From positions 1-32,766 of the forward strand of contig DQPL01000111.1 in the NCBI GenBank assembly GCA_015664885.1: a stretch of 32,766 bases of DNA, in the 5' to 3' direction. The notes beneath the pieces are model-generated. The model had not been told where the DNA came from. It searched no databases and saw nothing but the letters and a program-made list of their open reading frames with translations. The stretch comes from Gemmatimonadota bacterium (GTDB lineage: Bacteria > Gemmatimonadota > Gemmatimonadetes > Longimicrobiales > Gaopeijiaceae). This document shows positions 1 to 32,766 of this stretch, piece after piece. Positions within the stretch are counted from its first letter, which is position 1. Every line of letters starts with the position of its first letter. Made by a program: the position numbers and the translations under genes.

Positions 1-40
1 GACGTGCCCCCAAGTGTGGTACCACTCCCTATGTTAGACG

Positions 41-760
41 TTGAGCCATCGGCGGTCCCTGGAGCTGGGGCATTCTAAGGAACCAAGACGATGGTCTGAC
101 CGCCTCCGGGGCGGTGTGACGACTTCCGGGGCCCGAGCGATCAGCACTGTGGTGTTCCGGACACATTCGGGACACAGGAGAGGACCAGATGCGCCTCATA
201 GGGCGGTGACCGGCCATCTCGTGCTCTCGACGATCCACACCACGGATGCACCCGGCGCGGTCACGCGACTCCTGAACATGGGTGTGCCGTCGTTCCTCGT
301 AGGTGGCGGGCTCTCAGGTGTCGTGGCCCAGCGACTCGTGCGCCGGGTTTGCACCGAGTGCCGCGGCCGGGGGTGCGAGGGCTGCGACGAAGGACTGCGC
401 GGGCGCACGGGTGTCTTTCAGGTCCTGACCCTCACGGACCCACTACGAGACGCAGTCGCGAGCGGGGAGCCAGCCGCTCGCATAAGACAACTCGCGGCCC
501 AAGCCGGCATGGGCACGCTGGCCACGGACGCTCGACTCGCTCTGGCCGAAGGACTCACCACGTCGCACGAGATCACTCGTCTCGTTCAGGCTTCGAGCGG
601 CGCCACGCTCCCCTGCTCCGCGTGCGAAACCGGAGTACCGCTGGGCGGTCTGGCGTGCCCCGCGTGCGGACGACAGCGCGCGCGCCTGTGTGGCTGCGGC
701 CGTATTCTAGAGCGTTCGTGGCGCTTCTGTCTGTGGTGCGTTCGTCACACCGTGGCGTGA
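41..760 (+). CDS. GspE/PilB-type secretion or pilus ATPase, C-terminal part, 5' region broken, with zinc-ribbon tail
   Basis: The part from about base 206 onward is a clear C-terminal end of a type II secretion / type IV pilus ATPase: TGHLVLSTIHTTDAPGAVTR, then VAQRLVRRVC, then a four-cysteine metal site (CTEC...CEGC) and the GRTGVFQ motif. Upstream, the expected VED, GLT-ASG and G-x-IRD motifs can be recognised near bases 40-75, 91-115 and 159-175, but in different frames. The 5' part is therefore broken by several small indels, either decay or poor sequence at the contig edge. The TTG at 41 is only the first possible start in the open frame and is not a credible natural start. After the ATPase come about 50 extra residues with two more cysteine pairs of zinc-ribbon type (CSAC..CPAC and CGCG..CLWC), unusual for this family. 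It ends 9 bases from the convergent racemase gene. Confidence 0.75.
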   Translation: MSHRRSLELGHSKEPRRWSDRLRGGVTTSGARAISTVVFRTHSGHRRGPDAPHRAVTGHLVLSTIHTTDAPGAVTRLLNMGVPSFLVGGGLSGVVAQRLVRRVCTECRGRGCEGCDEGLRGRTGVFQVLTLTDPLRDAVASGEPAARIRQLAAQAGMGTLATDARLALAEGLTTSHEITRLVQASSGATLPCSACETGVPLGGLACPACGRQRARLCGCGRILERSWRFCLWCVRHTVA

Positions 761-769
761 GGCTCGCGC

Positions 770-1873
770 CTAGCCGAACGACGCCTCCCGCGTCGTGAGG
801 CCGTGGATGCGGTCGAGATCGAGCTCGACGCCCAGCCCGACGCCGCTCGGTACACGCATGACTCCGTCTTCGACCTCGAACTCCGGCGTGACGATGTCCT
901 GCTCCCAATAGCGCTGGCTCGCCGAGATATCCCCCGGAAGACTGAAACCGGGTAGTGAGGCCAATGCCACGTTATACGCCCTCCCGACGCCGGATTCGAG
1001 CATGCCGCCGCACCAGACAGGCATGTCGCGATCTCGCGCCGTGTCGTGCAGTCTTCGGCTGACGCCGAAGCCTCCCACCCGACCGGGCTTGATGTTCACG
1101 ATTTGGCAGCTTCCCAGCTCGAACGCGAGCGCCAGATCGCCCTCGGACTTGATCGACTCGTCGAGGCAGACCGGCGTGCTAAGCTGCTCTTGCAGACGTG
1201 CATGGTCGAGAAAGTCATCGTAGGAGAACGGCTGCTCGATCATCATCAGATCGAGCGCATCCAGCTCCTTTAGTCGGTCCACGTCGTCGAGCGTATAGGC
1301 CGAATTCGCGTCGGCCATGAACGCGACGTCCGGGAAGCGCTCGCGTAGACCCGCAAGCATCTCGATGTCGCGGCCCGGTTTGATCTTGATCTTTACTCGG
1401 GCATAGCCGTCGTCGAGGTAGCCGCTGACGCTCTCGTGCAACTCTTCGTCCGTAGCCTTGAGCCCGATGCTCACGCCGACCGGCACGACGTCGCGATCAC
1501 CGCCCAGCTTCTGGGAGAGCGAGACACCCTCGGCTCGCGCCGCGAGATCCCAGCCCGCCATCTCTACGGCGGCCTTCGCCATGTTGTGGCCGCGCACCCA
1601 GCGGACGGGAGCCAGGATGTCCTCCGGCCCTTCGGCATCCCGCCCGACGATGCCTGGAAGTATGAATTCCGTGAGTACGTGCCACGCGGTGTTGGTGAAC
1701 TCGTAGGAGTAGGCCGGGTCCTCGCCCACCACACATTCGCTCCATCCCTCGAGTCCTTCGGAGTACAGCGTCAGCAGGAGAATCCGGCGATCCTGCATGC
1801 CACCGCTGCTGATCTCGAAGTACTCCTTCAGGCGCAGCGGAATCTGCCGCAGAACGGCACGTTCGATCCTCAT
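770..1873 (-). CDS. N-succinylamino acid racemase / o-succinylbenzoate synthase family enzyme
   Basis: A 367-aa enolase-superfamily enzyme, normal length for the NSAR/OSBS family. The catalytic KxK pair is K161 and K163 (VKIKIKPG). The metal ligands are D187 (ADAN), E212 (IEQP) and D237 (LDES), and the second acid/base lysine is K261 (NIKPGR). VWCGGMLESG and LPGDISAS are family signatures. Members racemise N-succinyl amino acids, make o-succinylbenzoate for menaquinone, or do both. No other men gene lies in the window, while a COG3375-type GNAT and an M20 hydrolase sit upstream in the same string. This favours the D-to-L amino acid racemase role (inference). Its ATG overlaps the stop of the FAD gene by 4 bases (ATGA), which fixes the start. 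It uses TAG as its own stop, so amber codons terminate normally in this genome. Confidence 0.88.
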   Translation of the reverse strand: MRIERAVLRQIPLRLKEYFEISSGGMQDRRILLLTLYSEGLEGWSECVVGEDPAYSYEFTNTAWHVLTEFILPGIVGRDAEGPEDILAPVRWVRGHNMAKAAVEMAGWDLAARAEGVSLSQKLGGDRDVVPVGVSIGLKATDEELHESVSGYLDDGYARVKIKIKPGRDIEMLAGLRERFPDVAFMADANSAYTLDDVDRLKELDALDLMMIEQPFSYDDFLDHARLQEQLSTPVCLDESIKSEGDLALAFELGSCQIVNIKPGRVGGFGVSRRLHDTARDRDMPVWCGGMLESGVGRAYNVALASLPGFSLPGDISASQRYWEQDIVTPEFEVEDGVMRVPSGVGLGVELDLDRIHGLTTREASFG

Positions 1874-3108
1874 TGAGTCTCTCCCACTAGGGCGGGCATG
1901 ACAGGCAAGAGCGGAAAGACCTCGTCCACCTGCTGCCAGCCGACACGCATCAGGTAGGTCGAGTTCCGACCGTAGGACTTCTCGCCCAGGATGAAGAAAC
2001 CCGGCTCGGGGTTTCTGAGGGTATCCGATCCGTGACTGGTCTGTGCGAGACAGTCCACCGCCGAAGATGCCAGCAAGGCGGCAGCGAGCTTCATGGGGCC
2101 CGATGTGGCCCAGCACTCGTGCACCTGCAGCTGCCGGTACAGCGTGTGGTCTCCCACTGAGCCCGTCAGCGCGATGATGCGATCGACCACGAGCCTTTCC
2201 ATCGTGCCGTCCGGTGCGGAGCGCAGCGTCACTTCGATTCCGTCGGAGCGTCGCAGCAGGGTCTCGACGGAACGTCCGAGGCGCACGACGACTCCCTCCT
2301 GCTGGGTGGCGCCGCGTCCCGCCGAAAGCATGGCCCGGGCGTGTTCCGCCAGCGCGGCACGCTGCGGCAATGGATCATCATCGATGGCCTTGAACGTCGG
2401 ACGCTCACTTCGGATCGTCTACGCGACCGCGGTGTCAGGGTGTCGAGAGCAAAGCTTCGACAAGGCTCGGGCGGCGGTCTGACCGGAGTGGCCCTCACCC
2501 ACCAGCAGGACTCTCTGCCCTGCCCAGCCCGCTTTGTCCGCGGCGACGTCCGGCAGATGGCGAACGATCGAGTCTGCTACAGACCGTTCGCCTGGGGCGC
2601 GAATTCCGCGGCGGCCCAGAGCGTTAGGGTTGTGGTAGGTACCGGTGCAATCGAGAACTACGTCCGCGAACACGATCCGCTCGTCGCCCGCCTGCTCGAT
2701 CAGGATGCGAAAGGGCAGCTCCGAGCGCTGCGCGGTGCCGATCTCGTCGCTCTTCAGCAGCCCGTCACGAGCGATCTCGAGCACGCGTGTTCCACACCGA
2801 ATCCGTGGGGCGATGTCGGCGAGCCCCGCGATCGGCTGCAGCAGGTCACGCACCAGCTCCACGCCCGTCGGACAGTCGTCGTTGTCGGGCACCGACTGTC
2901 CTGCGGCTGCGAGCCGCGCTCTAGCCCTCGCAGACGCGTTCATCGACCACGGCGTGAAGAGACTCACGTGCCCCCACGACCCCACGTTGCCGGCAGGCCC
3001 GCTCGCCATCTCCAAAACCGTGAAATCGAGCCCCGCCTGGGCTGCGGCCAACGAGACCTCCAGACCCGTGGGTCCGCTCCCCAGAATCGCAATTCGTGTA
3101 CGACTCAC
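1870..3108 (-). pseudogene. FAD/NAD(P)-dependent oxidoreductase interrupted by an in-frame amber codon
   Basis: A two-dinucleotide-fold flavoprotein of 412 codons. The N-terminal FAD site is ILGSGPTGLEVSLAAAQAG (residues about 7-25). A second GxGxSG fold, LLVGEGHSGQTAARAL, lies near residue 210, as in FMO-like or pyridine nucleotide oxidoreductases. The reading frame is interrupted once, by TAG at 2421-2419; both flanking parts are in the same frame and both look like real protein. The position reads TAVA-stop-TIRSERP, where a Trp codon (TGG) would need only one base change. The GTG start overlaps the GNAT stop as GTGA, and the 3' end overlaps the racemase start as ATGA. The substrate is unknown; an amino- or imino-acid related oxidation would suit the context, but this is a guess. 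Without the amber it would be a normal full-length gene. Confidence 0.8.
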
Positions 3109-3953
3109 GCATCCTCCCCGCGCACGAGCAGGTAGTCGGAGGTAGTCCCCGCACGAAGGAGTTCGCGCACCTCGTAGCCTTCGTTCAAATAGTGCGTGAA
3201 GACCGCCCGAGTGGCGTTCCGCCACTGGACAGCTACGTCCATCGAGCGACGCATGATCTCGGCGATGTCCGCCGGAATCGAAACGAATAGCTGGTCGTTC
3301 CGGTTCCCGAGGTCGGGGGTGCCTGGGTGAAGGAGCCCCTCCACTTCATCAGCGTCCAACACTCGCTGAGCGTCGGGCAACGCGCCGTGACGCGGTGCAC
3401 ACAGCTCGCCGGCAAGGCGGGCGACAACTCGCTCGCTAGTCATCAACCAGTGCGCGAGGAAGCGGTCGGTTCCCACACCCAGGTGTAGCGGCGAGTCGGT
3501 ATCGCCGTACATGTCGCGCTCATACTCGCGGGCCACGATGCCCAGCTTGCTGAAGTTCAGGTAAGCGTTGCGCGATTGCAGCGGGTCGAACGTCCAGTGC
3601 ATGGTCTCGACGCCACGTTCCAAGAGCTGTTCGCGCTGGTAAGCCTTCAAGCGGGTCCCGAGCCCGGCGTCGCGCACTTCGGTGCGCACCGCGAGCATGT
3701 CGGACCAGTGCACGAGCCGGCCGTCCCGGGGACCGGTCATGCCGAACACGAAACCGGCCAGGCGTTGGTCCGCGTCGTAGGCGCCAGCGCAGACGCCGCC
3801 CAGGATTTGAGAAACCTTCAGAATTGCGAGAGGCACTCGCTCGCTGAACCCCGCTCCCCAAGTCTCGTCCTGGAGCTCCACACAAGCCTGATATTGCTCG
3901 ATCGTGGTGAGCGGTCGGATTTCGAAATCGGTCGAGCCGACAAGCGAGCTCAT
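3105..3953 (-). CDS. GNAT-family N-acyltransferase (COG3375-like), candidate D-amino acid N-succinyltransferase
   Basis: About 282 aa, with a GNAT core in the N-terminal half (FEIRPLTTIEQY... and the acyl-CoA region RDAGLGTRLKAYQREQLLERG), then FDPLQSRNAYLNFSKLG, typical of the large COG3375 acyltransferases. Proteins of this kind are encoded beside N-succinylamino acid racemases and, in Geobacillus, succinylate D-amino acids from succinyl-CoA. That substrate is inferred here from the neighbours. ATG at 3953 is preferred over the TTG two codons upstream. It lies 25 bases after the M20 stop, the only real gap in the glcD-to-racemase string. The 3' end overlaps the FAD gene (GTGA). Confidence 0.82.
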   Translation of the reverse strand: MSSLVGSTDFEIRPLTTIEQYQACVELQDETWGAGFSERVPLAILKVSQILGGVCAGAYDADQRLAGFVFGMTGPRDGRLVHWSDMLAVRTEVRDAGLGTRLKAYQREQLLERGVETMHWTFDPLQSRNAYLNFSKLGIVAREYERDMYGDTDSPLHLGVGTDRFLAHWLMTSERVVARLAGELCAPRHGALPDAQRVLDADEVEGLLHPGTPDLGNRNDQLFVSIPADIAEIMRRSMDVAVQWRNATRAVFTHYLNEGYEVRELLRAGTTSDYLLVRGEDA

Positions 3954-3978
3954 TTCCAAGGCCCTGTCCTACCGGTCA

Positions 3979-5148
3979 CTAGCCCGACTCCACCGGACTC
4001 ATGAGCAGTTCCGCCACCAGCGCTGCGCGGTCGACCAAGCTCTCGATCTCGACGTGCTCGTGGTTCGCGTGGGCGCCGTCCCCGCGGGGACCGAGGCCGT
4101 CGAGCGTCGCGGTATACAGGCTGGTCGTATTCCCGTCCGAGCCGCCGCCCGATATGTCTTCCGTCAGGTCCATGCCCAGGCGGCCTCCCGCTTCTGCGGC
4201 TGCCTGCCAGAGTAGCCGATTTCGGGCAGTTCGCTCGAGCGGCGGTATCTGGATACCGCCTTCGATCTCTAGTGACGTGCCAGGAGTGAGGGCCCTCATG
4301 GCATGGATGGTCTCTGCGATGGCCTCGCCATCAGAGGCGGAAAGGATGCGCACGTCGACTTCGGCCTCGGCTTCTGCAGCGATCACGTTCACTCGCGAGC
4401 CACCTCGAACGACGCCGACGTTCACAGTTACTCCGCGCTCGAGATCAGTGATTGCGTGGAGTCGTTGCACGACGTGCATCAGCTCGTGAATCGCCGATGC
4501 CCCTCCGGTCGGGTCGAGCCCCGAGTGCGCGGCTTTGCCATGGACCCTCACGACGAAGCGCCCGACGCCCTTGCGTGCCGTCTTGAGGTGCCCGACCAGG
4601 CCCAGCGCCGGCTCGAGCACGAACGCGCGCGCAACGTGCTTGGCAATCAGACGAACGTACCGCGTCGATTCGGGGCTTCCGGTCTCCTCGTCGGAGTTGA
4701 TGAACCACACCGGCGTTGCGGGCGGCTGATGACCGAGCTCGCGCAGTGCACGAAGCGCGAAGATGCCCTGCACAATGCCGGCCTTCATGTCGAACGTGCC
4801 GGGCCCGCGCACGTGGCCGTTCTCGACGACGACCGGCATCGTCTCCAGCGTACCGAGCGGCCAAACCGTGTCTGAGTGCCCGATCAACAGCTGTGCGGGC
4901 TTGCCCCGCTCACGGTGTTCAGGCACCGCGAAAAGGTGCCCACCCGTCTCCCGGCCGGGCACGTGCCGCACCCCGAAGCCAAGCTCGCAGAGGGCGTCCG
5001 ATAGCTGCGACTGCACCGCCGCCTGCGAGGCCACTACATCGGTCGGCGACTCTTTCTCAACTAGCGAGACCAACATCTCCACCATGGCGTCGCGTTGTCC
5101 GGCCAGGTACTCGAGGATCGACTGCGCTCGAGCGCGCTCTTCACTCAT
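3979..5148 (-). CDS. M20-family metallopeptidase (CPG2-like), candidate N-succinyl-L-amino acid hydrolase
   Basis: 389 aa, usual length for M20 zinc hydrolases. Visible metal and catalytic residues are H91 and D93 (GHSDTVW), D120 (GTFDMKAG), the catalytic Glu pair E154/E155 (SDEETGS), E179 (VLEPALG) and a C-terminal His in DGAHANHEHV. The dimerisation domain lies between (GKAAHSGLDPTGGASAI). M20 enzymes hydrolyse N-acyl amino acids or C-terminal residues. Next to an N-succinylamino acid racemase and a GNAT, the likely job is removing succinate from N-succinyl-L-amino acids, making the D-to-L conversion irreversible (inference). The ATG at 5148 overlaps the glcF stop as ATGA, which selects this start over the longer upstream open frame. 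Confidence 0.88.
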   Translation of the reverse strand: MSEERARAQSILEYLAGQRDAMVEMLVSLVEKESPTDVVASQAAVQSQLSDALCELGFGVRHVPGRETGGHLFAVPEHRERGKPAQLLIGHSDTVWPLGTLETMPVVVENGHVRGPGTFDMKAGIVQGIFALRALRELGHQPPATPVWFINSDEETGSPESTRYVRLIAKHVARAFVLEPALGLVGHLKTARKGVGRFVVRVHGKAAHSGLDPTGGASAIHELMHVVQRLHAITDLERGVTVNVGVVRGGSRVNVIAAEAEAEVDVRILSASDGEAIAETIHAMRALTPGTSLEIEGGIQIPPLERTARNRLLWQAAAEAGGRLGMDLTEDISGGGSDGNTTSLYTATLDGLGPRGDGAHANHEHVEIESLVDRAALVAELLMSPVESG

Positions 5149-6512
5149 GCATCGCTGCCTCTTTGGTAGTAACCGGCCCGCCGATAGCTCTCGTCCAGCA
5201 GCTCGACCGGGTGTAACACGCCTTCTAGAGCCCCCTCCAGGCGCAGCCCCGCCCCGATCTGCATCATGCAGCCCGGGTTGGGGGTTACCACCGCGTCCGC
5301 TGCGCAGGCGCGTACAGCCGCCACCTTGTCCCGTCCGATCTCTCCGCCCAACTCCGGGTGCGTGATGCCGTAGATGCCTGCGCCGCCGCAGCACTCATCC
5401 GCCTTCCCGACGATGCGAACCTCGGTGCCCGGAATAGCGGCGAGCACCGCGAGCGGTGGCTGCTCGACGCGCTGGGCGTGCAGCAGGTGGCAGGGGTGAT
5501 CGTACGCTACCGTGCAGATCACTTCCGCTCCACCCAATGGCCCCGCGGCGGAGAGCAGTTCGGTGACGTCCTTCACCTTCGCGGCAAGTGCCCGCGCGCG
5601 CTCAGACATCGCAGAATCGTTCTCCAATAGCACGCCATAGTCCTTCATGGCGGCGCCGCACCCAGCGGTATTCACCGCGATGGCATCGGCTTCGACGGAC
5701 TCGAACGCGGCAATGTTCACACGAGCGAGGGTCCGCGCCTGTTCGAGATCCCCTCCGTGTGCGTGCAGCGCACCGCAGCAGTCCTGACCGCTGACCGAGA
5801 CCACTTCGTAGCCGTTGGCCTCGAGGGTGCGAACGGTGGCGCGGTTCAGGCGCGTGAAGAGTCCCTCCTGCACGCATCCGATCAAGACCGCGACCCGTCC
5901 ACGCGAGCCCGCCGCAACACGGTGGGACGGCGCGGCAGTGGAGTCGCCCACGCCGGTAGAGTCGGCTGAGCCGGCCTTCGCAAGGCCCAAGGTGCGTAGG
6001 CGGGTCCACCCAGCAGTTGAAGCGAGCATCGCGAGCGCGAGTTTCGCGGTCTTGAAGGGTCCCACAGCCGGAATCAGCATAGTGCCGAGCGACGCGAAGC
6101 CGAGGCCCCTGATCGAGCGACTCTGCACGAAGAAGAGCTTTCGTCGTAGTGAGGACGAGAAGACCCAGAGCAAAGCACGCGTTAGGAATCCCGAGGGACG
6201 GTGCTCAGCGACGGTCTCGCGGGCCAGCTCGAGCAGCGTGCCATACTCCACCCCGGAGGGACACACCGGCTCACACGCCCGACACCCGAGGCATCGATCG
6301 ATGTGCGTGCCGAACGCTTCAGAGCCGGGGTCGAGCCGTCCTTCGACAACGGCCCGCATGAGGTGCAGGCGACCTCGTGGAGAATCTGCCTCGTCGCCAA
6401 GGCGGTTGTACGTGGGGCACGCCGGCAGACAAAACCCGCAGTGCACGCACGGCAGCAAGCGCTCGCGCTGCTTCTCCAGTGCCTCGGAGAGCGTCGACAA
6501 CGTGTCGCTCAC
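5145..6512 (-). CDS. glcF: Glycolate/D-lactate oxidase iron-sulfur subunit GlcF
   Basis: 455 aa with two N-terminal 4Fe-4S clusters: C22, C25, C28, C32 (CVHCGFCLPAC) and C74, C77, C80, C84 (CLGCRACEPVC). Two CCG domains follow, marked by GQDCCGALHAHGG and ADECCGGAGIYG. This is the architecture of GlcF and related heterodisulfide-reductase-like subunits. It passes electrons from the GlcD/GlcE flavoproteins to the quinone pool at the membrane. GTG start at 6512 overlaps the glcE stop (GTGA), and its stop overlaps the M20 start (ATGA). The order glcD-glcE-glcF is the classical one. Confidence 0.93.
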   Translation of the reverse strand: MSDTLSTLSEALEKQRERLLPCVHCGFCLPACPTYNRLGDEADSPRGRLHLMRAVVEGRLDPGSEAFGTHIDRCLGCRACEPVCPSGVEYGTLLELARETVAEHRPSGFLTRALLWVFSSSLRRKLFFVQSRSIRGLGFASLGTMLIPAVGPFKTAKLALAMLASTAGWTRLRTLGLAKAGSADSTGVGDSTAAPSHRVAAGSRGRVAVLIGCVQEGLFTRLNRATVRTLEANGYEVVSVSGQDCCGALHAHGGDLEQARTLARVNIAAFESVEADAIAVNTAGCGAAMKDYGVLLENDSAMSERARALAAKVKDVTELLSAAGPLGGAEVICTVAYDHPCHLLHAQRVEQPPLAVLAAIPGTEVRIVGKADECCGGAGIYGITHPELGGEIGRDKVAAVRACAADAVVTPNPGCMMQIGAGLRLEGALEGVLHPVELLDESYRRAGYYQRGSDA

Positions 6513-7735
6513 AGCAGTACCCCGCTCGGATCGAAGATCCGCTTCACGCCCTCGCCGATCTCATGGGCGTCCGGCGAGAGTGGGGTAGAGAGAGCCGCAG
6601 GACTCGCATCGATCGGGCAACGATGCACAGCGACGGTACCGCCCAACGCTTCTACCCCGGCGCACATCTCCAGTACGGCATCGCTGTAACCAGCGCCGCT
6701 GAACGCGACGCGGGCACAGCCTTCGGCGACGTCCGCCACGACTACGCAGTCCACGCCCCGGAGCGCGCCTTGTATCGAGTCGAGCAATGCACCCAGCTGC
6801 GAAGGCAGCGTACTGGCGTACAGCAACACCTCAGCGTCGGCGCCCGCATCCCGCGTGGCAGCGAGCAACGCCTCCGCCTCGGTCCCCTCTTTCGCGGCGA
6901 AGGAGACCCCTGCGTGCGCCTCGAGCATGCGCTGGTCCGCATCGACTGTTTCGTCGGCGCCATGCAGGCGCACGAGGAAGCTCGCGGCGCCGGTCGAAAG
7001 AGAGAGCACGATCGAAGCAGGAAGCGTCGGTGCGGTCGCGACCGCCCGAGCAGTAGGCACTAGCGAAGCGAGGTCCGCGGCCTCGAGCACGAGCACCCTG
7101 TCGAGTGTTGGCACCGGGAAGAGGCGCACCGTGACCGCGGTAATGACCGCGAGACGACCACGGCTGCCCACCATCGGCTTGATCAGATCAAAGCCCGCGA
7201 CATTCTTCACGACTCGACCACCGAGTCGCAGCGCGCGGCCGTCACCGCAAACGACCGTCATTCCGAGCACGTGATTGCGCACGTGTCCGTAGCCTGCCCA
7301 CAAGGGTCCGGTCACCCCGGCGGCTGCGAGTCCACCCAACGTGCGCTTTGCTGCGTCCATGGGGTCGAACGGAAGCCACTGGCGGTGCTCGCCCGTCATG
7401 CCGCCGAGCTCCGCGAGGCCGGTTCCGGCCTTGGCCGTGAGCGTGAGGTCCGCAGGCTCGTAAATTTCGATTCCCGTCATTCGCGCGGTGGAGAGCGCGA
7501 CGTAGGGACGTTCGGCCCGTCGGTCCCCAACGTGCGCGCCCGTGCCGACCGGGAGCACCGCGCTCGAGGTAGCGCGTGCCCACTCCAGAACCTCTACGAC
7601 CTCTTGGACCGAGCCGGGGGACACATATGCATCCGGTTCCCGACCCAGCGCGAGGCGGGCCGAGCCACCCGACGCAGGTTCGAGTGCCTCGGCGGACACC
7701 ACGTCGGACAAAGGGGTAGCGCTGCCCAGAGTCAT
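6509..7735 (-). CDS. glcE: Glycolate oxidase FAD-binding subunit GlcE
   Basis: 408 aa FAD-linked oxidase subunit. The PCMH-type FAD domain is visible from SPGSVQEVVEVLEWA, PVGTGAHVGDR, KAGTGLAELGG, through VTGPLWAGYGHVRNHVLGM to GGRVVKNVAGFDL, then IKPMVGSRGRLAVITAVTVRLFP. GlcE is the shorter FAD partner of GlcD in the membrane-associated glycolate dehydrogenase. ATG at 7735 is chosen because it overlaps the glcD stop as ATGA; the open frame runs further upstream only as a shadow within glcD. Its stop overlaps the glcF GTG. Confidence 0.92.
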   Translation of the reverse strand: MTLGSATPLSDVVSAEALEPASGGSARLALGREPDAYVSPGSVQEVVEVLEWARATSSAVLPVGTGAHVGDRRAERPYVALSTARMTGIEIYEPADLTLTAKAGTGLAELGGMTGEHRQWLPFDPMDAAKRTLGGLAAAGVTGPLWAGYGHVRNHVLGMTVVCGDGRALRLGGRVVKNVAGFDLIKPMVGSRGRLAVITAVTVRLFPVPTLDRVLVLEAADLASLVPTARAVATAPTLPASIVLSLSTGAASFLVRLHGADETVDADQRMLEAHAGVSFAAKEGTEAEALLAATRDAGADAEVLLYASTLPSQLGALLDSIQGALRGVDCVVVADVAEGCARVAFSGAGYSDAVLEMCAGVEALGGTVAVHRCPIDASPAALSTPLSPDAHEIGEGVKRIFDPSGVLL

Positions 7736-9195
7736 GAAGTCATCCCAGCCGGTGACTCGCTGCCGGGCGCCGCACGACTCGGAAGCACCTTGCCCGGGTT
7801 GAAGAGCCCATCTGGATCGAAGAGCTCCTTCACGGAACGAAGCATCTCCAGTTCCGTCTCGTTGTGCACGAGTGGCATGTAGTCGCGCTTGTCGATGCCA
7901 ACGCCGTGTTCGCCGGTAATCGTGCCACCCACCTCGACGCACAGCTTCATGATTTCCTTGGATGCGTGCTCCACGCGCTCGAGCTCTGATGCGTTCTGCC
8001 GATCGAAGAGCAGGTTGGGATGCAGATTGCCGTCTCCAGCGTGAAAGACGTTGGCGATCTTGATGTCGTAGCTCTCGCCGATCTGCGCGATGCGCACGAG
8101 CACCTCCGGAAGCTTGGTGCGCGGCACGGTCGCGTCCTGAACCAGCAGATCTGGCGCGATGCGGCCCATGGCTCCGAACGCTTTCTTGCGGGCCGTCCAA
8201 AGCGCTGCCCGGTGCTCGGGCTCGGTGGCCCTCTGCACCTCGCGGGCACCCTCGGCGAGGCAGCACTTCTCCGCCCTGTCCGCGTCCGCGTCGAGGCCAG
8301 CTTCGGTCCCGTCGAACTCCACGACCAACGCGGCGCCCGCGTCGACGGGGTAGCCAGCGGCAAAGACGCTCGCCTCCAGTGCGCGGATCGTGGCTTGGTC
8401 CACGATCTCGATCGCGGCGGGCATGAGACCCGATGCCATGATCGCGGTCACCGCACGCCCCGCGTCCTCCATGGTCTCGAAGATGCCGAGCAAGGTGCGG
8501 ACGCCCTGGGCTAAGGGCAGCAGACGCACTTCTATCTCGGTAGCGATCCCGAAGCAGCCCTCGGAACCGACGAAAAGCCCGACTAGATCAAGTGACGCGT
8601 GGCGAGCTCCACCGGCGCCCCCGAGCTGAACGACCCGACCTCCGGCCAGTACCACGGTGAGGCCCGTGACGTAGCGGGACGTGACGCCATACTTGAGACA
8701 GTGTGGTCCACCGGAGTTCTCGGCCACGTTGCCACCCAAGGTGCACGTGCTCTGCGACGATGGATCGGGGGCGTAGTACAAGCCGTGAGGCCTGGTCGCT
8801 TCCGTGAGATGCGCGTTGACCACCCCGGGCTGGAGTCGCGCAAGCCGGTTCTCCGGATCGATCTCCAAGATCCGGTTCATGCGTGCCATGCCAACGACTA
8901 CGCCGTTCTCGGTCGCGAGTGCGCCGCCGGACAGTCCCGTGCCCGCACCACGGGGAACGACCTCGATGCCCTCGGCATGTAGAATCTCGACGACACGGGC
9001 CACCTCGTCGGTCGAGGCCGGCAGCACCACCGCCCGGGGCGTGACCCGATACGCCGTAAGACCATCGGATTCGTATACGAGTAGGCGGTCCGGGTCGGTG
9101 ATCACGTGCGTCTCACCGACGATGCCGGACAGCCGCTTCACGATCTTGGGGGGCACGGGTAACACGGGGGACCCGGGGGTTGGCGGCTGGCTCAT
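7732..9195 (-). CDS. glcD: FAD-linked glycolate/D-lactate oxidase subunit GlcD
   Basis: 487 aa, full length for GlcD. The FAD-binding PCMH motifs are PRGAGTGLSGGAL, LQPGVVNAHLTEAT, YAPDPSSQSTCTLGGNVAENSGGPHCLKYG and GSEGCFGIATEIEVRLLP. The C-terminal FAD-oxidase domain ends in HAGDGNLHPNLL, TGEHGVGIDKRDYM and LFDPDGLFNPGK. It oxidises glycolate or D-2-hydroxyacids such as D-lactate. The exact substrate cannot be read from sequence. The ATG at 9195 lies 45 bases after the MBL-fold gene, and the stop overlaps glcE (ATGA). Confidence 0.93.
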   Translation of the reverse strand: MSQPPTPGSPVLPVPPKIVKRLSGIVGETHVITDPDRLLVYESDGLTAYRVTPRAVVLPASTDEVARVVEILHAEGIEVVPRGAGTGLSGGALATENGVVVGMARMNRILEIDPENRLARLQPGVVNAHLTEATRPHGLYYAPDPSSQSTCTLGGNVAENSGGPHCLKYGVTSRYVTGLTVVLAGGRVVQLGGAGGARHASLDLVGLFVGSEGCFGIATEIEVRLLPLAQGVRTLLGIFETMEDAGRAVTAIMASGLMPAAIEIVDQATIRALEASVFAAGYPVDAGAALVVEFDGTEAGLDADADRAEKCCLAEGAREVQRATEPEHRAALWTARKKAFGAMGRIAPDLLVQDATVPRTKLPEVLVRIAQIGESYDIKIANVFHAGDGNLHPNLLFDRQNASELERVEHASKEIMKLCVEVGGTITGEHGVGIDKRDYMPLVHNETELEMLRSVKELFDPDGLFNPGKVLPSRAAPGSESPAGMTS

Positions 9196-9240
9196 GCCCC
9201 AGCATACCCCACTCGTAACGGTGCGTGCAATACGGCGGGC

Positions 9241-9918
9241 TCAGGTCTGATCGCGGCCCCTCACGTACTCCATAAGAGCCGCCAAACTGAGCCTGGCGGG
9301 CTCCTCCATGCCTTTGGGCAGTGACCCCCCATAGACGATCTCGAACAACTGCTCCGGAGTCGCGTCCTCATGTCCGATCAACGCGTGCTCGACCTGCCGG
9401 ACCCTTATTCGTCGGTGTCTGGCGAAGCGGTCGAGCACCTTGGCGACGTTCTCCAACGGCGGCCCATGAGCAGGATACGCGACGGAGATGTCGAGCTCCC
9501 GCAGCCGTTCGATCGACTCGAAGTAGTCCGCGACACACCCAGGGTATTCGGCGACCCACGTGGTATCACCCCGTCCCAGAAGCATGTCCCCCGCAAACAG
9601 CGCACGCCGCTCGGGCCAGTAAAAGCACAAGTGATTCGAGGTGTGACCGGGCGTGTGAACCGCCACGAGTTGCCCCTCGTCGGTCTCGACCGCATCGCCA
9701 TCGACCAGCAGGTGGCCGACGTGCTCGACCCCCTCGGGACCCCACACCGCGGCACCGATCGCATCCGCCAACTCGCGCGTCGCTCCGGCATGGTCCCTGT
9801 GCCCGTGCGTCAGCACGATCATTCGCTCGGACGCGTCGCGCACCGCCGAAACCAAAGCCCGGACGTGGTCTGCCACGTCCGGGCCCGGGTCGATCACTGC
9901 AACCTTGTCCTTCCCCAC
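9241..9918 (-). CDS. MBL-fold metallo-hydrolase (LACTB2/glyoxalase II-like); true N-terminus extends upstream without a normal start codon
   Basis: Metallo-beta-lactamase fold hydrolase with metal motif THGHRDHAG, a further His in HTPGHTSNHL, Asp in LFAGDMLLG and His in YPAHGPP. A winged C-terminal part follows, as in LACTB2-like enzymes. The listed GTG at 9918 is the first ATG/GTG/TTG in frame, but the first beta strand is encoded upstream: in frame from 9990 come YLIAGNPSAFTLDGTRTFLV, the usual N-terminus of this family. An AGGAG at 10003-9999 stands 8 bases before an in-frame ACG at 9990, where the family start would be expected. The start may thus have been lost by ATG-to-ACG change, or ACG/CTG may be used. 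It lies between the GAF gene and glcD on the same strand. Confidence 0.8.
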   Translation of the reverse strand: MGKDKVAVIDPGPDVADHVRALVSAVRDASERMIVLTHGHRDHAGATRELADAIGAAVWGPEGVEHVGHLLVDGDAVETDEGQLVAVHTPGHTSNHLCFYWPERRALFAGDMLLGRGDTTWVAEYPGCVADYFESIERLRELDISVAYPAHGPPLENVAKVLDRFARHRRIRVRQVEHALIGHEDATPEQLFEIVYGGSLPKGMEEPARLSLAALMEYVRGRDQT

Positions 9919-10001
9919 CAGGAAGGTGCGAGTCCCGTCGAGCGTGAATGCGCTCGGGTTACCCGCGATCAGGTAGGTCGCCTGCTCCGTCGGAGTGACT
10001 C

Positions 10002-10475
10002 CTACCGACGCTCCGCGGCGAGCTGCTCCGCGAGCTTGTCCGCAATGCTGATGAGCGCCATCTCGTCTTCCTCGGTGAACGCGGCCTCGTCGTCCGAATC
10101 GACATCGATCTGTCCGAAGATCTCTTCACCCGCTCGGATCAGAATTACCAGTTCAGACCGAGTATCGGGCGAACACACGAGGTAGTTCTCCTCGGCGCTC
10201 ACGTCGGCAATGTTGAGGTTCGTGCGCTCGGCGACCGCGCGCCCACAAACACCCGTGCCCACGGGAATCTTCGCGTGGTCCGTGCCGGGACCCATGTAGT
10301 TGTGAAGCCACAGCTCCTGCTCAGCCTCGTTGAGCAAATACACACCAACCCAGTTGAAGCGGTCATCGGCCTCGTCGATCGAGCGCACTGCTTTGCGCAG
10401 CAGCGCATCCGAGAGATGACCCTCGTCTCGCATCTCCTGTAGGGCCAGCACCACTTCTCCACTATCCAAAGCCAT
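10002..10475 (-). CDS. GAF-domain protein, probable free methionine-(R)-sulfoxide reductase
   Basis: 157 aa, a single GAF domain of the size of bacterial fRMsr (YebR/MsrC). Family landmarks are FNWVGVYLL, PVGTGVCGRAVAE, and a Cys-Ser-Glu region (YLVCSPDTRSELV) followed by GQIDVDS. The cysteines in GVCG and LVCS match the resolving and catalytic positions of fRMsr as I recall them. The protein would reduce free methionine-R-sulfoxide in the cytoplasm; a redox- or ligand-sensing GAF protein is the alternative. ATG at 10475. It is the first gene of the minus-strand string that runs to 770, so the string's promoter should lie in 10476-10629. Confidence 0.8.
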   Translation of the reverse strand: MALDSGEVVLALQEMRDEGHLSDALLRKAVRSIDEADDRFNWVGVYLLNEAEQELWLHNYMGPGTDHAKIPVGTGVCGRAVAERTNLNIADVSAEENYLVCSPDTRSELVILIRAGEEIFGQIDVDSDDEAAFTEEDEMALISIADKLAEQLAAERR

Positions 10476-10629
10476 TCTTTCGCATCCGTGAGAACGTCAC
10501 ACCCACTGCAGCGCGGTCCCGCGTGGGCTTCCTGCAAGGACCCCATCGTCGGCGCCTCTCAGGGCGAGAGGATTCCGCGGTCCCAGCGACGGGGGAACGA
10601 AGGGTAGAGAAGGGGGATCGGAGCGTCAA
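10476..10629. other. Intergenic gap upstream of the GAF-glcDEF-racemase string
   Basis: These 154 bases separate the M42 stop from the GAF start. They should hold the end of the M42 transcript and the promoter of the next nine minus-strand genes. Visible elements are a short hairpin at 10555-10571 (CCTCTC, five-base loop, GAGAGG) without a T tract, and a small palindrome GTGA-N5-TCAC at 10488-10500, 12 bases before the GAF ATG. Neither is strong enough for a functional call. Confidence 0.3.
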
Positions 10630-11697
10630 TCAGCGCGGCGTGAAGTCGGTTTCCGGCGTCAGTCGACGGATGAACGCCGCGATGAGGCGCGCCGAGTTGA
10701 AGAGATCTTCAATGCTGATGATCTCGTTCGGTGAATGCATGTAGCGGTTCGGGATCGAGACCAGGCCGGTGGGCACGCCTGCGCGGGTGAGGAAGATCCC
10801 GTCCGCGTCGGTGCGCGTCGCTCTGGGCGACGCCTGGATCGTGTAAGGGAGCCCTTCTTCCTCGGCTACCTCAGCCAGCATCTCGAAGACGCCGTCGTGG
10901 GCAGCGGAGCCGCGGCTGAGCACGGGACCCCCACCGAGCTGGTGGTCTCCTAGCTCCTTCTTTTCCACGTCCGGCACGTCGGTGCTGAATGTGACGTCGA
11001 CCACGATGGCGACGTCGGGCTCGAGAGCATAAGCACTGGACATCGCGCCACCACCCGTGTACCCGATTTCCTCCTGCACGGTGGCCACCGCGGTCACACA
11101 CGCAGCGGGCGGATCGCCGGCAAGCATGCGGATCGCCTCCAGCACGACGAACGCGCCAACGCGGTCATCGATGGCGCGACTCGCGATTCTGTCTCCCGCC
11201 AGGCGCACCATGCCCTGGGACACGACCATGGGGTCACCGACTCGGATGCCCAGTTGGCCGACTTCGTCCTTGGAAGATGCGCCCACGTCGACCCACAGCT
11301 TCTTGGTCTCCGAAGCCTTCGTGCGGTCCTCGCGGTCCATGAGGTGGATCGCTTTCTTGCCGATCACGCCGACGACGTCTCCATCCCTGCTCAAGATCGT
11401 GACACGCTGACCTACCAGAACCTGTGGGTCCCACCCGCCAATCGCCGCGATGTACACGAAGCCATCATCGTCGATGTGGGTGATCTGCAGGCCTATTTCA
11501 TCGATGTGTCCCGCGAGCATGACTCTGGGACTTCCGGATGGATTCACCACTGCGAACGAATTGCCCGTAACGTCGGTTTCCACGGTGCCGGCGAAGGTCT
11601 CGGCCTGCTCACGCCAAACACGGGCCGCGCGAACTTCGAAGCCGGAAGGCCCCGCGGCGTCGAGAAGCCGCTCGAGAAAGGAGATGTCGTGACTCAT
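10630..11697 (-). CDS. M42-family metallo-aminopeptidase (FrvX/PepA-like)
   Basis: 355 aa, the normal M42 length. Metal and catalytic residues are visible in order: AGHIDEIGL (His/Asp), RAIDDRVGAF (Asp), VQEEIGYTGGG (catalytic Glu pair), VVDVTFSTD (Asp) and a C-terminal His in RYMHSPNE. M42 enzymes are dodecameric cytosolic aminopeptidases that trim short peptides. ATG at 11697 begins MSHDISFLERLLDAAGPSG, the usual family start; the upstream open frame has no family resemblance. It is divergent from the Tat amidase. Confidence 0.92.
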   Translation of the reverse strand: MSHDISFLERLLDAAGPSGFEVRAARVWREQAETFAGTVETDVTGNSFAVVNPSGSPRVMLAGHIDEIGLQITHIDDDGFVYIAAIGGWDPQVLVGQRVTILSRDGDVVGVIGKKAIHLMDREDRTKASETKKLWVDVGASSKDEVGQLGIRVGDPMVVSQGMVRLAGDRIASRAIDDRVGAFVVLEAIRMLAGDPPAACVTAVATVQEEIGYTGGGAMSSAYALEPDVAIVVDVTFSTDVPDVEKKELGDHQLGGGPVLSRGSAAHDGVFEMLAEVAEEEGLPYTIQASPRATRTDADGIFLTRAGVPTGLVSIPNRYMHSPNEIISIEDLFNSARLIAAFIRRLTPETDFTPR

Positions 11698-11843
11698 GGG
11701 ATCCAGACGAAAGGAGTTCCAGGGGGGGATGCAACCTACGCGGAAAGCACCAAAGCAGCCACACGTTGTGAGTGCGTCTGACGCTTGCTCGCACCCGCCC
11801 GAATGTCCAAGGTTGAGCGCTCTGCGACCATGAGGAGACGACA

Positions 11844-13523
11844 ATGCACGAGAAGCGAGGCCGCCACGCGATGACATTGGGCCGCCGTGAGTTCGTGAAG
11901 CTCGGGGGACTTGGCGTCGCCGCTGCGGTCACGGCGGGGACCGCCGCTTGCGCGCCTGACACCGGCGCCGTTGGTGGCTCCGCCGACGATGCACCGTGGT
12001 GGACGACGGAGACCTTCGAGTTGGAGGAGGCCACCTTAGCGGGCCTTCTGAACGACATGGCGTCTGGCCGGCGCTCGGCGGTCGAGATCACGCAGCTCTA
12101 TCTAGACCGCATCGCCGCAGTGGACCGAGAGGGTCCGAAGCTTCGCTCGATCATCGAGACGAATCCCGATGCGCTCGACATCGCGCGGCAGCTCGACGAG
12201 GAACGAGCAGGCGGCAACCTACGTGGTCCGCTGCATGGCATCCCGATCGTCGTGAAGGACAACATCGACACCGCGGACGGCATGACGACCACCGCTGGCT
12301 CCTACGCGCTCGAGGGGCACATCGCGGCCCAGGACAGCCACGTCGCGGCCCAGTTGCGGGCGGCCGGCGCCATCATTCTGGCCAAGGCCAACCTCTCCGA
12401 GTGGGCAAACTTCCGCTCAACGGAGTCGACGTCGGGGTGGAGCGGTCGTGGCGGTCAGTGCGGGAACGCTTTCGCAGTCGACCGAAACCCTTGCGGTTCG
12501 TCCGCAGGGTCGGCCGCGGCTACGTCAGCAAATCTGTGCGCCGGATCGATCGGTACTGAGACCAATGGCTCGATCGTGTGCCCATGCTCGATCAATGGCG
12601 TTGTCGGGCTGAAGCCCACCGTCGGCCTCGTCGGCCGATCCGGCATCATCCCCATCTCCCACACCCAGGACACTGCGGGCCCGATGGTGCGCACGGTGGC
12701 CGACGCGGCGACGATGCTGAGCGCGTTGGCAGGGCCCGACCCGCGCGATGCCCTGAGCCAAGCGGCCGCCGGGTTCGCCGGCACGGACTACACGTCATTC
12801 CTCGACGCAGACGCCCTGCGGGGAGCGCGCATCGGCGTCGAACGGAGCTACTTCGGGCAGGACAGGCACCGCGACGACCTGATGGAGCAAGCGATCGTCG
12901 ACATGGCGGCGGCGGGCGCGAGCATCATCGACCCCACCACTCTCGACAACCGCCGCCAGTACAACGCCCCCGCGTACCAGTTGATGCTCTATGAATTCAA
13001 GGCGGACTTGCGAGCGTACTTCTCGACCGTCTCGCCGGAGCTCGGCATGCGCTCGCTTGAGGACCTGATCGCGTTCAATGAGGCAAACGCCGACCGGGAG
13101 ATGCCCTATTTCGGCCAGGAGATTCTCATTGCCGCCAACGAGATGGGACCGCTTATGGACCCGGAATATCTGCGCTTCAAGGAGACCGCCCGACGATTAT
13201 CCCAAGACGAAGGCATCGACCGGCTCATGGAGGAGCACCGACTGGACGCGATCGTAGCGCCGACCACTCGTGCCGCCTGGAAGACGGACCTGATCAATGG
13301 CGGAATGTCGAGCCTGGGTTCATCCAGCCCCGCGGCGATCTCGGGATACCCAAGCATCACGGTGCCCATGGGGTCCGTACGCGGGCTCCCGATCGGGATG
13401 CTCTTCTTCGGCAGTGCCTGGAGCGAGGGCCGGCTGATCCAGCTCGCGTATTCCTACGAGCAGGCGACCAGACACAGAAGGCCCGCGAGGATGTTGCCGA
13501 CGCTGGACCTGCGGAACGCGTAG
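11844..13523 (+). CDS. Amidase signature family protein with Tat lipoprotein signal
   Basis: 559 aa. The N-terminus carries a twin-arginine signal (GRREFVKLGG) ending in a lipobox with Cys at about residue 36 (AGTAAC), so a Tat-exported lipoprotein is likely. The amidase Ser-cisSer-Lys triad is visible as K138 (IVVKDNID), S219 (NPCGSSAGS) and S243 (TETNGSIVCP), followed by KPTVGLVGRSGIIPIS and DTAGPMVRTV. It would hydrolyse an amide outside the cytoplasm; the substrate is unknown. A GAGGAG lies about 7 bases before the ATG at 11844. An alternative ATG nine codons later would still keep the Tat motif. Confidence 0.92.
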   Translation: MHEKRGRHAMTLGRREFVKLGGLGVAAAVTAGTAACAPDTGAVGGSADDAPWWTTETFELEEATLAGLLNDMASGRRSAVEITQLYLDRIAAVDREGPKLRSIIETNPDALDIARQLDEERAGGNLRGPLHGIPIVVKDNIDTADGMTTTAGSYALEGHIAAQDSHVAAQLRAAGAIILAKANLSEWANFRSTESTSGWSGRGGQCGNAFAVDRNPCGSSAGSAAATSANLCAGSIGTETNGSIVCPCSINGVVGLKPTVGLVGRSGIIPISHTQDTAGPMVRTVADAATMLSALAGPDPRDALSQAAAGFAGTDYTSFLDADALRGARIGVERSYFGQDRHRDDLMEQAIVDMAAAGASIIDPTTLDNRRQYNAPAYQLMLYEFKADLRAYFSTVSPELGMRSLEDLIAFNEANADREMPYFGQEILIAANEMGPLMDPEYLRFKETARRLSQDEGIDRLMEEHRLDAIVAPTTRAAWKTDLINGGMSSLGSSSPAAISGYPSITVPMGSVRGLPIGMLFFGSAWSEGRLIQLAYSYEQATRHRRPARMLPTLDLRNA

Positions 13524-13528
13524 CTCAG

Positions 13529-13559
13529 CGGCGCAATGGGGAGCCACCGGCTGGCGCCG
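13529..13559. terminator. Possible bidirectional hairpin between convergent genes
   Basis: An inverted repeat CGGCGC (13529-13534) / GCGCCG (13554-13559) flanks a 19-base loop in the 36-base gap between the amidase and fxsA stops; the loop side also holds GCCACCGGCTGGC. There is no clear T tract on either side, so the terminator role rests mainly on position. Confidence 0.3.
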
Positions 13560-14045
13560 TTATTCCTCCGGCTCGACGACAATGCCCTTCGACGGATCCA
13601 GGCCGGGCCCCTGCTCAGGAGTAGCACCTCCGAAGCCCATCCCGGGCCCCATCGCCACGACCCGGATAGAGCCGTCTGCGATCTGCCGCTCGAGTCGTTC
13701 CTTCAGCCGCCTTTGAATCCATCGTCGGCTCAGAGGGAAGAGCAGCGAAAACCCCAGCAGATCGGTCAGCACTCCTGGCGTGAGCAGAAACGCACCACCT
13801 ACCAGGACCGACGCACCGTCGAGCATCGCCTGGCCCGGCAGTCGACCCTGCGCCAGCTCCTGTTGAAACTGAAAGAGCACACGCAGGCCTTCGGCTCGCG
13901 CCATTGCGGCTCCGCCGATGCCGGTCGCGACGACCAGCGCCAGCGTCGGCACTATACCAACGAGTTGCCCGAGCTCGATGAGCAACATCAACTCGACGAT
14001 AGGGACGACAACGAAGAGCAAAGCCAGTCGGCCAAGTGTGTTCAT
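13560..14045 (-). CDS. fxsA: FxsA family membrane protein
   Basis: 161 aa with FxsA hallmarks: N-terminal membrane helix LALLFVVVPIVELMLLI, then GQLVGIVPTLALVVATGIGGAAMAR, then GGAFLLTPGVLTDLLGFSLL, and a basic cytoplasmic tail (RRWIQRRLKERL). In E. coli FxsA relieves exclusion of phage T7 by the F plasmid; the general role is unknown. ATG at 14045 begins MNTLGRL and places the first helix correctly; a GTG eight codons upstream is possible. Convergent with the amidase and divergent from ispH. Confidence 0.88.
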   Translation of the reverse strand: MNTLGRLALLFVVVPIVELMLLIELGQLVGIVPTLALVVATGIGGAAMARAEGLRVLFQFQQELAQGRLPGQAMLDGASVLVGGAFLLTPGVLTDLLGFSLLFPLSRRWIQRRLKERLERQIADGSIRVVAMGPGMGFGGATPEQGPGLDPSKGIVVEPEE

Positions 14046-14145
14046 ATAAAGCACTACCCGCGCGAGCACCGGCGGGGTTCAAGACCCTGGAAACATCTAA
14101 TGTATCACTCGGGACCGGGTGCCAGGACGAGGGGTACGCCCCGGT

Positions 14146-15381
14146 GTGACAGAGCAGACCTACTTCCGCAAAGGCTTCGGGCTCAGGAAAGAGCTCCGGC
14201 CCGTCATCGACGCCGAATTCGAGTCGGCGTTGGTCGAGTGGATCCGCTCAAACGGGAACAAGGGCCAGTTCGGAGACGTCTCCGTCACGCTCGCGAAGGA
14301 GTTCGGCTTCTGCTACGGCGTCGATCGCGCCGTCGACTACGCGTACGAAACCGTGCACAACTTTCCCGAGAAGCAGATCTACCTGGTCGGGGAGATCATC
14401 CACAATCCCTACGTGAACCAGCGGATGACGGAAATGGGCATGCTCTTCATCTACCCCGACGGGTCAGGCGCTTTCGACTTCTCTCAGATCACGGCGAACG
14501 ACGTCGCGGTCATGCCGGCTTTCGGTGTGACGCTTCACGATTTCGACGAGCTGAGCCAGATCGGCTGCATTCTGGTGGATACCACGTGCGGCTCGGTGTT
14601 GCATGTCTGGAAGCGCGTGGAAAGCTATGCCAAGGACGGCTTCACGGCCGTCATCCACGGCAAGGACACGCACGAGGAGTGCCACGCAACCGCTTCGCAA
14701 GTGAACAAGTACGACGGCGGCAGGTTCATCATCATCCGTGACATGGATGAATCAGAGCTCATTCGCGACTACATCGCCGACAAGCCCGGTCGAATGTCGC
14801 GCGAGCAGTTCATTAAGCATTTCGAGAAGAAGGCGTCGCCCGGTTTCGATCCCGACGTCGATCTCGAGTTCATCGGCGTGGCCAACCAGACTACGATGCT
14901 CGCCAATGAGTCATTGGCGATCGGGTGGAAGATCCACGAGACGATGGTCGAGCATTTCGGTGACGAGCACGCATCCACGCATTTTCGCTCGTTCGGCACG
15001 ATCTGCTCGGCGACTCAAGAGCGCCAGGACGCGGTCGCTGAGATGATGCAGGACGCGCCCGACGTGATGCTGGTCATCGGTGGTTACAACTCCTCGAATA
15101 CGAACCACCTCGCGCACCTCTGCGAGCAGCACACGCGCACGTTCCACGTCGAAGACGCCTCGTGTATCGACACCGAGACCGGGACGATTCGACACAAGGT
15201 GGGATTGAGTCCCGACGCACCGCAGATCCTGGACCCGAATTGGCTACCCGAGGGACCGTTCACGCTGGGTATCACCGCAGGTGCATCCACCCCCAACAAC
15301 AAGATCGGGGAAGCGCTGTTACGAATTCTGACCAGTCGCGGCATCGAGGTCGACCTGAGCGCCGACGCCCGGATAGGGTAA
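14146..15381 (+). CDS. ispH: 4-hydroxy-3-methylbut-2-enyl diphosphate reductase, long (plant/cyanobacterial-like) type
   Basis: About 411 aa. This is the long LytB/IspH form, as it has the N-terminal YFRKGFG segment and an insert absent from the ~310-aa E. coli type. The three 4Fe-4S cysteines are in EFGFCYGVDRAV, VDTTCGSVLHV and SFGTICSATQERQ. Substrate-binding histidines are in EIIHNPYVN and VIHGKDTHEECHA, and TAGASTPN is at the C-terminus. It makes IPP and DMAPP in the last step of the MEP pathway. GTG at 14146 is preferred because GAGGGG stands 9 bases upstream; a GTG at 14119 would add nine residues. It ends 2 bases before the convergent marR stop. Confidence 0.92.
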   Translation: MTEQTYFRKGFGLRKELRPVIDAEFESALVEWIRSNGNKGQFGDVSVTLAKEFGFCYGVDRAVDYAYETVHNFPEKQIYLVGEIIHNPYVNQRMTEMGMLFIYPDGSGAFDFSQITANDVAVMPAFGVTLHDFDELSQIGCILVDTTCGSVLHVWKRVESYAKDGFTAVIHGKDTHEECHATASQVNKYDGGRFIIIRDMDESELIRDYIADKPGRMSREQFIKHFEKKASPGFDPDVDLEFIGVANQTTMLANESLAIGWKIHETMVEHFGDEHASTHFRSFGTICSATQERQDAVAEMMQDAPDVMLVIGGYNSSNTNHLAHLCEQHTRTFHVEDASCIDTETGTIRHKVGLSPDAPQILDPNWLPEGPFTLGITAGASTPNNKIGEALLRILTSRGIEVDLSADARIG

Positions 15382-15383
15382 CC

Positions 15384-15893
15384 TCAGCCAGACCCTAGAT
15401 CGCTCTCCCGTATGCCCATGCCGAGCGTCTTCAGAAGAGTCCGGAGCTGCTCCTGCTCCTCTCCGTCGAGCTGACCCGCCACCGCGGCAACGTACTCGGC
15501 ATGACCAGGGAAGACCTCGATAATTCTTGCCCGGCCTGCAGAAGTGAGCTTCGCCTGGATGACCCGCCGATCTTCGGGCGAGCGCTCACGGTCCACCAAC
15601 CCCTGTTCCTCGAGCCGATCCATCACGTAGGTCACATTTCCGCCAGTGACTAGCAGTTTATCGGCGAGTTCGCCCAGCGAGAGGGGCCCCAAGTGGTAGA
15701 GCGCCTCGAGCACGCCAAACTGCGGCGTGGTGAGATCGTACTCCTGCACTTTCACTGCGATCGCCTTGGCGAACGTCGCATAACAGCGCGCGAGCGCAAT
15801 CCAGAGCCGGAGAGCCCGCTCTTCGTCGGTGCTCCAATCTCGTTCGGCCGGTGCGTGCTCGCTCGTCAGGGCAGGGGGGTCGCCACGGTTCAT
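15384..15893 (-). CDS. MarR-family transcriptional regulator
   Basis: 169 aa winged-helix regulator. The core runs from TTPQFGVLEALYHLGPLSLGEL through the recognition helix (VTGGNVTYVMDRLEEQGLV) to the wing (RERSPEDRRVIQAKLT). The long N-terminal helix carries a Cys-Tyr (ALARCYATF), which could be a redox or ligand site, but this is only a suggestion. ATG at 15893. It starts 21 bases after the lpd stop on the same strand, so it is probably transcribed with lpd. Its target is unknown. Confidence 0.9.
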   Translation of the reverse strand: MNRGDPPALTSEHAPAERDWSTDEERALRLWIALARCYATFAKAIAVKVQEYDLTTPQFGVLEALYHLGPLSLGELADKLLVTGGNVTYVMDRLEEQGLVDRERSPEDRRVIQAKLTSAGRARIIEVFPGHAEYVAAVAGQLDGEEQEQLRTLLKTLGMGIRESDLGSG

Positions 15894-15914
15894 CGAGGTC
15901 GGATATTGGGACGA

Positions 15915-17327
15915 TTAGATATGAATGGGCCTTCCGAGTGCGGCGAGTGCTCCCTCGGCTACGGCTTCCGACAGAGTCGGGTGTGGGTGCATCGCTGTCT
16001 CGAGCTCCTCAACGGTCGACTCGAGATGACGTCCCACCACGAACTCGGCAATCAGCTCGGTGGCGTGCGGCCCGACGATGTGGGCTCCCAAGATCTCCGA
16101 ATACTTCTTGTCTCGGACGACCTTTACGAAGCCCTCCGTGTGCCCCCCCGCTACCGCACGCCCGTTGCCGGCCCATGGGAATTTTCCCACAGCGACATCG
16201 TACCCCTCAGCCTTGGCCTGCTCCTCCGTGAGCCCCACTGACGCAACCTCCGGATGACAGTACGTGCAGTTGGGCACGTTTCCGTAGTCGACGGTGCCAT
16301 GACCCTGGCCGGCGATGTGCTCGACGCAGACGACGCCTTCGTGCATCGCCTTATGGGCGAGAAGTTGGTGCCCGGCCACGTCGCCGAGCGCGTAGACGCC
16401 CGGAGCGCTGGTTCTGAGTTGCTCGTCGACCACGATGAAGCCGCCCTGGTCGACTTGGACGCCGACGGAGTCGAGGCCGACGTCCTCTGAATTCGGCATG
16501 CGCCCAACCGCGGACAGCAGGTAGTCGACCTTGAGCGTCTGGTCTTCACCCTTCTTATCCTTAAACGTGACCGTGACACCGTCGGCAGCGATCTCTGCCT
16601 TTTGGAAGAATGAGCTGGTGTGTACGTCCACGCCGCGCTTCTTGTAGGTCCGCTCCATGAACTTGGAGATCTCGGCGTCTTCGAGCGGCAGAATTCGATC
16701 TAGCGCCTCGACGACCGTGACCTTGGTGCCGTAGGAGGCGTACACGTCGGCGAATTCCATTCCGATCGCGCCGGCCCCCACGATGAACAGCGACTCGGGC
16801 GCCTTCTTCTGCATGAGCGCTCCGGTCGACGACCAGATTCGGTCCTCGTCGATCTTGAGCACAGGCAGGTCCCGCGGACGCGAACCGGTCGCGATGATCA
16901 CGTGGGCGGCCTCGTACACGGTCTTGGACCCGTCCTCCGCCTCGACCTCGACCTTTCCGGCGCCTTTCAGGCGGCCATGGCCAGGCAGATGCGTGACCTT
17001 GTTCTTTTTGAAAAGATGGCCGATGCCCTTCGCCATCTGCTTCGCGACACTACGGCTCCGCTCCTGCGCGGGGCCGAGGTCGAAGGTGATGTCCTTGGCC
17101 AGGATGCCGTGCTTCTCCGCATCCTTCATCTCATTCACCAGGGCCGCGCTGGCGAGCATCGCCTTGGTCGGAATACATCCGATATTCAGGCAGACGCCGC
17201 CTAGCTCCGCCGCCTCGACGCAGGCAGCGTTCATACCGAGTTGAGCGGCCCGAATCGCAGCTACATAGCCGCCCGGGCCACTCCCGATGACGATGAGGTC
17301 GAAGGGTCCGCTGTTGTCGCCGGCCAC
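15915..17327 (-). CDS. lpdA: Dihydrolipoamide dehydrogenase (E3)
   Basis: 470 aa, full length. FAD site IVIGSGPGGYVAAIRAAQLG; redox-active disulfide C46/C51 in GGVCLNIGCIPTK; NAD site FIVGAGAIGMEFADVYASYG; second FAD site GVYALGDVAG; and the C-terminal catalytic HPHPTLSE. E3 reoxidises dihydrolipoamide of the pyruvate and 2-oxoglutarate dehydrogenase complexes. The pdhA-pdhB-pdhC-lipA cluster lies 7 kb away on the same strand, so E3 is encoded apart and may serve several complexes. GTG start at 17327 (VAGDNSGPFDLIVIG). Confidence 0.95.
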   Translation of the reverse strand: MAGDNSGPFDLIVIGSGPGGYVAAIRAAQLGMNAACVEAAELGGVCLNIGCIPTKAMLASAALVNEMKDAEKHGILAKDITFDLGPAQERSRSVAKQMAKGIGHLFKKNKVTHLPGHGRLKGAGKVEVEAEDGSKTVYEAAHVIIATGSRPRDLPVLKIDEDRIWSSTGALMQKKAPESLFIVGAGAIGMEFADVYASYGTKVTVVEALDRILPLEDAEISKFMERTYKKRGVDVHTSSFFQKAEIAADGVTVTFKDKKGEDQTLKVDYLLSAVGRMPNSEDVGLDSVGVQVDQGGFIVVDEQLRTSAPGVYALGDVAGHQLLAHKAMHEGVVCVEHIAGQGHGTVDYGNVPNCTYCHPEVASVGLTEEQAKAEGYDVAVGKFPWAGNGRAVAGGHTEGFVKVVRDKKYSEILGAHIVGPHATELIAEFVVGRHLESTVEELETAMHPHPTLSEAVAEGALAALGRPIHI

Positions 17328-17594
17328 GTGGTGCCTCTCTGTATGAAAAGGGCCTGAAGTGGGCCCTGACGGGCGGAAATCGTGGGGATAACGAAGGTAG
17401 AACAGCCGGGTAGGGGGGTAAAGGCGAGCTAGCAGCCCAGTGAGCTGCCCAGCGACCGACCTGGTGAAGGCAGCCGCCGCTGAGGTCGTAATTCAATACG
17501 GCGTCGGGAGTGAAGCTTCGCCCTCGCCCGGGGCGTGGACCTAAGATCGGCTCGACTTCAGAACTACCGGGGACCCTCTGGCGGGAGATGCATA
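17328..17594. other. Divergent intergenic region between lpd and lemA
   Basis: 267 bases between two divergently read genes. It should carry promoters in both directions. The only element I can support is the GGGAG ribosome-binding site at 17583-17587 for lemA. No convincing ORF, repeat or hairpin was seen. Confidence 0.3.
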
Positions 17595-17888
17595 ATGTGG
17601 CAACTAGTGATCATCGGCGTGGTCGTCATCGCAGCCGTCATGTCGTACAACTCGCTCGTGCGACTCCGGGAATCGGGGGACGCGGCCTGGGCGGACATCG
17701 ACGTGCAGCTGAAGCGGCGATACGACTTGATCCCCAACATCGTGGAGACCGTAAAGGGCTACGCGAGCCACGAGAGGGAGACCCTGGAGAGCGTTGTCGC
17801 TGCCCGGTCCGGTGCAACACGAGACGCCACAAGGCTTCGCATACCATCTGTGGTTGGACGAGGTATCCGTCACCGGCCCCAGCGGTGA
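17595..17888 (+). pseudogene. lemA: lemA, N-terminal fragment joined to DUF2207 by a deletion
   Basis: ATG at 17595, seven bases after GGGAG, starts a normal LemA protein: one membrane anchor ([19 protein letters not shown]), then the conserved [20 protein letters not shown] and [19 protein letters not shown]. After about 72 residues, near base 17810, LemA homology stops abruptly. The frame then runs 25 codons through out-of-frame DUF2207 sequence to a stop at 17888. The usual ~185-aa family length and the missing C-terminal helices point to an internal deletion. That deletion removed the rest of lemA, the spacer and the start of the next gene. The remaining ORF could still make a 97-aa membrane peptide. 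Confidence 0.82.
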
Positions 17889-19355
17889 ACCCTACGAGTA
17901 TTGGGACTCGCGGGAGCGGCACTACCGCAAGCTGAAGATCCGGGTGCCCGGAGCCAGTGACGCGGTCAGAACCGTAATCATCAAGTATCGCGTCCCGAAC
18001 GGCCTCAAATTCTGGGAAGAGTACGAGGAACTCTATTGGAACGTCACGGGCGACCAGTGGGAAATGCCCACCAACAGGGCGACCGCGACTGTCCTATTAC
18101 CGGAGGGCGTCCGTGGCCTGTGAACAGCCTCCTGGACCGGGGGGGACGGCGCATCGGAAGACGCCGCAAGGGTTACAGAAATAGAAGGCGGATTCTATTT
18201 TGAGTCGACGAGACCCTTGACTTTCCGCGAGGGACTTACGGTTGCTGTGGCCTGGAACCCCGGCGTCGTGTCCCGCCCGGGCGTATTCACCAAGGTTCGC
18301 CTGCTCTTCAAGGCCAATTGGCTCCTCCTGCTCCGGTTCCTCAGTCTGGGCATCATGTGGCGGGTGTGGGCCAATCGTGGAAGGGACCCGACGAGGCTGT
18401 CGATTTCACCGCAATACAATATCCCCGACGGGCTTACCCCGGCTGAAGCAGGAACGCTCATCGACAACCGCCCGGCCATGCGTGACATCACGGCTGGACT
18501 CGTCGATCTCGCGATCCGGGGGTATATGAGGATCGAGGAGGTCGAGAAGAAGGGCCTCTCCAAGGTGCTCGGGAGCGACGATTTCCGCATCGTTCGCCTC
18601 AAGGAGGCCGACGAGTGGGGCGAGCTCAAGGATCATGAGAAGGAGATCCTGCGGGGGCTCTTCGCGGTGACCGGCTCCACGTTTCTGTCGAGTCTCGCGC
18701 ACGAGTTCTACACACACCTGCCGCAGATCAGGACGGATCTCTACACCGAGTTGATGGACCGTAAGTACTACCACCACCGGCCCGACAACATTTGGCAGGC
18801 ATATCTCGCCCTCGCGGGGGTCGTGCTGGCGGCAGGTCTCGCAGGCGGGATCCCGTTAGCCAAATGGCTTCAGCTCCCTGTGACGACGGCGGTCATAGCG
18901 GCAGTCGGCTCTGCGTTGCCGGTGTTCATCTTCGCCTTCTTCATGCCGGCGCGCAGCGTGAAGGGTGCGCGGGTGCTCGAGCGGTTGCTTGGTTTCGAAA
19001 AGTTTCTCGAGCGTGTGGAGTCGGACCGTTTCGAGCACATGGTGAAGACCCCCGAGATGTTCGAGAAATTCTTGCCCTACGCGATGGCCTTCGGGTCGAG
19101 AAGAAGTGGGCCGCCGCGTTCGAGGACCTCTATACCGAGCCTCCGGATTGGTACGCCGGTACCTGGCACGGTCACTTCCGCCCGCTCTACCTCGTGAACA
19201 GCATGAGATCGATGTCCTCGGCAGCGGCCACCACGATGAGTAGCGACCCGCGCTCGAGCGGCGGATCCGGCTTCAGCGGGGGCGGCGGCGGCTTCAGCGG
19301 GGGCGGTGGCTTCAGAGGCGGCGGATTCGGCGGAGGTGGCGGCGGGGGTTGGTAG
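17811..19355 (+). pseudogene. DUF2207 membrane protein, 5'-truncated, with in-frame TGA and a frameshift
   Basis: DUF2207 proteins are usually encoded just after lemA. Homology begins inside the first domain ([20 protein letters not shown]) and runs to YWNVTGDQWEMPTN and LPEGVRGL. It then meets TGA at 18121-18123. The same frame continues with recognisable sequence (RVTEIEGGFYFESTRPL, then TFREGLTVAVAWNPG), so this is a nonsense codon in place of a likely CGA. Next come membrane helices and the conserved GLTPAEAGTLIDN region. At 19093-19095 one G appears to be missing: the frame changes and the C-terminus (KKWAAAFEDLYTEPPDWY plus a Gly-rich tail) is completed in the next frame to TAG at 19355. 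The family's function is unknown. The largest surviving open frame is 18217-19197. Confidence 0.82.
19268..19352 (+). repeat. Glycine-rich tail repeats of the DUF2207 protein
   Basis: Imperfect GGCTTCAGCGGGGGCGG-like units encode GFSGGGG / GFRGGG / GFGGGG. Gly-rich tails ending in Trp are usual in DUF2207 proteins, so this is part of the coding sequence rather than an independent element. Confidence 0.6.
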
Positions 19356-19386
19356 CAGCGGCCGTCACCCGCCGAGTACGGCCAGC

Positions 19387-20673
19387 CTAGTTCCCCAAGA
19401 TCGGTTGCAGGACTTCGAGCCGGCCGTCCACATCCGGGTTCGGCGTCAATCCGAGCACATGGGCGAGCAGGGGATAGATGTGAATCGACTCGAAGACGTC
19501 GATGGTTTGCCCACCAGCGATGCCCGGACCCTGGGCCAGGAAGATCGAGCCCATGCCCAGGAAAGCATTGTCCCATCCGTGGTTGAAGCCATCGTTGTCG
19601 GGCACACGGTCAGGAGCCACGATGGTCCTGCCTTCGGCCGCCACGATCACGATATCGCCCGCGCGCGGATCCGCGCTGTAGTGAAGCCGCTCCGGCACGT
19701 CCGCCCGCAGATAGACCCTGTTCTGGGGCATCGTCGCGGCAATCGAGTCACGCACCGCGGCGGCGCGTTCCGCGCCACCCTGATCGACATACAGGCTCGC
19801 ATACGGACCCGATGCGCCCAGCCGAACTCCCTGATATTGAGCGATGTCGAGCACATCGGCACCGTCCGCTGGTTCGCTCATCATGCCATGGTCCGAGACC
19901 AGAACTACGAAGACGTCGTCGCCGTGGGGCAGAGCCGCGATGCCATCGAGTAGGCGACCCAGATTCTGGTCAACGGTCGCGACTGCGTCTCCTACGCCCG
20001 CGCTACCCGGGCCGAAATTATGACCTGCGTTGTCGACATCTTCGAAGTACAGGGTGATCATGTGCGGCCGATTCTCGAGCGGCATGCCGAGCCACGTGAG
20101 TACCTGATCGACACGCGCGTCGTTAGGAATCGAGGCATCGAAGCGATTCCAATACGTAGGTTGGACACCTTTCACGGGCGCCTCCGAACCGACGAAAAAG
20201 AAGGAAGCCGCGATCATGCCCTGCAGCTCCGCGGTGACCCAGATCGGCTCACCCCGGTAGAAGCTGCCCTCCTCGACGGCCGCTCGATTCCCGATGCTGT
20301 ACCACGCCTGTAGGTCCTCGGCCCAGAACGTGTTGCCCACCAGTCCGTGGTTCTCCGCGTACATCCCCGTAGCGATCGTGTAGTGCGAGGGGAACGTCTT
20401 CGTTGGGAACACGGGGGTCATGCGCTCGGCACGTACCCCGGCCGCTGCGACCCGATCGAAATTCGGCGTCGCGTAGAGGTCCTGGTAATCCCACCGGAAC
20501 GCATCGAACGACACCAGCACCACGTACGGTGCGGCGTTGTGTGCCTCGGCATTGTTAGGGGTCGTGTCGGTCTCGACCGGCGGGTCGCTCGTGATCGCCG
20601 GGCTACCGCCACCACACCCCGCGAGCGTGATCGCAAGGGAACTGAAGATCGCCAGGAGTCGGGAGCGGTACAT
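19387..20673 (-). CDS. Nucleotide pyrophosphatase/phosphodiesterase (NPP) family lipoprotein
   Basis: 428 aa. Lipoprotein signal with Cys20 (ITLAGC). It belongs to the alkaline phosphatase superfamily: first metal Asp in VSFDAFRWDY (D57), nucleophile Thr in PTKTFPSHYT (T93), then YFEDVDNAGHNFGP (Asp/His), LVSDHGM (Asp/His) and HGWDN (His). These match ectonucleotide pyrophosphatase/phosphodiesterases, which cleave nucleotide or phospholipid phosphodiesters outside the cytoplasm. The exact substrate is not visible. ATG at 20673. Convergent with the decayed DUF2207 gene, and its promoter should lie over the permease remnant. Confidence 0.92.
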   Translation of the reverse strand: MYRSRLLAIFSSLAITLAGCGGGSPAITSDPPVETDTTPNNAEAHNAAPYVVLVSFDAFRWDYQDLYATPNFDRVAAAGVRAERMTPVFPTKTFPSHYTIATGMYAENHGLVGNTFWAEDLQAWYSIGNRAAVEEGSFYRGEPIWVTAELQGMIAASFFFVGSEAPVKGVQPTYWNRFDASIPNDARVDQVLTWLGMPLENRPHMITLYFEDVDNAGHNFGPGSAGVGDAVATVDQNLGRLLDGIAALPHGDDVFVVLVSDHGMMSEPADGADVLDIAQYQGVRLGASGPYASLYVDQGGAERAAAVRDSIAATMPQNRVYLRADVPERLHYSADPRAGDIVIVAAEGRTIVAPDRVPDNDGFNHGWDNAFLGMGSIFLAQGPGIAGGQTIDVFESIHIYPLLAHVLGLTPNPDVDGRLEVLQPILGN

Positions 20674-20720
20674 ATCGGTTACGGTGGGAGTCGGCCAACG
20701 ACGCGTAGAATAGCGACTCT

Positions 20721-20834
20721 GTGGCCTTCAGAGGAGCACCGCTTCTGCTGCTCAGTGTAGCGGGGCTGGCGGTCTACCTACCGGCCCGGCGCGCCGCATC
20801 CGCCGAACCGATGCGGGCGCTGAAGGCCGACTAG
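20721..20834 (+). pseudogene. Remnant of a MacB/FtsX-like (ADOP-type) ABC permease C-terminus
   Basis: A 37-codon stretch reads VAFRGAPLLLLSVAGLAVYL, then PARRAASAEPMRALKAD and a stop. That is the last membrane helix plus the PARRA-x-x-x-x-PM-x-ALR tail typical of MacB-like and acidobacterial duplicated orphan permeases. An in-frame TAG at 20706-20708, four codons upstream of the first recognisable residues, removes any upstream coding, and no permease body is present. It is squeezed between the NPP gene start and the S9 peptidase stop, and is best read as a gene remnant. Confidence 0.7.
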
Positions 20835-20849
20835 CACATTGCAAACGCG

Positions 20850-22895
20850 TCAGTCGGTGATGCTCGGCATGCGCGCGTACCGCTTGAACCACTCGCGTAG
20901 GAAGAGCTGAGTACGAAGAAAATTCGACGGGGTACGCGAGGTGCCATGCCACTCGTTCTTGAAACGGATCATGGCACTCTCGACCCCCACCACCTTGAGA
21001 GCCGCGTAGAATTCCTCGGTCTGCGGCATTGGGGTGCGCAAGTCGTTCTCGCCGGTCATGAGCATGGTGGGCGTGGTAACGTTGCCGACATACATCAGAG
21101 ACGAACGGCGTAGATGCTCACTCGGATCCTCCCATGGGAAGGTCTCGAAGTTGTTGTACCAACCGATGCCATCGGTCGTCCCCACGAAGGACAGCCAATT
21201 GGTCACTGGGCAGTTTGCGGAAGCAGCCGCGAAGCGATCGGTGTGCCCAACGATCCAAGACGTAAGCACGCCCCCACCCGAGCAGCCGTAGACGAAGAGG
21301 TTCTGATCGTCGACGTAGCCGCGCGCGATCACTTCATTGACCCCGTTCATGAGGTCATCGAAGTCCTTGCCCGGGTACGCATTCTTGATCTCGTTCGCGA
21401 AGGCGCTGCCATAACCCGTGCTGCCGCGCGGATTCGTATATAGGACCACGTAGCCGTTCGCGGCATGATCCTGCCAGCCGAAGTTGAACCCCGTGGTGTA
21501 CATCGAGTGGGGTCCGCCGTGGATGGTCAGGATCATCGGGTACTTCTTGGAAGCATCGAAGTCCGGGGGCTTCATGATCCAGCCCTGGATGTCGAGGTCG
21601 TCGGTCGATTTATACCAGAACTCCTCGAGCTCGCCGAAAGTGACACCCGCGAAAATGTCGTCGTTCACGTGGGTGAGCTGAGTAACCACAGCGGGCTGGT
21701 TCAGGTCGAAGGTCACCACGTCGCCGGGAGCGTGGGGGCTGGTGCGCGTGCCCACCGCGATGCCGCCGTCGGTGAACGAAGTGGTCACGAGCAAGTGCTC
21801 CCCCTCGGTCACCTGCCGCACCTCACCATCGAGGCTCAGGAAATGCAGGTTTCTCGCGCCAGCCTGGTTGGTGGTGATGTAGAGACCAGATCCGTCGGGG
21901 GCCCATCGCATCCCGCCCGTGATCTGCCGATCGAAGTCACCCGAGATCAGACGTTGATTGGAACCGTCCCGGTTCATCAGATAGACGCCGAGGTTGCGGT
22001 AAGTGTCGCTGTGCTGGTCCACGCCCCGGTACGCAATCAGGTCGCCGTTCGGGGAGGGCTCAGCACCGGTGTCGGTACCCGCGCGTCGCGTGAGTTGGGT
22101 GATGGTCTCTGACTGGACATTGACCGAATAGATCTCGGACTCTCGATATGAGAACTCCGCGTCCTCCGTCCTCAAAGACGAGAAGAGGAGCTCAACACCA
22201 TCCGCGGTCCATTTTCCAGCTGAGTGATTCCACTCGCCGTCCGTGAGCTGACGAGGCGTACCGCCCTCCGCGGGAACCACGAAAATGTGACGCCATCCAT
22301 CGTCCACAAACCCTACCCGGTCCTGCCGGTAGTCAGCGCGCGTGACGACTTTCGGCGCGGCTGTCCAGTTCGCTCCCTCGGGTCGCCCAGGAGGGTTCAC
22401 GGTCCAAGCCGGAGCGGCCTCGACGTTCATCGTGAACGAGATCGTGTTGCCGTCGGGAGCCCAAGCGACGTTCGAGGGGCTCTTCTCGAGACGCGTGATC
22501 TGAGTCGTCGCCCCTTCGTCGTCCATCCACCGGACGAAGATCTGCGAGTCGTCGGACTCATCGCTCGCCGTGAACGCGATTCTGGAGCCATCAGGCGACC
22601 AGATGGGGCCGGACCCATCCACCAGGAAATGATTCCTGGTACCGTCTGCATTCATGATCCAGATCGACGACTTGCGGCGGTCATTCATCTTGTCGATCCA
22701 CCCGCGCGCGTAGACGATTCGCTGGCCGTCGGGGGCTATTCGCGGGTTCGAGACGGTCTCCTGGTCGAGGTACATCTCCAGCGAGACCTTCTTGATGCCG
22801 GAGTCGTCCGACTGGGCGAGGGCCAAAGACGGTGTGGCCATGGCGACCACAGCCACGCCCCATGCGGCTCGACGGAGTAGTGTGCGCTCGAACAT
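20850..22895 (-). CDS. Secreted S9-family (acylaminoacyl/oligopeptidase-type) serine peptidase
   Basis: 681 aa. The signal peptide (LLRRAAWGVAVVAMATPSLALAQ) implies export. A WD40-like beta-propeller with repeated PDG motifs (IAPDGQRIVYA, WSPDGSRIAFT, WAPDGNTISFT, WAPDGSGLYITT) fills the first two thirds. The alpha/beta hydrolase domain has the oxyanion region ILTIHGGPHSMY, NPRGSTGYG, nucleophile elbow YGCSGGG, Asp in MTGENDLRTP and His in NEWHGTS. Most S9 enzymes have GGSYGG at the elbow, so GCSGGG is a small deviation that keeps GxSxG. ATG at 22895 has GAGG seven bases upstream. It probably degrades imported or periplasmic peptides. Confidence 0.92.
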   Translation of the reverse strand: MFERTLLRRAAWGVAVVAMATPSLALAQSDDSGIKKVSLEMYLDQETVSNPRIAPDGQRIVYARGWIDKMNDRRKSSIWIMNADGTRNHFLVDGSGPIWSPDGSRIAFTASDESDDSQIFVRWMDDEGATTQITRLEKSPSNVAWAPDGNTISFTMNVEAAPAWTVNPPGRPEGANWTAAPKVVTRADYRQDRVGFVDDGWRHIFVVPAEGGTPRQLTDGEWNHSAGKWTADGVELLFSSLRTEDAEFSYRESEIYSVNVQSETITQLTRRAGTDTGAEPSPNGDLIAYRGVDQHSDTYRNLGVYLMNRDGSNQRLISGDFDRQITGGMRWAPDGSGLYITTNQAGARNLHFLSLDGEVRQVTEGEHLLVTTSFTDGGIAVGTRTSPHAPGDVVTFDLNQPAVVTQLTHVNDDIFAGVTFGELEEFWYKSTDDLDIQGWIMKPPDFDASKKYPMILTIHGGPHSMYTTGFNFGWQDHAANGYVVLYTNPRGSTGYGSAFANEIKNAYPGKDFDDLMNGVNEVIARGYVDDQNLFVYGCSGGGVLTSWIVGHTDRFAAASANCPVTNWLSFVGTTDGIGWYNNFETFPWEDPSEHLRRSSLMYVGNVTTPTMLMTGENDLRTPMPQTEEFYAALKVVGVESAMIRFKNEWHGTSRTPSNFLRTQLFLREWFKRYARMPSITD

Positions 22896-23147
22896 GTGAT
22901 GACCTCGTGCTGCGAATGAAACATCCCGCTGACGGCGAACCTGGAAACTACGGTGCACTCCCCCTGATTCGCGAGCCGGACCCGCGCGGCCTCTCGAGAC
23001 GCCGGTCCGTCCATTCACCGAGCTCAGGCCACCGCTCACCAGTCGCATTGGCCAGTTCCAGCTTGGTCACCTTTCGAATGGCGCCGCGTACCATGATGTA
23101 GCTCTCAGGCAGCACCAGGGTCGGTGAACCAGAACAGGAGCAACATG
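22896..23147. other. Divergent intergenic region between S9 peptidase and DinB-like gene
   Basis: About 250 bases between divergent starts. Only the ribosome-binding sites can be named: GAGG before 22895 on the minus strand, and AGGAG at 23136-23140 on the plus strand. Open frames here are low-quality shadows. Promoters are expected but none is certain by eye. Confidence 0.3.
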
Positions 23148-23702
23148 ATGGTCAGGAAGGCTGTGTGGAGTTTGGTGGCGTTGGCCGTGATGCTCGCGTT
23201 GCCCGCGACGACGTCGGCGCAGGTGAAGTCGTGGCACGAAGTACAGGTGGGTGACATCGAAACCATGAAGGACAAGTGGGTCGGTCTAGCGGGTGCGTTC
23301 GACGAATCCGACTACGACTGGCGGCCCATGGAGGGAGTACGCTCGGTGCGTGAGGTCCTGGGCCTAGCCATCGCAGAGGCCAACCTGTTTCCCGGCGCCT
23401 GGGGCTCCGCGCCCGGACCGGGAGCCGCGGCGGGCTTTGGCGCTGAGCTCACCAGAGCCGCAGCACTCTCCCAGTCCGACATGATGGCCGCGCTCGAGGC
23501 CTCCTTCGACTACATGGCCGGCGTGGTGCGGGACATGGACAGCGAGAGACGTATGGCCGACGCGCGCTACTTCGACGGAAATCAGATGGAGACCCACGCG
23601 CACATCGCCATGGCGCTTGGTGACATGCATGAGCATCTAGGACAGCTCATCGCGTACGCGCGTACGAATCACGTGGTGCCGCCATGGAGTGCCGGCAACT
23701 GA
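23148..23702 (+). CDS. Exported DinB-like protein
   Basis: 184 aa with a clear signal peptide (MVRKAVWSLVALAVMLALPATTSAQ). The rest is a DinB-type four-helix bundle: KDKWVGLAGAFDESDYDWRP, the FDYM helix, and a C-terminal histidine cluster ALGDMHEHLGQLIAYAR. DinB family proteins often bind a metal through three histidines, but their reactions are mostly unknown. Exported versions are common in Gemmatimonadota-like genomes (general impression). AGGAG at 23136-23140 is 7 bases from ATG 23148 and 4 from ATG 23145; I chose the better spacing. Followed by a strong hairpin terminator. Confidence 0.85.
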   Translation: MVRKAVWSLVALAVMLALPATTSAQVKSWHEVQVGDIETMKDKWVGLAGAFDESDYDWRPMEGVRSVREVLGLAIAEANLFPGAWGSAPGPGAAAGFGAELTRAAALSQSDMMAALEASFDYMAGVVRDMDSERRMADARYFDGNQMETHAHIAMALGDMHEHLGQLIAYARTNHVVPPWSAGN

Positions 23703-23734
23703 GCTGATCGGGAAGATTCGACGTGGATTTGAAG

Positions 23735-23766
23735 GAGGCCCCGACCGGTTCGCCGGTCGGGGCCTC
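23735..23766 (+). terminator. Perfect 14-bp stem with TTCG tetraloop
   Basis: Bases 23735-23748 pair exactly with 23753-23766 around a TTCG loop (GAGGCCCCGACCGG ... CCGGTCGGGGCCTC). It lies 32 bases after the DinB-like stop and is followed by a pyrimidine-rich TCTGTC rather than a pure T tract. It may act for both strands, as the minus-strand gene downstream of pdhC ends about 56 bases away. Confidence 0.8.
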
Positions 23767-23822
23767 TCTGTCAGCACGCGGCCCCTTAGCAAGGGGACCG
23801 TGGGGCGCGGGCATAGGACGAT

Positions 23823-24538
23823 TCAGGAACCAGCGTCCGGCGCGGGCTCCATCAAGTCGAGTCTGCCAAAGCCCATGACGGATACCGCCACCGCCTGACG
23901 TTCGACCGATCCCCGCCGCAACGTGACCCCTTGAACGGACCCTCCGTTCCTTCGCGGCGCTCGGCGGTCCAACCAGCCTCCTCGTGAAACGAGACGATGT
24001 CGGCCAGCCCGGTATCCAGGTAGTCCGGTGGGCCTGCCGAGAGAGCGCCGCCGAACAGTTGTTTGCTCCAATCGGTGACGGACTCGGGCAAGTTGCCGAG
24101 ACTGTCGCGCATCAGTTGCTTCATCTCCTCCTTCGTCTTGCCCTGCATCTGCTCGCCCAGAGTCCGCAACTCCTCCGGCATAGCTGAGAAGTCGACCTTG
24201 GCCATCCATTCCTTGAATTCGGTCTTCTGAGCCTCGGTACGGCGAGCCGACCAAATCACCTTCAGGCCGCCGTCTTTGTCCCACGCGACGACGGAGCCGA
24301 ACTCTTGCAGGAAGGGCACATCCTCAGGGTAGAACTGAGGCCGTTGTTCTCCTGGCCCCAGCGTGAACATCGTGCACACCTCGGAGCCTTCGTGCGACAC
24401 GCGGATGATGCGGGCGGGTCCGTTGGCGGACGTCTCCAGCGAAGCGAGGTGGCCCCGGATTCCTTCCAATGACCACACGTCGACAGGCACGTTTTTCGCT
24501 TCCTCGAGAAGCAGATCTCGGGCGGTTCAGTGCGTCAT
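23823..24538 (-). pseudogene. Uncharacterised gene downstream of pdhC, with TGA at codon 4 and a 3' frameshift
   Basis: I do not recognise the family. A natural start is ATG 24538, with GAGG seven bases upstream and 45 bases after the pdhC stop. The fourth codon is TGA (24529-24527); the same frame then reads TARDLLLEEAKN-VPVDVW, typical protein. A GTG at 24490 could restart translation. The open part to 23852 is acidic and charged (GEQRPQFYPEDVPFL, EEMKQLMRDSLGNLPESV). Near 23935-23945 the protein-like signal moves to another frame, which ends SVERQAVAVSVMGFGRL...PAPDAGS with TGA at 23823. The original 3' end is the Arg/Trp/Ser-rich type expected of a wrong frame. There is no signal peptide. 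The frameshift is less certain than the early TGA. Confidence 0.6.
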
Positions 24539-24583
24539 GGGGCTACCTCGCTGATCCGGTGGGAGCGCGTCCGTGCGCGAGGG

Positions 24584-25894
24584 CTACAACAGGATCGCTG
24601 TCGGCTCCTCGAGCATGCCCTGTAGGGTCTGCAGGAAGCGCGCGCCCTGCGCCCCGTCGATCACACGGTGGTCGCAACTCATGGTGATGCGCATGCGTGG
24701 CCGCACGGTGACCTCGCCGTCGACCACGACCGGGGTCTCTACGATGCCGCCAACCGCCAGGATACCCGATTCGGGCGGGTTGATGATCGCCGTGAATTCG
24801 TGGATGCCCAGCATGCCGAGGTTGGACACGGTGAACGTCGAGCCTGTGTACTCGTCGGGCATGAGCTTCTTCTCCCGAGCCCGGCCCGCGAGCTCGCGTA
24901 CTTCGGCGCTGATCTGCGCGATGCCCTTGGCGTGGGCATTCTTGATGACCGGCGTGATGAGGCCGTCCTCGATCGCGACCGCGACCCCGAGATGCACGGC
25001 ATTGAATCGGCGCACGAAGCCATCGTGCCACTGGGCGTTGCAGTTCGGGTGCTGACGCAGCGCCGCGGCGATCGCCTTCAGCAGGATGTCGTTGATTGAG
25101 ACCCTCATGCCGTCCTTCTCGAGCATCGCGTTGATGCTCTTTCTCGCCTCGATCACGCGGGCCATGTCCACGTCGACGGTGAGGTAGAAGGTCGGTACGG
25201 GACCGATCGAGGTGACGAGCCGCTTCGCGATCGCCTTGCGCATCTGCGACGTGGGGATGTCCTCGTACTCGGCGCCATCGCTCGCCCACGTGGCGGGTGT
25301 GTCGACGGGGGCCGCAACTCCCGAGGCCTTCGCCGCCTCCACGTCTCGCTTGACCACTCGTCCGCCAGGACCCGAACCTGGGACGCGCGCAATGTCGACG
25401 CCCATCTCTTCCGCGAGCCGACGGGCCAGCGGAGACGCCTTCACACGGCCCCCGTTCGCGGCAGATGCCGGCAGCGTGGCGGCGGCCGTTGTCGCGGGAG
25501 CTGATGTGGCCGGGGCTGACACCGCCGGAGCCTCAGGAGCCGGTAGAGTCTGAGCAGCTGGCATTGGGGCCACTTCTGCAAGCGCCTCAGGCGGAGCCGT
25601 GGGCGCTGCTGTTGCCCCACCGCCACTCACACCCGCGATGCCCGAAATGTCCTCGTCGGCCCCAGCGATCACCCCGATGACCGAGCCGACCTCCGCGGTC
25701 CCCCCGGCAGTGAGGAATATCTTGCGAAGCACTCCTTCACCGCGCGCGACGAGCTCCATCGTGGCCTTGTCGGTCTCGATCTCGGCGAGGATGTCCCCGT
25801 TTGCGATGTCGTCGCCCTCAGCCTTGAGCCACTGAACCAGCTGCCCCTCTTCCATCGTGGGCGACAACGCTTCCATATGGACCTTGGTCGCCAT
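24584..25894 (-). CDS. pdhC: Pyruvate dehydrogenase E2, dihydrolipoamide acetyltransferase
   Basis: 436 aa. One N-terminal lipoyl domain (lipoylated Lys in ETDKATMEL, about residue 43), an Ala/Pro-rich flexible linker, a peripheral subunit-binding domain (KASPLARRLAEEMGVDI ... GPGGRVVKRDVE), then the catalytic acetyltransferase domain ending in TMSCDHRVIDGAQGARFL (HxxxDG). It transfers the acetyl group from lipoamide to CoA and forms the core of the complex. ATG at 25894 starts MATKVHMEALSPTMEEG. It follows pdhB by 43 bases. Confidence 0.95.
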   Translation of the reverse strand: MATKVHMEALSPTMEEGQLVQWLKAEGDDIANGDILAEIETDKATMELVARGEGVLRKIFLTAGGTAEVGSVIGVIAGADEDISGIAGVSGGGATAAPTAPPEALAEVAPMPAAQTLPAPEAPAVSAPATSAPATTAAATLPASAANGGRVKASPLARRLAEEMGVDIARVPGSGPGGRVVKRDVEAAKASGVAAPVDTPATWASDGAEYEDIPTSQMRKAIAKRLVTSIGPVPTFYLTVDVDMARVIEARKSINAMLEKDGMRVSINDILLKAIAAALRQHPNCNAQWHDGFVRRFNAVHLGVAVAIEDGLITPVIKNAHAKGIAQISAEVRELAGRAREKKLMPDEYTGSTFTVSNLGMLGIHEFTAIINPPESGILAVGGIVETPVVVDGEVTVRPRMRITMSCDHRVIDGAQGARFLQTLQGMLEEPTAILL

Positions 25895-25937
25895 GTCTAT
25901 CGCCGTCCTCGGCCCCGGAGGCCTCGTCGGAACCAGG

Positions 25938-26918
25938 TCATCGGTAGAGCACGTTCCTGCACGCCTCGACAACCCGGTCGGCGGAAGGCTTTGCAAGGAT
26001 CTCGAGGCTCTTGGCGTACGGCATCGGGACGTCTGCTTGCGTCACGCGTAGGATCGGTGCGTCGAGGTAGTCGAACGCTTCCTCTTGGATCATCGCAACA
26101 ATCTGTGCACCGGTGCCCGCGTAGGGCCACCCTTCTTCCAGATAGACAACCCGGTTGGTCTTCTTGACCGTCTCCAGGATTGCGTCCATGTCCAGAGGGC
26201 GAATGGTACGCAGGTCGAGCACGTCGGCGCTGATGTTGTCCTTGTCGAGCTTGGAGGCTGCCTGAAGCGCGACGTAGACCATCTTGCCGTGCGTGATGAT
26301 GGAGACGTCCGAGCCCTCGTTCTTCAAGTCGGCCACCCCGAGCGGAATGACGTAGTCGTCATCCTCGGGAACCTCACCTTTGACGTTGTAGAGCAGCTCA
26401 CCCTCCATGAACGCGACCGGATCGTTGTCGCGGATCGAGGCCTTTAGCAGCCCCTTCGCATCGGCCGGCGTTGCCGGCGTGACGACCTTGCAGCCAGGTG
26501 CGTGCGAGTAGTAGGTCTCGCACGCTTGCGAGTGTTGGGCCGAGAGCTGCAGCGCAGCGCCGGTCGGTCCGCGGAAGACGATCGGCATCGGAAACTGGCC
26601 GTCAGACATGTAGTACATCTTGGTCGCGTTGTTGATGACCTGATCGATCGCCAGGAACGCGAAATTGAACGTCATGAACTCCACGACCGGACGCAGCCCG
26701 GCCATGGAAGCGCCCACACAAAGTCCGGTGAATCCCAACTCGCTGATCGGTGAATCGACAACGCGCTTGTCGCCAAACTCCTCGAGCAGACCCTTGGACA
26801 CTTTGTAGGCCCCGTCGTATTCCGCGACTTCCTCACCCATGAGGAACACGTCGGGATCGCGCTGTATCTCCTCGCGTAGCGCCTCGTTGAGCGCCTCCCG
26901 GTAGGTCATAACGGCCAT
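25938..26918 (-). CDS. pdhB: Pyruvate dehydrogenase E1 component, beta subunit
   Basis: 326 aa. Conserved features are MTYREALNEALREEIQRD, FLMGEEVAEYDGAYKVSKGL, VVDSPISELGFTGL, the TPP-side region EFMTFNFAFLAIDQVINNA, and a C-terminal transketolase domain (LDLRTIRPLDMDAILETV, VYLEEGWPYAGTGAQI). With PdhA it decarboxylates pyruvate and loads acetyl onto the E2 lipoyl arm. Starts 28 bases after pdhA. Confidence 0.95.
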   Translation of the reverse strand: MAVMTYREALNEALREEIQRDPDVFLMGEEVAEYDGAYKVSKGLLEEFGDKRVVDSPISELGFTGLCVGASMAGLRPVVEFMTFNFAFLAIDQVINNATKMYYMSDGQFPMPIVFRGPTGAALQLSAQHSQACETYYSHAPGCKVVTPATPADAKGLLKASIRDNDPVAFMEGELLYNVKGEVPEDDDYVIPLGVADLKNEGSDVSIITHGKMVYVALQAASKLDKDNISADVLDLRTIRPLDMDAILETVKKTNRVVYLEEGWPYAGTGAQIVAMIQEEAFDYLDAPILRVTQADVPMPYAKSLEILAKPSADRVVEACRNVLYR

Positions 26919-26946
26919 TACGAACGACCTCTAGCGTGGAGCACGG

Positions 26947-28014
26947 TCATCGGTCCCTACCGTCGAAAAAGAGACGCCCGTGCTCATTGATCTCGGCCCA
27001 GACATGCTCATAGAGCGTCGAGGGATCGGGTACGGGCGAAGCCTCTGCGAAGTCGGCGGCGTCCTGCGCGATTTGGCGCGCTTCGTCGTCCATCTCCTGC
27101 AAGCCGGCCTGATCGAGGTGGCCCCCGGCAAGGAGCTTGTCGCGTAGGACGGCGATCGGGTCGTCTTCCGCTTTGCGACGCTCGACCTCTTCGGTCGGGC
27201 GGTAGGTGCCGGAGACGGGATCGGACATCGAATGACCACGGAACCGGTAGGTCTGCAGGTCCACGAAGCGAGGACCGCCTCCGCCCCGCACCTCCGCGAT
27301 CAGCTCGCGGAAGTGCGCGTACGTGGCGAGCACGTCTTGACCGTCCACAACGCTTGCCGGGACGCCGTGGGGAACCGGCTTGGCGGACATGTCTGTCTTG
27401 GAGACTCGGCTGAACGCAGTGCCCATCCCGTACTCGTTGTTCTCGACCACATAAATCACCGGCAACTCCCAAACGGCCGCCATGTTCAGCGACTCGTGGA
27501 AGCTACCTTGGTTCACGGCAGCGTCGCCCATGTATACGATCGCGACCGTGTCCTCTTCGGCATACCGAATCTTCCACGCAATGCCGGTCGCGAGCGGCAC
27601 TTGGCCGCCGACGATGCCGTGGCCGCCCATGAACCGGCACGACTTGTCGTAGACATGCATCGACCCGCCCCTGCCGCCGGACGCCCCGCCCACACGACCG
27701 AACAGCTCGGCCATCACTGCGTTCGGATGCACACCCTTGGCAATCGCCTGTGTGTGGTCGCGGTAGGCAGTGACGACATAGTCGTCTTCGCGCAGCGGCT
27801 TGATGCTGCCCGCACAAGCGCCTTCCTGCCCGATGTGCACATGACAGAAACCGCCGATCCTGCCGATCGCGTAAGCCTCTTCAGCCTTCTCCTCGAAGCG
27901 CCGATAGAGCAGCATGTCCCGCAGGAGGTCGAGCGCCAGCTCAGGACTCACGCCATATCGGTCCAACACGTCCCCCTTCTTCCCGCGCTTCTTCTTGGTC
28001 CTGGTTTCCGCCAT
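26947..28014 (-). CDS. pdhA: Pyruvate dehydrogenase E1 component, alpha subunit
   Basis: 355 aa. Conserved motifs: GFCHVHIGQEGACAG, AYRDHTQAIAKGV, GGRGGSMHVYDK, and the TPP/Mg motif YMGDAAVNQGSFHES (usual GDGA with Ala in the third place), then VVENNEYGMGTA and the phosphorylation-loop region YRFRGHSMSDP. The N-terminus is Lys-rich (TRTKKKRGKKG). ATG at 28014 lies one base after the lipA stop, so translation is probably coupled. A branched-chain 2-oxoacid E1 is the alternative, but motif details and the E2 favour pyruvate. Confidence 0.92.
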   Translation of the reverse strand: MAETRTKKKRGKKGDVLDRYGVSPELALDLLRDMLLYRRFEEKAEEAYAIGRIGGFCHVHIGQEGACAGSIKPLREDDYVVTAYRDHTQAIAKGVHPNAVMAELFGRVGGASGGRGGSMHVYDKSCRFMGGHGIVGGQVPLATGIAWKIRYAEEDTVAIVYMGDAAVNQGSFHESLNMAAVWELPVIYVVENNEYGMGTAFSRVSKTDMSAKPVPHGVPASVVDGQDVLATYAHFRELIAEVRGGGGPRFVDLQTYRFRGHSMSDPVSGTYRPTEEVERRKAEDDPIAVLRDKLLAGGHLDQAGLQEMDDEARQIAQDAADFAEASPVPDPSTLYEHVWAEINEHGRLFFDGRDR

Positions 28015-28015
28015 C

Positions 28016-29140
28016 TCAGGAACCGGCGATTGGGCGGGCGAGTGGACCGACCAGTGGAGGGCCAGGACGGCCGAGCTCGAGTTGAACCAGGTCCAGGCGC
28101 ATTTCCGCGGGCGCCGGGATGTCCGATTCCATCACCGACTGGATCTTGCCTGGTCCTCCAGCCACCACGTCACGCGCCTGCTCCTTGGCGTGGTAGCTCG
28201 AGCGCACGAGCGGCCCCGACTCTACGTGCTTGAATCCGAACTCTTCTTCACCGATGCGCTTGTAGATCGCAAACTCCTCGGGCGTTACCCAACGGGCTAC
28301 AGGGATGTGCATGGCAGAAGGGCGCAGATACTGTCCGAGCGTGAGCACGTCGACAGCCGCCTCTCTCAAGTCGGCCATGGCCTGCTTCACCTCGTCGTGC
28401 TCTTCGCCCATGCCCAAAATCATGCCTGTTTTGGTAATCATGCTCGGGTCGAGCCGCTTCACCGCCCCGAGGTAGGAGATCGAACGCCAATAGCGACCGC
28501 CCGGTCTCACGTCGGGGTGCAGGCGTTCGACGGTCTCGAGATTGTGTCCCAAGATCGCTGGCTGCGCATCTACGACCGTTTGCAGCGCGTCCTCGTCGCC
28601 CTTGAAGTCCGGGATGAGCACCTCCACCGAGCAGCCGGGGACCGCCGCTTGAATCGCACGGATCGTTTCGGCATAGATCTCTGCTCCGCCGTCGGGCAAC
28701 TCGTCGCGATTGACGCTCGTGATCACCACATGCTCCAGCGCCATGCCTGCGACGGTTTGCGCTACGCGGCGCGGTTCGTCGGTATCGAGTTGCGTGGGCA
28801 GACCGTGGGCGACACCGCAGTACTTGCACGCCCGCGTGCATACGTCGCCGAGGATCATGAACGTCGCTGTGCCGGCCTCCCAGCACTCGCCGATGTTCGG
28901 ACAACTCGCCTCTTCGCAAACCGTGTGCAGGCCCTCGGACCGCATCTTCTTCTGCAACCGCAAATAGTTGGGTCCTCCCGGCGAGCGCACCTTCAACCAA
29001 CTCGGCTTCCGCGACCTGATATCGATCGTCTCGAGGCCCTCGTGGGCCCGGATCTTGGAGGTACCCTTCGGCTTTACGAGCCCGGTGTCCTTGCCGGTGG
29101 GCGCGTAGCCGTATGGTATCTCCGTCGCGGTCTTGCTCAC
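28016..29140 (-). CDS. lipA: Lipoyl synthase
   Basis: 374 aa radical-SAM enzyme. The auxiliary cluster cysteines are in CEEASCPNIGEC, the radical-SAM cluster in CTRACKYCGVAHG, and the C-terminal cluster Ser in GPLVRSSYHA. It inserts two sulfurs into octanoyl groups on lipoyl domains. Its place at the head of the pdh operon supplies the cofactor of PdhC. A C-terminal extension of about 50 residues follows the conserved end. GTG at 29140 has GGAGG five bases upstream, which decides against the longer open frame. Confidence 0.95.
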   Translation of the reverse strand: MSKTATEIPYGYAPTGKDTGLVKPKGTSKIRAHEGLETIDIRSRKPSWLKVRSPGGPNYLRLQKKMRSEGLHTVCEEASCPNIGECWEAGTATFMILGDVCTRACKYCGVAHGLPTQLDTDEPRRVAQTVAGMALEHVVITSVNRDELPDGGAEIYAETIRAIQAAVPGCSVEVLIPDFKGDEDALQTVVDAQPAILGHNLETVERLHPDVRPGGRYWRSISYLGAVKRLDPSMITKTGMILGMGEEHDEVKQAMADLREAAVDVLTLGQYLRPSAMHIPVARWVTPEEFAIYKRIGEEEFGFKHVESGPLVRSSYHAKEQARDVVAGGPGKIQSVMESDIPAPAEMRLDLVQLELGRPGPPLVGPLARPIAGS

Positions 29141-29422
29141 TCCGTCCTCCAGCCCGCGTTGTCGGTGTCGGCGAAGCACAGCCGGTTGGCGACATGGCGG
29201 CACTAACATGGCGGCACTAGACGAAAAAATCCCCGCAGGTCCGAGAGTCCCGCACATGTTGCAGCCGCAGGACCTCCGTCGGGAAGCCAAAAAAGGTAGC
29301 TGGGAGAGGGGTTTCCTTACAAGGCGGCGGACCCCATTCTGCTAATCCCGCCCGCGCAACAGCAATGATGGCGCGACACTTGCCGTTTCTTCCGTGGAGA
29401 CCCACAACACGTCGGAGGTCCG
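29141..29422. other. Divergent intergenic region upstream of lipA
   Basis: 282 bases between the divergent lipA and secreted-protein starts, so both promoters should be here. It holds the 14-bp tandem duplication at 29192-29219, separated inverted-repeat arms AGGTCC and GGACCT within about 29235-29280, and the GGAGG just before the TTG at 29423. No ORF in it looks real. Confidence 0.35.
29192..29219. repeat. Exact 14-bp tandem duplication
   Basis: ACATGGCGGCACTA occurs twice in direct succession (29192-29205 and 29206-29219), 52 bases upstream of the lipA start on the minus strand. It could be a slippage product or a pair of binding sites. Function is unknown. Confidence 0.85.
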
Positions 29423-30299
29423 TTGAGACAACAACATCGAGGCGCCGCGTGGTGCAAGCTCGTCGGGTTGACGACGGTCGCGGTGCTAACTGCTTTCGCC
29501 GACCCCGGCGGGGCGCTCGGGCAGTCCGAACGGGGTTCCGTGGCCGGTTACGACTTCGAGGTCAATGTTCATGAGCGTTTGATCCCCCCACGCCGACCTC
29601 CCGAGCTCGTGCGATTCTCGGAGTCGTTGAGTTGGCTGCACGTAGACGGCGATCGACCAGGAGGCGATGGCGTGACGCGGGTCTTGGACATCAGCTTCGG
29701 CCGTGCGGAGGGCAGGCGCGGAGCAACCCTCAGCCTCGCCGCCTCGGGTGCGGTGTTGGAGGCGAGCGGCCGTATCACCATCAACGCTCGGCCCCCCCTA
29801 CCTCTACCTCCAGGCACAGTGCGTGGCCGTCTGGAGGTGGGCGCCACTTGGGTGGACACGCTCGCTTTGGCCGCAGAACACGAGGCTTCCTCCAGAGTTG
29901 GCGGGGCGTACGAACCACCACCGTGTTGGGTGACACGCTCGTTGACGGTAGGGCCTTGTGGATTCTCGCCGACCGCACCGAGGTCGACGCCGGAGAGCGG
30001 TTCCTCACCGTTGAGCGTACGCTCGATGACCTAGCGGTTCATGAACGTTCGCTCATGGGCGTGCAGCACGGGACCTATCTGTATGACCCCACGCTGGGCC
30101 TGTACCTCCAGCGACACGACACGACACGACGGAGCTGCGCGGGCCGCACTTGGTAACCCCCGGTCCATTCGTCTTGGTCGGGGCAGACTACTCGACCAGG
30201 TATGAGAGTCCGGGCGGCTACGCGGGCGGCCAGACCTGGTATCTGCTCGAGACGCCGGAGGGTTGGCGGGTCGTCGCGACCGGCGGATGGATCACCTGA
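29423..30299 (+). pseudogene. Uncharacterised secreted protein with two frameshifts
   Basis: No family recognised. The TTG at 29423 follows GGAGG and starts a signal peptide (hydrophobic stretch KLVGLTTVAVLTAFA, end GALGQ). Segment 1 (frame of 29423) runs to about 29885, with beta-rich sequence such as GATLSLAASGAVLEASGRI and WVDTLALAAEHE. Segment 2, in another frame, reads GFLQSWRGVRTTTVLGDTLV ... DPTLGLYLQRHDTT and ends near 30125. Segment 3, in the third frame, reads TELRGPHLVTPGPFVLVG ... GWRVVATGGWIT with TGA at 30297. The second shift falls in a five-base tandem repeat at 30112-30130. Repairing both would give about 290 residues. It is convergent with the LOG gene, 12 bases away. Confidence 0.65.
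30112..30130 (+). repeat. Pentanucleotide tandem repeat at a frameshift
   Basis: CGACA is repeated 3.8 times (19 bases). With one unit fewer the flanking reading frames join exactly (QRHDTT to ELRGPHLV). A one-unit slippage is therefore the simplest cause of the frameshift. Confidence 0.8.
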
Positions 30300-30311
30300 C
30301 GCGGACCACCA

Positions 30312-31085
30312 TCACCTAGGCTCGCTCCAATCCGGCGGCAGCGTGCCGTCCCGCATCGACTTGCGCAGCTCGAAACGATGCACGATGTGGTCGCGCGCCT
30401 GCTCGGGACTGTCGGTGACGAGCATGAGGTCGAGGTCGCTCGAGGCGATCTTTCCCTCGACCGCCATTGTGGCGCGCATCCATTCCATCAGCCCACTCCA
30501 GTACTCGGAGCCAAAGAGCACGACCGGGAAGTTGCGCACCTTGTGCGTCTGGATGAGCGTGAGCGCTTCGAAGAGCTCGTCCATGGTGCCGAAGCCGCCG
30601 GGGAAAATCACGAACGCTTCCGCGTACTTCACGAACATGATCTTGCGCACGAAGAAGTACCGGAAGTCGATGGAGACATCGATGTAGTCGTTGGTATACT
30701 GCTCGAAGGGCAGCTCGATGTTGCAGCCGACAGATCGCGCGCCGGCCTCTTTGGCACCCTTGTTCGCGGCTTCCATCATGCCCGGTCCACCACCGGTGAT
30801 GATGCCGAACCCTGCCTCGCCCAGCAGCCGAGCGGTTTCGGTGCAGCGTTGGTACATCGGATCGTCGCTTTGCGTGCGAGCCGAACCGAAGATCGAGACC
30901 GCGCTTCCGATTTCGCTCATGCCCTCGAATCCTTCGACGAACTCGCCCATGATGCGGAATATCCTCCACGCATCTCGCCCGATCGTCTGCAACTCCTCCA
31001 CGCTTTCCAGAAGGCGCTCGTCTTCCGTCTGACGGTCGTGCGCGTACGGCTGAGGCTCGGGGCTCGGATCGCTACTCTCGCTCAT
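30312..31085 (-). CDS. LOG family / TIGR00730 Rossmann-fold protein (possible cytokinin-type phosphoribohydrolase)
   Basis: 257 aa. The LOG motifs are GGGPGMMEAANKGA and PGGFGTMDELFEAL, with SIFGSART at the first strand. Members hydrolyse nucleoside 5'-monophosphates (LOG or PpnN-like), releasing a base. The long N-terminal part (LESVEELQTIGRDAWRIFRIM) is common in the bacterial TIGR00730 group. The ATG overlaps the stop of the epimerase gene (ATGA), so the two are translationally coupled. Confidence 0.9.
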   Translation of the reverse strand: MSESSDPSPEPQPYAHDRQTEDERLLESVEELQTIGRDAWRIFRIMGEFVEGFEGMSEIGSAVSIFGSARTQSDDPMYQRCTETARLLGEAGFGIITGGGPGMMEAANKGAKEAGARSVGCNIELPFEQYTNDYIDVSIDFRYFFVRKIMFVKYAEAFVIFPGGFGTMDELFEALTLIQTHKVRNFPVVLFGSEYWSGLMEWMRATMAVEGKIASSDLDLMLVTDSPEQARDHIVHRFELRKSMRDGTLPPDWSEPR

Positions 31086-32107
31086 GGAGTGCTCCCGGTG
31101 GTGGTGGCAGCCCGTGGGCCACGGGGGTGGTCGGCGGCCCAGCGGCCGGTTTGCAGTAGCGCGTCACGGTGCTCGTACACCGGATCCCACCCAAGCTCAG
31201 CACGCACGCGCGACGAAGGATACGGATTGTCTGCGAGCGTGAGGCGCGCCACGCGCGAAATCGGGAGGTGCCTCGCGCCCGGAGTCGATACACCCAAGCG
31301 ATCTAGCAAACGCGCACAAACATTCACGAGTCGAGCAGGAATCGATACGAAGCGCACACGCTCGCCGAGACCACGAGCCAGGAATTCCAATAAATCGCGC
31401 TGCCTGAGCGGGCGGTCGAGGCCCAGATCATAGGTGGTCCCGCCTCGGGCCGCCTCCAACACGCGAATCAGCACTCCGGCCAGATTGCCTGCATATACCA
31501 CGGGGACGGTGTTCGTGCCTGATCCCAGCAGCGGAACGATAGGCATGCGCAGGATCTTCTGTAATGCCGGGACCATCAGGCGGTCTCGTTCACCGTAGAT
31601 CGCACTCGGCCGAACGATCGAAACAGGGAGGTTCTTGATGCGTTCGATGCCTCGCGCTACCTCCTCCGCTTCTCGCTTCGAGCGGGCGTAGAGGTCGCTC
31701 GCAGGGATGATCGAGTCGATGGGGGTGTCCTCATCTACCGGCGCTTCAGCCGGGCCATAGACAGCAATCGACGAGACGTGCAGCGCGTGCCCCACGCCCG
31801 CTTGAACCGAGGCAGTAAGTACGTTGCGCGTCCCGTCTACGTTGACCGCCCGCACCTCGGGCCAGGTGCCGTCGGCATAGACGAGTGCTGCGCCGTGCAC
31901 GACATGGGTACAGCCTTCCATGCCAGGAGCCAGCGTGTTGGCTTCGTCACGGACGTCACCCTCGACCAACTCACACTCGGCCTCCTCGAGAGCGAGCGTG
32001 TTCGCGGCCGCGCGATGCAGCGCGACAACCTCGTGCCCCTGAGCCCTCAGCTCCGACGCCAGGTGGGACCCCAACAGCCCCGTCCCCCCAGTCAAGTAGA
32101 CGCGCAT
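31082..32107 (-). CDS. NAD-dependent epimerase/dehydratase (extended SDR)
   Basis: 341 aa. The NAD site is YLTGGTGLLGSHLA at the N-terminus, with VEGDVRD, the active Ser region HVSSIAVYGP and the catalytic YARSK (YxxxK). IVRPSAIYGERD is the usual substrate-domain entry. Substrate unknown: sugar nucleotides, sterols or dihydroflavonol-like compounds are all used by relatives. ATG at 32107, 24 bases after the TPR gene, and overlapping the LOG start by 4 bases at the 3' end. Confidence 0.9.
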   Translation of the reverse strand: MRVYLTGGTGLLGSHLASELRAQGHEVVALHRAAANTLALEEAECELVEGDVRDEANTLAPGMEGCTHVVHGAALVYADGTWPEVRAVNVDGTRNVLTASVQAGVGHALHVSSIAVYGPAEAPVDEDTPIDSIIPASDLYARSKREAEEVARGIERIKNLPVSIVRPSAIYGERDRLMVPALQKILRMPIVPLLGSGTNTVPVVYAGNLAGVLIRVLEAARGGTTYDLGLDRPLRQRDLLEFLARGLGERVRFVSIPARLVNVCARLLDRLGVSTPGARHLPISRVARLTLADNPYPSSRVRAELGWDPVYEHRDALLQTGRWAADHPRGPRAATTTGSTP

Positions 32108-32131
32108 GGGGTTTACGAACCCTTGGCGGCC

Positions 32132-32766
32132 TCACCGGGCAGCCAGGAACGCCTCCGCGACGTTGAGCAGGTTGTCGGTAGTGCTTGGGTGCTCGAGATA
32201 TTCTGCCAGCTGGCGCGCCATCTGCGGTGTGTACACGTCGACGATATGACGGTAGTAGCTCGTGGCCTCGGCGCCCCGTCCGAGCTCGGCGCTGGCCTCC
32301 GCCGCAGCTTGGAGGCCGAGCAAGTGGTCTGGATCCGCTTCGAGAATCTGTTGCGCGGTCGCGAGCGCGTCATCGAGTGCGCCGGCGGTGCGTAGCAGCA
32401 TCGAGAGATGGAAGAGCCCGTCCGCGTTGAGCGGTCGCGCACGCTCATAGGCACCCACCGCCATCGGCATGAACTGTTGCGCCTGCAACGAGTCGCCGTT
32501 TTCTACCGCGCTCATCACACGATTGAACAAGCGGTTCGCCGCTTCAATCGGCGTCATCGAACTGAGGTCGGGAAGAGTACCTGCGCCCGTGCGTGGAGCC
32601 GGCTGTACCGGATCGGGCTGCGACAGTCCTCCGCGGGCCAGCTGGGTGGTGCCAACCACGATGATGAGGCCGAACATCGCGATCCCCGCTATCCACCACG
32701 GCAGGTTCTGACGACCAACGGTTTCGGCGGCGGCAGCTCGATGGCCACCGCCACCCCCACCCCCCC
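32132..32766 (-). CDS. Membrane-anchored TPR-like protein, 5' end cut by the contig edge
   Basis: The frame is open to the right edge, so the gene is 5'-partial; ATG 32677 lies inside the membrane segment (NLPWWIAGIAMFGLIIVVG) and is probably not the start. After one helix come a Pro-rich linker and TPR-like helical repeats: EAANRLFNRVMSAVENGD, AVGAYERARPLNADGLFHLS, TAGALDDALATAQQILEADP, LGLQAAAEASAELGRGAEA. The upstream part visible at the edge is Gly/Ala-rich (GGGGGGHRAAAAETVGRQ). It may serve protein assembly, but nothing specific can be said. It precedes the epimerase-LOG pair on the same strand. Confidence 0.75.
   Translation of the reverse strand, partial: GGGGGGGHRAAAAETVGRQNLPWWIAGIAMFGLIIVVGTTQLARGGLSQPDPVQPAPRTGAGTLPDLSSMTPIEAANRLFNRVMSAVENGDSLQAQQFMPMAVGAYERARPLNADGLFHLSMLLRTAGALDDALATAQQILEADPDHLLGLQAAAEASAELGRGAEATSYYRHIVDVYTPQMARQLAEYLEHPSTTDNLLNVAEAFLAAR

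Follow-up and report, generated by a model that had tools for sequence, protein, structure and literature searches.

A same-strand operon of a Gemmatimonadota bacterium (soil and water) appears to join a D-2-hydroxyacid oxidase to a complete cassette for the N-acylation, racemisation and deacylation of amino acids. Its racemase would be a dual N-succinylamino acid racemase (NSAR) and o-succinylbenzoate synthase (OSBS), and an FAD oxidoreductase gene, broken here, would be an accessory. We give this reading a probability of about two in three. The D-to-L cassette is of a known kind and what is new is its linkage to glcDEF, a combination of which we found no description in the open-access literature.

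Gene content and order of the run

The seven genes lie on the minus strand of the window (the whole stretch of 32,766 nucleotides that was analysed) in the order glcD-glcE-glcF-M20-GNAT-FAD oxidoreductase-NSAR, and both this order and the positions given in the initial annotation were borne out. So were the five exact 4-base overlaps it had listed (ATGA at 7732-7735, GTGA at 6509-6512, ATGA at 5145-5148, GTGA at 3105-3108 and ATGA at 1870-1873) and the sixth junction, a 25-base gap between M20 and GNAT (3954-3978). Its description of the seven genes as an unbroken run has to be given up, because the FAD gene is interrupted by an in-frame TAG (2421-2419). Overlaps of 4 bases are frequent within a bacterial genome, and several of those seen here are gaps in relatives; it is the conserved order that constitutes evidence above chance, and the overlaps do not count as such.

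The minus-strand run is longer than the seven genes. Upstream of glcD are found an MBL-fold hydrolase gene (9241..9918), glyoxalase-II-like (Lactamase_B, 2.9e-19; TIGR03413, 83.8 bits, below the cut-off of 200.8), a GAF-domain protein gene (ORF at 10002..10475), fRMsr-like by eye and a conserved neighbour in relatives, and an M42-family aminopeptidase-like gene, with the family name taken from the sequence. The mechanical ORF of the latter spans 10630..11877, with the true start probably inside it, and its orthologues occupy the same place in most relatives; the same-strand run probably begins with this gene. The MBL-GAF-M42 block is kept in relatives too, and the MBL gene adjoins glcD in 18 of the 45 genomes inspected.

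The three oxidase genes, also on the minus strand, code for a glcD-like FAD-linked oxidase subunit (7732..9195; PF02913/PF01565), a glcE-like FAD-binding subunit (6509..7735; PF01565) and a glcF-like iron-sulfur subunit (5145..6512) with two 4Fe-4S motifs and two CCG domains. None of the three exceeds its NCBIfam equivalog cut-off (496 bits against 567.9 for GlcD with TIGR00387, 150 against 284 for GlcE with PRK11282, 281 against 333 for GlcF), and the family is best described as GlcDEF-like. Such an enzyme would oxidise glycolate and/or D-lactate and donate to quinone. Gemmatimonadota have been reported as glycolate users (PMC10581226). Malate synthase was not detected in several of the relatives bearing glcDEF, so that D-lactate is an equally likely substrate.

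The FAD/NAD(P)-binding oxidoreductase gene (1870..3108, minus strand; weak Pyr_redox_2 match) carries its TAG at codon 230 of 412 (2419..2421), a position where all 17 relatives read have Trp; in 16 of them the frame is 397-432 aa long, and in the remaining one it runs into a contig edge. The dN/dS was 0.195 after the stop and 0.218 before it, an equal constraint on both sides that speaks against decay of the gene and indicates that the stop is either recent or an assembly error. We rejected a recoding of TAG as well, since the M20 and NSAR genes themselves terminate in TAG. An intact copy from a relative matched flavin monooxygenases weakly (E 6e-4). The gene is missing from many loci and is therefore dispensable; we see it as a probable accessory of the operon, broken in this assembly.

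Conservation and the linkage to glcDEF

The order is conserved in relatives (45 genomes inspected), a point on which the initial annotation had staked its proposal. On the same strand and within 2.6 kb, GNAT-NSAR was found in 27 of these genomes, M20-GNAT in 27, glcF-M20 in 30 and glcF-NSAR in 26. Some family members have M20-NSAR without GNAT (G028, G030, G032, G033 and G034; G032 and G033 are also without a MenD over the cut-off), and therefore the cassette is not always complete. In 64 of the 80 named loci GNAT is accompanied by NSAR, MAGs of Acidobacteria, KSB1, Ignavibacteria and Hydrogenedentes being among them. In Actinomycetota M20 joins these pairs: the series serine hydrolase-M20-GNAT-'menC' is found on a Streptomyces plasmid, again with 4-base overlaps, and an Arthrobacter plasmid has the same gene kinds. 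Deinococcus plasmids carry menC and GNAT with ABC-transporter genes. Many genes annotated as 'menC' beside GNAT are probably amino acid racemases, which bears on estimates of the organisms responsible for D-amino acid recycling in soils and waters.

We rejected conservation of order within the family as sufficient proof of function. Beyond the run, 18 of the fetched loci had homologues of a pilB/gspE fragment and about 10 had some of the upstream genes, and this partial synteny of the flanks weakens the argument. It also favours the view that the D-to-L cassette is real and that glcDEF, together with the MBL, GAF and M42 genes, is a stable neighbour with no shared function, a serious contender that we rate a little below even. 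Cassettes outside Gemmatimonadota have no glcDEF and in one relative (G005) the cassette does not adjoin it, as would be expected of a mere neighbour, but the same-strand packing and the 4-base overlaps in the host genome argue for a closer link, and in a second family (G041, G045, G047) the proximity of glcF and M20 persists even where NSAR lies elsewhere or went undetected. In the reading that we prefer, of one operon with oxidase and cassette, the two would be linked because glcDEF is tied in function to D-amino acids.

The proposed route and its acyl group

The M20 peptidase/deacylase (3979..5148, minus strand; PF01546, PF07687), whose closest solved structure is carboxypeptidase G2 (E 1e-27), is the candidate N-succinyl-L-amino acid hydrolase. 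The putative D-amino acid N-succinyltransferase is the GNAT (3105..3953, minus strand; alignment of 26 sequences). It had no family match at E<0.001, Pfam, NCBIfam and PDB sequences gave it no name, and what identifies it is the predicted fold: the AlphaFold model (pLDDT 92.9) gave 735 PDB structure matches at E<=0.001, with GNATs as the best. It is 31% identical to a Deinococcus radiodurans GNAT located near the racemase gene there. In the proposed route, GNAT would acylate a D-amino acid (succinyl-CoA being the likeliest donor), the racemase would interconvert the N-acyl-D and N-acyl-L forms by a two-Lys 1,1-proton transfer, and M20 would hydrolyse the N-acyl-L form, the net flow being from D- to L-amino acid. 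The initial annotation had seen here the three steps of the Geobacillus route. As a Sakai-type set this stands for GNAT, NSAR and M20, by the NSAR residues and the GNAT-NSAR pairs across phyla, and has to be qualified by the interrupted FAD gene and by a racemase that is probably also OSBS.

The acyl group might instead be acetyl or other, as in the DgcN-DgcA D-glutamate route, although we consider this unlikely. NSARs tolerate various N-acyl groups (review PMC7431475), and in relatives a DUF1611-like P-loop gene is located between M20 and GNAT, both of which would suit a group other than succinyl; however, with 98 bits against a cut-off of 400 the racemase falls well short of the DgcA model, and its nearest matches are NSAR/NAAARs. 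We take DgcN to be a DUF1611 protein. All 8 copies of the relatives' gene that were scanned matched PF07755 weakly, there was no convincing PDB sequence match, and by fold the DUF1611 chain 2obn was recovered with a Z of 14.3, TM0796 (2g0t) also appearing. We do not claim DgcN identity for it, since CTP synthase and dethiobiotin synthetase reached the same Z as 2obn and 2g0t, the fold being one of P-loop proteins in general.

The racemase and menaquinone synthesis

The last gene (770..1873, minus strand) codes for an NSAR/OSBS-type racemase of the enolase superfamily, a type mostly labelled as an enzyme of vitamin K synthesis, matching the Thermus N-acylamino acid racemase 2zc8 with an E of 1e-105 and scoring above the cut-off of the menC model TIGR01928 (348 bits against 200.65). 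A close relative was compared with 1sja and 2zc8 by alignment. The NSAR/OSBS signature is present, with the KxK motif (K161/K163), the second Lys (K262) and the metal ligands D188, E213 and D238, and all of these together with R265 were invariant in an alignment of 18 sequences. R265, next to the second catalytic Lys, aligns with Amycolatopsis R266, the residue changed in PDB 7s8w, which has Gln in place of the Arg of 1sja; Arg at this site is presumably linked to racemase specificity.

The host genome (G000) carries menF-menD-menB-menA-menE on another contig, without menC; menF, menD, menB and menA were over their cut-offs, and the best match for menE was below its own. No other menC candidate was found in this genome, the remaining PF13378 matches not being menC, and no gammaproteobacterial-type MenC (TIGR01927) was over the cut-off among 59 genomes. 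As the classical menaquinone genes are there and no other menC was found, the racemase is probably dual-use and would most likely also serve as the o-succinylbenzoate synthase (MenC) of the cell.

The initial annotation had also named a second outcome that would undo it, a racemase acting only as OSBS with the menaquinone genes elsewhere. These genes do lie elsewhere, without menC, but the racemase gene is not confined to genomes with the MenD route, as a MenC-only role would lead one to expect. Seven genomes have MqnC over the cut-off and MenD not over it, and six of these retain an NSAR of at least 49% identity, adjoining GNAT in three; OSBS alone is therefore an insufficient explanation for these futalosine-route relatives. 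In G037 (MenD present, no GNAT) the racemase homologue is without K262 and R265. That the gene of the host is OSBS only, with GNAT and M20 as unrelated neighbours, is quite improbable, since the menC score and the missing menC are offset by these futalosine-type genomes, by the invariance of both Lys and the Arg, and by the GNAT-NSAR adjacency across phyla, with M20-GNAT-NSAR in Streptomyces.

A further step, which we advance only tentatively and think doubtful, is that this is an operon for scavenging D-enantiomers whose promiscuous racemase acts in the living cell as N-succinylamino acid racemase and as sole OSBS alike, a single gene thus underlying the supply of quinone and the use of D-enantiomers. 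If true, the oxidase of D-enantiomer use would donate to a quinone itself dependent on the same racemase gene, and the relatives would have resolved the double duty in two ways, by loss of the MenD route or by loss of the racemase residues. This bears on a standing question of enzyme evolution, whether promiscuous NSAR/OSBS enzymes truly serve two pathways in the same cell, for which a natural comparison is available inside one bacterial order: in some genomes a single gene would have to do both jobs, others make menaquinone differently and the racemase stays, some with the acyltransferase, and one is without both the racemase residues and GNAT.

Comparison with known systems

The oxidase shares with the E. 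coli-type GlcDEF glycolate oxidase the subunits D, E and F in order, and differs from it in that all three are below the equivalog cut-offs. The N-acylamino acid racemases of Amycolatopsis, Thermus and Deinococcus (1sja, 2zc8, 1r0m) are alike in full-length homology, Lys pair, metal ligands and KPxR motif, and differ in the surrounding genes; the racemase and GNAT genes of D. radiodurans are separated by one for a solute-binding protein, and the annotation shows no M20 in the vicinity. In the DgcN-DgcA D-glutamate pathway, where racemisation is described as irreversible (PMC12363236), acylation is also followed by racemisation by an enolase-superfamily enzyme, and some relatives of the Gemmatimonadota operon include a DUF1611-like gene. 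However, the window has no such gene between M20 and GNAT, and the racemase encoded there belongs with NSAR/OSBS and not with DgcA.

The closest parallel is the NSAR operon of Geobacillus kaustophilus, which reportedly contains a GNAT, an NSAR of the OSBS/NSAR subfamily and an M20-type hydrolase. The same three enzyme kinds are together in the window and conserved in relatives, and the steps of our proposal match the pathway that Sakai et al. 2006 (doi 10.1021/bi060230b, cited in PMC8762209) name in their title. What sets the present case apart is that the genes follow glcDEF, that an FAD gene is present, that the genome offers no menC candidate besides the racemase and that the host is a member of the Gemmatimonadota.

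Gene order and the interrupted FAD gene

We examined the minus-strand run glcD-glcE-glcF-M20-GNAT-FAD-NSAR (9195 to 770), on the complete contig C69 (32,766 bases, 64% GC) of a genome of 3.96 Mb in 136 contigs. The seven genes and six junctions of the initial annotation were confirmed exactly on the sequence: overlaps at glcD/glcE (ATGA, 7732-7735), glcE/glcF (GTGA, 6509-6512), glcF/M20 (ATGA, 5145-5148), GNAT/FAD (GTGA, 3105-3108) and FAD/NSAR (ATGA, 1870-1873), and a gap of 25 bases between M20 and GNAT (3954-3978), all on the minus strand. Three further same-strand genes lie upstream of glcD; they code for a hydrolase of the MBL fold that resembles glyoxalase II, a GAF-domain protein and a peptidase of the M42 type. 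At the contig edge, the C-terminal part of a PilB/GspE-type ATPase (41-760, plus strand), followed by zinc-ribbon motifs, converges with NSAR.

However, the run is not unbroken as claimed. The FAD gene (1870-3108, minus strand) consists of two ORFs sharing one frame and split by an in-frame TAG (2421-2419), a position where 17 relatives carry Trp; their frames stop at 397-432 codons in 16 cases, and the remaining one reaches a contig edge. The dN/dS against the sister genome was 0.218 before the stop and 0.195 after it, indicating that the interruption is recent or an assembly or sequencing error. Since the purine-rich GGGAGAGA lies a few bases 5' of the NSAR ATG, translation of NSAR may begin independently despite the upstream stop. 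The dS of the FAD gene against the sister genome was 0.82, with lower values for its neighbours (0.46-0.57), as if its history differed from theirs.

Conservation of the block

The initial annotation had proposed a search for the gene order in relatives, and the block recurs there as M42-GAF-MBL-glcD-glcE-glcF-(flavin reductase)-M20-(DUF1611-like)-GNAT-(FAD)-NSAR, the genes in brackets being variably present. Among the neighbourhoods of 45 genomes, where some misses are contig ends, 27 had GNAT and NSAR on one strand and no more than 2.6 kb apart; M20 was close to GNAT in 27, and glcF was close to M20 in 30 and to NSAR in 26. Synteny is partly kept outside the run (homologues of the pilB/gspE fragment in 18 fetched loci, of some upstream genes in about 10), so that order within the family is supporting evidence, not decisive. 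The recurrence of GNAT-NSAR across several phyla (64 of 80 named loci), together with plasmid cassettes, is stronger evidence. Named GNAT relatives were mostly Gemmatimonadota MAGs (Gemmatimonadales/Longimicrobiales), and glcDEF plus the cassette (GNAT, NSAR and M20) appeared almost only where the locus carried a Gemmatimonadota label. Two loci with a Gammaproteobacteria label, both showing glcF-GNAT-FAD-NSAR, are probably mislabelled, their layout being near-identical to the Gemmatimonadota ones.

Eight loci of relatives (including L044:9265-10284; alignment A2) have a 340-aa P-loop protein between M20 and GNAT, weakly related to DUF1611; a gene resembling flavin reductases often stands between glcF and M20 as well. 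The P-loop protein may provide a second acyl-transfer or ATP-dependent step. The sister genome (L039) has a short NSAR fragment ca. 3.7 kb downstream of NSAR (62% identity over the last 47 residues), a possible duplication remnant.

Racemase or o-succinylbenzoate synthase

The racemase (770-1873, minus strand) scored 348 bits against TIGR01928 (cut-off 200.65) and is nearest to the N-acylamino acid racemases of Thermus, Deinococcus and Amycolatopsis. K161, K163, D188, E213, D238, K262 and R265 were invariant among 18 relatives; R265 aligns to the Arg, which we take to be specificity residue R266, replaced by Gln in an NSAR/OSBS variant (PDB 7s8w). GNAT has a confident GNAT fold and matched no curated family, and the nearest solved structure to M20 is carboxypeptidase G2.

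Of the classical menaquinone genes of this genome, menF, menD, menB and menA score above their cut-offs and lie on contig C117 with a menE-like gene. No menC was found among them, nor any gammaproteobacterial-type MenC over cut-off in 59 genomes. The other enolase-superfamily genes of the genome code for enolase, a protein resembling sugar-acid dehydratases, and a protein that has a twin-arginine-like signal but matches no NCBIfam model, leaving the racemase as the sole MenC candidate found. Seven sister-family genomes have futalosine MqnC above its cut-off and no MenD above its own; six of them retain the racemase (identity at least 49%), three beside GNAT (G035, G045 and G047). There, OSBS duty cannot account for the enzyme. 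Genome G037 has MenD and lacks GNAT, and its diverged homologue (L177:4883-6043, behind M42-GAF-MBL) scored 179 bits, below the TIGR01928 cut-off, with the second catalytic Lys changed to Arg and the specificity Arg to Leu. Such losses are expected for a dedicated OSBS, which it probably is. In gene content, these three states (host, futalosine-type relatives and G037) are consistent with a single promiscuous enzyme that would act in two pathways in the host family, and the cassette racemase is probably dual-use.

Oxidase substrate and comparison with known cassettes

GlcD, GlcE and GlcF were each below the NCBIfam equivalog cut-off. Published work has taken glcDEF in Gemmatimonadota as glycolate use (PMC10581226). 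This genome encodes a malate synthase, but none was detected in some relatives that carry glcDEF, among them G006, G009, G014 and G016. Given these relatives and the adjacent glyoxalase-II-like gene, D-lactate is as likely a substrate as glycolate. It is reasonable to suppose that glcDEF and the cassette may share a role in the use of D-enantiomers.

The D-to-L chemistry originally proposed is well supported by family membership, residues and recurrence. In an Ignavibacteriae locus (L136:7052-8870), 2,4-diaminopentanoate dehydrogenase-like and cysteate/aspartate racemase-like genes precede GNAT-NSAR, an independent hint of D-amino acid metabolism. A plasmid of Streptomyces sp. SYP-A7193 (L193) carries serine hydrolase-M20-GNAT-menC, in which M20/GNAT and GNAT/menC overlap by 4 bases, and this set looks like a D-amino acid cassette despite its menaquinone-synthesis annotation. 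An Arthrobacter plasmid carries M20, serine hydrolase, GNAT and menC, and in Deinococcus menC and GNAT adjoin ABC transporter genes. The set described here is thus a D-to-L amino acid cassette of a known kind in a new conserved setting.
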